From contig VGLH01000006.1 in NCBI GenBank assembly GCA_016866785.1, positions 1 to 60,395 of the forward strand: 60,395 bases of DNA, given 5' to 3'. The position numbers were made by a program, and so were the translations under genes. The notes under the pieces are model-generated. The model saw only the letters and a list, made by a program, of their open reading frames with translations. It had not been told where the DNA came from and did not search any database. This document shows positions 1 through 60,395 of the stretch, piece by piece. Every line of letters starts with the position of its first letter. Within the stretch, counting starts at the first letter, position 1. Origin of the DNA: Candidatus Poribacteria bacterium. GTDB lineage: Bacteria; Poribacteria; WGA-4E; GCA-2687025.

Positions 1-369
1 AACCATGATCTCGCGTTCGTACCACGCCATATCAGCGAGTCGGAGGTCATCGCTCGCCCAGTCGGGGTGCGGATAGCTGGTCTGCGAGTCGCGCCACATG
101 TAGTTGCCGCGCGATCCGGGCCACGGTCCTGGCACGCGGCAGTATCCCCACGCCTCGGTCGGGATGGCGTCGGTAAGATTCTTGGCAGGCTGCCATCGCC
201 ACAGACCGTTGAGCGAGACTTCCCCGCGCGTGGAGGTTTCGCGCCGATGGGCATCGGCGAGGTCCCACACGACTCGCACGCCGGGAGGGAGGACCTGGTC
301 TTCAGAGCGGCTGACGGGATCGGTCGGGACAGCAGCCAGCACGGCGAGCGAGAGCAACCAACTGGACAT
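1..369 (-). CDS. Secreted GH2-like sugar-binding-domain protein, N-terminal part (runs off left edge)
   Basis: An open frame of 123 codons starts at an ATG (367-369 on the plus strand) and leaves the window without a stop. AGGAGGAG lies about 7 bases upstream of the start. The first residues form a likely signal peptide (MSSWLLSLAVLAAV). The mature part reads like the galactose-binding-like N-terminal domain of glycoside hydrolase family 2 proteins: an early SLNGLWRW stretch, then a Pro/Trp-rich PGPWPGSRGNYMW segment, then MAWYEREIMV, which resembles the 'WYrrxfxvP' strand of that fold. The catalytic barrel, if there is one, lies outside the window, so enzyme activity cannot be judged. It is divergent from the metF-like gene. 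The family assignment is inference from motifs. Confidence 0.6.
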   Translation of the reverse strand, partial: MSSWLLSLAVLAAVPTDPVSRSEDQVLPPGVRVVWDLADAHRRETSTRGEVSLNGLWRWQPAKNLTDAIPTEAWGYCRVPGPWPGSRGNYMWRDSQTSYPHPDWASDDLRLADMAWYEREIMV

Positions 370-556
370 TCTGCCTCTCCTCCTGGCGCGAAGTGTTCCT
401 CTGCGGCTGAGGTTGTGCCTTCTATTCTAGGTAGTGGTCGTCGGCGACGGAAGCTCTGCATGGCGTCGCTCGGCGCTGACGGTGTTTTGCCGGTCGCAGC
501 GGGCGTGGTAGTATCGTGCCGCCTCGTTCGCTCATGCGACCGGGAGTGACATCATC

Positions 557-2395
557 GTGCCCTCAGTCCCATTCATGGATCGTATACGAGAAGCCGTGCT
601 CATCGGAGACGGCGGTATAGGCTCTTATCTGCACGCCCAGGGGATGCCGCTCGACTCCAGCTTCGAGGCGGCGAATCTGTCGAACCCGGCGCTCGTGCGC
701 CGCGTCCATGCGGACTACATCGCCGCCGGAGCGCGGGTCATCGAGACGAACACGTTCGGAGCCAACCGCACCAAGTTGGCGGCGAGTCAGCTCGAAGACC
801 GCGTCGCGGCGATCAATGCGGCAGGGGTCAGACTCGCCCGCGAGGTTGCCGGCGAGGAAATCTACGTCCTCGGTTCCGTGGGCCCGCTGGGCAAAGGACG
901 ACCCGACGCGGACGAAGACGTCGCATCGCTGTTCGGAGAGCAGCTCGAAGCGCTGATCGAAGCCGGCGTCGATGCGGTGGTCCTGGAGACCTTCTCCGAG
1001 CTCGGAGAGCTGCTGGCGGCGCTGCGCGTGGCGAAGTCGCTGAGCCCGACGCCGGTCATCGCGCAGATGGCGTTCTATGGACGTGGCAGAACTTCGGGAG
1101 GCGAGGACGTCCATCGAGTCGTGCGAGCCCTGGAGGACGCGGGCGCCGATGTGATCGGCGGCAACTGCGGACCTAGCGGACCGCTCGAGCTCTCGCGCAT
1201 CCTTCGTTCGATGGCGGGAATGACGGATCGTCCGCTGTCGGCGTTCCCCAATGCGAGCTACGCGCGCTACGTGGACGGACGGTTCCTCTACACGAACAAC
1301 GCCTCCTACTTCGGCGAACTCGCTGTCGAGATGGTGGACGCCGGCGTCGCACTGATCGGCGGGTGCTGCGGGACGACGCCCGAGCATGTCTGGGAGATGT
1401 CGCGAAGACTCGATGGGCGGCGCCCGACCGAACGGCATGCCATCGCGACGCCCGAGCCGGAGCCATCGCCGCGCAAGCGCGCGAAGCGTTCCGACAGCGG
1501 GTCGGATCGCCCGGCGAATTTCCTCGAAGCGAGCCCGCATCGCATCCGCATCATCGTCGAGGTCGATCCTCCGCGCGGCATGCAGTTCCGCAAGCCAATC
1601 CGCGTGAGCCAGGAACTGCGCGAGCTCGGAGCAGACGCGGTCAGCATCGCGGAGAATCAGCTCGCCTCGGTACGGATGAGCAGCTTCGCCCTCAGCCACC
1701 TGATCCAACGCGACGCGGGCACGACGGCGATCTGCCACCTCACTTGCCGCGACCGCAACCTGATCGGTCAGCAATCGCACTTGATGGGCGCGTCGGCGCT
1801 GGGCATCCGGCACATCCTCGCCGTGACGGGCGATCCCGTCTCGCTCGACGGAACCGGCGGGTCATCCGTGTTCGACACGAACTCGTTTGGGCTCATCGAA
1901 CTGATGGCGCGGATGAATCGCGGGGAGAACGCCCGTGGCGAACCCCTCGGGAGCCCGACGGACTTCGTCATCGGAGGAGCCCTGAGCCCGAACCGCGCGC
2001 GGATGGACGCCGAGCTCCGACGACTCGAGAAGAAGGTGTCGCTCGGCGCAACGTTCGCGATGACGCAGCCGCCCGCGACGCCAGAGATGGTTCACGAACT
2101 GCGCGAGAAGACGCGCCAGACCGACTGCCACATCTTCGTCGGGATTCTGCCGCTGGTCAGCCATCGGAACGCCGAGTTCCTCCACAACGAAGTGCCGGGA
2201 ATCCGCTTGTCGGACGAGGTGCGCGAACGAATGCGATCGGCCGTCGACCCGCTCGCCGAGGGCGTGCGCATAGCCAAAGAGGCTGTCGACGTCGCTGTCG
2301 ATGCGGGGTTCACCGGAATCTACATCATCCCGATGCTGGGCAAGTACGAGATGGCATCGGAGATCGTCCGATATATCCGGGAAAGGCATACGTGA
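557..2395 (+). CDS. Bifunctional homocysteine S-methyltransferase / methylenetetrahydrofolate reductase
   Basis: This 612-residue fusion makes methionine. The N-terminal half (about 1-300) is a homocysteine S-methyltransferase barrel with the zinc cysteines in GGNCGP (Cys204) and GGCCGT (Cys270-271). The C-terminal half (from about 330, IIVEVDPPRG) is a 5,10-methylenetetrahydrofolate reductase with an FAD-binding barrel. The length and order match the Bacillus YitJ type. The start is GTG at 557, with GGGAG about 10 bases upstream; an in-frame ATG at 575 has no ribosome binding site. There is no visible SAM or cobalamin riboswitch in the 187-base upstream gap. A weak promoter-like TTGCCG-N16-TAGTAT lies at 487-514. 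Whether the methyl donor is methyl-THF, SAM or methylmethionine cannot be read from sequence. Confidence 0.88.
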   Translation: MPSVPFMDRIREAVLIGDGGIGSYLHAQGMPLDSSFEAANLSNPALVRRVHADYIAAGARVIETNTFGANRTKLAASQLEDRVAAINAAGVRLAREVAGEEIYVLGSVGPLGKGRPDADEDVASLFGEQLEALIEAGVDAVVLETFSELGELLAALRVAKSLSPTPVIAQMAFYGRGRTSGGEDVHRVVRALEDAGADVIGGNCGPSGPLELSRILRSMAGMTDRPLSAFPNASYARYVDGRFLYTNNASYFGELAVEMVDAGVALIGGCCGTTPEHVWEMSRRLDGRRPTERHAIATPEPEPSPRKRAKRSDSGSDRPANFLEASPHRIRIIVEVDPPRGMQFRKPIRVSQELRELGADAVSIAENQLASVRMSSFALSHLIQRDAGTTAICHLTCRDRNLIGQQSHLMGASALGIRHILAVTGDPVSLDGTGGSSVFDTNSFGLIELMARMNRGENARGEPLGSPTDFVIGGALSPNRARMDAELRRLEKKVSLGATFAMTQPPATPEMVHELREKTRQTDCHIFVGILPLVSHRNAEFLHNEVPGIRLSDEVRERMRSAVDPLAEGVRIAKEAVDVAVDAGFTGIYIIPMLGKYEMASEIVRYIRERHT

Positions 2396-2500
2396 CCCGG
2401 AGCCAGTGGCGCAAACTTGCTCGGAAGGCGCTTCGCGACGGGCTCGCTCGCCCGGTTCGTGTCGGTTGCCATTCGAGCAGAGGTACGGAACGAGCCGCCT

Positions 2501-3367
2501 ATGTCAGTCCAGAACGGCGCCAAGCGTCCTCTCCATCGACGCCTGCTGCGGATGTACCCTCGTGCGTTCGTCGGCGTCTGGGAGGACGACGTCGCGGGAT
2601 TCGCGACGCAGATGGCGTACAACGCCATGTTCTCGATCTTTCCCGGGCTGTTGCTGCTCGCGGCGCTCGTGCAGCGGCTCGGGACGGCGAACCTGGTCGC
2701 CCAGCTCATGCGCGTCGCGGAGCGCCATCTGCCCCGCGAGATGATGGACCTCGTTCAGGCGAACGTGGAACTGCTCGTCCTGAGCCGGTTGTCGGGCGTG
2801 TTCACGTTGGGAACCTCGCTCGTCCTGCTGTGGGTGGCGTCGAACTTCATGAACGTGTTCCTGAAGTCGCTGAGCGTCGTCTACCGGGAACCGGACACGC
2901 GCTCGTTGGTCGCGGCGTATTTCGTCCGCCGCGCCAAGGCGTTGGCGGTCGTCGTCGTGTTCGGATTCGCGTCGGCGCTCTCGTTCAATCTCTTCGTCTT
3001 CGGAGGTCGGACGGCGCGGCTCGTGGAGTCGGCTCTCGGGCTGGCGAACGTCGTCTCCGGGACGCTCGACACGCTGCGCTGGCCCCTCGCCTTCATCATG
3101 ATGACCTTCAGCACGATGCTGCTGTACATGCTGGTTCCCTCTCGATCCGTCACGCTCAAACGCGCGTGGCCCGGAGCGCTCACGTTCAGCGTGTTCTGGA
3201 TCGCGATGACGGGCCTATTCAGCGCGTACGTGACGGGGTTCGCCCATTACAGCAGCGTCTACGGAGCCATCGCCGGCCTCATCATGATGATGACCTGGTT
3301 CTACTTGTCCTCGCTCCTGTTGCTCTTCGGAGCCGAGGTGAACGCCGCTTGGGCTGGAATCCGATGA
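2501..3367 (+). CDS. YihY/BrkB-family integral membrane protein
   Basis: A 288-residue polytopic membrane protein of the YihY/virulence factor BrkB family (once misnamed ribonuclease BN). The N-terminal cytoplasmic stretch leads into the family signature around FATQMAYNAMFSIFPGLLL, followed by about five more hydrophobic segments, the last being GAIAGLIMMMTWFYLSSLLL. The function of the family is unsettled; a transport role has been suggested. The frame is open from a TTG at 2417, but the ATG at 2501 (MSVQNG) fits the family length best; no strong ribosome binding site precedes either. It follows the metF-like gene by about 100 bases in the same direction and may be co-transcribed with it. 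Confidence 0.8.
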   Translation: MSVQNGAKRPLHRRLLRMYPRAFVGVWEDDVAGFATQMAYNAMFSIFPGLLLLAALVQRLGTANLVAQLMRVAERHLPREMMDLVQANVELLVLSRLSGVFTLGTSLVLLWVASNFMNVFLKSLSVVYREPDTRSLVAAYFVRRAKALAVVVVFGFASALSFNLFVFGGRTARLVESALGLANVVSGTLDTLRWPLAFIMMTFSTMLLYMLVPSRSVTLKRAWPGALTFSVFWIAMTGLFSAYVTGFAHYSSVYGAIAGLIMMMTWFYLSSLLLLFGAEVNAAWAGIR

Positions 3368-3422
3368 GAGCGTCGGTGCACCAGCTCTTGGGCAGCCGTC
3401 AAACCGTTGGAGTGTTGTCTTT

Positions 3423-4589
3423 ATGAGCGCGACGAAGCCCTTCGCGTCCGGCACGAGCCGAATGCCCATCTCCGGCATCCGCATGGTCATGGACCTCGCC
3501 GCGAAGATCCCGGATGCCATCCATCTGGAGGTGGGTCAGCCCGACTTTCGGACGCCGCCGCATATCGTCGAAGCGGCACATCGCGCTGCCCTCGACGGCT
3601 ACACGGCGTATACGCCGAACGCGGGTTTCCCGTCGCTGCGGGCTGCCTGCGCCGAGAAGGTTCGCCGCGAGAACCTCATCGATGCGGACGCCTCCAACAT
3701 CGTCGTGACAGTCGGCTCCGAGGGGGCGGTTGCGAGCACGTTCGTCGCGCTGGTCGATCACGAAGACGAAGTGCTCGTGCCCGAACCCGGTTGGACGAAC
3801 TACGCGATGCTGACCCACGCGCGGGGCGCGACGCCCATCGCCTATGCGTTGCACGAGGAGGACGGCTTCGTGCCTCGAATCGACGAGATCGCCCGGCGGA
3901 TCACTCACCGGACGAAGCTGCTCGTCATCAACTCGCCGGGGAACCCCTCAGGGGCGGTGATACCAGGCGACGTGATGCGGGAGTTGGTGGCGCTCGCCGA
4001 TGACGCCGGGCTCTACATCCTCTCCGACGAGGCGTACGAGAAGCTCGTGTTCGACGGAGAGCATGTCAGCCCGGGGCGCTTCGACACGGCGGGGCGCGTC
4101 GTCTCGGCGTTCAGCTTCTCCAAGTCCTATGCGATGACCGGCTGGCGCGTGGGGTTCGCTGTCGCGGCGGAGCCCATCGCGAAGCTGATGACGCTCTTGC
4201 AGGAACCGTACTACTCCTGCGCTCCGTCCGTGTCGCAGAAGGCGGCGGAAGCGGCTTTGGCAGGTCCGCAGGACTGCGTCGAGCAGATGGTCGCCGCCTA
4301 TGCGCGCCGACAGCGCACGGTCGTGGAGGCGTTCGGCGGAACGAACCTGGTGGGCTATCAGCCTGCCGGCGCGTTCTACGTTCTCGTCTCCACGTCGCAC
4401 ATGGGCATGGCGTCGTTCGATCTCGTCCGCGACTGTCTCGAGAAAACGCACGTCGCCGTGGCTCCCGGAGCCACCTTCGGGCCCCGCGCCGAAGGATACA
4501 TCCGAATCTCCGTGGCGACGCGTGACGAGGACGTCGCCAAAGGAGCGGCGAGGCTCCGCGACTACCTCGCCGGATCGAGTGGTCGCTAG
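3423..4589 (+). CDS. Class I/II pyridoxal-phosphate aminotransferase
   Basis: A 388-residue fold-type I aminotransferase, cytoplasmic, resembling aspartate/aromatic aminotransferases. The Schiff-base lysine is Lys234 in SFSKSYAMTGWRVGF. Other family marks are NSPGNPSGAV (PLP-binding Asn region), LSDEAYEKLVFDG (the Asp that contacts the pyridine nitrogen) and a C-terminal IRISVATRDED containing the substrate carboxylate-binding Arg. The N-terminus (SRMPISGIRMVMDLA) suits the PLP-dependent family near AspB/Aat. Start ATG at 3423 with TTGGAGTG about 10 bases upstream. The exact amino-group donor is not deducible. Confidence 0.88.
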   Translation: MSATKPFASGTSRMPISGIRMVMDLAAKIPDAIHLEVGQPDFRTPPHIVEAAHRAALDGYTAYTPNAGFPSLRAACAEKVRRENLIDADASNIVVTVGSEGAVASTFVALVDHEDEVLVPEPGWTNYAMLTHARGATPIAYALHEEDGFVPRIDEIARRITHRTKLLVINSPGNPSGAVIPGDVMRELVALADDAGLYILSDEAYEKLVFDGEHVSPGRFDTAGRVVSAFSFSKSYAMTGWRVGFAVAAEPIAKLMTLLQEPYYSCAPSVSQKAAEAALAGPQDCVEQMVAAYARRQRTVVEAFGGTNLVGYQPAGAFYVLVSTSHMGMASFDLVRDCLEKTHVAVAPGATFGPRAEGYIRISVATRDEDVAKGAARLRDYLAGSSGR

Positions 4590-4622
4590 CGGTTCGCATC
4601 GCCTGCCGACTGGAGCTCACTC

Positions 4623-5786
4623 GTGGCGCGTTCGCCGTGCATATGCGTCTGCTCCGGAGAATCGAGCGGCGACCTGCATGGCGCGGCGCTCGTGGGCGCC
4701 ATCCGCCAGCAGGAACCGAATGCCTCGGTGTTCGGGATGGGCGGCGACAAGATGCGCGCCGCCGGGGTCGAGCTCGTCATCGACATCGCCGACAGCTCGA
4801 TCATGGGCTTGACCGAGGTGGTTCGCGCGATACCCGCCTTCCTGCGGAAGCTGCGCCTGCTGTGCCGTGCCATCGAATCGCGCCGACCCGACGTGGTGGT
4901 GCTGATCGACTTCCCGGACTTCAACATGCGCCTCGGACAGCGCGTGCGCGGCTCGGGGGTTCCGGTCGTCTACTTCATCCCGCCGAAGGCGTGGGCGTGG
5001 CGTCGTCGTCGGGGTCCCGCCGTTGCGAAGATGGCGGAACGTGTCATCTGCATCCTCCCGTTCGAGGCGGCGTTCTACCGATCCTGCGGCGCGACCGTCG
5101 AAGATGTCGGGAACCCGCTCGTGGACGTCATCCGGGACGCGCATCCGCTGGATCGCGACGCGGCTCGGGAACGGTTCGGCATGCCGCCGGGGGCTCCGAC
5201 GGTCGGTCTGCTGCCGGGCAGCCGCCGCCGCGAGATCGACGCACTGATGGGTTCACTCCTCGGCGCTGCGGAGAGACTCGTCACGGCGGATCCGTCTCGG
5301 CGGTTCCTGCTGCCGTGTGCTCCGAGCGTGCGAGCGTCGGTGGCGGATCATCTGGCAGCCTTCGAAGGCCAGGCGCCCATCCATGCCGTTCACAACGACA
5401 CGTACAACGCGATCCGGGCATGCGACGTCGTCGTCGCTGCGTCGGGAACCGTGACGCTGGAAGCGGCGTTGCTCGGAGTGCCGATGGTGGTCGTCTACCG
5501 GCTGTCGGCGCTCACGTTCACCATTGCGCGACGGCTGGTGCGCGTAAGGACGAGCGCGCTGCCGAACCTCATCGCCGGAACCGATGTCGTGCCTGAGCTG
5601 CTGCAGAACGACGTGACCCCGGAGCGGATCGCCGCCGAATGCGAGCGCCTGTTGACCTCTGCCGAAGCTCGAGGCGCGCAGAGGGATGCGCTCGCGAAGG
5701 TCGCCAGGGCTGTTGGTGACGGCGGCTCGACGGCGCGCGCGGCTGAAGCCGTTCTGACCGTAGCGGCATCGCGAGCGACAACATGA
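4623..5786 (+). CDS. lpxB: Lipid-A-disaccharide synthase
   Basis: This enzyme condenses UDP-2,3-diacylglucosamine with lipid X to give the lipid A disaccharide, at the inner face of the inner membrane. It has 387 residues, normal for the family. Marks are SGESSGDLHGAALVGAIR near the N-terminus, FPDFNMRLGQR, PPKAWAWRRRRG, LLPGSRRREIDAL in the nucleotide-sugar-binding half and ASGTVTLEAALLGVPMVVVYR near residue 280. Start GTG at 4623 with GGAGC about 9 bases upstream. Its last four bases overlap the start of lpxK (ATGA), so the two are translationally coupled. It shows that the host makes lipid A and therefore has an outer membrane. Confidence 0.95.
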   Translation: MARSPCICVCSGESSGDLHGAALVGAIRQQEPNASVFGMGGDKMRAAGVELVIDIADSSIMGLTEVVRAIPAFLRKLRLLCRAIESRRPDVVVLIDFPDFNMRLGQRVRGSGVPVVYFIPPKAWAWRRRRGPAVAKMAERVICILPFEAAFYRSCGATVEDVGNPLVDVIRDAHPLDRDAARERFGMPPGAPTVGLLPGSRRREIDALMGSLLGAAERLVTADPSRRFLLPCAPSVRASVADHLAAFEGQAPIHAVHNDTYNAIRACDVVVAASGTVTLEAALLGVPMVVVYRLSALTFTIARRLVRVRTSALPNLIAGTDVVPELLQNDVTPERIAAECERLLTSAEARGAQRDALAKVARAVGDGGSTARAAEAVLTVAASRATT

Positions 5787-6811
5787 CGCCAGCGATGTGG
5801 CTTGCCTCACCGGTCTTAGTTCCGCTGAGCTGGGCAGTCGCTTCCGTCGCATCGCGTCGGAGGGGGCAGCCCCCGCCAGATCGTGTACGGCTCGACGTTC
5901 CGGTCGTCTCGGTTGGCAACCTGGCTGTCGGCGGGACCGGCAAGACGCCGACTGTCGCCGCCCTGGTGACGAGGCTGTCGGCAGCGGGTTGTCACGTGGG
6001 CGTCGTGATGGGCTCGTATGGCTCTCCGACCCGTCGGCAGCCTCCGACGGTCGTCTCGGACGGTCGCCGACTGACGGCTGACCTCCGGTCGGTCGCGGAC
6101 GAGGTCGCCATGTTCGCCCGCGCGCATCCGGCGATCCCGCTCGCCACCGGTCACGTCAAGTCCGAGGCGGCGTCCGCGCTCGCTTGCGCCGTCCCTCTCG
6201 GTTGCCTTATCGTGGACGACGGTTTTCAGCATCACCGGCTCGCGCGAGACATGGACATCGTCGTCCTCGATGCCGCGTCGCCGTTCGACAACGGGCGCGT
6301 GCTCCCTGCCGGGAGATTGCGCGAACCCCCATCGGCAATCGCCGGCGCGGACGCGATCGTCTTGAGCCACGCGGATCAGCGCGACGATCATGCCATCGAG
6401 GCGATCCGGCGTCTGGCTCCGCTCGTGCCGGTGGTCGAGTCGATTCATGTGCCCGTACGCCTTCGGCGCGGCGGCTCGGACGAATGCCTCGACTTCGCGT
6501 GTCTTCTTGGCGCCCATGTCACGGCAGTCTGTGGTATCGGACGTCCTTCATCGTTCCTGAGCATGGTCCGGCGGCTCGGGGCAGATGCCCGCTTGCTCGG
6601 CTTTGCGGACCACCACCGCTACTCGCCCCACGACATGGCGCGCCTGGCGGCTCTGGCACGCGGCTCGCGCATCGTAACGACGGCGAAGGACGAGGCGAAG
6701 TGGCTGGGTGTCTCCGACTTCGAATACTGGACGCTGGACATCGCCGTGGAGTGGAACCCCAAGGATGCCCTCGTCGACCGCGTTCTCGCGCTGTGTCGCG
6801 CGCGCGCCTAG
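5783..6811 (+). CDS. lpxK: Tetraacyldisaccharide 4'-kinase
   Basis: This enzyme phosphorylates the 4' position of the lipid A precursor, the step after LpxB. It has 342 residues. A short hydrophobic N-terminal segment (membrane association) is followed by the P-loop VGNLAVGGTGKTPTV, and then DDGFQHHRLARDMDIVVLD, the conserved catalytic region of LpxK. The start codon overlaps the lpxB stop by four bases. No other lipid A or KDO transferase gene is next to it, so the remaining Raetz pathway genes must be elsewhere. Confidence 0.93.
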   Translation: MTPAMWLASPVLVPLSWAVASVASRRRGQPPPDRVRLDVPVVSVGNLAVGGTGKTPTVAALVTRLSAAGCHVGVVMGSYGSPTRRQPPTVVSDGRRLTADLRSVADEVAMFARAHPAIPLATGHVKSEAASALACAVPLGCLIVDDGFQHHRLARDMDIVVLDAASPFDNGRVLPAGRLREPPSAIAGADAIVLSHADQRDDHAIEAIRRLAPLVPVVESIHVPVRLRRGGSDECLDFACLLGAHVTAVCGIGRPSSFLSMVRRLGADARLLGFADHHRYSPHDMARLAALARGSRIVTTAKDEAKWLGVSDFEYWTLDIAVEWNPKDALVDRVLALCRARA

Positions 6812-8864
6812 GCTTCCGAGCCGCGCCAGACTGGTGATCACCGGGCTTGTCGCGCTCGCGTGCGCGCTGAGCTCCCCGGCTCAGGCGGCGGTCACGATGC
6901 ACATGGTGACGCCGCACTCGGAGTACCGATTTCGCGACGGCAAGTTCGTCACAAACGATCCGGAGCTCCGTCTCGCCGGATACGTCACATCCGACGCGCC
7001 AACCGTGCGCCTGGACATCGACAGTCCGAATGGGCTCCCGGACCTCGCGGAGACCGAGCTCATCGTCGACGCGATCCTGCTCGACCTGGGAAGTTCCTCC
7101 CGTAAGGTGGGGCGCATCGAGATCGCGCCGGTCATTATCGAGCTGGACGGGAGCCGCTACTCGTTCGGACCTCGCGAACTGCTCGCGAGCATCTCCGCAG
7201 ACGGCTCTCTCTTCTCGCCGCCCGTGCGACTGCCGAGCGCATCGGGTGTCGGTTCCCCGGACGGCATCGCCCGCGTGGACCTACCGGTTCCTGCTACCGG
7301 AAGGTTCCTGCTGCTCGAATGGGTGACGGGCTGGCAGCGGTCGCCGGACAGCGGTCGCCCCGTCGTGCGCGTCTCGTCGGTGTCCGTACGGGAGCCGTCT
7401 GGGGGCGAAGTCCCGACTCGTGTCGCGCAAGTTCGGTCCATCCTCGACACGACGAGCGGAAGGGCTCCCTTCGCATTGACCGTTCTTCTGCGCGAGGGGA
7501 GCAATCTGGTGTCGGTCGCCGCGACCGAGTCGTCGGCTGCCTCGGCTGGGAGCACTCCGGGATCGGAGACCGTCACCATTCCGGTGACGTTGGTCTCGGC
7601 GCTCCTGTCAGGCGCAGGCAACAGCGCTCAGCAAGTGGTGCTGAGCGACGGGGCTCACGTCTCGATCACGATCCCATCGACGTCTGCGCCGGCGACGCTT
7701 CGTCGTGTGCGTATCGTGCAGGAGGATGCGGCGTCGCTGGAGGTCCCGGTCCGAGTCGGACGGAGCTACGTGCCACATCGTCCCGTTCTCCTCTACCGAT
7801 TCGAGGGGAGCCTGCAGACCTCCTACCGGGCGGAAGCCACCGCATCGCTGCCGGGTCAGCCGCCGTCGCTCGCCGTGGATGGCATCCGAGACTTCCCTTC
7901 CACGTGGGTGTCGAACCTGACTCCGATGCCGGTCCGATGGCGTGTTGACTTGGAGCGGACCGCAAACCTGGGGAGCCTGGTCATCCACGCCCGACACGAC
8001 GGCGTTCGCTCCTATGCGCCTCAGGCGATGCGCATCCTTGCTTCGCTCGACGGTGCAGACTACCAGCCTGTCGAAGGCAGGATCGGGAATGCAGCGCCGT
8101 CGAGCCTGATCACCGGCTTCGGTGATCGTCAGACGACGGTTGCCATTCCGACTGGGCCCAGCGTCCGTTGGATCGAGTTGGTCATCGAGGAGACCAAGCA
8201 GCCCAACAACGTCCAGATCAACGAGATCGAATTCTACGACACGACCGGCGCTCGCATCCTGGCTCAGCAGGTGGTCCCCGAGATCGGCTTTGTTAAGCCG
8301 GTGCGGGTCGAAATGCGTCTGTATGATGAGGACCTGTCGGAAGCTGGAGTTGCCCTGGACAGCGACGTGGGACTGTTCCTCTGGCAGCGACAGACGGGAG
8401 AGTGGATCTGGTCGGGCGCGCGCGCGGAGCGCCTGCCATCGTCGGGCGAGCGCATCGTGCAAATCGAGCTCGGCACGTTGCCGCGCATGGCGATCGTGCC
8501 GCTGTCTCCTACGGGCGCGCCGCGCCGCGAGATCGACGTGCGCTGGAGCACGAACCCGTTCTCTCCGAACGGAGACGGCGTTGCGGACACAACACGCCTT
8601 GCCGTCGCGCTGCCGCCGAGCGAGTCGGGCACGTGGTCGGAGGTCACGGTGCAGCTCTTCGACACGCGCGGCAAGCTGATCGAGACCCTCGCGGATCGCG
8701 CTGAGGTCGCATCTTCCGTGCTCATCTTGGAGTGGGACGGCAGCGACCGAAGTGGCCGCCCCGTACCGATCGGGCCCTACGTGTACCAAGTGATCGCCCG
8801 AACGCCGACCCTGAGTGGCGCGAGTCGTGTCGTTCGCAACGGAGTACTCGTCGTCGTGCGCTGA
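6765..8864 (+). CDS. Secreted protein with discoidin-like and FlgD-like Ig C-terminal domains
   Basis: About 699 residues if started at ATG 6765, which overlaps lpxK by 47 bases; a GTG at 6834 is the alternative but would leave the signal peptide without positive charges. The signal sequence ends near ALSSPAQA. Residues about 360-510 look like an F5/8 type C (discoidin) domain, with SLVIHARHDGVRSYAPQAM and NNVQINEIEFYD. The C-terminus (TNPFSPNGDGVADTTRL ... GKLIETLADRAEV ... WDGSDRSGRPVPIGPYVYQV) is a FlgD/CHU_C-type Ig fold, a module often used for surface anchoring or as a type 9 secretion-like C-terminal domain. It is probably exported and carbohydrate- or surface-binding. No catalytic domain is recognised. 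Confidence 0.75.
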   Translation: MPSSTAFSRCVARAPRLPSRARLVITGLVALACALSSPAQAAVTMHMVTPHSEYRFRDGKFVTNDPELRLAGYVTSDAPTVRLDIDSPNGLPDLAETELIVDAILLDLGSSSRKVGRIEIAPVIIELDGSRYSFGPRELLASISADGSLFSPPVRLPSASGVGSPDGIARVDLPVPATGRFLLLEWVTGWQRSPDSGRPVVRVSSVSVREPSGGEVPTRVAQVRSILDTTSGRAPFALTVLLREGSNLVSVAATESSAASAGSTPGSETVTIPVTLVSALLSGAGNSAQQVVLSDGAHVSITIPSTSAPATLRRVRIVQEDAASLEVPVRVGRSYVPHRPVLLYRFEGSLQTSYRAEATASLPGQPPSLAVDGIRDFPSTWVSNLTPMPVRWRVDLERTANLGSLVIHARHDGVRSYAPQAMRILASLDGADYQPVEGRIGNAAPSSLITGFGDRQTTVAIPTGPSVRWIELVIEETKQPNNVQINEIEFYDTTGARILAQQVVPEIGFVKPVRVEMRLYDEDLSEAGVALDSDVGLFLWQRQTGEWIWSGARAERLPSSGERIVQIELGTLPRMAIVPLSPTGAPRREIDVRWSTNPFSPNGDGVADTTRLAVALPPSESGTWSEVTVQLFDTRGKLIETLADRAEVASSVLILEWDGSDRSGRPVPIGPYVYQVIARTPTLSGASRVVRNGVLVVVR

Positions 8865-8897
8865 CGCCACCACGATTGCCGAGTCCAGGAGACACCG

Positions 8898-9632
8898 ATG
8901 AACTCTCGCCCGTACCGCATCCTAATCGCCGACGACGACGCCGACATTGTCGATTTCGTCGACGCCTATCTCCAGGATGAGGGCTATGAGACTGTGCGTG
9001 CCTACGACGGCGAGGCGACGCTCGGCGTGTATAGCGCCAGCGCAGCCCCGGATGCCAGCCCGGCGGACCGTCTGCACCTGATCCTGCTCGATGTCATGAT
9101 GCCGAAGGTCGACGGCTTGGAGGTCTGTCGGCGCATCCGCCGCGAGTCCAGGCTCCCGATCGTCATGGTCACCGCGCGCACCGAAGACGTCGACAAGATC
9201 GTCGGGCTCGAACTGGGCGCAGACGACTACATCATCAAGCCGTTCAATCCGCGCGAGCTGCTCGCGCGGCTTCGCGCCGTGCTCCGTCGGTCGTATCCAG
9301 AGCCCGGGGAGTTTGCCGACGAACCGGGGGAGACAATCGACTACCGAGGCGTGCACCTCGACGTCGGTCGGCGAGAGGTCCGCGTCAATGGCGAGTTGAC
9401 CGACCTGACTGCCCGCGAGTTCGACCTGCTCCACTTCCTCATGCAGCACCGGGGACGAGTGTTTTCGCGTTCCCAGCTCATCGACCGCGTGTGGGGAACG
9501 AGCTATGCCGTGGGTCCCCGCACGGTTGACGTCCACATCCGACGCCTGCGCGAGCAGATCGAGCCGGACGCTTCGGAGCCGACCTACATCAAGACCGTGT
9601 GGGGCGTCGGGTACAAGTTCCACGACGCCTAA
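8898..9632 (+). CDS. OmpR/PhoB-family response regulator
   Basis: A 244-residue two-component response regulator. The receiver domain has the acidic pocket in IADDDADIVDF, the phospho-acceptor Asp65 in LILLDVMMPKVDG, the Thr of MVTART and Lys114 in YIIKPFNP. The C-terminal winged helix (TAREFDLLHFLMQHRGRVFSRSQLIDRVWG ... RTVDVHIRRLREQIE, in two pieces) binds DNA. An extra Ala/Pro-rich loop of about 12 residues (SASAAPDASPADR) sits between helix 2 and the phospho-acceptor strand, pushing Asp to position 65 instead of the usual 51-55. AGGAGA precedes ATG 8898. There is no histidine kinase in the window, so it is an orphan here. Confidence 0.92.
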   Translation: MNSRPYRILIADDDADIVDFVDAYLQDEGYETVRAYDGEATLGVYSASAAPDASPADRLHLILLDVMMPKVDGLEVCRRIRRESRLPIVMVTARTEDVDKIVGLELGADDYIIKPFNPRELLARLRAVLRRSYPEPGEFADEPGETIDYRGVHLDVGRREVRVNGELTDLTAREFDLLHFLMQHRGRVFSRSQLIDRVWGTSYAVGPRTVDVHIRRLREQIEPDASEPTYIKTVWGVGYKFHDA

Positions 9633-9658
9633 CCCCGCCGGACCGTCGGAGACGCGAC

Positions 9659-10669
9659 ATGGACACGATGATCGAAGCGCGTGACTTAACGAAACACTAC
9701 GGAACCTATGTCGGCATCGAAGACGTGTCGTTCTCCGTGGCACGAGGCGAGGTGGTGGGGTTTCTCGGACCCAACGGCGCGGGTAAGACCACGACGATGC
9801 GCGTGCTGACGTGCAGCATGCCGGCTACGTCGGGCACGGCGAGTGTCTGCGGGTACGACGTGCTGAAGGACTCGCTCGAAGTTCGCCGTCACACGGGGTA
9901 CCTGCCGGAGTCGCCGCCCATCTATCTGGAGATGTCGGTGGTTTCGTATCTCCGGTTCGTCGGAGAGATCAAGAGCCTGCCCGTGTCGCTCCGACGCACG
10001 CGCCTGGACGCCGTTCTGGAGGTCTGCGGGCTGGGCGATGTGCGGAACCGGATCATCGGGCAGTTGTCCAAGGGGTATCGGCAGCGAGTCGGACTGGCAC
10101 AGGCGCTGATCCACGACCCGGACGTGCTGGTGCTCGACGAGCCGACGAGCGGGTTGGACCCGTCGCAGATCATCGAGATCCGCCAGCTCATTCGGGAGCT
10201 CGGCGCGTCCCGAACCGTCATTTTGAGCACGCACATCCTGCCGGAGGCGAGCATGACCTGTCAGCGCCTTCTGGTGATCGCGGAAGGCAGGCTCGTCGGG
10301 GATGTCGCGCTGGATGCACGCGGCGAGGTGAAGTCGGTTCGCCGACCGGATGGCTCCGTCATCGAGTACGGTTCCGCCGCGGTCGTTCGCGTCGAGGTTC
10401 GGGGCAAGCCATCGGAGGTACAGGGACGCCTTGCAGCGGTTCCTGGCGTCGTCTCGGTCGACGCATCTGGCGATGACGAGAACGACGCTTGGACGCTCGC
10501 CTGCGCTCCCGACGCCGATCCTCGCCCGGAGATCGTCCGCGCGGTCGTCGCCGCTGGCGCGGACCTGCTGGAAATGCGCGAGGTGCGCCAGTCGGTCGAA
10601 CAGGTGTTCCTCGACCTGACCCAGACCGACTTCCGGTCGCGATCCGAGCCGGAAGCCAGCGCCGCCTGA
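9659..10669 (+). CDS. ABC transporter ATP-binding protein (ABC-2/GldA-like)
   Basis: A 336-residue ATPase with Walker A GPNGAGKTTTM, signature LSKGYRQRVGLAQAL, Walker B VLVLDEPTSGLDP and switch His in ILSTHILPEA. The C-terminal 100 residues after the nucleotide-binding domain match the extension found in ABC-2 type exporters and gliding-protein GldA-like ATPases. The start ATG 9659 gives MDTMIEARDLTKHYG; a second ATG is at 9668. It lies 26 bases after the response regulator and is probably co-transcribed. The next gene is convergent, so no ABC-2 permease accompanies it, which is unusual for this class. Confidence 0.88.
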   Translation: MDTMIEARDLTKHYGTYVGIEDVSFSVARGEVVGFLGPNGAGKTTTMRVLTCSMPATSGTASVCGYDVLKDSLEVRRHTGYLPESPPIYLEMSVVSYLRFVGEIKSLPVSLRRTRLDAVLEVCGLGDVRNRIIGQLSKGYRQRVGLAQALIHDPDVLVLDEPTSGLDPSQIIEIRQLIRELGASRTVILSTHILPEASMTCQRLLVIAEGRLVGDVALDARGEVKSVRRPDGSVIEYGSAAVVRVEVRGKPSEVQGRLAAVPGVVSVDASGDDENDAWTLACAPDADPRPEIVRAVVAAGADLLEMREVRQSVEQVFLDLTQTDFRSRSEPEASAA

Positions 10670-10688
10670 TGCCCGCCGCCGCCGTGGG

Positions 10689-11513
10689 CTACCGCTGATA
10701 CAGCACAGGGTTGATCGGGCTCGCCGCGAGTTCTCCCGGATTGAGACCCGGGAGCCACCACTCCAGATCCGCCTTCCGATTGTCGTTGTCGGGTTCCAGA
10801 ACCGTCGCGCCGTCTGCGAAGTAGATGACGGTCATCACTTCACGAGCCCGCGACGTCGGATTCCCGCTCGCGGCGTGGAGCGTCCATCCTGAGTGGAATG
10901 TCGCGTCTCCCGCTCGCATTGCCGGCGTCTGCGTGACGGGCAGCCCGGTTCCGGCGACGAGCCTGCCCAGTGCCGCCTCGGACTCGTCAGAGATGCCGAT
11001 GGTCGCGCGGTACGCCTGTTGGTGCGAACCGTCCGCGAAGCGCATCGTGCCCATCTCAGGCGAGAGATCGACGAGGGGCATCCACATCGTGACCGTGTTG
11101 TCGGTTCCCAGGGGCCAGTAGTACTGGTCTTGATGCCAGGGCGTGTGGCCGCCTCCCGGTTCCTTGAACAACGCCTGATCGTGGTAGAGGCGCACCGAGG
11201 ACACCCCCATCAAGTCGGCGGCGATCTTGGCGAAGCGCTTGGCGAAGACGTACTGCCGCACGCTGGCGTCGTCGATCCACAGGTTCATCACCTGGAGGAA
11301 CGCGCGTCCGTAGGTGTCCCGTTCTTCGATGGGACGGGACTCCTTGCTGTGACGATACGCAGCGGCGCGGATGACTTCGCCATACGCACCGATCTCGGCG
11401 TCGTTTGCCACGCCGCGCAGCAGAATGTGCCCCTTCGAGCGGTAGGTAATGCACTGCGCTTCGGTCAGCGGGTAGGGCGCAGAGAGATCGGGAAGGGCGC
11501 TGGATGCGCTCAT
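10689..11513 (-). CDS. Phytanoyl-CoA dioxygenase (PhyH) family oxygenase
   Basis: A 274-residue Fe(II)/2-oxoglutarate-dependent dioxygenase of the PhyH family. The metal ligands are visible as the HxD pair in [12 protein letters not shown] and the distal His in [13 protein letters not shown]; an Arg follows in the C-terminal strands ([10 protein letters not shown]). The usual length is 250-300. Substrate is unknown; members hydroxylate lipids, osmolytes or secondary metabolites. Such genes are strongly expanded in Poribacteria and marine uncultured lineages, which is a hint about the host but not proof. The upstream sequence carries GAGGAGG before the ATG at 11513. Confidence 0.88.
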
Positions 11514-11552
11514 CGTCTACCTCCTCGTAGAACCGTGTCACCTCGCCGCGCG

Positions 11553-14500
11553 TCAGCGCGCGGCACCGGAGAGAACCAGTTTCGATACGTCCGCCACCGC
11601 CAGGATGTACGTCGCGATCTGCCGCAGAAGAGCCAGCCGGTTCGCCCGTACGTCCGGGTCGGGGTCCATCACGAGCACCGCATCGAAGAACGCGTCGATG
11701 TTCGCCTGCAGGTTCCCCAACAGCTTGATGAGCTCGGCGTAGTTCCGGGCGATGAGCGCTTCGTCGAGCTGTGTCCTCTGCAGTTTGAGCAGCCTGGACA
11801 GGTTCACCTCGGCGGGTTCCTTCAGGGAGCCCTGACGCGGCGTGCCGGTCGCCTCCGGCGGGATGATGCGCAGCACGCGGTTCAGCGCCGGGTAGATGCG
11901 CGCGAAGTCGTCCGACTCGCGGAAGGCGCGGAGCGCGTCGAGACGCGCCGGAAGCTGGTCGATCCGGTCGAACCCGGGGGCAAGGACGGCTTCGACCTCG
12001 TCGTAGGCGTGTCCGCGTTCGCCCAGAATCACCTCCAAGCGCGAGCGGAAGAACTCGGTCACTCGGTCCGCCGTGTCGCCGGCGATCCGGTCGCCGTACG
12101 CGCCCGAAGCGCTTTCGAGTAGGCTTCGCAGCCGAAGCGGAAGCCCGATCTCCAGCAGCATCCGGCAGACGCCGATAGCTTGGCGTCGCAGCGAGTAGGG
12201 GTCCTGGGAACCGGTTGGAGCCATTCCGATTCCGAAGTACCCGACAATCGTATCGATCCGGTCGGCGATAGCGAGCGACGCGCCAATGCGCGATTCCGGC
12301 AGATCGGAGTCGGCGGCTCGGGGCTGATAATGCTCCTCGATCGCGATGGCGACGTCTGCCGATTCGCCGGAGTTGAGCGCGTAATGCCGTCCCATGATGC
12401 CCTGGAGCTCAGGGAACTCATACACCATCGCCGTCGTCAGATCGGCTTTGCAGAGCCGTGCCGCACATTCGGCGTCGCGTCGCTCATCCGAATCGAACGC
12501 GAGCTCATCGGCGATGTGCGCGACCAGCGCGCGGACCCTTTCGGACTTGTCGCCCAGCGATCCGAGCTTCTCCTGGAATGTGACGCGCGACAGTGCATCG
12601 ACGCGGACAGCCAACGGCTCCGCCTGATCGGTTCTCCAGAAGAACTCGGCATCTTCGAGGCGCGCGCGCAGCACGCGCTCGTTGCCGTAGCGCACGTTCG
12701 CCTCGCCGTCGCGCGTCCCGTTGGAGACGGCGATGAACTTCGCCTGCAGCGATCCATCGGGTCGGTAGACCGGGAAGTACCGCTGATGGCGCTTCATGGA
12801 CGTGATGAGCACCTCGGACGGAACCGCCAGATGGCTTTCGGCGAATGATCCGACCACCGCCTCGGGGAACTCGACCAGGTCGGTCACCTCGTCGAGCAGT
12901 TCATCGTCAACCGATGCGGGCGATCCGAGGCGCTCCAGTTCCGCCTCGATCTGGGCGCGCACGGCGCCAAGGCGCGCGTCGCGGTCGGCGATGACGCGGT
13001 TCTCCCGCAGCGTATCGACGTACGTGCGGAGGTCGGCAGACGCCAGCTCAATGTGGCGCTCTCCCAGCGACCGGTGTCCACGCGTGACGTTGCCCGCCAC
13101 GATGTGACCCAGCCGGCAACCGACGACCCGATCCCCCAGGAGCGCGACCAGCCATCGGATCGGACGCGCGAACCGCAGACCGCTCCAACGCATCGTCTTC
13201 GGGAACCGGAGACCGTTGATGAGTTCAGGAAGGAAGCTGGACAGCAGACTGGCAGCCGATGCGCCGACGACGGTCGTCCGCGCGAAGGCGTATTCGCCGC
13301 GTTCGGTCGTCTTGACGTAGAGCGAGTCGAGATCGACGCCTTGGGAACGCGCGAAGCCCTGCGCGGCTTTGGTCGGCGAGCCGTCTTCGGCGTAGGCGGC
13401 GCGCTTGGGCGGACCCGCCACCTCCACGTCGGCGTCGGGTTGCCGGAGCGTCAGTCGGCTCACATGGACGGTCAGACGTCGAGGCGTTCCCAGCACTTGG
13501 ACGCCGGCGTGCTCGAGGCGTTGTTCAGCGAGCCAGTCGGCCATCCGCGCCTGAAGCTGCGACAGGGCGGGCTGCACGGACCCAGCGGGTGTCTCCTCGG
13601 TTCCGATCTCGAACAGCAGGTCGGCGTGCGTGCCGACCAGTTCTTCCGCCGACGAAGCATCGGGTGCGGCCGGGGCGGGTTCGCTCCATCGGTCGAGCAG
13701 CGGATGCTCCATCGACTCGCGCTGTTCGACGTAGGCGCGCGCCACTCGCCGCGCCAGCGTTCTGACGCGAGCGACGTAGGTCACACGCTCTGACACGCTG
13801 ATCGCCCCTCGCGCGTCGAGCATATTGAATGCGTGCGAGGCTTTCAGAACGTAGTCGAGCGCGGGCCACACGAGTCCTGCCTCGACGCAGCGGGCGCACT
13901 CCGCCTCGTAGTCTTGGAACCACTGGAAGAGCAGCTTGGGATCGGACTTCTCCAGGTAGTACGTCGTGTATTCGACTTCGGTGCGATGGTGGACGTCGCC
14001 GTAGGACAGATGCTCGTTCCACCGGACATCGAAGATGCTGTCCACTCCCTGGAGGTACATCGCAAGGCGTTCGAGCCCGTAGGTGAGCTCAAGGCAGATT
14101 GGGTCGGTCTCGATGCTCCCGATCTGCTGGAAGTAGGTATACTGCGTAACCTCCGCGCCGTTGCACCACACTTCCCATCCGAGACCCGACGCTCCGAGCG
14201 TGGGCGACTCCCAGTCGTCTTCGACGAAGCGGAAGTCGTTGGTCGTCGGATCGAGCCCCAGCGCCCGAAGGCTTCCGAGGTAGAGGTCCTGGCTGTCCTC
14301 GGGAGCGGGCTTGAGGATCACCTGGTACTGGTAATAGTGGCAGAGCCGGTATGGGTTCTCGCCGTAGCGCCCATCGGCAGGTCGCCTGCTGGGTTCCACG
14401 TAAGCGACTCGGAACGGCTCGGGTCCCAGCGTTCGCAGCGACGTGGCGGGGTTGAACGTGCCAGCGCCGACCTCGATATCGTATGGCTGTTGGATGATGC

Positions 14501-14561
14501 AGCCCTGCTCCGACCAGTAGTCGTTCAGCGTGCGGATGATTTCCTGAAACGTCATGGACAT
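11553..14561 (-). CDS. glyQS: Glycyl-tRNA synthetase, fused alpha and beta subunits
   Basis: This enzyme charges tRNA-Gly. The 1002-residue product joins the two chains of the bacterial alpha2beta2 enzyme. Residues 1-290 are the catalytic alpha chain ([50 protein letters not shown]). A Pro/Ala-rich linker (about 290-312) leads into the beta chain, which begins [15 protein letters not shown] and ends in a DALR-type anticodon-binding region. Separate glyQ and glyS genes are the rule; a natural fusion is known in Chlamydia and a few other lineages. ATG 14561 (or 14555) follows recO by only 4 bases, so it is coupled to recO. Confidence 0.93.
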
Positions 14562-14565
14562 CTCT

Positions 14566-15342
14566 CTAAGAACCCGATGCGGCTTCCGATTCCAGGGCTT
14601 CGATCAGCTCGACGCATCGCAACGGGCGTTCCGTGCGGTGCGAGACCATCATCGTCCCCAAGTGACGAAGCTCGATGCCCTCGCGGCGCGTCAATGAGCG
14701 TCCCGCAGCGTCTTCGACCGGCGTCGCTGCGAGATACTGCCAGGCGTCGATCGAGCCCCGGCTGACGACGACCGTTCGGTCTTGGCTCGCATGGCGAGCG
14801 CAGAGCGCGCCGCCGGAGTCGATCCCGACCGGGACTTCGCCGTCAGCGAGCGGCGCTCCGCAGCGCACGCAGCTCCGCAAGTGGGGCCCGTATCCGGCGA
14901 GCGTGAGGAGCTTCATCTCGAAGCTACGCGCGATGGGAGCCAGGTCCGTACCCGACGGCGTGCTTTCGACGGCTCTCACGGCGTCGCAGATGAGGGCGAA
15001 CAACGCCGGGCTCGCGTCCTCTTCGACGACGAACTCGCTCGTGAGCTCCGCCAGATACGATGCGTAGGCGACTCGCAGCGGGTCCCTCAGGCGCGACCCG
15101 TGGGCATCCGAGACATCGAACGAGCTGATGCTGTCCAGGTCCCGGTTCGCCTTGCGGACGAATACGAGCTCGCCAACGTTGAAGAGCTCCAGCGAGGCTC
15201 CCATCCGGCTCTTGGGTCGGCGGCTTCCTCGAGCGACGCCGCGCACCTTGCCGAACCTCGGCGTGCAGAACGAGATGATCCGGTCCGCCTCGCCCAGCTT
15301 GATCGACCGGATGACGATGCCCGAATCCCGCTCAATGCCCAT
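14566..15342 (-). CDS. recO: DNA repair protein RecO
   Basis: A 258-residue recombination mediator acting with RecF/RecR to load RecA. The N-terminal OB-fold reads [19 protein letters not shown] followed by [19 protein letters not shown], the typical RecO start. The C-terminal half holds a zinc-binding pattern (CVRCGAPL and LCARHA). The frame is open to 15492, but family alignment places the start at ATG 15342 (MGIERDSG). It lies between a TPR gene 31 bases upstream and glyQS 4 bases downstream, in one transcription unit. Confidence 0.88.
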
Positions 15343-15373
15343 GGCGCGCTCGCGCGTCTGCGGGTTCTCGACG

Positions 15374-15982
15374 CTACGGATCCGCCTTGCTGTCGGGGCT
15401 CTCGCTAGTCCGAGCCATGTTGCGGCAGTACGCCAGCAAGTGATCGTTTTCTTCGGCGAAGGGCTGGAGCTTCTGCGCCCGGAGGAGGGCATTGATGGCG
15501 CGTTCCCACTCCTGACGGGCGATGTGACACAGCCCCAATCCGTGCCACGCCCCGAAGTGGCTCGGGTTCAACTCGATCGTCCGCCGGGCGTCGGCGATCG
15601 CCTCCTCGTAGCGCCCCATCAGGTAGTAGGTCGTCGCTCGCTTGTTGTACGCCTCGGCGAAGTCGGGCAGCGTTTCGACGAGCTGCGAGAAGGTTCCGAG
15701 GGCTTCATCCCACCGCTCGTCCTCGACCAGGTCCATTCCGTAGACGAGCTCGTCGTATGCCAGATCGCCAGCGGCGGACATCCAGAGATGCCAGAGCATC
15801 TGAGTCGCCCGGGAGCGCACCTCCGCGTTGTCGGACTGGAGCGCCTCGACGAGCTCAGTGATCGGCGCGATGGAAACGACCATCGCAACGAGATCATCCT
15901 CGGGCTCCGAGGTCACGTCGAGGAATCGGTTCACCCAGTAGAGCCGGAGGATGCTGTCGTCGTCGAACCCGAGGTCCGACAT
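15374..15982 (-). CDS. TPR-repeat protein
   Basis: A 202-residue cytoplasmic protein. The N-terminal half is acidic and HEAT-like (LVEALQSDNAEVRSRATQML). From about residue 85 there are three tetratricopeptide repeats: RWDEALGTFSQLVETLPDFA, RYEEAIADARRTIELNPSHF and EWERAINALLRAQKLQP. TPRs mediate protein-protein contact, so it has no defined enzyme activity. AAGGGAG precedes ATG 15982. It is the first gene of a tpr-recO-glyQS unit. Confidence 0.8.
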   Translation of the reverse strand: MSDLGFDDDSILRLYWVNRFLDVTSEPEDDLVAMVVSIAPITELVEALQSDNAEVRSRATQMLWHLWMSAAGDLAYDELVYGMDLVEDERWDEALGTFSQLVETLPDFAEAYNKRATTYYLMGRYEEAIADARRTIELNPSHFGAWHGLGLCHIARQEWERAINALLRAQKLQPFAEENDHLLAYCRNMARTSESPDSKADP

Positions 15983-16055
15983 GCCACTCCCTTCCTCGGC
16001 GCGCGGTCATCGACGAGGGTAACTGTAGCACGTCGGCTCGGTGGGGACATGGGAA

Positions 16056-17414
16056 TCAGCCGGTCTGGAGGTGCGCCTCAGCCCACTGCGCGCTCGCCTC
16101 GCGCGCTTTGCGGGTGTCGACGAACGAGAGGAGGACGATCCCGACGATGAAAAACGCGATCAGCGAGACGATGGCGTTCCGGGACGAGCCGGTCGTGTGC
16201 CGGATGAACCCGAACAGCACCGGGCCCCAGATCGATGAGAACTTGTTGAACACCGAGTAGAAGCCGAAGAACTCCGCCGACGCCTCCGCCGGGATCATGC
16301 TCGAGTAGAGAGATCGACCCAGCGCTTGCGATCCGCCCAGCACGAGCCCGACGACCAGCGCGAGAACGAAGTACTCGGCAGACGTGTGCATGAAGTAGGC
16401 GTAGAGCACCACGGCGCACCAACCGACGAGCGTCGCGATGATCGTGCGCTTCGTGCCGAGGGTTCCTGCGATTCGTGCAGCCAGAAGCGCTCCGCCAAAA
16501 GCGACGAACTGCACGACGAGCAGGCTCACCATGAGAACCGTCGAGCTGAGCCCGAGCTCGTCCTTGCCGTAGATCGCCGCCATCTCGATGACGGTCTGAA
16601 TGCCGTCGTTGTAGATCATGAAGGCGATCAGGAAGAGCAGGAGCTGGCGCAGGCGTCCGACGTGGCGAACGGTCCGCAAGACGTTCGAGACTCCGAGCGC
16701 GACGTACCCCATCCCGACTGGCATGCGCGCGTAGGCACTGGGCAGCGCGCGGCGCGCGGCGGGCTCAGGCAAGAAGAACGCCGTGAACAGCGCGAAGCCG
16801 CCCCACCAGAGGGCTGCCATCGCCATGCCGATGCGAGCGGCGAGGTCTTGGCTGATGTCCAGCGCATCGTTCCCGGCGACGATCGCCAAGGCGATGGCGA
16901 ACTGGATGCCGCCGCCGATGTATCCGTAGGCGAAGCCTTTGGTGGATACCCAGTCCTGCCGTTCCGGTTCCGCCAGGTCCGGGAGGTAGGCGTCGTAGAA
17001 CACGTTCGCGCCGACGAAGCCGATGTGCGCCAGCAGGAACAGGCACATCGTCAGGACGACGTCCCCCTGCCGGCAGAACCAGAGCATCAGAGCGTTGGCG
17101 ACGCCGAAGTAGCAGAAGCCCAGCAGGAACTTCTTCTTGGCTCCGGCGAAGTCGGCGATGGCTCCCAACGTGGGAGCTGCCAGAAAGACGAAAAGAGCCG
17201 CCGCGCCGACCAGATACGCCCAGAGCGTCATCGCCGCGTAACGCGTTCCGAAGAGAACGAAGCCGTCGGCGGGGACGACGACGGAGGCGAAGTAGATTGG
17301 CAGGATGGCGGTGACGAGCGTCGTCGCGTAGGCGGAGTTCGCCCAGTCGTACATCGCCCATCCGAACACCGAGCGCCGGTCCCGCCCGTCGTCGTTTGCC
17401 GTCTTCGCAGCCAT
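16056..17414 (-). CDS. MFS transporter, UMF1/Atg22-like
   Basis: A 452-residue major facilitator superfamily protein with about 12 hydrophobic segments. The opening GWAMYDWANSAYATTLVTAI is the signature of the UMF1 family (relatives of the yeast vacuolar effluxer Atg22). These are thought to export amino acids or other small solutes, but bacterial substrates are not known. GAGGAGG precedes ATG 17414. It is placed between a Gfo/Idh oxidoreductase upstream and the TPR gene downstream on the same strand. Confidence 0.87.
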   Translation of the reverse strand: MAAKTANDDGRDRRSVFGWAMYDWANSAYATTLVTAILPIYFASVVVPADGFVLFGTRYAAMTLWAYLVGAAALFVFLAAPTLGAIADFAGAKKKFLLGFCYFGVANALMLWFCRQGDVVLTMCLFLLAHIGFVGANVFYDAYLPDLAEPERQDWVSTKGFAYGYIGGGIQFAIALAIVAGNDALDISQDLAARIGMAMAALWWGGFALFTAFFLPEPAARRALPSAYARMPVGMGYVALGVSNVLRTVRHVGRLRQLLLFLIAFMIYNDGIQTVIEMAAIYGKDELGLSSTVLMVSLLVVQFVAFGGALLAARIAGTLGTKRTIIATLVGWCAVVLYAYFMHTSAEYFVLALVVGLVLGGSQALGRSLYSSMIPAEASAEFFGFYSVFNKFSSIWGPVLFGFIRHTTGSSRNAIVSLIAFFIVGIVLLSFVDTRKAREASAQWAEAHLQTG

Positions 17415-17450
17415 GGCGCGCGCCTCCTCATCCCTGCCCAGGCTAGACGA

Positions 17451-17477
17451 AGCGCCCCGAGTGTACCCCGGGGCGCT
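17451..17477 (-). terminator. Hairpin after Gfo/Idh gene
   Basis: A perfect 9-bp stem (AGCGCCCCG / CGGGGCGCT) with a 9-base loop lies 16 bases past the stop of the Gfo/Idh gene. There is no T-run, so rho-independent function is uncertain. Confidence 0.4.
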
Positions 17478-17492
17478 CCGGTCTGTCGATGC

Positions 17493-18491
17493 TCAGCCGA
17501 TGGCGACCGGCTTGCCGCTGCGGAACGATTCGGTTGCCGCTAACGTGACCTTGGTCGACTCGATGCCGTCCACGTAGGACGCCTGCACGAGCGAGCGGTC
17601 GCCGGTCCGCACAGCGCGGATGAAGCAGTCGTCCTCGATGGCGAAGATGTCGCCCTCGCCCTTGATCTCCTCGACGTTCTTGCCGCCGTCGGTGAGGATA
17701 CGGACGGAGTGCTCCCAACCCGTGAAGAGCGCGGTCATCTGGTTCGCGTAGACGTTGAGGGTGACGCCCCCGCCCCCGCCGTTCGACGAGCAGGACGACC
17801 AGAGATTGGCGACGCCGTTGTTGGGGAACCGCATGTTGACGACCATCGCATCCTCGATGGTGTAGTCGCTGGGAACGCCCTGGTTCAGCCCCGTCGCGGC
17901 GTAGGCATGGATCTCGACCGGCGTTCCAGCCAGCCAGACCGCGACATCGACCGTATGCGTCACCTGTTCGTGGAACTGCCCGCCGCTCTTGCTCTTGTCG
18001 ATCCACCAGGAACCGCTGCTGCGGGGCGTTCCGCCGATCCATCCGCCGAACATGAGGATCGCGGGGTCGCTCCGGAGGCGGCTCCGCACCTCCTGGATGC
18101 CCTTGCGGTACCGGTTCATGTAGCCCGTCGCCGAGAGCAGGTTCTTCTTCTGAACCGCCGCGCCGATCTCCTTCGCCCTGCCCAGGTCGAGATCAACTGG
18201 CTTCTCGACGAAGAAGGGAACGTCCTTCTCGACGGCGATCAGCTCATCGCCGTGGGCGAACGGCGGAAGGCAGTAGTACGCCGCGTCGAGGGCGACGTCG
18301 CCGAACATGTCGCGCGCGGACGTGAACGTCTTGGAGCCCTCGGCTCCGTATTTCTCCTTCGCTTCGGCGGCTCGCTGCGCCGCCACGTCGCAGAAAGCGA
18401 CCAACTCGACATCCACGTGCTTTGCCAGTCCCTGCAGGTGAGCGTTCGCAATGCCGCCGCAGCCCACGAATCCGACCTTCGTCTTTGCCAT
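17493..18491 (-). CDS. Gfo/Idh/MocA-family oxidoreductase
   Basis: A 332-residue NAD(P)-dependent sugar or inositol dehydrogenase. The Rossmann N-terminus is KVGFVGCGGIANAHLQGL. The catalytic-site region FFVEKPVDLDLGRAKEIG carries the EKP motif (Lys acts in catalysis), and the C-terminal alpha/beta domain follows (GGQFHEQVTHTVDVAVWLAG, whose His residues suit the active site). The open frame extends to 18608 but ATG 18491 (MAKTKVGFVG) with GAGGAGC upstream is the start. Substrate is unknown. Confidence 0.88.
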   Translation of the reverse strand: MAKTKVGFVGCGGIANAHLQGLAKHVDVELVAFCDVAAQRAAEAKEKYGAEGSKTFTSARDMFGDVALDAAYYCLPPFAHGDELIAVEKDVPFFVEKPVDLDLGRAKEIGAAVQKKNLLSATGYMNRYRKGIQEVRSRLRSDPAILMFGGWIGGTPRSSGSWWIDKSKSGGQFHEQVTHTVDVAVWLAGTPVEIHAYAATGLNQGVPSDYTIEDAMVVNMRFPNNGVANLWSSCSSNGGGGGVTLNVYANQMTALFTGWEHSVRILTDGGKNVEEIKGEGDIFAIEDDCFIRAVRTGDRSLVQASYVDGIESTKVTLAATESFRSGKPVAIG

Positions 18492-18545
18492 CGCCTGTCG
18501 CTCCTCGCGTGAGCGGTGCTCGTCGCACGTTCGGTCGGCGAGTCT

Positions 18546-18556
18546 ATCACTGTGAT
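18546..18556. promoter_or_regulatory. Palindrome ATCACTGTGAT in divergent region
   Basis: A perfect inverted repeat (ATCAC-T-GTGAT) lies 55 bases upstream of the Gfo/Idh start, next to a TAGACT on the minus strand that could be its -10. It is operator-like, but short enough to be chance. Confidence 0.25.
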
Positions 18557-18623
18557 CGGCTGGGCGCATGTGGCGCGGCGCGCGCACCCAGGACGGACTG
18601 CAGTCCACAGTAGCAGATTCCTG

Positions 18624-18652
18624 TTGCTAACTGGTGTCGCCCATGTTACGAT
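18624..18652 (+). promoter_or_regulatory. Likely promoter of the secreted repeat-protein gene
   Basis: TTGCTA (18624-18629), 17-base spacer, TACGAT (18647-18652), placed 100 bases ahead of the GTG start at 18752. Sigma-70-like spacing; boxes are imperfect. Confidence 0.4.
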
Positions 18653-18751
18653 GGTGCATGTGTTCCCCATGGTGGTCTGCCGATCCGTAGGTGACGATCG
18701 CGGACGCCAGTCTCTCAGACAAGTGCGCATAGAACTTGGAGGAGGAGTCAG

Positions 18752-20014
18752 GTGGCAAAGCGAGGTACCCTCGCGCTTGTGTTGGGGTTGGTTTTGGCTG
18801 CTTGGGCGTCCAGCGCGGACGCGAAGCTGGTCACGTCGAGTTCCGGCGCGATCCGCAACTGGCTCATCATGGCGGTGCCGGGAACGGGAGCCGCGGACAA
18901 GGAAGGCATCAAGGACGACTGGCTCGACGTGACGACCAAGGGAAAGTGGAAGGAGACGACCGCTTCGACGGTCGCCAATGGGATCAAGCCAACGGATAAG
19001 ATCGGCGTGGACGCCAAGTTCGAAGTGCGCGAGCTGGCGCACAACGCGGACATCATCGACCTGGACGCGGTCTTCGAGGCCGGTGTCGACAACAACAATA
19101 TCACGGCGTACATGCTGTGCTACGTCACGAGCGCCACGGCGAAGACGCTCGACATGTTCGTCGGCAGTGACGACGCCATCGGCGTCTGGGTCAATGGGAA
19201 GGAAGTCCACCGGAACCCGGCTCTGCGCGGCACGGGGCGCGATCAGGACAAGATCGTCGGCGTCGCGCTTGCTGCCGGCAAGAACGCCGTTCTGCTGAAG
19301 ATCGTGGAACAGGGCGGCGGCTGGGGCTCCTTCGCCCGCTTCTCCGATCATGCGGGTCTGAAGGTCTCGTCCGACCCGTCGAAGGACGGCGTCGACGCGC
19401 CTCCGCTGGTGCAGGCGGAGTTCATCGAGTCGTTCATCGGCGTCATGGTCAAGAACCCGGCTGCGGGCGCTGCCGTCGCTGCCAGCACGACGGACCTGAT
19501 CGCAGCGGCGTCCGGCGGGGCTATGACGGAGGAGTCCGTCGCGTCCAAGGGCGTCAAGCGTGGCACGAGGATGGGCAGCTACACGTGGACGGAGGGAGCT
19601 CTCCTGAACCTGACGGGCGATAACCTGAACCCGTGGGGTCAGAAGTTCCAGGGACTATCGGGCGACATCAACGATACGACCTGGTACGGGTACACCGCCG
19701 TGTTCTCGCCGGACGATCGCGCCACGGAGTTCTGGGTCGGCAGCGATGACACGATCGCTGTCTGGCTCAATGGCGTCGAGGTGCACCGCAACCCGGCGCT
19801 GCGCGGCGTTACGGTGGATCAGGACAAGGCGAAGGTGAACCTCAAGCGCGGGCTGAACCATCTGCTCCTGAAGGTCTGCGAGCAGGGCGGCGGCTTCGGG
19901 GTGACGGCCCGATTCCGCGACGCCGACGGTCTGGCGTTCGACTCCGTCGCTACGGCAGTCAGCCCGGCAGGCAAGCTCAGCACGTCCTGGGCTGAGATCA
20001 AGTCGGCGCGGTAG
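18752..20014 (+). CDS. Secreted protein with two jelly-roll-like (GSDD-VWLNG) domains
   Basis: A 420-residue exported protein with signal peptide MAKRGTLALVLGLVLAAWASSADA. It contains two copies of one domain. Copy 1 (about 120-205) has FVGSDDAIGVWVNGKEVHRN ... NAVLLKIVEQGGGWGSFARF; copy 2 (about 320-400) has WVGSDDTIAVWLNGVEVHRN ... NHLLLKVCEQGGGFGVTARF. This beta-sandwich module resembles PA14/galactose-binding domains common in Planctomycetes and Poribacteria proteins and probably binds glycans. No catalytic residues are evident. GTG 18752 is preceded by GGAGGAGGAG. The next gene is a paralogue. Confidence 0.75.
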   Translation: MAKRGTLALVLGLVLAAWASSADAKLVTSSSGAIRNWLIMAVPGTGAADKEGIKDDWLDVTTKGKWKETTASTVANGIKPTDKIGVDAKFEVRELAHNADIIDLDAVFEAGVDNNNITAYMLCYVTSATAKTLDMFVGSDDAIGVWVNGKEVHRNPALRGTGRDQDKIVGVALAAGKNAVLLKIVEQGGGWGSFARFSDHAGLKVSSDPSKDGVDAPPLVQAEFIESFIGVMVKNPAAGAAVAASTTDLIAAASGGAMTEESVASKGVKRGTRMGSYTWTEGALLNLTGDNLNPWGQKFQGLSGDINDTTWYGYTAVFSPDDRATEFWVGSDDTIAVWLNGVEVHRNPALRGVTVDQDKAKVNLKRGLNHLLLKVCEQGGGFGVTARFRDADGLAFDSVATAVSPAGKLSTSWAEIKSAR

Positions 20015-20035
20015 TCGGTTTGGCGCACTTCCCCG

Positions 20036-20060
20036 GAGGAGCAGCTCCGTGCTGCTCCTC
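20036..20060 (+). terminator. Hairpin after first repeat-protein gene
   Basis: Perfect 10-bp stem GAGGAGCAGC / GCTGCTCCTC with a TCCGT loop, starting 22 bases after the stop and followed by TACTCATT. Likely terminator or attenuator between the two paralogues. Confidence 0.5.
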
Positions 20061-20102
20061 TACTCATTACAGCTCGAAAGACGCGAACGGGAGGGCATAT
20101 CG

Positions 20103-21350
20103 GTGAGACGGATCGCTATGTGTGTCGTTGCGGCAGGAGCGCTGTTGAGCGGCTCCGCGCAGGCGCAGGTTCTCAAGATCACGGGCCCCTGGCTCTGGAT
20201 GATCGCGCCGACGGACGCCGGGGTGGGCGGAGCCGCCTCGACGGACAAGGACCAGCTCGACAAGGCGAGCGGCGGCAAGGTGACCGAAGACGGCGTCGCC
20301 AAGAACGGCGCCAAGGAGGGGGACGCCGTCGGCAAGCTCAAGTGGACTCTCGGCGAGATATCCGACAAGGGCGGCAACAACGTCAACGACACGGTGACGA
20401 AGATCGGCTTGGGAGCAGGCGACGTGAACGACCACTCGTCCTACGCGCTCATCACGATCGAGGCGGCGAACGAGCAGAAGAGCAAGACGATGTGGGTTGG
20501 CAGCGACGACTCCATCAAGGTCTGGCTCAATGGAGCCGTCGTCCACAAGAACGCCATCGACCGTGGCGCCGACAACTTCCAGGATCAGTTCAAGGTCGAT
20601 CTCAAGAAGGGCGACAACCTGCTGCTGGTCAAGGTGAGCGAGCGCGGCGGCGGGTGGTCGATGTTCGCGGGCATCGAAGCCGCATTCAAGGCGGCGGGCA
20701 AGGACTACGATCCGGCGAAGGCTCTCAAGGAACCGAGCAAGATCGAGGGTCCGTGGCTCTGGATGATGGTTCCCACCGACGGACCCGGTGGAGCCGCCGC
20801 GACGAATCAAGACTCCCTGGCGTTGGCGACCGCCAAGGAGAAGGTCAAGTGGGATGAGGCGACCGTCGCCAAGGAAGGCGTCGAGGAGGGCGATGCGGTC
20901 GGCAAGCTCACGTGGACTGCCGGCAAGATCGCCCCAGTCGGTGGCGACAACGTGAACGCCGTCATGAACGCCCTCAAGCTCGGCGCGGGCGACATCAACG
21001 ACCATTCGTCGTACGCGTGGATCAACGTCGTGTCGCCAGCAGACGGCAAGCGCAAGCTTCTCGCCGGCAGTGACGACTCGGTGAAGATTTGGATCAACGG
21101 TGAGGTGGCGCACGTCAACGCCGTCAACCGCGGCGCCGGCAACTTCCAGGACGAGAAGGAAGTCACGCTCAAGAAGGGCGACAACTCCCTGCTCGTCAAG
21201 GTGAGCGAGCGCGGCGGCGGATGGTCGATGTTCGTCGGGTTCGACCCCGATGGCGACCTGAAGTACAACCTGGACTCCAAGAAGTTCCGAGCCGTCGAGG
21301 CGGCAGGGAAGCTCCCGACGTTCTGGGGAGACCTCAAGCACGCCCAGTAG
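20103..21350 (+). CDS. Secreted protein of two 190-residue repeats (GPWLWM ... GSDD-VWLNG)
   Basis: A 415-residue exported paralogue of the preceding gene. Signal peptide RRIAMCVVAAGALLSGSAQA. Two long repeats follow, each starting GPWLWMIAPTD/GPWLWMMVPTD, continuing through EGDAVGKLKWT and NDHSSYA, and ending in the GSDDSIKVWLNG ... LLLVKVSERGGGWSMF module. The repeats are alike across their whole length, suggesting duplication within the gene. The residues are acidic and Gly/Asp/Lys rich. The frame opens at 20049, but GTG 20103 with GGGAGGG upstream places the signal peptide correctly. Function is unknown; surface or glycan binding is likely. Confidence 0.72.
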   Translation: MRRIAMCVVAAGALLSGSAQAQVLKITGPWLWMIAPTDAGVGGAASTDKDQLDKASGGKVTEDGVAKNGAKEGDAVGKLKWTLGEISDKGGNNVNDTVTKIGLGAGDVNDHSSYALITIEAANEQKSKTMWVGSDDSIKVWLNGAVVHKNAIDRGADNFQDQFKVDLKKGDNLLLVKVSERGGGWSMFAGIEAAFKAAGKDYDPAKALKEPSKIEGPWLWMMVPTDGPGGAAATNQDSLALATAKEKVKWDEATVAKEGVEEGDAVGKLTWTAGKIAPVGGDNVNAVMNALKLGAGDINDHSSYAWINVVSPADGKRKLLAGSDDSVKIWINGEVAHVNAVNRGAGNFQDEKEVTLKKGDNSLLVKVSERGGGWSMFVGFDPDGDLKYNLDSKKFRAVEAAGKLPTFWGDLKHAQ

Positions 21351-21372
21351 ATCGTATCGGGACGATCCGCAA

Positions 21373-21403
21373 GACGCCCGGGAGCACAGAGTTCCCGGGC
21401 GTC
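21373..21403. terminator. Hairpin between convergent genes
   Basis: Perfect 11-bp stem GACGCCCGGGA / TCCCGGGCGTC with a 9-base loop, lying between the convergent stops at 21350 and 21429. It can serve both strands, but has little T-run. Confidence 0.5.
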
Positions 21404-21428
21404 TCCATGTACCGAACGTACCGACGCG

Positions 21429-22385
21429 TCAGTAGCGCAGGATGACCTTGATCGCCCCGTCCTTGCGCTGCGTGAAGAGCTCGAAGCCGTATTGCACGTC
21501 GTCAAAGGGAATCTCGTGCGTCAGCAGCGGCGACACGTCGATGCGCCCCTGAACGATCATGTCGATCGCCAGCGGGTAGTCGCGGAGGGGTTCGGGGCTG
21601 ACGGAGCCGATGAGCCGCAGGTTCCGGTGGTAGAACTCGCGGAAGTGGATCGGGTAGATGTCGTCGTCGGGCACGCCGAACGCGAGGATCGTCCCGCCGT
21701 TCTTGATGTGCGGCATGCAGAGGTTCAGCGTGCCGGTCTGGTGCCCGACTGCTTCGACGATGAGGTCTGCCATGCGCCCGCCGGTGATCTCGGCGACGCG
21801 CCGGACGGGGTCCTCCCGCGTCGCATCGACGACATGGGTGGCGCGCATGCGTTCGGCGGCGGCGAGACGCTCGGGGATCCGGTCGATGCCGATGACCGTC
21901 TTGGCTCCCAGGTTGCTGAGAACGGAGTCGATCAGCAGACCCATCGGGCCCTGCCCCAGCACGACCGTGTCGGCGTGGATGAGGTTCCCCAGCTTTCGGA
22001 ACGCCCACATGACGGTTCCCAGCGGTTGCGCCATGAGGACCTCGCTGTTGAACCCTCCCGGTGGCAGGTGGACGGTGCTCGCCTCGGTTCCGACGAAGTA
22101 CTCCGCCAATCCGAGCTGTCCCGGCGGAACCGACAGGACGGCGTCGCCCGGCTTGAAGCGAGAGCTCTTCGACTCGACGACGGTTCCGATGCACTCGTGG
22201 ATGGAGAGACCGATGGCAGCCGGGTAGCGGTCGAGGATGCGGAGGAAGTGCGGCATGTCGCTTCCGCAGATGCAGGCGCGCTCGACGCGGATCAGCACCG
22301 CACCATTGCCTGCTGCGGCGAGGTTGGGCACGGGCACGTCGATGATCTGAAACTGCTGGGGAGCGACGAGCTGGGCGGCTTTCAC
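21429..22385 (-). CDS. Zinc-type medium-chain alcohol dehydrogenase-like protein
   Basis: A 318-residue MDR-superfamily oxidoreductase. The catalytic zinc site is suggested by Cys in RACICGSDMPHF and by IHECIG (His-Glu pair). The Rossmann domain has VVLGQGPMGLLIDSVLSNLG and a downstream acidic residue (IGIDRIPERL), suggesting NAD. The four-cysteine structural zinc lobe is missing, and the product is 20-40 residues shorter than typical family members. AGGAGGAAGC precedes ATG 22385. Substrate is unknown (alcohol, sorbitol or threonine type). Confidence 0.83.
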   Translation of the reverse strand: MKAAQLVAPQQFQIIDVPVPNLAAAGNGAVLIRVERACICGSDMPHFLRILDRYPAAIGLSIHECIGTVVESKSSRFKPGDAVLSVPPGQLGLAEYFVGTEASTVHLPPGGFNSEVLMAQPLGTVMWAFRKLGNLIHADTVVLGQGPMGLLIDSVLSNLGAKTVIGIDRIPERLAAAERMRATHVVDATREDPVRRVAEITGGRMADLIVEAVGHQTGTLNLCMPHIKNGGTILAFGVPDDDIYPIHFREFYHRNLRLIGSVSPEPLRDYPLAIDMIVQGRIDVSPLLTHEIPFDDVQYGFELFTQRKDGAIKVILRY

Positions 22386-22448
22386 GCGGCTTCCTCCTAG
22401 TTGCTGCGAAGCGGGCAGAAAAAGTGATGTGGAACCGCGCAGATCGCC

Positions 22449-22477
22449 TTGTCAGGTTCCGGGTCGGCGATTATACT
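22449..22477 (+). promoter_or_regulatory. rrn promoter P1
   Basis: TTGTCA (22449-22454), 17-base spacer, TATACT (22472-22477). Near-consensus sigma-70 promoter upstream of the rrn operon. Confidence 0.65.
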
Positions 22478-22598
22478 ACTTCTTGCCGCTGACGATAGCC
22501 CCACGAGGTGCGAAATCGCGGCAGTCGGGTCGCGCGCGTGGTCTTGGATACGGGCGATCTGCTAGGCTGAAAAAGCTCGGAAACGCCGTCCGATTTCC

Positions 22599-22628
22599 TT
22601 GACAGACCCGTTTGCGCGATGCTAGACT
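22599..22628 (+). promoter_or_regulatory. rrn promoter P2
   Basis: Consensus TTGACA (22599-22604), 18-base spacer, TAGACT (22623-22628), about 240 bases before the 16S gene. With P1 it makes a tandem rrn promoter. Confidence 0.7.
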
Positions 22629-22684
22629 AACCCTTGCCGATGCGACCGGTCAGCGATGGCTTGGAAGCTCGGCGAACGAGGCGG

Positions 22685-22702
22685 TCTTTGACAATCGAAT
22701 AG
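22685..22702 (+). promoter_or_regulatory. rrn leader element (boxA-like TCTTTGACA), copy 1
   Basis: TCTTTGACAATCGAATAG lies in the 16S leader. An almost identical element recurs before 23S at 24812-24829 (TCTTTGACAGTTGAATAG). Such paired leader elements are typical of rrn antitermination or processing sites. Confidence 0.5.
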
Positions 22703-22869
22703 CCTGAGTAGACTTGAGTGGATGCTTGGGGCTCACGGGCGTCATGTAGGCTTCGAGGTCTGCATGCAACAGCCTTTCGAGTTTACCATGCATCAGCCGA
22801 CGCGAACGCGACGGGTGAATGCTGGTGATCGACTTCTCCTGTGCCTTCGGGCATTCGGGGAACCGATTT

Positions 22870-24402
<1,533 letters not shown>

Positions 24403-24542
24403 TGCATATCAGCCCTCGGAACCTGTAGACGTCCGTCTCAGGGATCCCTCAGTCGCCTCAGGCTATTCGCCTCGTTCATTCCTCGTCACGGGAGTCCTTC
24501 GCCCAACCGGAGCGGCGTGGCAATCCCCGCGTTCGCGCGTGG

Positions 24543-24619
24543 GGGCCAGTAGCTCAGGTGGTTAGAGCGTACGCCTGATAAGCGTAAGGTCGGTGGTTCG
24601 AGTCCACCCTGGCCCACCA
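24543..24619 (+). tRNA. tRNA-Ile (anticodon GAT)
   Basis: 77 bases with encoded CCA. Acceptor GGGCCAG pairs with CTGGCCC; anticodon loop CTGATAA; T-arm GGTTCGAGTCC. Located in the 16S-23S spacer, the usual site. Confidence 0.96.
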
Positions 24620-24692
24620 GGATCCACTTGGACAGAACCCACGGCGGCACGCGTCGGCGGGTTGTGCGTGGTTGGCGGAGGTCGCTCGGTAT

Positions 24693-24768
24693 GGGGGTGT
24701 AGCTCAGTTGGGAGAGCGTCTGCTTTGCAAGCAGAAAGTCAGCGGTTCGAATCCGCTCATCTCCACCA
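24693..24768 (+). tRNA. tRNA-Ala (anticodon TGC)
   Basis: 76 bases with encoded CCA. Acceptor GGGGGTG pairs with CATCTCC with two G-U pairs; anticodon loop TTTGCAA; T-arm GGTTCGAATCC. Second spacer tRNA, in the classical Ile-Ala order. Confidence 0.96.
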
Positions 24769-24811
24769 GACAGAGACGACGCCGTCCGGGGCGTGCTGAA
24801 CGAGCTTGTGA

Positions 24812-24829
24812 TCTTTGACAGTTGAATAG
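24812..24829 (+). promoter_or_regulatory. rrn leader element (boxA-like), copy 2
   Basis: TCTTTGACAGTTGAATAG lies about 80 bases before the 23S gene and repeats the 16S leader element at 22685-22702. Confidence 0.5.
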
Positions 24830-24906
24830 CGCGTTGTTTCGCACAGAGAGCCGTGAGGATGTCTCTGGGGATCCCATCCCGCAAGGATGTGGGTTCCGAT
24901 GAAACC

Positions 24907-27757
<2,851 letters not shown>

Positions 27758-27903
27758 ACAATCTTCTTCATCGGTTTCCGACGCTTGCGGGACCTCCCCA
27801 GGTCCCAGACTTCGATCGGCTCCCCGCGAAACATCCGCGCATTCAACTGTCACTGTAGCGTACTGCGCGACGAGGCAGGATAGACGCCGTCGCGCAAGAG
27901 TGT

Positions 27904-28024
27904 GACCTCGGTGAGGATTGCGAAGGGGAAACACCCGTTCCCATTCCGAACACGGCAGTTAAGCCCTTCAGCGCCGATGATACTTTAGGGGCGACCCTCT
28001 GGGAAAGTAGGTATCGCCGAGGTC
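27904..28024 (+). rRNA. rrf: 5S ribosomal RNA
   Basis: About 120 bases, terminal helix GACCTCGG / CCGAGGTC, with the typical CCCATTCCGAACACGG loop B-helix III region. It follows the 23S by about 146 bases. Exact ends are uncertain by a base or two. Confidence 0.92.
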
Positions 28025-28045
28025 ATTTCTAGTCCAAAAGACACG

Positions 28046-28071
28046 TCAAGCCCGTAGCAATACGGGCTTGA
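28046..28071 (+). terminator. rrn operon terminator hairpin
   Basis: Perfect 11-bp stem TCAAGCCCGTA / TACGGGCTTGA closed by a GCAA tetraloop, 21 bases after 5S. The T-run is short (GGCTTTAA). The next gene starts 14 bases after it, so read-through could express that gene. Confidence 0.7.
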
Positions 28072-28084
28072 TGGCTTTAAGCCC

Positions 28085-29722
28085 ATGAACACCGACGAAG
28101 CCATCGACCGAGCCCGGCGAGGACTGGCGCAGTTGGCGCACAGCGACGGGCGGTTCGAAGGCGAACTCTCCTCGAACGCCTACCCGACGCTCGCGACGAT
28201 GGTCCTTCGGCACGTCCGCGGTCAGGCGCTCGACGACGGGTACCTCCACTGGATCGAGACATCTCACACGCCTGACGGGCGCTTCGTGCTCGACCCGGAA
28301 GGGATCGCGTCGGACGAGGCGACGCGTCTGGCGCGGGTCGTCGTATCGGCGCACGCCGGTCGCCATCCAGACCTGGCTCGCCTAGCCCCCGGCGTTCCAG
28401 ACCTTGGCTGGAACCTATGGATCGTGAAGGTTCTGGGCGCGATGGCGGGCATGTACCCGTGGGCGAAGCTGCTCCCGCCTAGGGTCGCCGAACTGGTCGG
28501 ACGCGCAGCCGGGATTGCTCTGCCGTTGCTCCCTTCGCGGCTGATCGCCCACGTGAAGCCGCCGGAGCATCTCGCTCCGCCGACAAGCCTGTTCCACACC
28601 AGCGCGTTCGCCAAGATGTTCGTCGCCGAGCAATACACGCTCGCTCCGCTGCTCTTCCTCATCGAAGCCCACACGAAGCGCCGGGATCGGATGATGCGCG
28701 ACCTGCTGACCTGGGTCCTGTCGCACCAGGCGGCTGACGGTAGCTGGTTCTGCGTGTCGTTCATCACCGCGTTGAGCGCTCTGGCCCTCACGGTGGCGCG
28801 CGACTCGGTTCCCGACGAACGCACGTCCACGCCGCTCCGCCGAGCCTGCGAGTGGCTGGAGGGAGCGCGCACGCCGGATGGCGGGCACCGCGAGGCGATC
28901 TCCCTGAACGTCTGGGACACGTCGCTGGCTCTCCTGGCGCTCACGGGCGCGGGCACGGGTCACCACGATCCGACCATCGTCGCCGGTTGCGATTGGCTGG
29001 CGGGCTGCCAGCGCGAGGACGGCGGCTGGGGGTTCCACGGGCTCCGGGGCCCGGGTCTGCTATCCGACGCGGACGACACGGCTCTGGCGACGCTGGCGCT
29101 GATCCGTGCCGGGCGGAACCCCGTCGCTGCCGAGCGCGGCGCGTCGTGGCTCCGGTCACGACAGGCGAAAGACGGCAGTTGGGCGACGTACCGCCCCGGA
29201 GCCGGAGATGTCGGTTGCGTCAGCGTGACCGCCCACGCCGTCGACACGATGCGCGAGCTGGGAGACGCCGCCTCGGTCGAGAGGGCGCTTCGCTGGATCG
29301 AGCGTTCCCAAGCGCGCGATGGCTCGTGGGAAGACCTGTGGCTCGCCCGGCGCACGTACGGAACCGCGCTCGCCGTCAACGCGCTCGCAAGCGCCGGACG
29401 CACCGGTTCCGTGTTGAACCGAGGCATTCGGTGGCTGCTCGCTGCCCAGCAGGACGACGGCGGATGGGGCGAGACGCAGTCGGGAGAGAGGCGCTCCAGC
29501 ACGGCAGAGCAGACCGCGTTCGCGGTGCAGGCGCTGCGAGCCGCCGACGTGGACGCGCGACGCGGGATCGATTGGTTGCGGAGTCGTCAACGACCCGATG
29601 GCGGATGGGACGCCGCGCCGATCGGCATCTACTGGGAGGTTATCGGCGGCTACGCGAATCCGATGAACGCCTGGGTGTTCCCGCTGATGGCGCTGAGCGC
29701 CGGGTCGGGATCGAACTCCTAG
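28085..29722 (+). CDS. Class II terpene cyclase-like protein (squalene-hopene/sporulenol cyclase family)
   Basis: A 545-residue alpha/alpha-barrel protein. The catalytic acid motif DxDD is present as D328-A-D-D331 (SDADDTALATLAL). Repeated QW motifs are seen: QREDGGWGF, QAKDGSWATY, QARDGSWEDLW, QQDDGGWGE and QRPDGGWDA. The N-terminus (HSDGRFEGELSSNAYPT) matches the start of squalene-hopene cyclases; the segment WIVKVLGAMAGMYPWAKLLPP resembles Bacillus sporulenol synthase. It is about 80-100 residues shorter than typical SHC, so the product may not be hopene. No Shine-Dalgarno is visible, and the start lies 14 bases after the rrn terminator. No squalene or prenyltransferase gene is adjacent. 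Its TAG stop shares the CTAG with the convergent gene. Confidence 0.78.
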   Translation: MNTDEAIDRARRGLAQLAHSDGRFEGELSSNAYPTLATMVLRHVRGQALDDGYLHWIETSHTPDGRFVLDPEGIASDEATRLARVVVSAHAGRHPDLARLAPGVPDLGWNLWIVKVLGAMAGMYPWAKLLPPRVAELVGRAAGIALPLLPSRLIAHVKPPEHLAPPTSLFHTSAFAKMFVAEQYTLAPLLFLIEAHTKRRDRMMRDLLTWVLSHQAADGSWFCVSFITALSALALTVARDSVPDERTSTPLRRACEWLEGARTPDGGHREAISLNVWDTSLALLALTGAGTGHHDPTIVAGCDWLAGCQREDGGWGFHGLRGPGLLSDADDTALATLALIRAGRNPVAAERGASWLRSRQAKDGSWATYRPGAGDVGCVSVTAHAVDTMRELGDAASVERALRWIERSQARDGSWEDLWLARRTYGTALAVNALASAGRTGSVLNRGIRWLLAAQQDDGGWGETQSGERRSSTAEQTAFAVQALRAADVDARRGIDWLRSRQRPDGGWDAAPIGIYWEVIGGYANPMNAWVFPLMALSAGSGSNS

Positions 29723-31119
29723 GGAGCCATTCCCACCACCGGCAGCCACAGATGTGCCGACAGGTTGAACACCACCCATGCCGTGACCGCCAGCCCTGTC
29801 CCGTACCCGACCGTCTGACGCACCGTCAGCAAGCCGGAAGCGAACGCGAGCGCAAGCGCCGGAGTCCCCATCGGGAGGATAAAGTCGAGCCCTGCCGGGA
29901 CCGCAATGCTAGCTGTCACCAGGCGCGCCATCGATAGGTCGTCCGCGGCGTAGTTGAGCACGACGGGCAGGAGCATTGCTACAACCGCCGAGTTGCTCAT
30001 GCACGCCGTTAGCGAGAGCGAAAGGAAGGAGATCAATGCGACGAAAGCCCAGGGTGGGAGGTGCCAACGCGTGAGGAACGCCCCGGACAACCAAGCCGCC
30101 GCCCCGGACGCTTGCATCGCGAAGCCCAAGACGATCGCGCCGCCGTACATCAGCAGCACGCCCCAGTTGACGTCCTGCTCGACCTCGCTCCAGTCGAGGA
30201 GTCCGAAGGCGAACGCCGCGACGACGCTCAACAAAGCGATTCCCGCCAACCCACCGAGCCACGACGCAAATCCTGCCCAGGCGACGATCGTGGCTGCCAT
30301 CAGAGCGGCGATCTGCTTCTCGCGGCCCGTCATGGCTCCGAGCGTCCCTGACCGCGCCTCGAGCAGCTCCTGAACGGGTCGCATGTCGGGCAGATCGTCG
30401 CGCGTCATCCACCACAGCGCCCCGAAGGCGAATCCCAGCATCACGACGACGAGCGGCAGGTTCGCGACCATCCAGCGCAGAAAGGAGACACTATCGCCGG
30501 TCGTCTCATGCAGGATACCGACCGCGAGAGGCGCTCTCCCGCCGCCAAGATAGGTTGCCACGCCTCCGATGATGCATCCATAAGCCAGGGCGAGGAACAG
30601 CGCTCTGCCGAACGCTTGGTGACGAGAGTGGACGTTCAGGACGTTCCCTACCTCCAAGACGATGGGAAAGAACATCGCGGCGACGGCGTGTTCGGACATC
30701 AGGAACGAGCCGAGGGCGGGGATGAGGAGGGTCAACGCGAGCAAGAGACGCGCGTCCCCTCGGCACGCGCCCAGCATTCTCCACGCGATCCGCGCGCTCA
30801 GGCCCGACCGCATGATCGCTGAGCTGAGGATGAATACGCCCAGTAGGAAGAAGACGACCTCATTCCCGAATAGCCCGAAGGACTGCTTCTCCGGCAGGAC
30901 TCCCAGGAGTGGGAAGAGGACGAGCGGCAGGAGGCTGGTCACCATGAGCGGGAGCGCGCTGGTGACCCACAGCACGAGACAGAGGACGAAGATCGCGAGG
31001 GAGTGACGGATCGGAAGCCAGGACGAGAGGTCCTGACCGGCGGGCGGCGGCAGGTTCGCCAGCAGCACGAAGAGGGCTGCGGCAACGATCCGCACGAGGA
31101 GTCGCGCTCGCACGCTCAT
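29719..31119 (-). CDS. DASS/SLC13-family sodium:anion symporter
   Basis: A 466-residue inner-membrane symporter of the divalent-anion:Na+ family, moving sulfate or dicarboxylates. About 11-12 hydrophobic segments are visible, with the family-typical SALPLMVTSLLPLVLFPLLG, LMSEHAVAAMFFPIVLEV (first SNT-like site) and CMSNSAVVAMLLPVVL plus FILPMGTPALALAFASG (second site). ATG 31119 (MSVRARLL) with GAGGAACG upstream is a better start than the longer frame from 31197. The last codons overlap the convergent cyclase gene at CTAG (29719-29722). Confidence 0.88.
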   Translation of the reverse strand: MSVRARLLVRIVAAALFVLLANLPPPAGQDLSSWLPIRHSLAIFVLCLVLWVTSALPLMVTSLLPLVLFPLLGVLPEKQSFGLFGNEVVFFLLGVFILSSAIMRSGLSARIAWRMLGACRGDARLLLALTLLIPALGSFLMSEHAVAAMFFPIVLEVGNVLNVHSRHQAFGRALFLALAYGCIIGGVATYLGGGRAPLAVGILHETTGDSVSFLRWMVANLPLVVVMLGFAFGALWWMTRDDLPDMRPVQELLEARSGTLGAMTGREKQIAALMAATIVAWAGFASWLGGLAGIALLSVVAAFAFGLLDWSEVEQDVNWGVLLMYGGAIVLGFAMQASGAAAWLSGAFLTRWHLPPWAFVALISFLSLSLTACMSNSAVVAMLLPVVLNYAADDLSMARLVTASIAVPAGLDFILPMGTPALALAFASGLLTVRQTVGYGTGLAVTAWVVFNLSAHLWLPVVGMAP

Positions 31120-31267
31120 GCGCAGCGTTCCTCGCGGCTCCTGAACGAAGTGGCACGAACTGCGCCGCGAACCTGGCGCAGCAGGGCACACGACCACCCA
31201 GCCCGTGGCATGACTCTCAGTTGACCTCTATGCGGTTACGTGCGGCGAACACTAGAAGTATGCCACG

Positions 31268-32023
31268 TCAGGGCGCGAAGTCAAACACGTTCTCCCAGAC
31301 GAACCTCGAGCCGCCGGTGAAGTACGTCTTTCCTGCTATGGTCGCCTTGTGGCAGTCGAGGCAGGGCCCGTAGTCCTCGACGCCGTGCACCTGGTGCGGC
31401 GTGACGAGCTCCGGCGTGTCATGGACATGGCAGGTCGTGCAGGTGTATTCGGCGTAGCGGTTCAGCGCGTCGTGGCACTGACCGCACGCGATGTGATGGA
31501 CGACTTCGCCTTTCGGCGTGGGCGTATCGAGCGGGAACCACGGATGGTCCAGCTTGGAGAAGCGGTGGAACCCGATGGCTCCCAGCAGCAGGATCGCGAG
31601 CGCGAGATGCGCGCGCACGGCGTAATGCCGGGTCATCCGACGCGTGAAATGCGTCACGATGCCAGCGGCGGCGATTCCGGCGGCGAGCAGGAACGCGGAG
31701 AGCCCGGAGACCGATGTGGGACGCACGGCGGAGTGCGCGGCGATCAGAACGAGCGCGACTCCCGCCAGCGTCCAATGCGCCTTGAGCCAAGTCGCCTGGT
31801 GACCGAACCGGAGGACCCAGCGTCGCCGGCGCAACGCGAAAGGCAGGATGGCGATGAGGCAGACAGCCGCGATAGTGCTCAGGTCATGTCGCGCTTCGAC
31901 ATACCCGCCGCGCAGCCACGACACGAGCCAGACGAGCAGACCGCCTACTGTCGCGCCGATGCCGAGGTAGTAGAACCCTCGGACCCAGTACGCGACGTAT
32001 CCGCTGCGCCATTTGATCCACAT
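31268..32023 (-). CDS. Membrane-anchored triheme c-type cytochrome
   Basis: A 251-residue protein with four or five hydrophobic segments in the first 150 residues (GFYYLGIGATVGGLLVWLV; LSTIAAVCLIAILPFAL; WTLAGVALVLIAAHSAV; GLSAFLLAAGIAAAGIVTHF; LALAILLLGAIGFHRF). Three CXXCH heme-binding motifs follow in the C-terminal part: CGQCH (180), CTTCH (195) and CLDCH (221). Extra His residues in the membrane part (GFHRF, THFTRR) could be heme ligands. It resembles NapC/NrfH or quinol-dehydrogenase-like modules, but with an unusual topology. No partner oxidoreductase is nearby. Role in electron transfer is inferred; the redox partner is unknown. Confidence 0.72.
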   Translation of the reverse strand: MWIKWRSGYVAYWVRGFYYLGIGATVGGLLVWLVSWLRGGYVEARHDLSTIAAVCLIAILPFALRRRRWVLRFGHQATWLKAHWTLAGVALVLIAAHSAVRPTSVSGLSAFLLAAGIAAAGIVTHFTRRMTRHYAVRAHLALAILLLGAIGFHRFSKLDHPWFPLDTPTPKGEVVHHIACGQCHDALNRYAEYTCTTCHVHDTPELVTPHQVHGVEDYGPCLDCHKATIAGKTYFTGGSRFVWENVFDFAP

Positions 32024-32074
32024 GTCAGCGTTCCGACGATGTACGCCCTAGTGGTCTCAGGTTGATGCTTTGGG

Positions 32075-32168
32075 GAACCAACCCCCGCCCTGTCCCTCCC
32101 CCATTCAAGGGGAGGGATAATGCCTCCTCCCCCGCGAAGCGTGGGGGAGGATTGAGGTGGGGGTTCCA
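32075..32168. repeat. Intergenic palindromic repeat element
   Basis: GC-rich element bounded by GGAACCAACCCCCGCC and its near-inverse GAGGTGGGGGTTCC. Inside are two hairpins: CCCTCCCC / GGGGAGGG and TCCTCCCCC / GGGGGAGGA. It lies between the cytochrome and the TonB receptor. Related in style to the repeats near 55.3 and 55.7 kb. Confidence 0.65.
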
Positions 32169-32191
32169 CGAATCTTCATCGTGACAGACCA

Positions 32192-34210
32192 CTAAAACCG
32201 CGCGTTCAGCCCGATGAATGGTACCAGAGGCAACTGGTAGATCCAATCGCGCTCTGAAAAGTCGCGGTTGTACTGGGCATCGAAGACATTCATGCGCGCG
32301 TAGGCGTTCAGGACTTCCATGTAGAACTGCGCGTCGACCCCTGCAAGCCGGAATCCTCGCGCCAGGCGCAGGTCGAGCCGATGGAACGGCGGGTAGCGGA
32401 CGGAGTAGGGCTCGCCGTAGATCGGGCGGTACCGGACGAATGCGCCGTCCCCCGCGATGACGGGCTCGCCGCCCAGGATGGGCGTGTAGGGAGTACCGGT
32501 GGCGTATTGCCACTTCGCGCCGAGCTCCCATTTCGGGTTTGGAGCGAAGCTGAGAGTCAGCGTCCCGACGTGCGTTTGATCGTACGAGTAGATGAGCTCC
32601 GGGTCGCCGGGTCGGTACCGCCGTCGCGAGTCCGATAGCGCATAGCTCGCCCAACCGACGAGCCGACTGGACGGGCTGTACCGAGCCAAGAGCTCGAATC
32701 CACGGGCGAAGCCGGTTCCCTGGTTCTTGTAGACGAGCTCCGCATCGTCCGTCACCAGGTCGTGGTAGTCCTTGTAGTAGCCGGAGACCTTGAGGAACGT
32801 GTCCTCGGAGACATTGCGCTCTCCCTCCAGTACGTAGTGATAGGCATAGAAGGCGGAAACATCCGGATTGCCCCAATCCGAGTCGATCTGGAAGGGCTCC
32901 GGATTCTGGGTGTATCTGCCCCACGCCGCGCGGATCGCGGCTCCGGTCGGCGTCGCCCATGCGAGGCTGGCGCGCGGATCGACGCGCACATCGTCCGTCT
33001 CGCTGAAATAGGAGGCGCGCACGCCTGCCGTGACGGACAGCGATTCGGAGATGTCGAACCGATCCTGCACGTACGCGTTTGCCCAGTTGTAGCGCCCGCC
33101 GGTGTCGGACCGAACCGTGTCGAGATCGTCCAGATCGAACTCCTGATCGGCGTCCTCATCGGACGGCGGTCGGAGGAAGTTCGCGGTCAGCGTGAACGGA
33201 GACGTGAGCACGTCGCCGCCGACCTCGAGCGTGTTGCGGCGTCCGACGCGAAGCTGTGCATCCTCGCGGAGCGCCCACAGCACCGAATCGATGTTGAGGA
33301 AGTAGTCGCGTCCGAAGGCAACCTTGGTGCGGTACACCAGGCGGGAAAGGGTCGTCCATGCGGACCCGCGTTTGCCCAGCCGCGATTCCAGCGTCGCGCC
33401 TTGACCTCGGAACGCCGTGGCGAAAAGGACGTCACCGGCGAGCTCGGGATCATCCGTGACGTCCTCCTCCTTGATGAGGAGCCGCATGTAGTCGTCGCTG
33501 GCGAACGCCCCGATCCGCAGGTGGTTCGACGGATCGAGGTCGTACTCGGCGCCGACCTGATAGTCCCAGAATCGCGGGAACGCCGAGATGCGGTCGAGCT
33601 CGACGATCTTCGGCACGACGAGGTCGGCGTATGTGCGCCTTCCGGCGGCGTAAACGGAGCCCTTGTCGCCCAGCGGGGCGCGGATCGTCGATTCGGAGAG
33701 CAGCGCGTTGACGTTCAGTGAGACGTCCGTCTCCCGGCGTGCCTCTCGGCTGCGGATATCGACAATCGCCTGGGCGTCGCCGTACTGCGCCCCGAATCCG
33801 CCCGGCAGAACGTCCACTTTGCCGATGAGGTCGGTGCTGAGCGTGGACGCCAAGCCGCCGAAGTGGTACGGATATCCGAGGACCATGCGGTCGAAGTAGA
33901 AGTCGTTGTCTAGGGGCCCGCCGCCGCGAATGAAGAGGGCTCCGTTCAAGTCGTTGACGGTCGAAACGCTGGGGAGCACCTCGATGGCGCGCAGAGCATC
34001 GCCAGCGGTTCCCGGGACGCGGCGGAGCTCGTCACCGATGAGCGTCTGCTTGGCGATGGCTTCCGGTTCCCGTTTTCCGACGACGACGACTTCGTCGAGA
34101 TCGAACACGCCGGGGAGACGTTCGGGCTGACCCATCGCGACGGACGTGACGAGTCCCAAGAAGCCCGCAAGGGTGGCGGCAGCGGCTCGGCGGAGCAGCC
34201 GGTTGGTCAT
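32192..34210 (-). CDS. TonB-dependent outer-membrane receptor
   Basis: A 672-residue outer-membrane receptor. Signal peptide to about residue 27 (LLRRAAAATLAGFLGLVTSVAMG), TonB-box-like DEVVVVGKR, plug domain (DALRAIEVLPSVSTVNDLNG, FIRGGGPLDNDFYFD, LPGGFGAQYGDAQAIVDI), then a 22-strand barrel whose last residue is Phe (GLNARF), as usual. Substrate is unknown; no siderophore or vitamin genes are nearby. Its start overlaps the tonB-like gene by 4 bases, so receptor and energiser are made together. Confidence 0.88.
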   Translation of the reverse strand: MTNRLLRRAAAATLAGFLGLVTSVAMGQPERLPGVFDLDEVVVVGKREPEAIAKQTLIGDELRRVPGTAGDALRAIEVLPSVSTVNDLNGALFIRGGGPLDNDFYFDRMVLGYPYHFGGLASTLSTDLIGKVDVLPGGFGAQYGDAQAIVDIRSREARRETDVSLNVNALLSESTIRAPLGDKGSVYAAGRRTYADLVVPKIVELDRISAFPRFWDYQVGAEYDLDPSNHLRIGAFASDDYMRLLIKEEDVTDDPELAGDVLFATAFRGQGATLESRLGKRGSAWTTLSRLVYRTKVAFGRDYFLNIDSVLWALREDAQLRVGRRNTLEVGGDVLTSPFTLTANFLRPPSDEDADQEFDLDDLDTVRSDTGGRYNWANAYVQDRFDISESLSVTAGVRASYFSETDDVRVDPRASLAWATPTGAAIRAAWGRYTQNPEPFQIDSDWGNPDVSAFYAYHYVLEGERNVSEDTFLKVSGYYKDYHDLVTDDAELVYKNQGTGFARGFELLARYSPSSRLVGWASYALSDSRRRYRPGDPELIYSYDQTHVGTLTLSFAPNPKWELGAKWQYATGTPYTPILGGEPVIAGDGAFVRYRPIYGEPYSVRYPPFHRLDLRLARGFRLAGVDAQFYMEVLNAYARMNVFDAQYNRDFSERDWIYQLPLVPFIGLNARF

Positions 34211-35031
34211 GAGCCGTCGCCGATCCGAAAACGATAGGGTACGCGGATCGTTGCCGAGACGGGGCTCCCGTCCTCGTAGGCTGGGAAGAACCTCGAGGCG
34301 CGAAGCGCCGCAATCGCCGCTTCGTCACAGCCCATGCCCAGGCTCTGCTCGACGTCGATCTGGTCGACGAGTCCGCTGGGAAGCACCACGGCGGTGAGGA
34401 TGACCACTCCCTCTTTGCTGCTTCGGCGCGCAGTCTCGGGATACTCGGGAACGACGCGCTGGAGGAATCGCGGCGCCATGACCGAGCCTGACAGCCGGGC
34501 GACTGGCGTTGTGGGATCCGATTGAGCGTACTCGATCCGCGCATCGAGGACGGCGGTCGCCAGCGTGGGCATCTCGACGCGAGGCGGAGCCGGGCTGAAT
34601 GCCGCCGGACGGAAGGTCGCGACGTCGAGCTCGCGGACCTCGCTGGCGGTAGCCGCCAGATCGAGTGCGCGCGCAGCTGGAGCCAGCGCTGTGGGACCCG
34701 TCCCCGAAGCGGCGGCAAGCGATGGTTCCCACGGTGTGAACGGGACGTCGGCAACCGTCGCCGGGACGTCGATGTAGGACGACGCGGCGCGAGGAGTCGC
34801 CGACAGCACGAGCGGCTTGACGAGCGGCTTGACGAGCGGCTGCACGCGCCGTTGGGGTTTCTTCTTCGCCTCGTTGGTGACGATGTCCGCGGTGAAGTGC
34901 GTCGTGGCGTCTTCGGGAGCCTTCATGATGAAGATGTTGAAGAGCCCGGTGACGAACAGGAGAGCGTGCAGCGAGACGGACAGCACGAAAGGCGTGCGAG
35001 CGCGTTGTACACTACGCCGCGAGCCGAACAT
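34207..35031 (-). CDS. TonB-family energy transducer
   Basis: A 274-residue TonB-like protein. An N-terminal membrane anchor (FVLSVSLHALLFVTGLFNIFI, about residues 15-35) is followed by a linker with an unusual tandem PLVKPLVKPLV stretch encoded by an imperfect 12-base repeat (34809-34845). A variable region ends in the C-terminal TonB domain (VVPEYPETARRSSKEGVVIL ... GMGCDEAAIAALRASRFFPAYEDG). GGAGGAGCGCC precedes ATG 35031. ExbB and ExbD are not in the window. It is coupled to the receptor gene (4-base overlap). Confidence 0.85.
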   Translation of the reverse strand: MFGSRRSVQRARTPFVLSVSLHALLFVTGLFNIFIMKAPEDATTHFTADIVTNEAKKKPQRRVQPLVKPLVKPLVLSATPRAASSYIDVPATVADVPFTPWEPSLAAASGTGPTALAPAARALDLAATASEVRELDVATFRPAAFSPAPPRVEMPTLATAVLDARIEYAQSDPTTPVARLSGSVMAPRFLQRVVPEYPETARRSSKEGVVILTAVVLPSGLVDQIDVEQSLGMGCDEAAIAALRASRFFPAYEDGSPVSATIRVPYRFRIGDGS

Positions 35032-35215
35032 GGCGCTCCTCCGGTAGTCGATCTGTCTTCTCAGCCGCCTAGAGGGCTAACACGCATCCGAGCGAACGGC
35101 TACTCTCAGTGCGAGTCCAGCGTATGCAGCGCCGTACCATCGTAAGTAACGCCGCATTGCGGTGCTGCGCTGACGCGATCTGCAACTGCGTCGTTGCCAT
35201 GGATGGGGGAGTGTT

Positions 35216-36298
35216 GTGACTACGCGTGAACGCTACGTATCGACGCTACGATTCGGGCCCGTGGACAAGCCCTTCATGCGCGCCATCGGCGGATGGGCGG
35301 AGACCGGCGCCCGCTGGCGGAGCGAAGGATGGGACGGATCGCCGCTGGATCGTCTGTTCGCCACCGACGGGGTCGGGGGAGTCGGAGCCTACTACGGTCC
35401 GATTCCGCGCTTTGAGTACCAGGTCATCGAAGAGGACGACGAACACCGCATCTTCGTGAACCACGAAGGCATCCTGATGATGGAGTTCAAGGCGTATTCG
35501 GGGAACTCCAGCATGCCGCAGTTCCTTCGGTTCCCCGTGGAAACGCCCGACGACTTCGAGCAGTTCGCGGCGGAGCGCCTTCAGACGATGTTCGAGAACC
35601 GGGTTCCCCAGAACTGGAGCGAGCACGTCGAGCGATGGAAGACGCGCGAGTATCCGCTCATGCTCTTCGCGGACCGCTGGGGAGGGTTCTTCGGTCCGCT
35701 GCGGAACCTGATGGGGCTCGAGAACCTGTGCCTCGCGTTCTACGACCAGCCCCGGCTCGTCGAGCGGATGATGGAGCAGCGGGCGGACATGATGATCGAA
35801 CTGACATCGCGCATTCTCGACGAAGTCGAGATCGACGTGTTCGCCTTCTGGGAGGACATGGCGTTCAACCACGCGTCGCTGGTGGACCCGAGGTTGTTCC
35901 GCCGGTACGCGCTGCCGCACTACCGGCGCGTCACCGACTACGTCCGCAGTCGCGGCGTGGAGTTCGTCGGGCTCGACAGCGACGGCGACATCACGGAACT
36001 GATTCCCATCTGGATGGATGCCGGGCTGAACCTGCTCTGGCCCTTCGAGGTGGCAGCCGGGATGGATGTGGTCGCCGTGCGCCGCGAGTACGGACGCGAT
36101 CTGGCGATGATCGGGGGGATCGACAAGCGGGCGGTGGCGTCAGGCGGGGCTGTCATGCGAGCGGAAGTGGACCGGATCATGCCGGTCGTGGCAGAAGGCG
36201 GATACATCCCCGAGCTGGATCATTCCGCCCCGCCGGATATCTCTTGGCCCAACTACTGCAACTACATGGAGTACCTGAGCCGCTCACTCGGACGGTGA
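35216..36298 (+). CDS. Uroporphyrinogen decarboxylase-like (URO-D family) methyltransferase/decarboxylase
   Basis: A 360-residue URO-D superfamily TIM barrel. Relatives include heme-pathway HemE and corrinoid methyltransferases such as MtaA/CmuA; heme-specific motifs of HemE are not apparent. Features include FAFWEDMAFNHASLVDPRLF, VGLDSDGDITELIPIWMDAG and DLAMIGGIDKRAV. Poribacteria carry many such paralogues of unknown substrate. Start GTG 35216 with GGGGGAG about 5 bases upstream. Confidence 0.8.
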   Translation: MTTRERYVSTLRFGPVDKPFMRAIGGWAETGARWRSEGWDGSPLDRLFATDGVGGVGAYYGPIPRFEYQVIEEDDEHRIFVNHEGILMMEFKAYSGNSSMPQFLRFPVETPDDFEQFAAERLQTMFENRVPQNWSEHVERWKTREYPLMLFADRWGGFFGPLRNLMGLENLCLAFYDQPRLVERMMEQRADMMIELTSRILDEVEIDVFAFWEDMAFNHASLVDPRLFRRYALPHYRRVTDYVRSRGVEFVGLDSDGDITELIPIWMDAGLNLLWPFEVAAGMDVVAVRREYGRDLAMIGGIDKRAVASGGAVMRAEVDRIMPVVAEGGYIPELDHSAPPDISWPNYCNYMEYLSRSLGR

Positions 36299-36305
36299 CC
36301 ACGAG

Positions 36306-36386
36306 TCAGGAAGCCAGCCAGAGCAGCAGCGTCGATGACAGAACAGCCCACGAAGCGAGAGCGACGACCGTGATGACGAGACGCAT
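36306..36386 (-). CDS. Short hydrophobic peptide (26 residues)
   Basis: A 27-codon frame just after the sigma-factor gene. Sequence pieces: MRLVITVVALASWAVLSS followed by TLLLWLAS. It is almost wholly hydrophobic, like a single membrane helix. AAAGGA lies 8 bases before the ATG (36384-36386). It occupies the space between the sigma-factor stop (36432) and the convergent URO-D stop. It could be a true small membrane protein co-transcribed with the sigma factor, or a chance frame; no homologue is recognised. Confidence 0.45.
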   Translation of the reverse strand: MRLVITVVALASWAVLSSTLLLWLAS

Positions 36387-36431
36387 GGTCGGTTCCTTTC
36401 TGATCTGATCGATGCCGGATGACTCGGTGCG

Positions 36432-37136
36432 TTACGCCGCCGAGGGTTCGTCCCACCACGCCCGCAGCTTGGACAGGGCTCGTTTGAGAACCTGATGCAC
36501 GCGCTGGCGCGTGACGCCGATCTCGCGGGCGATGTCGGCGCAGCCGGAACCGTCGGCGAACTTTCGGACAATGCGCAACTCGTTGGGATCAAGCCGCGCG
36601 ACGAGCGAGTTCAGGTGTTCGTAGTCGAACTGGCGCCACAGGGGCCACTCGCGCGGAGAGCCTCCGGCGTGGACGCCGCCGACGAGGTCGCCGTCGGGTA
36701 TCTGAGACAGTCGGTCGAACGTCTCGTTGCCGGCGGGGTCCTCGTCGATGAGGGGCATCGTGTAGATAGCGGAGCTCAGATCGTCGCCGTCCCGGTGGCG
36801 GCGGTTCCGCCACATGCGGTCGGGGATCGAGAAAGCGCCGGAGTTGCTCTTGCAGTAATGGAGCGCGGTCCAGCGCACGTGAGGGCGAACGAAGGCGAGG
36901 AACGAGACGCCTTTGGTCGGGTCGAAGTCGCGCCGCATCTTGACGCACACCGCCCACGCCTCCTGAAGAGCGTCTTCGACCAGTTCGGGTCGCCCTGCCT
37001 TGACGCAGACGCGCTTCACCGCAGTCGCCAACTGTGAAGCGAAGTGGGAGTCGTTCAGATAATCGTGCTCCCCAATCGAGTGATCGTCTCCGATGAACGC
37101 CATCGGCTCCATCGCGGCGGAAAACGCTGTGGACAT
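36432..37136 (-). CDS. Sigma-70-family RNA polymerase sigma factor
   Basis: A 234-residue sigma factor lacking region 1. Region 2 includes LVEDALQEAWAVCVKMRRDF and FLAFVRPHVRWTALHYCK; an insert of about 60 residues precedes region 4, LDPNELRIVRKFADGSGC and IAREIGVTRQRVHQVLKRAL, which is a helix-turn-helix. The spacing suits an alternative sigma factor. The frame opens at 37214 but ATG 37136 has AGGAGAGAG upstream. No anti-sigma gene is adjacent; the short peptide downstream is the only candidate partner. Confidence 0.82.
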   Translation of the reverse strand: MSTAFSAAMEPMAFIGDDHSIGEHDYLNDSHFASQLATAVKRVCVKAGRPELVEDALQEAWAVCVKMRRDFDPTKGVSFLAFVRPHVRWTALHYCKSNSGAFSIPDRMWRNRRHRDGDDLSSAIYTMPLIDEDPAGNETFDRLSQIPDGDLVGGVHAGGSPREWPLWRQFDYEHLNSLVARLDPNELRIVRKFADGSGCADIAREIGVTRQRVHQVLKRALSKLRAWWDEPSAA

Positions 37137-37204
37137 GCGACTCTCTCCTGTATGTTCCGAGGCGCGCCTTGGGCTCGGCGCGTCGCTCGAACTGCCGACC
37201 GTCG

Positions 37205-37232
37205 AGGTATACACATACTACTACGTATACCT
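37205..37232. promoter_or_regulatory. Inverted repeat AGGTATAC-N12-GTATACCT
   Basis: Perfect 8-bp arms (37205-37212 and 37225-37232) overlapping the -10 and spacer of the sigma-factor promoter, thus a possible operator. Confidence 0.45.
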
Positions 37233-37243
37233 GCACGTGTCAA
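37215..37243 (-). promoter_or_regulatory. Promoter of the sigma-factor gene
   Basis: On the minus strand: consensus TTGACA (37238-37243), 17-base spacer, TAGTAT (37215-37220), about 80 bases before the sigma-factor start. Confidence 0.6.
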
Positions 37244-37288
37244 GTTACACGTTTCGGCATGCAATGCCGACGCAGTGATGCGTTCAGC

Positions 37289-37317
37289 TTGACGGAACCG
37301 CACGAACGGCGTATTCT
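37289..37317 (+). promoter_or_regulatory. Promoter of the HTH/coiled-coil gene
   Basis: TTGACG (37289-37294), 17-base spacer, TATTCT (37312-37317), about 57 bases before ATG 37374. Confidence 0.6.
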
Positions 37318-37373
37318 GCTAGTGGTGCAGAGCCTTTGGCGCGTTAGCAGGGGTACATGGCGAGGTGGACGGA

Positions 37374-37838
37374 ATGAGCACGAACAGCGCAGCGGACGCG
37401 CAGGAGCGCGAGTACAGCTTAACGGAAGCGGCGCGAGCCCTGAACAAGAGCGAAGCCTCGCTGCGGATGCGCATCAAGCGCGGTACGCTCAACGCCAACA
37501 TCCGCTACATCGACGACTCCAACGAGCGCTACCAGTACATGATCCCGGAGAGCGAGCTCGAGAAGGAGCGGAACCGACAGAGCTCGACGGTGAGCGATCC
37601 CGCTGCGACGGTGTCAGCGTCAGTGGTTCCGCCTTCGCACTCGGCGACCCCTGCGACGGTTTCCGCCCGCGCGTCGCAGTCCGACGACATCATTGCGGAG
37701 CTCCAGCGCCGTCAGGATCGACTGGAGGCGGCGCTCAAGCAGGAACGCGAAGACGCGCGTGCGCTGATCCGCGCCCTCGAACAGCAGCTCGAGCTCATCC
37801 GTATGATGCTCGCCCAGGCGCTCAACCCGCCGCGTTAG
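37374..37838 (+). CDS. Small HTH-like protein with C-terminal coiled coil
   Basis: A 154-residue protein. Residues about 12-40 (EYSLTEAARALNKSEASLRM) look like a MerR/excisionase-type winged-helix DNA-binding start, followed by KRGTLNANIRYIDDSNERYQYM, as in proteins that read a recognition wing. A Ser/Thr/Ala-rich linker leads to a heptad-rich helix from about 105 to 147 (IIAELQRRQDRLEAALKQER and so on). It may be a dimeric regulator, or a plasmid-partition-like protein. Start ATG 37374 with GAGG 8 bases upstream; GTG 37365 is an alternative. Confidence 0.7.
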   Translation: MSTNSAADAQEREYSLTEAARALNKSEASLRMRIKRGTLNANIRYIDDSNERYQYMIPESELEKERNRQSSTVSDPAATVSASVVPPSHSATPATVSARASQSDDIIAELQRRQDRLEAALKQEREDARALIRALEQQLELIRMMLAQALNPPR

Positions 37839-37908
37839 CCGCTCGCGAGATGCATCCCACCTTGGGTTCTTGTGGTGAGGCGATCCTGCCCTGAGGAGTG
37901 TGTGCGAC

Positions 37909-40068
37909 ATGCCCAGCTTCCGCCGCGTTGCGACGACGGTGTGCGCGATCGCTCTGACGGCGCTGGCGGCGCGCGCGGACGACCCCAAGACGATCCGCGC
38001 CCTTCCGGCGACCGAGAGCATCGAGATCGACGGGCGACTCGACGAATCCGCCTGGCGCGATGCGGTTCCCGTGAACGATCTCGTCCAGCAAGACCCCAAC
38101 CCCGGCACGCCCATCGCGTACCGTACCGAGGTCCGCGTCGCGTACGACCGGAAGCGGCTCTATGTGTCGTTCGACTGCTGGGACGACGAGCCGTCTCTGG
38201 TCGTCGCCAACGAGATGCGGCGAGACGGCGCCATCTGGCAGAACGACAACGTCTACATGGTGATCGACACGTTCGGTGACAAGCGGCGGGGGTTCTTCTT
38301 CCGGACCAACGCCTTGGGGGCCCAGGAAGACGCAGCCGTCACCAACGACGGCGAGAACGTCAACGGAAGCTGGGACGCCATCTGGGAGTCCGTCGGCAGG
38401 AGGCACGAGCGCGGTTGGACGGTCGAGATGGCGATCCCGTTCAACCAACTCCGATTCAGGTCCCAGCCGGAGATGGCGTGGGGCATCAACTTCGGTCGGA
38501 ACATCAGCCACCTCAACAGCGCTGCGCAGTGGGCCCCGATTCCGCAGAGTGAGAGCTGGCCCGGGACGTATCGACCCAGCTTCCAGGGAAGGCTGACCGG
38601 TCTTCAGGACGTGCCGACCCCCGCCTATCTCGACATCGTGCCCTACGTCGTCGCCGGCATCTCGGAGTCGCAGCCGGAGAGCTCCTGGGAACGGAGTACG
38701 GTCTTCGACGCCGGTCTGGACGTTAAATACGGTTTGACGCCGAGTTTGACGCTCGACCTCACGGCGAACACGGACTTCGCCCAGGTCGAGGCGGACCGCG
38801 AGGAGGTCAACCTGACGCGGTTCGACCTTTACCTGCCTGAGAAGCGGGACTTCTTCCTCGAAGGCGCTGGGCTGTTCGAGTTCGCTGCCGGAGGTGGGTT
38901 TGACGCTCCGGCGATGAGCCTCTTCTACAGCCGTCGGATCGGCATCGAAGGTGACCAGAAGGTGCCCATTCTCGGCGGCGGCAAGCTGACGGGAAAGGCG
39001 GGACCCTACAACATCGGGCTGCTCAGCCTCGTCACGGATCGGTCGACGGCAGCTCCCGGCACGGGGTTCAACGTCGTGCGCATCCAGCGCGACATCATGG
39101 ACCGATCCAGCGTGGGGATCATCGCCACGCATCTTCAGCCGGGCACCGGTTCGGATCACTCGCAGAACGTCGGCATCGATCTGATGTACCGTCCGCAGGC
39201 TCGGCTGCGGCTGAAGGCGCTGGCAGCGGGGAGCCGTTCGCCCGGCGGCGACCAGACCTCCGGCGCCTGGTACGCGTCCACCGAATGGAGCAACGACCAC
39301 TTCCGACTGGATGGCTCGTACGTGGATATCCCGGAGGACTTCTCCGCGACGATGGGATTTGTCCAGCGCACCGATGTTCGGACCGGGCGGCTCCGTGGCG
39401 GCGTTGATGCTCGCCCCAACCGGCACGGCATTGGACACCTGGGGCTAAGCGCCGGCGGCGCTTATCTTCAGGACCACGCCGGCACGACGATCGGCTGGGA
39501 TGGGTTCGTCAGCGGCTCGATCGATCGCCGGGCGGGTGGGGGCGTGTTCGGAGGCGTCAGTCAGAACCTCGACCGTGTCCAGGAGCAGTTCGACGTCGAG
39601 GGAATCACCATCCAGGCGAGGGATTACCGGATGACTCGCTTCGACATCGAGCTGTGGACGCCGGAGAGCAGGTCTCTGGCGGCGTTCTCACGCGCCAGCT
39701 ACGGCGACTTCTATCACGGAACCCGTCTCGGCGTGAGCACGGGACCCCAATGGCGGGCGACGACACGGCTCGCCATCGAAGGCAGCTACGATGGGAACCG
39801 CCTCTCCTTCCCAGGCGGCGATCGCGTGACGACGCATGTCGTCGGCAGCCGCGTCGTCTATTCGTTCACGACGCGGCTCTTCACCAAGCTCTTCGCCCAA
39901 TGGAACGACTCGGCGGAGCGCGTCCGCGCCAACCTGCTGTTCCACTACATCTACCGCCCCGGAAGCGATCTCTACATCGTCTACGACCACGGATGGGCGG
40001 CGAAGGATCGGCTCCGCACGGATGGCTGGGCCCTGGTCACCAAGGCGACCTACCGCTTCGGATTCTGA
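37909..40068 (+). CDS. CBM9-like/DUF5916 outer-membrane protein
   Basis: A 719-residue exported protein. Signal peptide (RRVATTVCAIALTALAARA), then a carbohydrate-binding family 9-like domain (IEIDGRLDESAWRDAVP ... RVAYDRKRLYVSFDCWDDEP, ending near residue 220). The rest is the DUF5916 region, a large beta-barrel-like part with FLYLPEKRDFFLEGAGLF-like signature (LYLPEKRDFFLEGAGLFEF), ending in Phe (TYRFGF), as outer-membrane barrels do. Likely glycan-related function at the outer membrane. ATG 37909 (MPSFRR) is preferred over GTG 37900. TGAGGAG precedes it. Confidence 0.8.
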   Translation: MPSFRRVATTVCAIALTALAARADDPKTIRALPATESIEIDGRLDESAWRDAVPVNDLVQQDPNPGTPIAYRTEVRVAYDRKRLYVSFDCWDDEPSLVVANEMRRDGAIWQNDNVYMVIDTFGDKRRGFFFRTNALGAQEDAAVTNDGENVNGSWDAIWESVGRRHERGWTVEMAIPFNQLRFRSQPEMAWGINFGRNISHLNSAAQWAPIPQSESWPGTYRPSFQGRLTGLQDVPTPAYLDIVPYVVAGISESQPESSWERSTVFDAGLDVKYGLTPSLTLDLTANTDFAQVEADREEVNLTRFDLYLPEKRDFFLEGAGLFEFAAGGGFDAPAMSLFYSRRIGIEGDQKVPILGGGKLTGKAGPYNIGLLSLVTDRSTAAPGTGFNVVRIQRDIMDRSSVGIIATHLQPGTGSDHSQNVGIDLMYRPQARLRLKALAAGSRSPGGDQTSGAWYASTEWSNDHFRLDGSYVDIPEDFSATMGFVQRTDVRTGRLRGGVDARPNRHGIGHLGLSAGGAYLQDHAGTTIGWDGFVSGSIDRRAGGGVFGGVSQNLDRVQEQFDVEGITIQARDYRMTRFDIELWTPESRSLAAFSRASYGDFYHGTRLGVSTGPQWRATTRLAIEGSYDGNRLSFPGGDRVTTHVVGSRVVYSFTTRLFTKLFAQWNDSAERVRANLLFHYIYRPGSDLYIVYDHGWAAKDRLRTDGWALVTKATYRFGF

Positions 40069-40091
40069 CGGGATGGGGCGGGCAGGCGTTC

Positions 40092-41015
40092 CTAGACGAC
40101 GGATTCGTAGTAGGCGACCGTCCTTCGGATGCCCTCTTCCATAGGGGTGAAGCGGAAGTCGGGGAAGAGCTCCCGGAATCGCGCGTCGTCCATGATCTTT
40201 GTCGGCGCGCCATCTTGGTAGGATGCGTTGAAGGTGAGCTCACCTGCGTAGCCGAGGCTCCGGGCGATCATTTCGGCGAGCTGGCGGATCGTACTGCCGC
40301 TGTTCTGGGCGATGTTGACCGGCTCAATCAGGTCGCGATCCATTCCCAGCGATTGGGCGAGCACATCTGCCAGGTCCTCGACGTAGAGCCATTCGCGGAT
40401 GGGCTTCCCGGTTCCCCATATCTCGAACTGCGGCGCGCCCTCCCGCTTCGCCGCCAGTATGCGGATGATGAGCCCGTTGAGCGCATGGGTCTTGTTGGGA
40501 TCGGTGTGGTCGCCGGGCCCGTAGACGTTGGGGACGAACAGGTTGCTGGTGCGGATGCCGTGCTGCTTCGCGTAGCACATCGCAGCGACGACCGCCATCC
40601 GGCGCGTCGCGCCGTACGACAGCACCGACGGGTGAACGGGACCGTCCATCCATTCCGGCTCGCGGTAGACGTCGGCGATACCCGGATAGGCGCAGTTGGC
40701 GATGGGCTGGATGATGTGGACGCCAGGGCAGACGTCCCTCGCCGCCTCGTAGAGGCTCAGGATCATCTGCAGATTGTCATGGAGAACCTCAGCGGCGAAC
40801 TGGGTGACGTAGTGGACACTGCCGACGTGCGCGGCGCAGTTGACGATGGCGGCAGGGCGCGTCTGCCTCAAGAGTCGGCGAGTCGCGTCGGCGCTGCGCA
40901 GATCGACGCCGGTGCGTCGAGACGCCGCCGCTGCCGGGATTCCGTCGCGCTGTAGCCGATGCAGCACGTGGCTGCCGACGAATCCCGTTCCGCCCAGGAC
41001 CAAGACGTCGGACAT
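40092..41015 (-). CDS. NAD-dependent sugar epimerase/dehydratase (GDP-L-fucose synthase-like)
   Basis: A 307-residue extended SDR protein. NAD-binding VLVLGGTGFVGSHVLHRL; NAAHV-like region CAAHVGSVHY; NLFVPNVYGPGDHTDPNKTH resembles GDP-fucose synthase. The catalytic YxxxK is changed: Tyr134 is followed by Arg138 (YGATR), so the usual active-site lysine is replaced by arginine. That may reduce activity or mark a binding-only protein. Ends two bases beyond a convergent gene. It probably works in nucleotide-sugar or capsule synthesis with the adjacent FkbM methyltransferase gene. Confidence 0.8.
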   Translation of the reverse strand: MSDVLVLGGTGFVGSHVLHRLQRDGIPAAAASRRTGVDLRSADATRRLLRQTRPAAIVNCAAHVGSVHYVTQFAAEVLHDNLQMILSLYEAARDVCPGVHIIQPIANCAYPGIADVYREPEWMDGPVHPSVLSYGATRRMAVVAAMCYAKQHGIRTSNLFVPNVYGPGDHTDPNKTHALNGLIIRILAAKREGAPQFEIWGTGKPIREWLYVEDLADVLAQSLGMDRDLIEPVNIAQNSGSTIRQLAEMIARSLGYAGELTFNASYQDGAPTKIMDDARFRELFPDFRFTPMEEGIRRTVAYYESVV

Positions 41016-41049
41016 CGACCGAGGTCCTCTGGATCGTCTTGTCGATCCC

Positions 41050-41679
41050 CTAGGTCCCGTGCGGGACGTAGAGGTCCTTGGTTCCCAAACGTCCGTGCTT
41101 GACGTACTCGAAGCGAGCCAGGAGGTCTTCGACGCGGAGGTCGCTCTCGTCCGGGACTGACACGACGATTGCGCGTGGCTTGTGACGCTTCAGGTCCATC
41201 CCCTGAAGCACATCGTACTCCGAGCCGTTGACCGATACCGTAAGGAAGTCGATCCCGTCGGTTCTGCCCTCCAGGATCACGTCGAGGTAGGCGATCGGAA
41301 CCGGAACCTGCGCCAACCTCTTGCCCGTAGTCTTCTCCCGCTGCAGCGCGCCGGTGTCCGATGCCAGGAACGACCGCTGATCGTCACCCATGACCATGAC
41401 GAACGAACCGACGCTCCACGTGCCGCGGCGAGCCATGGCGACGTGCAGGACATTCGCCCTGGGGCGCGCGCGGACGCATTCCAGGTACGCCTGCGGATGG
41501 GGCTCCAAGCAGATGCCTCGCCAGCCCAGACGCTCGAACAGGTAGGAAACGCTGTTCGTGATGCCGTTGCCAGCGCCTACATCGACATAGAAGCCCGGCT
41601 CGTCGCTCTGCCTGATCCTCTGGAAGAGTCCGACGAGGAACCGGTCTTCGCCGTGCTCGGAGTAGGACGTTTCGGACAT
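41050..41679 (-). CDS. FkbM-family methyltransferase
   Basis: A 209-residue SAM-dependent methyltransferase of the FkbM type (sugar or polysaccharide O-methylation). Signature EHGEDRFLVGLF and SAM-binding GFYVDVGAGNGITNSVSYLF, then GWRGICLEPHPQAYLE. The C-terminal part (FLTVSVNGSEYDVLQGMDL) matches the family's 'DvEGxExxvLxg' strand, with Val-Asn-Gly in place of Glu. Start ATG 41679 (MSETSYSEHG); no clear ribosome binding site. Coding upstream to 41952 is antisense noise. Confidence 0.8.
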   Translation of the reverse strand: MSETSYSEHGEDRFLVGLFQRIRQSDEPGFYVDVGAGNGITNSVSYLFERLGWRGICLEPHPQAYLECVRARPRANVLHVAMARRGTWSVGSFVMVMGDDQRSFLASDTGALQREKTTGKRLAQVPVPIAYLDVILEGRTDGIDFLTVSVNGSEYDVLQGMDLKRHKPRAIVVSVPDESDLRVEDLLARFEYVKHGRLGTKDLYVPHGT

Positions 41680-41791
41680 CGCGTGGACGCCATCGGTTGG
41701 AAGTCGGCGGCGGTCGTGGCGCTTGACGCGTGAAGCATAGCAGGTGCGGCTGGGAGGGGCAACGCTGCGAGAGGCAACGCGACGAGGGGTC

Positions 41792-42490
41792 TCAGGCGAT
41801 GCACTCCAAGATGCCCCATGTGCTGGGGTCGCGGAATGTGGCGAGGTCGCGTCCGGCGCTCCACGCCTGATCCCTTCCGCTGGCGTCGTGGATGATGTAG
41901 TTGAACCCGATGCTGGGGAATCCGACCGGATCGAAGCTCGGAATCGCTCCACGGGTCAAGGCGATCCGGAGCCGGTACCCCTGTGCGAACGACTCGGAAG
42001 CCGTCTGGACCGCTGCATAGTCCGCGATGGCGACCTGGGTCGCGACGCCAGGCTCGCAGAGCCCCGCTCGCGGCGTGCGGCTTCCGGCTCCGCCCGGCAT
42101 GGCGTAGAAGTGGAAGCAGTGCTCCGTGTAGGTATCCCGCCGCAGGGAACCGCGCAGATCGAGGAAGAGCTCGACGCAGTCGGCGTCCCAGAACCGGGAG
42201 GGCTTCACGCGGGGTTCGCGGCGCAGGTTCGCCTGAACGGCGAAGTAGAGGGCATCGTCGTCCCATGCCGACGCAACGACGGCGAATGGGCTCGACGCCT
42301 CCTGTGCGAACGGATCGACGATCTGACAGTCCGCGGGCAGGTCCACGGCGGGTCCGCGCCATACGGCCGTCGCGCGGCGGCACGTGGCAATCGGCTGAAA
42401 GAAGTGGCGAGCGGCGAGCATGGGTCTCCGCGCCGGTCTTGGGGAACCAAACGGCGGGAACCAGGGGTTCCCGCCGTAGGTGTCGTGCAT
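41792..42490 (-). CDS. CBM9-like domain protein, no signal peptide
   Basis: A 232-residue protein whose residues about 45-230 resemble a carbohydrate-binding family 9-like domain (DDDALYFAVQANLRRE, CVELFLDLRGSLRRDTYTEH, FNYIIHDASGRDQAWSAG, ending ATFRDPSTWGILE). The N-terminal 40 residues are Pro/Arg-rich and no signal peptide is seen, so it may be cytoplasmic or the annotated start may be wrong. It follows ppdK by 12 bases on the same strand. Confidence 0.65.
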   Translation of the reverse strand: MHDTYGGNPWFPPFGSPRPARRPMLAARHFFQPIATCRRATAVWRGPAVDLPADCQIVDPFAQEASSPFAVVASAWDDDALYFAVQANLRREPRVKPSRFWDADCVELFLDLRGSLRRDTYTEHCFHFYAMPGGAGSRTPRAGLCEPGVATQVAIADYAAVQTASESFAQGYRLRIALTRGAIPSFDPVGFPSIGFNYIIHDASGRDQAWSAGRDLATFRDPSTWGILECIA

Positions 42491-42502
42491 CGACGAGTCG
42501 AG

Positions 42503-45256
42503 CTATGAGATCTCGCGCGACTTCGAGTCGGCGTCCTGCTCCTTGAGGACCGCCTGCGCCGCCGCGAGACGCGCGATCGGCACGCGGAAGGGCGAGCAGC
42601 TCACGTAGTCGAGTCCGGTTCTGTGGCAGAACTCGACCGAGCTGGGGTCGCCGCCGTGCTCTCCGCAGATGCCGACCTTCAGGTTCGCCCGCGTCTGCCG
42701 TCCTCGGCTCGTTCCGATTTCCATGAGCTGTCCGACGCCGTCCCGATCGATCGACTGGAACGGGTCGTTCGCGAAGAGCTCCTGCTCGAGATAGAGCGGG
42801 AGGAACTTCGCGGCGTCGTCGCGGGAGATGCCGTAGGTCGTCTGCGTCAGGTCGTTCGTGCCGAACGAGAAGAACTCGGCTTCCTCGGCGATCTTGTCGG
42901 CAACGAGCGCCGCGCGCGGGAGCTCGATCATCGTCCCGACGAGGTACTCGACCTTCCGTCCGGTGGCGGCGAAGACCTCCTCGGCAGCGGAGACGACGAT
43001 CTCCTTCTGGAGCCGCAGCTCCTTGGGCGTCGCAACCAGCGGGATCATGATCTCCGGCAGGACGGTGACGCCCTCCGCGGCGACCTGGCACGCCGCCTCG
43101 AAGATGGCGCGCGCCTGCATCGCCGTGATCTCCGGGAACGCGATCCCCAGTCGGCAGCCTCGGTGACCGAGCATCGGGTTCGCCTCGTGGAGCGACACCA
43201 TCTTCGCCTCGATCGTCTCGACGGAGACGCCCATCTGCGAGGCGACCTCCTCGACTTCGGCGGCTTCGTGCGGGAGGAATTCGTGGAGCGGCGGGTCCAG
43301 CGTGCGGATTGTCACAGGCAGACCATCCATCACGCGGAAGATGCCGGCGAAATCCTCGCGCTGCATCGGGAGCAGCTTGGCGAGAGCCTTCTCACGCCCT
43401 TCCTGGCTGTTGGAGAGGATCATCTCGCGAACCGCGACGATCCGGTTCCCGCCGAAGAACATGTGTTCGGTGCGGCAGAGACCGATGCCCTCGGCGCCGA
43501 ACGCGACGGCGTTGGTCGCCTGATCGGGCTGGTCGGCGTTCGTCCGGATGCGGAGGCGGCGCACCTTGTCCGCCCACTCCATCACCTGGCTGAACAAGCC
43601 GTAAGTCTGGCTCTTGGCGGGGTCGAGCGTCTTGTCGAGCAGAACCTGCACGACTTCGCTGGGAGCCGTCGCGATGCGACCCTCGAACACGCGCCCCGTC
43701 GTGCCCTCGATGGAGATGTACTCGCCTTCGCGGATGATCTTGCCGTCGACGGTGATCGTCTTCTTGCCGTAATCGATCGCCAGCGCCTGGCAGCCGCAGA
43801 CGCAGACCTTGCCCATCTGCCGCGCCACCAACGCCGCATGACTGCTCACGCCGCCGCGCGCGGTCAGGATGCCCTCCGACGCGAGCATGCCGCGCAGGTC
43901 TTCCGGGCTCGTCTCAACGCGGACGAGGATGACCTCCTCGCCACGGCGGGTTCGCGCTTCGGCTTCCGAAGCGGCGAAGACGACGCGTCCGCAGGCAGCG
44001 CCGGGACCCGCTGGCAAGCCGGTCGCCAACAGGCGGCGGTCCCGAACGGCTCGGTCCAGATCGGCAATGGCGAAGATCGGCGCGAGAATCTGGGCGAGGG
44101 AGTCCGCAGGAATGCGCCGGATGGCTTCCTGCCAATCGATGAGACCCTCCCGCTCCATCTCGACGGCGATGCGGACCGCAGCGAGCCCCGTCCGCTTGCC
44201 GTTCCGCGTCTGGAGCATGTACAGGTGGTTGTTCTCGACCGTGAACTCGAAGTCCTGCATGTCGCGGAAGTGCGTCTCAAGCGTGCTTCGCACCTCTTCG
44301 AGCTCGTCGTACGCCGCCGGCATCTCCGATTTGAGCTTGGCAATCGGCTGGGGGGTACGGACGCCGGCGACGACGTCCTCGCCCTGGGCGTTGATGAGGT
44401 AGTCGCCGTAGAAGACCTTCTCGCCGGTCGCGGGATCGCGTGTGAACGCGACGCCCGTCGCGGACGTGTTGCCGAGGTTCCCGAACACCATCGTCTGCAC
44501 GTTGACGGCGGTTCCCCATTCGTGCGGGATGCCGTACTTCCGGCGGTAGACGATGGCGCGCTCGTTGTTCCATGAGCCGAAGACCGCGCCCACAGCGCCC
44601 CAAAGCTGCTCTTCGGGGGAATCCGGGAACGCGGAGCCTGTTCGCTCGCGGATGAGCGCTTTGTAGCGCTTCACGAGTTCCTTCAGGTGATCGGCGGAGA
44701 GGTCGGTGTCGGTCTCCGCGCCGACCTCAGCCTTGAGGTGGGACATGATCTCGTCGAAGGGCTCGTGCTCGTCCTCGGAGCGAGGCTGGACGCCCATCAC
44801 GACATCGCCGTACATCTGGACGAATCGGCGGTAGCTGTCCCAGGCGAAACGCGCATCGCCGGACAAGCGCGCGAGCGCGTCTACGGTTCCCTCGCCGAGC
44901 CCGAGGTTGAGGATCGTGTCCATCATGCCCGGCATCGACTCGCGGGCGCCGGAACGCACCGACACGAGCAGCGGATTGTCGGGATCGCTGAACCGCTTGC
45001 CGGTTTCTTCCTCGACGAGCTTGAGGGCTTCGGCGACTTGAGCGCGCAGCTCCGGCGGGTAGGTCTCGCCGTGGTCGTAGTAGTAGGAGCAGACTTCGGT
45101 CGTGATCGTGAATCCGGGAGGCACGGGCAGTCCGATGCGGCGCATTTCTGCAAGGTTCGCGCCCTTGCCGCCGAGCAGAGCCTTCATCTTCGCGTTGCCA
45201 TCGGTGCGCGCCCGGCCGAACGAGTAGACGTACTTCGGTGTGCCGGCCTGTGACAC
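42503..45256 (-). CDS. ppdK: Pyruvate, phosphate dikinase
   Basis: A 917-residue PEP-forming/consuming enzyme linking pyruvate, ATP and phosphate with PEP, AMP and PPi. N-terminal ATP-grasp domain ([32 protein letters not shown]), phosphohistidine swivelling domain with catalytic His473 in [13 protein letters not shown], and C-terminal PEP/pyruvate barrel ([28 protein letters not shown] near residue 865, and [19 protein letters not shown]). Length is normal. Start GTG 45256 with AGGAGG about 7 bases upstream. Confidence 0.95.
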
Positions 45257-45405
45257 GGAACGGTCCTCCTAGCGTGTTGGGCGAAGTCCTTGCGCTTTCC
45301 GGCTCATCGTGTCCCCCTCCATGATAGCCGACACGATGGCGCCCCGTCGGCACACAGACGCCCAGCCGGACCTTCCCCGCGACGCCAGCGGACGCGTCGG
45401 GCAGG

Positions 45406-46761
45406 CTACATGGAGTAGATCATCCGGTTCGCTTCATCGAAGTCGGGCTGGAGCGGGTCGGTGGACAGGAAAAGCTTCTGGTACGGCTCGTAGAGCTGGA
45501 TGTAGCTCCAGTTGACGCCGCACAGAATCTTGCTCTCGTTCGCCAGTTTGACGAACTTTCCTCGGAACTTGGCGCGTGTCGTCTCCGGCGGGTTACGCAT
45601 CGCGTGCTGGATCTGCTCTTCGGTCACGACGCGCTCCATCAGGCCGCGCCGCTCCATGCCGTAGAAGATGCCCTTGTTCGTATCGATGTTATGGTACTCG
45701 AGATCGAGCCGCAGCGTCGCGTAGCTGTCCCACTCGATGCCCCGCGACGCGACGTAGGACTCGATGATCTTTCGTTTGGCGACCCAGTCGAGGTACCGAT
45801 CCAGCGATTCCGGGTCTTCTTCCAGCCCGCTCAGAACCAGGTCCCACCGCCGCAGCGTGTCGCGGATCACCGGGTCGCGGTCCCTGGCGAAGTACTTCTC
45901 GGCAAGGGACCAGTACTCCCGTTGGAGCGCGACGGCGGACATCTTCTTGCCGCTCTGCAGTTCGATCTCGCGCTTGCACGTCAGGTCATCGCTGATCTGC
46001 ATGATGGCGCGCACCGATTCGCGGAGCTCCAGCCGCTTGTCGAGGGCGTTTTCCTCGATCATCTGGAGCACGAGCGCGGTAGTCGCCACCTTCAGGTGCG
46101 TGACGAACTCGGACATGTTCGAGTCGCCGACGATGACGTGCAGGCGGCGGTACTTCTCGCGGTCGGCGTGGGGTTCGTCGCGCGTGTTGATGATGCCGCG
46201 AGCCGTCGTCGTCGCGATGGAGATGTCTTCGCGGATGTGCTGGGCGCGCTGGGAGATCGCGAAGCGTCCCCGGTTCTCCGGTCGCACCTTTCCCGCTCCG
46301 CAGTAGACTTGCCGAGACACGAAGAACGGGATGAGCTGCGTCGCCATCTGCCGGAACCCGATGTTCCGGTCCATCAGGTAGTTCTCGTGGCATCCGTACG
46401 TATTTCCGGGCGTGTCCGTGTTGTTCTTGAACACGGAGATGCGGCTCATGAAGCTGTCCTGGCGCATGCGCTTCTCGGCGGAAGCCGCCAGGGACTCGAT
46501 GATGCGCTCGCCCGCGCGGTCGTGCATGACGAGCTCGAGAACGTCGTCGCACTCCGGCGTCGCGTACTCTGGGTGGCATCCGATGTCTTGGTAGAACCGC
46601 GCGCCGTTCTCCAGGAACACGTCGGGGTACATCCTGCCCGAGATGATCTCCCGGAAGAGGTACATGACGGCGTTCTGGATCGACAGGGCTTTGCCGCCCC
46701 GGCGGTCTGAGGAGCAGATGATTCCGTACTCGTTCTCGAGTCCGAAGATGCGCCGCTTCAC
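45406..46761 (-). CDS. pafA: Pup--protein ligase
   Basis: This enzyme attaches a Pup-type modifier to lysines of target proteins for proteasomal degradation. It has 451 residues, the length of Mycobacterium PafA (452). The N-terminus RRIFGLENEYGI carries the catalytic/Mg Glu; HPEYATPECDDVLELVMHD, FKNNTDTPGNTYGCHENYL, RPIINTRDEPHAD-like (GIINTRDEPHADREKYRRLH) and VIVGDSNMSEFVTHLK are all PafA/Dop family marks. The Dop-specific loop near residue 40-70 is absent, so PafA rather than the depupylase. Start GTG 46761, with GAAAGG upstream. It lies 33 bases after prcA and is probably co-transcribed with it. Confidence 0.93.
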   Translation of the reverse strand: MKRRIFGLENEYGIICSSDRRGGKALSIQNAVMYLFREIISGRMYPDVFLENGARFYQDIGCHPEYATPECDDVLELVMHDRAGERIIESLAASAEKRMRQDSFMSRISVFKNNTDTPGNTYGCHENYLMDRNIGFRQMATQLIPFFVSRQVYCGAGKVRPENRGRFAISQRAQHIREDISIATTTARGIINTRDEPHADREKYRRLHVIVGDSNMSEFVTHLKVATTALVLQMIEENALDKRLELRESVRAIMQISDDLTCKREIELQSGKKMSAVALQREYWSLAEKYFARDRDPVIRDTLRRWDLVLSGLEEDPESLDRYLDWVAKRKIIESYVASRGIEWDSYATLRLDLEYHNIDTNKGIFYGMERRGLMERVVTEEQIQHAMRNPPETTRAKFRGKFVKLANESKILCGVNWSYIQLYEPYQKLFLSTDPLQPDFDEANRMIYSM

Positions 46762-46794
46762 AGACCGACCTTTCGGACGGTGGGCAGGACGCGG

Positions 46795-47532
46795 TTACGA
46801 TGCCACGTCGCCGATCAGGTCGGCGATTTCCTCGCTTGCCAGTCGGCGGAACTTTCGCCGCCCGCGATGCCGATCCAAGACAGCCACCTCGAGCCGCTCG
46901 CTGGAGATCTCTTCACGAGCCCCTTCCGCTTCGTCCTGATCGGTCTCGTCGCCCTCCCGCACGGTGCGCAGGGCGTCCAGCGCCAACCGCACTGCCGCGT
47001 CCAATGCCAAGCCTTCAGCGAACCGCTCGAGAAGCCAGGACCGGAGCGCTTCGGCTTTCCCTCCGATCACGGACACGTTCTTGTCTTCGGAGAGTCGACC
47101 GTCGTAGGAGATGCGATAGAGGCGCGTCGGAGATATGCCGGGCTCACCGACTTCCGCGACGAGGAGCTCAATCTCGAGCGGCTTCGCGTCGAACTGTCGC
47201 CAGACGTTCCCGACGTACTGCGAGTAGAGGTTCGCGAGCCATCGCGCGGTGACGTCCTCGCGTGAGTAAGTATACCCCTTTACCTCGGAGTGCTCAATTC
47301 CCACCATTCGCAGCGGATCGTACTCCTGGAAGCTGCCGACGCCTGCGAACGCGATCCGGTCGTAGACCTCGGACACCTTGTTGAGCGTGGAACTCGCGTT
47401 CTCCGCGATGAACGCGACTCCATCGGCGTACTCGACGGCGAGAACCTCGCGGCCCAGCTCGATGCCCCGCCGCGCGAGCTCGTCCTTTTCCTGCATGATT
47501 TGTTCGGGCGACACAAGCAGCGGCGATGGCAT
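46795..47532 (-). CDS. prcA: Proteasome alpha subunit
   Basis: The 245-residue structural alpha subunit of the bacterial 20S proteasome. It forms the outer gate rings around beta rings. N-terminal SPEQIMQEKDELARRGIELG is the conserved gating helix; FIAENASSTLNKVSEVYDRI, FAGVGSFQEYDPLRMVGI, GYTYSREDVTARWLANLY and LYRISYDGRLSEDKNVSVIGG match actinobacterial PrcA. The C-terminal tail (EVAVLDRHRGRRKFRRL) is normal. No prcB lies upstream; a plus-strand gene begins 328 bases away. CGAGGG precedes ATG 47532. Confidence 0.94.
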   Translation of the reverse strand: MPSPLLVSPEQIMQEKDELARRGIELGREVLAVEYADGVAFIAENASSTLNKVSEVYDRIAFAGVGSFQEYDPLRMVGIEHSEVKGYTYSREDVTARWLANLYSQYVGNVWRQFDAKPLEIELLVAEVGEPGISPTRLYRISYDGRLSEDKNVSVIGGKAEALRSWLLERFAEGLALDAAVRLALDALRTVREGDETDQDEAEGAREEISSERLEVAVLDRHRGRRKFRRLASEEIADLIGDVAS

Positions 47533-47869
47533 GTAGACCCTCGCATCGGGTGGCGGCGTTCCAGTCGGACGTTTGTCGAGGCTGTGTGGGGAGAGGATAT
47601 CGCCGACCGCGCAGGCGGGTCAATTCGGCGAGGCAATATAAAGAGCCGCCAGTGCGTGCGATGCACCAGCGGCAAAGAAAGAGGTCAACTGAATTCTCCA
47701 CAATGATAACCGCTTTGGTCAGGTTCGGCAACGCGCGCGGTCCCACGCGCCGATGCTGCCATCGCCATGGAGCCCATGGCAGAACGCGCCTCCGTCCGTG
47801 TTGATGACCTTCCGCCGCCGTGGTAGACTAGGCTTCCTGCTGTGACACCCTCGCGCAAGGATGACCCCT
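47533..47869. other. Divergent intergenic region (prcA / CDP-alcohol transferase)
   Basis: About 337 bases without a convincing gene. No pup-, dop- or prcB-like frame occurs in any reading frame. It holds the plus-strand promoter at 47801-47829; a TTTATATT near 47640 on the minus strand may be part of the prcA promoter, but no good -35 was found. Confidence 0.5.
47801..47829 (+). promoter_or_regulatory. Promoter of the CDP-alcohol phosphatidyltransferase gene
   Basis: TTGATG (47801-47806), 17-base spacer, TAGACT (47824-47829), about 40 bases before the start codon. Confidence 0.5.
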
Positions 47870-48529
47870 ATGGCGGCGGACGTGGGAACGCAAGTGGATC
47901 GAGCGGCGAGGAGAGCGCTCGAAGTCGTGTCGTTGCCAGTGGCGAGGGCGTCCGTGTGGTTGGGCGTGTCTCCCGACGTACTGACCGCACTAGGATTCGT
48001 CGGCAACGTCGTCGTCGCGGCTCTCATCATCCAGGGGCGTCTTGCCATCGCCGGGGTCGTCATGATCTTGGCAGGCCTGTTCGACGCGCTCGACGGCGCG
48101 GCGGCGCGGCTCGCCGAGCGCGCGGGGAAATCGGGCGCGTTGCTTGATTCGGTCATCGACCGATACGCGGAGTCCGCGGTGTACATGGGGCTACTGATCT
48201 ACTTCTTCAGAGCGAACCATCTGCTCGGAGTGGCGTTGGCGTTCCTCGCCATCATCGGTTCGCTGCTGGTCAGCTACATCCGGGCTCGGGCTGAAGGCCT
48301 CAACATCCAGTGTCGCGTTGGGTTGATGCAGCGCGGCGAGAGGATCGTGCTGCTCGCCGTCGGACTGATCTGGGGCACGTGGTGGCCCTTCGAGTGGGCG
48401 TCGTCGTCGCTCGGATCGGCTCCGTTCCTGGTCTTCTGCCTCGGTGTCCTTGCCCTGCTGGCGCATATCACGGCGCTGCACCGCCTGATCTTCTCCTACA
48501 ACGCCCTGCAGCGTGCTGCCCGTTCCTAG
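47870..48529 (+). CDS. CDP-alcohol phosphatidyltransferase family protein
   Basis: A 219-residue inner-membrane enzyme of phospholipid synthesis. The family signature DG-x2-AR-x8-G-x3-D-x3-D is complete as LDGAAARLAERAGKSG followed by ALLDSVIDRY. Five or six hydrophobic segments. Relatives make phosphatidylglycerol phosphate, phosphatidylinositol phosphate or related head groups; which alcohol is used is unknown. ATG 47870 has AAGGA 8 bases upstream; ATG 47861 is an alternative. Confidence 0.85.
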   Translation: MAADVGTQVDRAARRALEVVSLPVARASVWLGVSPDVLTALGFVGNVVVAALIIQGRLAIAGVVMILAGLFDALDGAAARLAERAGKSGALLDSVIDRYAESAVYMGLLIYFFRANHLLGVALAFLAIIGSLLVSYIRARAEGLNIQCRVGLMQRGERIVLLAVGLIWGTWWPFEWASSSLGSAPFLVFCLGVLALLAHITALHRLIFSYNALQRAARS

Positions 48530-48572
48530 GTCTGCGGTCAGAGCGCGAGATCGAACTCACCGAGGATTTCCC

Positions 48573-49667
48573 ATGGGCTCCATGCTCCGATGCGACCGAG
48601 TTGCCGCTGTCGTCCTGCTGCTGGCGCTGGCGCTTCCCGCGTTCTGCCAGGTCGGCGAGGATGCAGACGTGTCCATGCGACCCGAAGGGCTGATCGCATA
48701 CGTCGAGCAGCGCCCCAAACCGACGCGCGACGGCATCGCCGCCTTCTTCGGGATCGCCAAGTTCCTGCGAACGTCCAACATCTACGACCAGTTCTCGTTC
48801 GACGTTTTCACGATGCGCTCAGATGGCACGGATCGCCGCCAACTGACCACCGACGGCATGAACCGCAACCCGGTCTGGTCGCGCGACGGGAAGTGGCTGG
48901 CGTACATCAACGGTCCCCAGCAGATTCAGAGCCTGTTCGTCGTGCGAGCCGATGGCACGGGGCGTCGCCCCCTCTTGGATCGCGAAGTCGCCATCCGGGC
49001 GTTCTGGTGGTCGCTCGACAGCACGCGTCTGCTCGTAGCTGTCGCGTCTCGGCGAGGCGGAGTCGAGCTCGAGGGGCGCGTGATCCAGGTGGAGACAGGC
49101 GACGTGAGTCGGCTCTCGAATAGCGACTGGATGCGCGGCTGGAATCACTGGGAACCGGGCAAGACCGAAGTCGTCAATCCGCGCACGCGCCTGTTGGACG
49201 CGCTGGCGGGCGTCGAGTTCCCCTACTGGTCGCCGGATGCCCAGTTCGTCGCGTTCGTTCGGGACGGCTCTCTGGCGCTGGCGCACGTGGAGACGGTGTC
49301 ATCCAGCGGGCAGTGGTTCCTCTTCAACAACGAGCCCCCAGCCGACGGCATCTTCGACTGGTCCTGGGACGGTCAGAGCCTGCTCTTCCAGATCGCCGGG
49401 AGCCCTGCCATCGCTACGCTGGCAGACGGGAAGTGGGGCGACATCATACCCATTACGACTCGTCGAGCCCAGGCGGCGTCTATCAACGACACAGGATCGC
49501 GCGTCGCATTCACGACGGTTCCGCCCGGTCAGAGGAATGCGGAGATCTTCGTCGTCGACCGGACGGGTGACAACGAGACGCGTCTGACTCACTCCATCGT
49601 GAACCACCTCGATCTGCACTGGCAGCCTGTGACGACGACGCCCATCGGCGCCGCCCAGGGCGAGTAG
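48573..49667 (+). CDS. Secreted TolB-like beta-propeller protein
   Basis: A 364-residue protein with a signal peptide (VAAVVLLLALALPAFCQ) and PD40/TolB-type propeller repeats such as FTMRSDGTDRRQLTTDGM, PVWSRDGKWLAYI, PYWSPDAQFVAFVRDG and IFVVDRTGDNETRLTH. TolB relatives bind proteins in the periplasm. There is no pal or tol gene nearby, so it is not assigned as tolB. CGAGGA precedes ATG 48573. Confidence 0.75.
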   Translation: MGSMLRCDRVAAVVLLLALALPAFCQVGEDADVSMRPEGLIAYVEQRPKPTRDGIAAFFGIAKFLRTSNIYDQFSFDVFTMRSDGTDRRQLTTDGMNRNPVWSRDGKWLAYINGPQQIQSLFVVRADGTGRRPLLDREVAIRAFWWSLDSTRLLVAVASRRGGVELEGRVIQVETGDVSRLSNSDWMRGWNHWEPGKTEVVNPRTRLLDALAGVEFPYWSPDAQFVAFVRDGSLALAHVETVSSSGQWFLFNNEPPADGIFDWSWDGQSLLFQIAGSPAIATLADGKWGDIIPITTRRAQAASINDTGSRVAFTTVPPGQRNAEIFVVDRTGDNETRLTHSIVNHLDLHWQPVTTTPIGAAQGE

Positions 49668-49712
49668 CCGATTCCGCGTGACATCGAGACCCGCCCATCT
49701 GCCGGTCACGGC

Positions 49713-49742
49713 TTGACAGCTTGTGCGCGGCGAGACAATACT
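49713..49742 (+). promoter_or_regulatory. Promoter-like element before HEAT lipoprotein gene
   Basis: TTGACA (49713-49718), 18-base spacer, AATACT (49737-49742). About 160 bases before ATG 49899. Confidence 0.4.
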
Positions 49743-49898
49743 TTAGGAACGCTACGTAAGCCACTCGTCGACTGATTACCCTCCTCTCGCTTCCGAGTCG
49801 CCCACAACGACCCGGGGCTTCGACTTCCCACCCCAGAGCCAGTTCCTTCCATCCTCCACGGCGCGTTGACGCCGGATCGAGACTGGAGCATCGGATCC

Positions 49899-50543
49899 AT
49901 GAAACACGTGGCGATCGGTGTGGTATGTGTTTCTCTGTTTCTGACGGCTTGCGGCAACGGCGGACCCTCCACCCAAGGCAAGTCCTACACGCAGTGGGCG
50001 AAGCTGATGGCATCCCAAGACGAGTCAGACCGTCAGAAGGCTGCCCACGCCCTCGGCGCGGCGGGCCCCACGGCGATTCCAACGGTCGTTGGGGTGCTCA
50101 ACGGCGACAGCCCGGAAGGCAGCGTCGCCGCTGTGACGGCGCTTTGGGTCATGGGAATCCCAGCGGTTCCCGAGCTCATCAAGGCGTTGAGCCATGCTGA
50201 ACCGACTGTGCGGTGCAAGGCTGCCGAAGCGCTCGGAGCGGTAGGCATCAGCGCCGACTCGGCGGTTCCCGCGCTGGTTTCGGCGATCGATGACAATCAC
50301 GCCGAAGTTCAGCGCAAAGCGATGGACGCCGTCGTCAAGATGGGAGCGAAGGCTAAGCTGGCGGTTCCAGCGCTGATCGCCGTGCTGACGAGTGCCGACG
50401 AGCAGTTGAAGGTCTGCGCAGCCAGATCCCTGGCGACGTTGGGACCCGACGCGCGCGAAGCGCTACCGGCTCTGATGGAGATCGCTCAGGCTCCCGACCC
50501 GCTCGGGTCTACTGCGCGAGCTGCGGTGGAGCGGATCCGCTAG
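49899..50543 (+). CDS. HEAT-repeat lipoprotein
   Basis: A 214-residue protein. The first 19 residues form a lipoprotein signal with the lipobox LTAC (MKHVAIGVVCVSLFLTAC), so it is anchored in a membrane. HEAT-like helical repeats follow: DRQKAAHALGAAGPTAIPTV, AVPELIKALSHAEPTVRCKA, SAVPALVSAIDDNHAEVQRK and so on, about five copies. Such scaffolds bind other proteins. It overlaps birA (convergent) by about 35 bases. Confidence 0.75.
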   Translation: MKHVAIGVVCVSLFLTACGNGGPSTQGKSYTQWAKLMASQDESDRQKAAHALGAAGPTAIPTVVGVLNGDSPEGSVAAVTALWVMGIPAVPELIKALSHAEPTVRCKAAEALGAVGISADSAVPALVSAIDDNHAEVQRKAMDAVVKMGAKAKLAVPALIAVLTSADEQLKVCAARSLATLGPDAREALPALMEIAQAPDPLGSTARAAVERIR

Positions 50544-51351
50544 GAGTCGGGTCCATCAACGTGCTGTCGCGGGCGGTGAGACGGTAGGTCTTGCCGACCG
50601 GCGTCCGCACGAGCAAAGCCCCATCGTCGTCCAATCCTGAGGCGACGCCGTCGATGACGGCGTCGCCCGACCGTACGCGGACGAGCGTTCCCAACGTCGT
50701 CGTCCGTCGGGATGCCTCGGCGATGAGGGCTTCGTGTTCCCCCTCCTGAAGCTTCCAGTAGAGCGGCTCGAACGACTTGAGGATCGATGCCAAGAGCCCG
50801 GTTCGGCTCACGGGTCCGCCGCTCGCGTACGCCAGGCTGGTTGCGGTCGCCCGAAGCTCCTCCGGCAGATCGGATTGCGCCGCGTTCACGTTGATACCCA
50901 CACCCGCGACCCAGCACCCGCGCCCCGATTCCGGACGAGCCGCCTCGATCAGTATCCCGCCGACCTTCATTTCCTCGACCGTGATGTCGTTGGGCCACTT
51001 GATGGCGGGTCGCGCGCTGGTCGCCGATTCCACGGCGCGGCAGACGGCGACTGCCGTCGCTAGTGTCAGCAGAGCCGGGCGCGCGATGCGAGCTCGGGGC
51101 GCCAACAGCAGCGAGAAGAGCAGGTTCTCACGCGGCGCAGAGTGCCAGCTTCTTCCGAATCGCCCTCTGCCGCGAGTCTGGTGCTCGGCGACGATCAGAG
51201 CGCCGTCAACGCCTCGACCATGCGCAGCCAGATCGAGTGCGACGTCGTTGGTCGAACCGACGCACTCGTAGGCGATGATGGCGGAGCCCAGCGAGCACCC
51301 GTCGAGTAGTGGGCGTAGCGCCTCTTCGGTCAGCGGCTCGTCGTGGCTCAT
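50509..51351 (-). CDS. birA: Biotin--[acetyl-CoA-carboxylase] ligase
   Basis: A 280-residue biotin protein ligase that charges biotin carboxyl carrier protein. The biotin-AMP site is in RGRGRFGRSWHSAP; KWPNDITVEEMKVGGILIE is the second conserved element; the C-terminal domain ends near LVRTPVGKTYRLTARDS. No N-terminal helix-turn-helix is present, so it is a group I enzyme without repressor function. It overlaps nadC by 4 bases. Confidence 0.92.
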   Translation of the reverse strand: MSHDEPLTEEALRPLLDGCSLGSAIIAYECVGSTNDVALDLAAHGRGVDGALIVAEHQTRGRGRFGRSWHSAPRENLLFSLLLAPRARIARPALLTLATAVAVCRAVESATSARPAIKWPNDITVEEMKVGGILIEAARPESGRGCWVAGVGINVNAAQSDLPEELRATATSLAYASGGPVSRTGLLASILKSFEPLYWKLQEGEHEALIAEASRRTTTLGTLVRVRSGDAVIDGVASGLDDDGALLVRTPVGKTYRLTARDSTLMDPTPSGSAPPQLAQ

Positions 51352-52205
51352 ATGGAGCCTGGTGCGCGCACAACCGTGTCCAGCCCGATGTCCAACGGTG
51401 GGGCGCTCGTGATGGCGCTCGTGGAGATGATGTCCACGCCGGTCGCGGCGTAGTCGCGGACCGTCTCAAGCACGATGCCGCCGGACGCCTCCAGAAGCGC
51501 TCTGCCTTGCGCGCGCTCGACCGCCGCGCGAGTCCGAGCCGGTGTCATGTTGTCGAGGAGGACGATGTCCGCGCCGGCTTCGAGCGCTTCGTCGAGCTGC
51601 TCCAGCGTATCGACTTCGATCTCGACCTTCATCGTGTGAGGCGCTCCCGCTCGGGCGGATCGGATCGCCTCCCGCACCGATCCGCAGACGGCGATGTGGT
51701 TGTCCTTGATGAGGATGCCGTCGAACAACCCGAACCGGTGATTGCTCCCGCCGCCGACGCGCACAGCGTACTTGCTCAGCGCGCGCCAGCCGGGGATCGT
51801 CTTGCGCAGATCGACGACGCGGACGGGATAGGGCTCCACAGCGGCAACGAACTGCGCCGTTGCCGTGGCGATGCCGCAGAGCCGCTGCAGGAAGTTCAGC
51901 GCGGTGCGCTCAGCCGCCAGGATCGACCGGGCGTTGCCGGAGACGTTCGCAATCGGCTCTCCTGCCACGAGCCGGTCGCCGTCGCGCATCGCGGCGTCGA
52001 TGCGGACTCGATCGTCCACCCGGTGGAACACGGCGGCGACGACGTCGATGCCGGCGAGCACGCCTTCGACCCGAGGCACGATGATCGTGTCGGCGGTGGC
52101 ATCCGGCGGGATCGTCACCGAGGAGGTGATGTCCCCTCCTCCGACGTCTTCCTGCAGGGCGAGGTCGAACAAAGCGCGGACGTTCGGATCCGACAAGATG
52201 GACAT
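51348..52205 (-). CDS. nadC: Nicotinate-nucleotide pyrophosphorylase (quinolinate phosphoribosyltransferase)
   Basis: A 285-residue enzyme of NAD synthesis that turns quinolinate and PRPP into nicotinate mononucleotide. Marks include RKTIPGWRALSKYAVRVGGG, SNHRFGLFDGILIKDNHI and EVEVDTLEQLDEALEAGAD-like (KVEIEVDTLEQLDEALEAGA). Start ATG 52205; a GTG at 52211 overlaps the upstream stop. It sits between the TPR lipoprotein gene and birA; nadA and nadB are not in the window. Confidence 0.94.
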   Translation of the reverse strand: MSILSDPNVRALFDLALQEDVGGGDITSSVTIPPDATADTIIVPRVEGVLAGIDVVAAVFHRVDDRVRIDAAMRDGDRLVAGEPIANVSGNARSILAAERTALNFLQRLCGIATATAQFVAAVEPYPVRVVDLRKTIPGWRALSKYAVRVGGGSNHRFGLFDGILIKDNHIAVCGSVREAIRSARAGAPHTMKVEIEVDTLEQLDEALEAGADIVLLDNMTPARTRAAVERAQGRALLEASGGIVLETVRDYAATGVDIISTSAITSAPPLDIGLDTVVRAPGSI

Positions 52206-52207
52206 CG

Positions 52208-52792
52208 TCACTTCCAGTGGGTCGCGATGAGTGTGCCGAAGCGAGGGTCCTCGCGCAGTTCGTCGAATGCCGGGTCGCGGTCGATCGCGTAGACCCTCGC
52301 GCTGTCCAGCGCCAGCACCTGCGTCAGGCTGTCGATGGCGTCGGGAAGGCGCTTCATCGCGGTGTACACGCGCGCCAGGGCGTAATGCGCGTCGGCGGAG
52401 GTCGGTTCCAGCTCGACGCTCTCCTGAATCGCCTCCAGCGCGTCGGTCAGCCGCTCCGCGTTCAGATAGGCGACGCCGAGGTTCCGCAAAGCGAGAGAGC
52501 GCTGCTTGAACCTGGGGAAGGAAGCCGCTTGTTGGAAGTGCTCGATCGCCTGCTGGTAGTCGCCGTCGGCATTGAGGAGGGTTCCGAGAGCGTTGTGGGC
52601 TTCGGGGAACTTGGGTCGGAGCCGGACCGCCGCCTCGAGCTCCGTCTTCGCCTCCACGGTTCGACGCGCCTCGATGAGCTGAACCGCCTTGTTGTAGCGC
52701 TCGATGGCTTCGCGCCGTGCGCAGCTAGGCAGGACTGCCGTCAACAGGAGCAGAGCGACTCCCAGGAGCGCGTGTCTGCGCAGATGCCGCAT
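52208..52792 (-). CDS. TPR lipoprotein
   Basis: A 194-residue lipoprotein. Signal peptide with lipobox LPSC (ALLGVALLLLTAVLPSC). Four TPR-like repeats follow (EAHNALGTLLNADGDYQQAI, RSLALRNLGVAYLNAERLTD, ADAHYALARVYTAMKRLPDA). It lies directly before nadC; role unknown, perhaps assembly of envelope complexes. Confidence 0.75.
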   Translation of the reverse strand: MRHLRRHALLGVALLLLTAVLPSCARREAIERYNKAVQLIEARRTVEAKTELEAAVRLRPKFPEAHNALGTLLNADGDYQQAIEHFQQAASFPRFKQRSLALRNLGVAYLNAERLTDALEAIQESVELEPTSADAHYALARVYTAMKRLPDAIDSLTQVLALDSARVYAIDRDPAFDELREDPRFGTLIATHWK

Positions 52793-52859
52793 CGGATCGT
52801 ATCCTCCCTCTGCGCTGGGGCGCCCGTTACCGGACGTCCCAGCGCCAGGAGCGAGTTGT

Positions 52860-54404
52860 CTACGACTGCGTCTCGTTTCGGCTGAGCACCTTGTTGATGG
52901 CGTCGAGCAGCGCGATGACGCTCGCCTCGATGATGTCGGTGCTGCTTCCGACGCCGACGTAGTTCCGTCCGTCCTGACGGACTCGGACGGTCACTTCGCC
53001 GAGTGCGTCCTTGCCGCCGGTCACGGCGTGGATCGCGTAATCGGTCAGCTCCAGCTTGACGTTCGTGATGCGTTCCACGGCTCGGAACGACGCGTCGACG
53101 GGTCCGTCGCCGCTGGCAGCCTCCTCGAGCACCTGGTCATCTCGGCGGAGCCCGACCGTGGCGGTCGGAACCAGCTTGGTTCCACTGATCACCTGGACGT
53201 GCTCAAGAACGTACACCTGCGGCACGAGCCGAATCTGATCCTTGACGATGGCTTCCAGGTCGGCGTCATGGACCTCCTTCTTCTTGTCCGCCAGGGCGAG
53301 GAAACGCTCGTAGGTCTGGTCGAGCTGTTCATCCGTCAATTCATAGCCGAGCTCGCCCAGACGATGCCGCAGGGCGCGCCGACCGGAGCGCGGGCTCAGG
53401 ACGATCTTGCTCGCCTGGATGCCGACATCCGTCGGATCCATGATCTCGAACGTGTTCCGTTCCTTGAGGACGCCGTCCTGGTGGATGCCGGAGCTGTGCG
53501 CGAACGCATTGGCTCCGACAATCGCCTTGTTGGGCGGAACCGGCATGTTCATCAGCCGCGACACGAGGCGGCTCGCCGGGACGATCTCGCGCGTGTTGAC
53601 GCCTGTATGGGCGTCGCCGAACACGTCGCGGCGCGTCGCCAGCGCCATGACGCACTCTTCGAGGGACGTGTTCCCGGCGCGTTCGCCGACGCCGTTCACG
53701 GTGCACTCGATCTGCCGCGCGCCGTTGGCGACGGCGGCGAGGGCGTTCGACGTCGCCATGCCCAGGTCGTCGTGGCAATGGACGCTGATGCGGGCGTTCC
53801 GAGGGGCTGCCACTTCTTCGACGACCCGTCGGATCAGCTCGCCGAACTGCGTGGGAACCGCGTAGCCGACCGTGTCCGGGATGTTGATGATCGACGCGCC
53901 CGCCTCGATGGTCGCGGCGACGACTTCGTGCAAATAGACCGGATCGGTCCGGGTCGCGTCCATCGGCGAGAACTCGACCGTCTCGCACAGCGAACGCGCC
54001 AGCCGGACGGCGCGCACCGCCATTTCGAGGACCTCCTCGCGTCCCTTGCGCAGCTGCCCGCGCAGATGGATCTCCGAGGTTCCAACGAACGTGTGGATGC
54101 GCGGCTTCTCCGCGTGTTTGACCGCTTCCCAGCAGGCGACGATGTCGCGCTCGACGACTCGGGCGAGTCCGCAGACCTCGACGCCATGGACCTCTGCCGC
54201 GATCCGGCTCACCGCCTCGAAATCCGCTGGCGAGGAGATGGGAAAGCCGGCTTCGATGATGTCGACGTTCAGCCGGGCGAGCAGCTTGGCGATCTCGAAC
54301 TTCTCGTCGATGCTCAGGGCGGCTCCCGGCGATTGCTCGCCATCCCGCAGCGTCGTGTCGAAGATGTGGACCCGGTTCGCGTCGGGAATCCCTGCGCTAG
54401 GCAT
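52860..54404 (-). CDS. leuA: 2-isopropylmalate synthase
   Basis: The first enzyme of leucine synthesis, condensing 2-oxoisovalerate and acetyl-CoA. It has 514 residues, the size of the LeuA1 class. FDTTLRDGEQSPGAALS (metal site), IEAGFPISSPADFE, HCHDDLGMATSNALAAV (metal His pair) and the C-terminal regulatory domain (from about 400) are present, so leucine feedback is likely. GAGGA precedes ATG 54404. It follows a short upstream ORF by 11 bases. Confidence 0.94.
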   Translation of the reverse strand: MPSAGIPDANRVHIFDTTLRDGEQSPGAALSIDEKFEIAKLLARLNVDIIEAGFPISSPADFEAVSRIAAEVHGVEVCGLARVVERDIVACWEAVKHAEKPRIHTFVGTSEIHLRGQLRKGREEVLEMAVRAVRLARSLCETVEFSPMDATRTDPVYLHEVVAATIEAGASIINIPDTVGYAVPTQFGELIRRVVEEVAAPRNARISVHCHDDLGMATSNALAAVANGARQIECTVNGVGERAGNTSLEECVMALATRRDVFGDAHTGVNTREIVPASRLVSRLMNMPVPPNKAIVGANAFAHSSGIHQDGVLKERNTFEIMDPTDVGIQASKIVLSPRSGRRALRHRLGELGYELTDEQLDQTYERFLALADKKKEVHDADLEAIVKDQIRLVPQVYVLEHVQVISGTKLVPTATVGLRRDDQVLEEAASGDGPVDASFRAVERITNVKLELTDYAIHAVTGGKDALGEVTVRVRQDGRNYVGVGSSTDIIEASVIALLDAINKVLSRNETQS

Positions 54405-54415
54405 GTTCGTGTTCC

Positions 54416-54508
54416 TCAGTGGATCGGTCGTTGTCTGTCGTGAGAGACGAGGGACGACGAGCTAAGGTCGCCGGGGTCCTCAGGGGCTTCGCGGCTGGCA
54501 AGTCCCAT
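54416..54508 (-). CDS. Short ORF upstream of leuA (30 residues)
   Basis: A 31-codon frame with the strong ribosome binding site AGGAAGGAGGTGAGGGAG, which also encodes the end of the upstream methyltransferase. Its start is MGLASREAPEDPGDL, then a Ser run (SSSS), and it ends QRPIH, with the TGA 11 bases before leuA. It is poor in leucine (three codons, none adjacent), so it does not look like a leucine attenuator peptide. It may be a coupling ORF or a small protein. Confidence 0.4.
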   Translation of the reverse strand: MGLASREAPEDPGDLSSSSLVSHDRQRPIH

Positions 54509-54513
54509 CTCCC

Positions 54514-55275
54514 TCACCTCCTTCCTGTGTCGGCGCGCCGTCCACCGAAGACGGCGATCTCAAAGACCTTCATGTAGCAGTCGACGTCCTGATAGCCGAT
54601 CTCCCGAAGCCATTCGCACTGCGTCTCGACGGGTGCGAGGATGTTCGCCGCCTTGTCGGGGCGGTAGTAGTACTCGCGGGCGATCTCGTCGCGCGTCTTG
54701 CCGCTGGGCTGAGCCGAGTGCCACGCGAAGAGCGCGTCGATGAACAAGCTATCGAAGAGCTCCGTGACCCACGCCGTCGGTGACGACACGTGCTCGATGT
54801 GCACAAACGCCGCTCCTGGCGAGAGGAGCTCGTGAACCTCGGCGTAAAGCGCTCGCTTCCGCTCGTCCGGCAGATGGTGGATGGCGAACCCGGAGACGAT
54901 GGCGTCGTACGGGGCATCGTCACGGATCGACTCGACCCACTGAGGTTCGCGCAGATCCGCTTTGGTCAGAACCACGCGCTCTCCGACATCGTGCATCGCC
55001 TCGGCTGCGGCGGTGAGCATCGCGTCGGAGAAGTCCACGAACACGCCCCGCGCAGCCGGGAACGCTTGCAGTAGAGACGCTCCCAGCAATCCGTTGCCGC
55101 ATCCGAGATCGAGAACCCGCTCGACGCGTTCGCGGCTGGCTCTGACGACCCGCACCATCGTGTCGATCTGCTCGTTCGCCCGCGGGATGGCAGAGCGGAT
55201 GCCCTTCAGGTACGTCTTCGCCAGTTCCGGCGACTTCCACACATCCGCCATCACCCTCTCCCTTCGGTCCGCCAT
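54514..55275 (-). CDS. Class I SAM-dependent methyltransferase
   Basis: A 253-residue methyltransferase. The SAM site is RVERVLDLGCGNGLLGASLL; the acid after motif II is in GVFVDFSDAMLTAAAEAM; later YDAIVSGFAIHHLPDERKRA is motif IV/post-I. Substrate unknown. The start region carries a 24-base in-frame duplication (MADRRERV then MADVWKSP): ATG 55275 and ATG 55251 each have the same ribosome binding site. The first ATG overlaps the stop of the DUF559 pseudogene (TGATG). Confidence 0.85.
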   Translation of the reverse strand: MADRRERVMADVWKSPELAKTYLKGIRSAIPRANEQIDTMVRVVRASRERVERVLDLGCGNGLLGASLLQAFPAARGVFVDFSDAMLTAAAEAMHDVGERVVLTKADLREPQWVESIRDDAPYDAIVSGFAIHHLPDERKRALYAEVHELLSPGAAFVHIEHVSSPTAWVTELFDSLFIDALFAWHSAQPSGKTRDEIAREYYYRPDKAANILAPVETQCEWLREIGYQDVDCYMKVFEIAVFGGRRADTGRR

Positions 55276-55299
55276 CACCCTCTCCCTTCAGGGAGAGGG
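55244..55299. repeat. Palindromic repeat and tandem 21-base copies
   Basis: Two copies of TCCGCCATCACCCTCTCCCTT at 55244-55264 and 55268-55288 (24-base period), the second continuing into the palindrome CCCTCTCCCT-TC-AGGGAGAGGG (55278-55299). It lies across the methyltransferase start and the end of the DUF559 frame. Confidence 0.7.
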
Positions 55300-55679
55300 C
55301 AGGGGTGAGGGTCCTTCATGCCAACACGCTCCTGATATGCCTGCCATATTGCGCTTTGCACAGACTCGAACTCACCCATCACCTGGTTGTTCCAGAACCG
55401 AGGGACGCGGAATCCTAGAGCCGTCAGGTGCTCATCTCGCCGCCGGTCGTCTTCCGTCGTGTCTGCATGATGTCCGCCGTCCAGCTCAATGACGGGCCCT
55501 CGCTTGCGGCACACGAAATCGACGACGTACCTCCCGATCGGGTGCTGCCGACGGAACCGCGCTTCTGCGAATGCCTCGCTGCGGAGCCAACGTCACAGCT
55601 TTCGTTCGGCATCAGTCTGGCTCTGTCGCAACCCCCGCGCGATGCGTGTCTTCCAGTGGACCGATGACGGTTCGCGCAT
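55275..55679 (-). pseudogene. DUF559-domain nuclease-like gene, broken by a nonsense codon
   Basis: A 134-codon DUF559 frame (endonuclease-like, Vsr/restriction fold): MREPSSVHWKTRIARGLRQS, then QTDAERKL, then TGA at codon 29 (55593-55595) where the family has Trp (usually ...AERRLW), then RWLRSEAFAEARFRRQHPIG, RYVVDFVCRKRGPVIELDGG, GFRVPRFWNNQV. One base (TGG to TGA) kills it. The C-terminus HPCPLPEGRG is encoded by the palindromic repeat. AGGA precedes ATG 55679. A downstream restart is possible (a frame opens at 55514), but the N-terminal part would be lost. Confidence 0.7.
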
Positions 55680-55703
55680 CGGAATCCTGCTCGGGCCCTC
55701 ACC

Positions 55704-58700
55704 CTACCCTCTCCCTGAAGGGAGAGGGTTCCCGGGCCCTCCTGACGATTCTGCAACTCGCTCCACGCTGAGGGTTGCGGCGTGCTCACCGAGGCTGTGC
55801 TCCTTGACGAACGCATCGCTGGATGGGCTCTCGTCCACTCGGGCGGTCAGCGTCTCAGCGACCACGTAGTCGCGGAACCGCGCGAACGCCTGAGCCACGT
55901 CTCCGGCGCTCTGAACCGTCAGGACGATCCGGTCGGCAATGTGGAAGCCAGCTTCCTTGCGCATCGTTTGGATGCGGTTCACGAGCTCTCGCGCGAGCCC
56001 CTCAAGGCGGAGGTCATCGCTGATGGCAGTGTCCAGCGCGACGAAGGCTTCGTCCTCCTGGACGACGGCAAACGGCTCGCGACCCTCGAGGCGGATATCC
56101 ACGTCGTCCGATGCCACGACGTACTCCGCGCCGTCGATGGACAGCCGGACCTCGCCGTTCGCGGCGAGCTTGGAGCGCAGCGAGACGGGGTCGGTTCCCG
56201 ATCCGAGCTCGCGCGCGATGGCTTGCACTGCCTTTCCGAACTTGGGTCCCAGCGTGCGGAAGTTCGCCTTCACGGTGAACTCGGCGTAGTCCTCCAGGCG
56301 ATCCCCCCACTCGACCGACTTGACGTTGAGCTCGTCCAGAACCGTTGCGAGGAGACTGGTCAGCGCGTGCCGTTCGTCGTCGGTCAGTCCGCCGACAACG
56401 ATCCGCGACAGCGGTTGGCGAACGCGGATTTTCCGATCGTTCCGCGCTGCGAGACCCATGCGCACGACCTTCCGGGCGAGCTCCATCGAACGCTCCAGGT
56501 CGGCGTCGATCAGCGATTCGTCGGGCTCGGGGTAGTCGACGAAGTGGACGCTCTCGGGAGCCGCCGGGTCGAGCGACGTAACGAGGTTCCCGTAGATCTC
56601 TTCCGCAAGAAACGGGGCGAACGGAGCCAGCAGCGTCGCCACTCCCACCAGCACGTCGTGCAGCGTCCCAAACGCGGCGAGCTTGTCCCGTTCCACGTTC
56701 CAGAACGCTCGGTGCGCCCTCTCCTCGGAGTCGTCGTCCGACGCGCCGGTTCCCCAGAAGCGGTCGCGGCAGCGGCGGACGTACCAGTTGCTGAGATCGT
56801 CCACGAACTCCTCAAGGGCTCGCGTCGCCTGGGTGATCTGATAGTCCTCCATCTCGGTGCGGACCTTGCGGACCGTCGAGTGGAACCGAGACAGGATCCA
56901 TCGATCCATGAGCGGCCGAGACTTCGGAGCCGGGGCTCCGCTCTGCGGATCGACGCCGTCCGCGTTCGCATAGAGGACGAAGAACCCGTAGACGTTGTAG
57001 AGGGTTCCCAGGAACCCCTTGACGACATCACTGACGGCGTCTTCGCCGAAAACCCGTCGCTGCCACGGCGGCGCGACGGTGTAGAAGTACCACCGCGCGG
57101 CGTCGGCTCCCTGCCGGTCGAGCACGCGGTTCGGATCGACGGCGTTGCCTCGGCTCTTGCTCATCTTCTGCCCGTCGGCTCCCAAGACGAGCTCCAGGCA
57201 GAGGCAGTTGCGGTAGGCGACGTCGTCGTAGAGGAACGCCCCGGTCGCCAGCAGGCTGTAGAACCAGCCGCGCGTCTGGTCGATGGCTTCGGAGATGAAG
57301 TCAGCCGGATAGCTGGCGGCGCGCCGTTCCTCGTTCTCGAAGGGCGCGTGCCATTGCGCGGTGTGGGCGCAGCCGGAGTCGAGCCACGCGTCGGCGACCT
57401 CCGGGATACGGCGCATCGTGCCGGAACACTCCGGACACGGGAACTCCACGGCGTCGATGTAGGGGCGATGGAACTCCAGGTCCGCCGGCGCATCGGGCGC
57501 GAGCTCCCGCAACTCGCTCTCGCTGCCGACACACAGCGTGCGGTTGCAGTCCGTGCAGCGCCAGATGGGCAGAGGCGTGCCCCAGTAGCGCTCGCGAGAG
57601 ACCGCCCAATCGACGTTGTTGTCGAGCCAATCACCGAACCGCCCTCGCCGGATGTGATCCGGATACCAGCGGACCGAGTCGTTCAGCTCGACCATGCGGT
57701 CCTTGTACGCCGTCGTTTTGATGAACCACGAGCCGCGGGCGTAGTAGAGCAGCGGCGTGTCGCAGCGCCAGCAGAAGGGATAGTCGTGGACGTATTCCTC
57801 CACCTTGTGCACGACGCCGCGTTCCATCAGATGTTGGGTGATCCGAGGATCGGCGTCCTTGACAAACACGCCCGCCCAGGGCTCGGCTTCCGGCGTGAAC
57901 TTACCCTCGGTGTCCACGAGTTGTACCAGCGGCAGGTCGTTCCGGCGGGCGACCTCGTAGTCGTCCTGCCCAAACGCAGGCGCGATGTGGACGATGCCGG
58001 TTCCGTCGTCCAGCGTGACGAAATCCCCCGCGACGACGTAGTGCGCCGGCTTGTCCGGCGTCGTGAACTGGAACATCGGCTCGTAGCGCACGCCGACGAG
58101 CTCGCTGCCGCGAACCGTTCCGGCGACGCGCGCGTCCTCGCGTTCGCCCAGCACCCGGTTCACGAGCGCGTTGGCGAGGATGAGCGTCTCGCCGCCCACC
58201 TCGACGCGGGCGTAGTCGGCATCGGGGTCAACGGCGAGGGCGACGTTCGAGGGCAGTGTCCAAGGCGTCGTCGTCCAGACGAGGAACGAGGTGTTGGGCT
58301 CATCCTCGAGCCGGAACCGGACGTAGAGCGACGGGTCGGCGACCTCGCGGTATCCCTGCGCCACCTCGTGGCTCGACAGTGCGGTTCCACAGCGCGGACA
58401 GTAGGGGACGACCTTGTGACCTTGATACAGCAAGCCGGCGTCCCAGAACCGCCTCAGGATGGACCAGACCGACTCGATGTAGCTGTTCGTGAGGGTGATG
58501 TAGGGGTCGTCCATATCGACCCAGAAGCCGATTCGCTCGGTGGTTCTGCGCCAATCGGTTTCGTACTCGAAGACGCTCCGCTTGCACTCCTCGACGAACT
58601 CGCGGATGCCGAATGCCTCGATCTGCTTCTTGCCGTCGAGTCCGAGCCGCTTCTCGACTTCGATCTCGACGGGCAAGCCGTGGGTGTCCCAGCCGCCCTT

Positions 58701-58955
58701 GCGCTGGACGTAGTGCCCCATCATCGCCTTGTAACGGCAGAAGGCATCCTTCATGACGCGCGCGAGGATATGGTGGACGCCCGGCTTCCCATTCGCCGTC
58801 GGCGGACCTTCGAGGAACACGAACGGCGGACAGCCCTTCCGAGCCTCCATGCTGCGACGGAAGATGTCGCGCGTGCGCCATGATTCGAGCACCCGCGACT
58901 CGAGCTCCGGGAAGTGGAGCCCCGGTTTGACCTCTCGGAATCTACTCCCTGCCAT
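55704..58955 (-). CDS. ileS: Isoleucyl-tRNA synthetase
   Basis: A 1083-residue class I synthetase of the longer (type 2, eukaryote-like) form. The HIGH motif is HHIL (about residue 60, in PPTANGKPGVHHILARVM); KMSKS is at about residue 597 (DGQKMSKSRGN). The editing domain lies between (VWTTTPWTLPSNVALAV ... GIVHIAPAFGQDD). Zinc-type cysteine pairs are seen (CPRCG, CWRCD, CTDCN, CPECS). Start ATG 58955 (MAGSRFREVK) with GGAGG about 8 bases upstream. The last nine residues (GNPLPSGRG) and the stop are supplied by a palindromic repeat. It is preceded by an attenuator-like leader. Confidence 0.94.
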   Translation of the reverse strand: MAGSRFREVKPGLHFPELESRVLESWRTRDIFRRSMEARKGCPPFVFLEGPPTANGKPGVHHILARVMKDAFCRYKAMMGHYVQRKGGWDTHGLPVEIEVEKRLGLDGKKQIEAFGIREFVEECKRSVFEYETDWRRTTERIGFWVDMDDPYITLTNSYIESVWSILRRFWDAGLLYQGHKVVPYCPRCGTALSSHEVAQGYREVADPSLYVRFRLEDEPNTSFLVWTTTPWTLPSNVALAVDPDADYARVEVGGETLILANALVNRVLGEREDARVAGTVRGSELVGVRYEPMFQFTTPDKPAHYVVAGDFVTLDDGTGIVHIAPAFGQDDYEVARRNDLPLVQLVDTEGKFTPEAEPWAGVFVKDADPRITQHLMERGVVHKVEEYVHDYPFCWRCDTPLLYYARGSWFIKTTAYKDRMVELNDSVRWYPDHIRRGRFGDWLDNNVDWAVSRERYWGTPLPIWRCTDCNRTLCVGSESELRELAPDAPADLEFHRPYIDAVEFPCPECSGTMRRIPEVADAWLDSGCAHTAQWHAPFENEERRAASYPADFISEAIDQTRGWFYSLLATGAFLYDDVAYRNCLCLELVLGADGQKMSKSRGNAVDPNRVLDRQGADAARWYFYTVAPPWQRRVFGEDAVSDVVKGFLGTLYNVYGFFVLYANADGVDPQSGAPAPKSRPLMDRWILSRFHSTVRKVRTEMEDYQITQATRALEEFVDDLSNWYVRRCRDRFWGTGASDDDSEERAHRAFWNVERDKLAAFGTLHDVLVGVATLLAPFAPFLAEEIYGNLVTSLDPAAPESVHFVDYPEPDESLIDADLERSMELARKVVRMGLAARNDRKIRVRQPLSRIVVGGLTDDERHALTSLLATVLDELNVKSVEWGDRLEDYAEFTVKANFRTLGPKFGKAVQAIARELGSGTDPVSLRSKLAANGEVRLSIDGAEYVVASDDVDIRLEGREPFAVVQEDEAFVALDTAISDDLRLEGLARELVNRIQTMRKEAGFHIADRIVLTVQSAGDVAQAFARFRDYVVAETLTARVDESPSSDAFVKEHSLGEHAATLSVERVAESSGGPGNPLPSGRG
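55707..55728. repeat. Palindromic repeat at end of ileS
   Basis: CCCTCTCCCT-GA-AGGGAGAGGG, 10-bp arms, the same core as at 55278-55299. It encodes the end of IleS on the minus strand and is flanked by TCACCCTA. Confidence 0.75.
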
Positions 58956-59016
58956 GTCGCTGCCTCCGGCGCACGGGACGATCATCGGTTCTTACGGAGC
59001 CGTGTCCTGACGCAAG

Positions 59017-59050
59017 AAAGCCCATCATCATTGGGCTGATGATGGGCTTT
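59017..59050 (-). terminator. Attenuator terminator hairpin upstream of ileS
   Basis: Perfect 13-bp stem (AAAGCCCATCATC / GATGATGGGCTTT) with an 8-base loop, about 62 bases before the ileS start and followed by a short T-rich stretch (TTTCTT). It is symmetric, so it could also stop plus-strand transcription. Its 5' arm can pair instead with an upstream segment. Confidence 0.75.
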
Positions 59051-59118
59051 CGTTCCACACTAGCGAGTGCCATCAGGCGGCGGGTGCTCGCTCCCCATCC
59101 TCAGCCCAACCGGGCTGA
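59031..59118 (-). promoter_or_regulatory. ileS leader: mutually exclusive hairpins (1:2, 2:3, 3:4)
   Basis: On the minus strand, region 1 (TCAGCCC, 59112-59118) pairs with region 2 (GGGCTGA, 59101-59107) across a GGTT loop. Region 2 extended (TTGGGCTGAGGATGGG, 59094-59109) can instead pair with region 3 (CCCATCATCAGCCCAA, 59031-59046) at 15 of 16 positions. Region 3 is part of the terminator at 59017-59050. This is the architecture of a leader-peptide attenuator. Confidence 0.65.
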
Positions 59119-59159
59119 ATAATAAGGGCGAGAAGACCGAGAGTTGCCGCGAACCGCAT
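59073..59159 (-). CDS. ileS leader peptide with tandem Ile codons (28 residues)
   Basis: A 28-residue frame, starting MRFAATLGLLALIIQPGWAE and ending in GERAPAA. Two adjacent ATT (Ile) codons lie immediately before region 1 of the attenuator. A possible ribosome binding site (GAGTGAG) is 5 bases upstream. The sequence also resembles a signal peptide, so an alternative reading is a remnant of an exported protein gene. The stop (59073-59075) lies between regions 2 and 3. Confidence 0.55.
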   Translation of the reverse strand: MRFAATLGLLALIIQPGWAEDGERAPAA

Positions 59160-59207
59160 GGCGCTCACTCAAGATGAGAACAGTCCGAACTACGATTACT
59201 GGTGCTA

Positions 59208-59236
59208 AGCATACCACTCCGCCACGGGCGAGTCAA
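59208..59236 (-). promoter_or_regulatory. Promoter of the ileS leader transcript
   Basis: On the minus strand: TTGACT (59231-59236), 17-base spacer, TATGCT (59208-59213). Transcription would start near 59200, about 245 bases before ileS. Confidence 0.65.
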
Positions 59237-59279
59237 GGAGCCGCTCCAGTGCGGCGTCTGCGACCGACGACGACTGCTG

Positions 59280-59669
59280 TCACGCGGCTCCGAGACGTTG
59301 ACCGATGCAGTAGCAGAGCCCATCCTCGTCCTTGACAAAGAAGACGTCGTAGCGCGCGCCGTTGTGCTCGTCGATCCGGCGATTCGCGATGCGGAGCCCC
59401 TTCGACGCCAGGTCCTGCGACGCAGCCTCGACGTCGCTGACGGCGAGATACAGGCTCGCCTGCTCTGGATCGCCTCCGTTCTCCGCGATCGTGAACTCGA
59501 CGCCGTCCCGCTCCAAGACGACCGTGGGAACCGGGTTGGATCGACGCGGCTTCGCTCGGAACCCCATCTTCTCGGCATACCAAGCGGCGGCGCGCTCCAC
59601 ATCGGCGACGGGCATCCCGTTGGGGTCGGTATCGCCAATCGGGTGAACGCTGCGGTATACGTACGGCAT
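59280..59669 (-). CDS. VOC-family (glyoxalase/bleomycin resistance-like) protein
   Basis: A 129-residue protein with one vicinal-oxygen-chelate module pair: MPVADVERAAAWYAEKMGFR and LYLAVSDVEAASQDLASKG, ending DVFFVKDEDGLCYCIGQ. It contains the DPDG-like KDEDG turn near the C-terminus. Substrate is unknown; roles range from glyoxalase to antibiotic binding. GAGGAGC precedes ATG 59669. It ends about 45 bases before the ileS promoter. Confidence 0.8.
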   Translation of the reverse strand: MPYVYRSVHPIGDTDPNGMPVADVERAAAWYAEKMGFRAKPRRSNPVPTVVLERDGVEFTIAENGGDPEQASLYLAVSDVEAASQDLASKGLRIANRRIDEHNGARYDVFFVKDEDGLCYCIGQRLGAA

Positions 59670-59760
59670 GTCGGGCTCCTCATGTCGGATGGGCGGGTCT
59701 TGCGATCAGGCAAGCTCGCAGGCTGGGCTACGAGCCGAGCGGGGAGAGCGTTTCAGCGCG

Positions 59761-60395
59761 TTAGCGCTTGGTCACCGTCATCCGGTCGGCGATGCGGTCG
59801 CCGACCACCAGCACGCACTCGTACTGCCCCGGTCGCACGGCACTGCCCGAGGTGTCCGCACCGTCCCAGAGCGGAGCCGTACCGGCGTCGGCGGTCCCGT
59901 CCGCGACGCCGTCGCGCGTGTAGGCTCCGGCGGGACAGATACCGTCGTAGCCCTCGTCGAGCGTGCGGATCAGCCTCCCGCCTCTCGCCCGGATCCGGAT
60001 ATCGATCCGCACCGTCGCGCGCTCCGCCAGCGAGTACGCAATCCGCGTGCTCTCGCTGAAAGGATTCGGGTTCGCGCCCAGGAAAGCCGTCTTTCTAGGC
60101 GTCGCTTCGTACCGGGACTCCCGTTGACCCCCGATCTCGTTCTGGACAGCCTCTGCCCAATGCGGCGGGCTCGTCCAATGGGATCGCGCATATCCGGCGG
60201 GCTCCCCGGACTGGTTCCAGCCGAGAAACCAGATGCCGTCGGCGCGCTTCTGGCTCAACACGACGCGAATCTGCTTGTGCATGTCCGCATGTCCGGGGAT
60301 GGCAACACCAGCGCGCTGCTGCGACATCTCCAGGACCGGCTGGATGCGCAGACGAGGATGCGATGCGGTCGGGAAGACTCGGTTCAGCGACTCGA
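59761..60395 (-). CDS. Secreted protein, C-terminal part with FlgD-like sorting domain (runs off right edge)
   Basis: An open frame of at least 211 codons that enters from the right edge; its start is outside the window. The upstream part (HKQIRVVLSQKRADGIWFLG) resembles the end of a glycoside-hydrolase-like TIM barrel. The C-terminus (NPNPFSESTRIAYSLAE ... GRLIRTLDEGYDG ... PLWDGADTSGSAVRPGQYEC) is the FlgD/T9SS-like Ig module also seen in the gene after lpxK. The barrel assignment is weak. Confidence 0.6.
   Translation of the reverse strand, partial: ESLNRVFPTASHPRLRIQPVLEMSQQRAGVAIPGHADMHKQIRVVLSQKRADGIWFLGWNQSGEPAGYARSHWTSPPHWAEAVQNEIGGQRESRYEATPRKTAFLGANPNPFSESTRIAYSLAERATVRIDIRIRARGGRLIRTLDEGYDGICPAGAYTRDGVADGTADAGTAPLWDGADTSGSAVRPGQYECVLVVGDRIADRMTVTKR

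Follow-up and report, generated by a model that had tools for sequence, protein, structure and literature searches.

Leader-peptide attenuation is a textbook device of amino-acid operons in Escherichia coli, where leader peptides belong to pheST and the ilv operons, and ileS is a textbook T-box gene. In the pheM-pheST system of E. coli, a synthetase gene is itself under a leader-peptide attenuator, and in ilvGMEDA/ilvL and thrL a single leader reads several amino acids matching the products of the operon. The leader described here lies before ileS in the Poribacteria, an uncultured, sponge-associated bacterial phylum. It resembles pheM-pheST in combining a synthetase gene, a leader peptide rich in cognate codons, and an antiterminator/terminator pair, but the amino acid and gene are Ile and ileS rather than Phe and pheST, and pheST of Poribacteria stands behind a T-box. 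The reading of several amino acids by one leader, which is probable here, recalls ilvL and thrL, although those leaders serve one-pathway operons whereas here a synthetase is joined to leuA (leader family f1, that of the DNA studied here) or to aroF and leuA (family f3). Other parallels come from outside E. coli. Leader-peptide attenuators have been predicted for Streptomyces trpS and leuS (PMC1262725), likewise synthetase genes outside the Proteobacteria, but ileS of Actinobacteria has a translational T-box (PMC1262725) in place of the leader peptide found in Poribacteria. For hisS/hisZ of bacilli, a T-box before a synthetase gene has been replaced by a leader peptide (PMC2965389), which is a precedent for exchange between the two devices; that case concerns His codons in Firmicutes after gene duplication, whereas ours concerns Ile codons in Poribacteria, where ileS is single-copy in nearly all genomes. 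The T-box that ileS carries in Firmicutes (PMC2494555) and Actinobacteria (PMC1262725) shares with the poribacterial leader its gene, the uncharged tRNA-Ile signal, and the logic of induction by starvation, but the T-box RNA binds tRNA directly, whereas the sensor in Poribacteria would be the translating ribosome.

The window, by which we mean the whole stretch of 60,395 nucleotides that was analyzed, comes from a draft genome of 4.35 Mb, in which it is contig 6. The relatives of this genome are Poribacteria, and the firmicute setting implied by a preliminary description of this DNA has to be abandoned. The ileS gene (55704 to 58955, minus strand; TIGR00392, 919.9 bits against a cut-off of 621) starts at ATG 58955, as judged from homology and a Shine-Dalgarno sequence GGAGG. 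Downstream on the same strand lies leuA, encoding 2-isopropylmalate synthase (52860 to 54404; TIGR00973, 709 bits against a cut-off of 599), so that the gene set of the window is ileS..leuA without aroF. Neither a promoter-like site nor a convincing terminator lies in the interval between the two genes, and leuA is a probable further target of the ileS leader. Within this interval, at window positions 54514 to 55514, are a class I methyltransferase and a fragment resembling DUF559 (32.7 bits against a cut-off of 218), which are apparently an insertion into the ileS-leuA neighborhood. Elsewhere, the window carries on its plus strand a complete rRNA operon, 16S-tRNA-Ile(GAT)-tRNA-Ala(TGC)-23S-5S (22870 to 28022).

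Upstream of ileS, all on the minus strand, a sigma-70-type promoter with an extended -10 TG (TTGACT-17-TGnTATGCT, 9/12 consensus matches) at 59208 to 59236 is the sole promoter-like site within 1 kb, and relatives carry TTGACA/TAnnnT-like promoters at the equivalent position. It precedes a leader peptide ORF of 28 codons, MRFAATLGLLALIIQPGWAEDGERAPAA, which ends in UGA (59073 to 59159). The control codons, Leu-Gly-Leu-Leu-Ala-Leu-Ile-Ile (59118 to 59141), lie where relatives have their Ile cluster; six of these eight specify Ile or Leu, and the two ATT (Ile) codons at 59123-59118 adjoin region 1. Region 1, TCAGCCC (59112 to 59118), pairs with GGGCTGA (59107-59101) at 7/7 positions (-12.0 kcal/mol), and related f1 leaders have a similar GCCCC-loop-GGGGC hairpin after the control codons. 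Region 2, TTGGGCTGAGGATGGG (59094 to 59109), is the 5' strand of an antiterminator and pairs at 15/16 positions with region 3, CCCATCATCAGCCCAA (59031 to 59046), which also pairs with region 4 in a 13-bp putative terminator hairpin, AAAGCCCATCATC..GATGATGGGCTTT (59017 to 59050; -26.8 kcal/mol), which ends 61 nt upstream of the ileS start codon. Antiterminator and terminator are mutually exclusive, with region 3 as their common strand, and the predicted folding of the entire leader is 5.95 s.d. better than that of dinucleotide shuffles. The promoter, the ORF with its adjacent Ile codons, and the 1:2 and 2:3 pairings of the preliminary description are reproduced base for base. The 13-bp hairpin that it placed before ileS is likewise confirmed, but the U-tract that follows (CTTTCTTGCG) is poor, which is why the hairpin escapes a scan for consensus terminators. 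Most relatives with an equivalent hairpin have good U-tracts, and in the copy in the window the poor U-tract is the weakest element.

From its sequence, we are confident that this arrangement represents a classical ribosome-mediated (leader-peptide) transcription attenuator that would control ileS and probably also leuA, and that probably reads Leu as well as Ile. RNA polymerase would initiate at the promoter, and a ribosome would translate the leader ORF. With charged tRNA-Ile (and probably also tRNA-Leu) plentiful, the ribosome would reach the UGA and the 1:2 hairpin would close, leaving region 3 free for region 4, so that transcription would end before ileS. Under shortage, the ribosome would stall at Leu-Leu-Ala-Leu-Ile-Ile and cover region 1, together with the first bases of region 2 given the usual footprint; region 2 would then capture region 3 as it emerges, no terminator would form, and ileS would be transcribed. 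We infer the stalling, the termination, and the physiological response, as well as the reading of Leu beside Ile, from this layout. Folding with region 1 masked, which the preliminary description had suggested as a check, bears the scheme out in part. With the bases up to 59107 masked, as by a ribosome, RNA that extends through region 3 adopts the antiterminator fold (-30.9 kcal/mol), and before region 4 exists the remainder of region 2 forms with region 3 a structure of -24 to -36 kcal/mol, but after synthesis of region 4 the full transcript has its energy minimum in the terminator even with region 1 masked. Since the terminator is favored at equilibrium, the switch has to be a kinetic one, like that of classical attenuators.

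The same design recurs across the phylum. We examined the DNA upstream of ileS at 76 Poribacteria loci, with IleS identities down to approximately 40%, for an ORF with two or more Ile codons in the final 25 ahead of region 2, region 2 being defined by its complementarity to the 5' arm of a terminator; terminators were located by a search anchored on region 3. This combination of ORF, Ile codons, region 2, and terminator is present at 69 of the 76 loci, with 2 to 10 Ile codons among the last 25 of the leader ORF. The closest IleS relatives of the window are only 63-67% identical, and the conserved leader features have therefore outlasted a long divergence. The preliminary description had named comparison with relatives as the way to check its leader-peptide reading, and the ORF, the clustered Ile codons, and the alternative pairing with its covariation all persist in them. 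Among the other seven loci, two lie at contig ends (L030, L113) and five have no recognizable leader (L126, L140, L146, L153, L156). In L146 and L153 the promoter is retained with just a short leader ahead of ileS and the attenuator is gone, an apparent loss of regulation; the leader at L139 looks frameshifted. A number of f6 and f7 genomes (G022, G035, G036, G014, and G010) encode a divergent IleS of about 42% identity whose match breaks in two around query residue 150, which suggests an insertion there.

The leader peptides themselves are unrelated in sequence between families and retain their Ile clusters. Leaders before ileS include MLTITVIISSVLISIIILIDGG (also MLTITVIISSVLISIIILIDGGQKA) in f8, RLSIGIISIIIGIPRDGG (also ..NIRLSIGIISIIIGIPRDGG..) in f6, ..AVLIIIIP in f7, ..RAISIIIAIRRAVVG in f2, ..LLGIIIGLLRAGGG.. 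in f4, and NDDIIIIRLLQTMVG (also ..ALNDDIIIIRLLQTMVG..) in f10, the only other class. Their codon content follows the genes downstream. The order ileS..leuA is preserved in f1, f3, and f10, with leuA after ileS in f1, whereas neither leuA nor aroF, which encodes DAHP synthase (NF006421/TIGR01361), follows ileS in f2, f6, f7, and f8. The conserved cluster ileS-aroF-leuA (L189, L190, L191) is that of f3, and in f10 aroF and leuA follow with an extra methyltransferase. The f3 leaders, ARIYIFLFWLSYFYALGLF and ELIGFLLTRFWPFFYASIL, bring Ile, Leu, Phe, Tyr, and Trp together despite their diverged DNA. Longer upstream stretches place aroF ahead of leuA at several loci where leuA is separate, and such aroF-leuA units have upstream of aroF an attenuator of their own of the same design, a Phe/Tyr/Trp/Leu-rich peptide followed by a terminator. 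This second attenuator family, before aroF(-leuA), was seen at L238-L243 and L248-L257, in f2, f6, f7, and f8 genomes (e.g., LYLYLYLYLYSYARW, followed by its stop codon). Further aroF leaders are MQKLKHTTIYSIFSYLFYLWTLFTFGLYPFRCSGGRWC (G016), ..LNAALGLYLYLYLYLYSYARW (G025), ..YRSYYSWALYALLLYLRPNDGL.. (G014), and ..LYFFYLYLFLLYLRCDGGR.. (G022), and several aroF terminators carry the GCCCATCAT core of the ileS terminator. Counted over full leader peptides, stand-alone ileS leaders contain 14.6% Ile and 3.8% Phe/Tyr/Trp, against 4.0% Ile and 21.0% Phe/Tyr/Trp in separate aroF-leuA leaders (Fisher p = 6e-14 on codon counts, a value uncorrected for shared ancestry); the latter leaders contain 16.4% Leu. 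The f1 leaders contain 8.9% Ile and 13.0% Leu with no aromatic excess, and f1 genomes are without a close aroF orthologue, having just a paralogue of about 40% identity elsewhere. Codons and genes thus match as Ile for ileS, Phe/Tyr/Trp/Leu for aroF-leuA, and all five in f3; the match is partial in f10, which has no aromatic codons adjoining region 2 despite its downstream aroF. This gene-tracking codon content amounts to an unplanned natural experiment that supports codon sensing.

Whether Leu is part of the signal is where the closest competing explanation lies. The leader may read Ile only, in which case its Leu codons would reflect the general hydrophobicity of a short peptide and leuA would lie outside the regulated unit, and we consider this possible, at somewhat less than an even chance. 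It agrees with the essentially Ile-only ileS leaders of f2, f6, f7, and f8, and with the DUF559 fragment and methyltransferase that separate ileS from leuA in the window. Leu is, however, more frequent where leuA follows ileS (13.0% in f1 and 16.2% in fused loci, against 9.0% where it does not; p = 0.049, at codon level), and separate aroF-leuA operons have Leu-rich leaders of their own. The sensing of Leu is accordingly less certain than that of Ile. The preliminary description had regarded its two Ile codons as a weak point, and the leader of the window taken alone is indeed not enriched (2 Ile in 28 codons, p = 0.34), but it fits among the Ile- and Leu-containing leaders of leuA-containing operons, and the presence of leuA in the operon, with both amino acids read, would account for there being just two.

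Far less probable is that the hairpin is a constitutive intrinsic terminator or a stray intergenic structure and that the ORF and the 2:3 complementarity arose by chance. Intergenic hairpins are common, and the absence of Ile enrichment in the single peptide would suit such an account. Against it, 20,000 mononucleotide shufflings of the 152 nt upstream never gave 15 of 16 paired positions, and across the phylum the hairpin and region 2 are found before ileS jointly with the ORF and its Ile cluster, with covariation. Region 3 is almost invariant (GCCCATCAY), and region 2 tracks it, with CAC opposite GTG and CAT opposite ATG; where region 3 starts with A rather than G, region 2 and region 4 both end in T. 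Across 31 distinct sets of regions 2, 3, and 4, the 2:3 helix has 95.7% standard pairs and 12 two-sided changes, with 0 of 500 shuffles as high, and the 3:4 helix has 87.5% standard pairs and 14 two-sided changes, again with no shuffle as high; many f2 terminators contain a 2-nt bulge. Pairing collapses when the registers are slid. Because complementarity was itself used to locate regions 2 and 4, these percentages are inflated, and better evidence comes from the two-sided changes at the ends of the helices. In 16 of 17 representatives, region 2 also has a predicted upstream pairing partner (mean P > 0.7), giving a 1:2 arm, and in many lineages this partner lies near the ORF start; in f2 it is a conserved CTTACCACA coding for Leu-Thr-Thr. 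Conservation thus refutes in the main an origin by chance. The attenuator is real and phylum-wide, and its mechanism is known in kind.

Nor do we give much credence to the idea that the product of the ORF is a functional small peptide, secreted or in the membrane and resembling a Sec signal peptide, with the hairpin as the terminator of the ORF. On inspection, the MRFAATLGLLALIIQPGWA-EDGE sequence has signal-peptide character, but the peptides of relatives are not signal-like (RIIIAIRRAVVG, NDDIIIIRLLQTMVG) and have amino-acid composition alone in common, and in every lineage the 5' arm of the hairpin is complementary to the leader ORF itself. Control by a T-box or another ligand-binding riboswitch is almost certainly wrong, even though T-boxes commonly control ileS in other bacteria (PMC2494555, PMC1262725) and are present in Poribacteria, as the conserved feature is a set of translated Ile codons rather than an RNA aptamer and, in agreement with the preliminary description, no T-box (RF00230) matches the leader of the window at the gathering score or at E <= 5. 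None of the Rfam leader-peptide families (Trp, His, Leu, Thr, and similar leaders) was found in the leader at E <= 5 either. The sole weak Rfam match was to the Burkholderia sRNA ncS011 (RF02867; 21.9 bits against a 48-bit cut-off), which spans the leader and rests mostly on the terminator; its source paper describes an uncharacterized sRNA without a link to ileS.

Leader-peptide attenuation of ileS can also be set against the T-boxes of the same organisms. T-box RNAs occur in 79 of 85 Poribacteria genomes, usually one or two per genome, and in all 15 stretches examined their targets are pheST and ilvBN or ilvD-ilvB. The T-box loci include G000:C10:11235-11459 (L163) and L164-L178, the G000 copy scoring 85.7 bits, under the Rfam cut-off of 93. 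As ileS has a leader peptide and pheST and ilv have T-boxes, the targets of the two devices are partly swapped in Poribacteria. We put about even weight on a history in which an ancestral ileS-aroF-leuA cluster had one leader reading Ile, Leu, and aromatic codons; its break-up would have been accompanied by duplication or re-evolution of the attenuator, each half with its own codons, the family of the window would have lost aroF and kept Ile and Leu, and sensing would have been partly exchanged relative to E. coli and Firmicutes, with a leader peptide for ileS and T-boxes for pheST and ilv(D)BN.

Outside the phylum, seven Cloacimonadota genomes (L202, L203, L210, L217, L211, L222, L088) have short Ile-rich ORFs before ileS (GIIIIN, IIIIII). 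Their leaders read M.KDIEKIIGIIIINSPPCRF or close variants in four genomes, and MKIIIKIIIIRNP, MKINIIIIIIFNP, and MKVNIKIGLIFIGIFNL, followed by a GC-hairpin and T-run unlike the Poribacteria terminator in sequence, and control of ileS by leader peptides may therefore be more widespread or of multiple origin. A literature search found no report linking ileS or Poribacteria with leader-peptide attenuation; most subscription journals lay outside this search, and such absence is not proof. Within the searchable literature, such attenuation of this gene and in this phylum appears to be undescribed, as do the partial exchange of targets with T-boxes and the way in which leader codons track operon content.

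In conclusion, the leader very probably lets the cell sense isoleucine shortage, as judged from codons and pairing. A single uncultured phylum has both T-boxes and leader peptides, on rearranged targets. Leader codons change with the genes that they control, and regulatory evolution can be read from sequence alone. Because gene order and leader codons vary together, predictions of attenuation become testable by comparison and by simple reporter fusions, including which codons are read, how specificity evolves, and how a T-box gives way to a leader peptide or the reverse.
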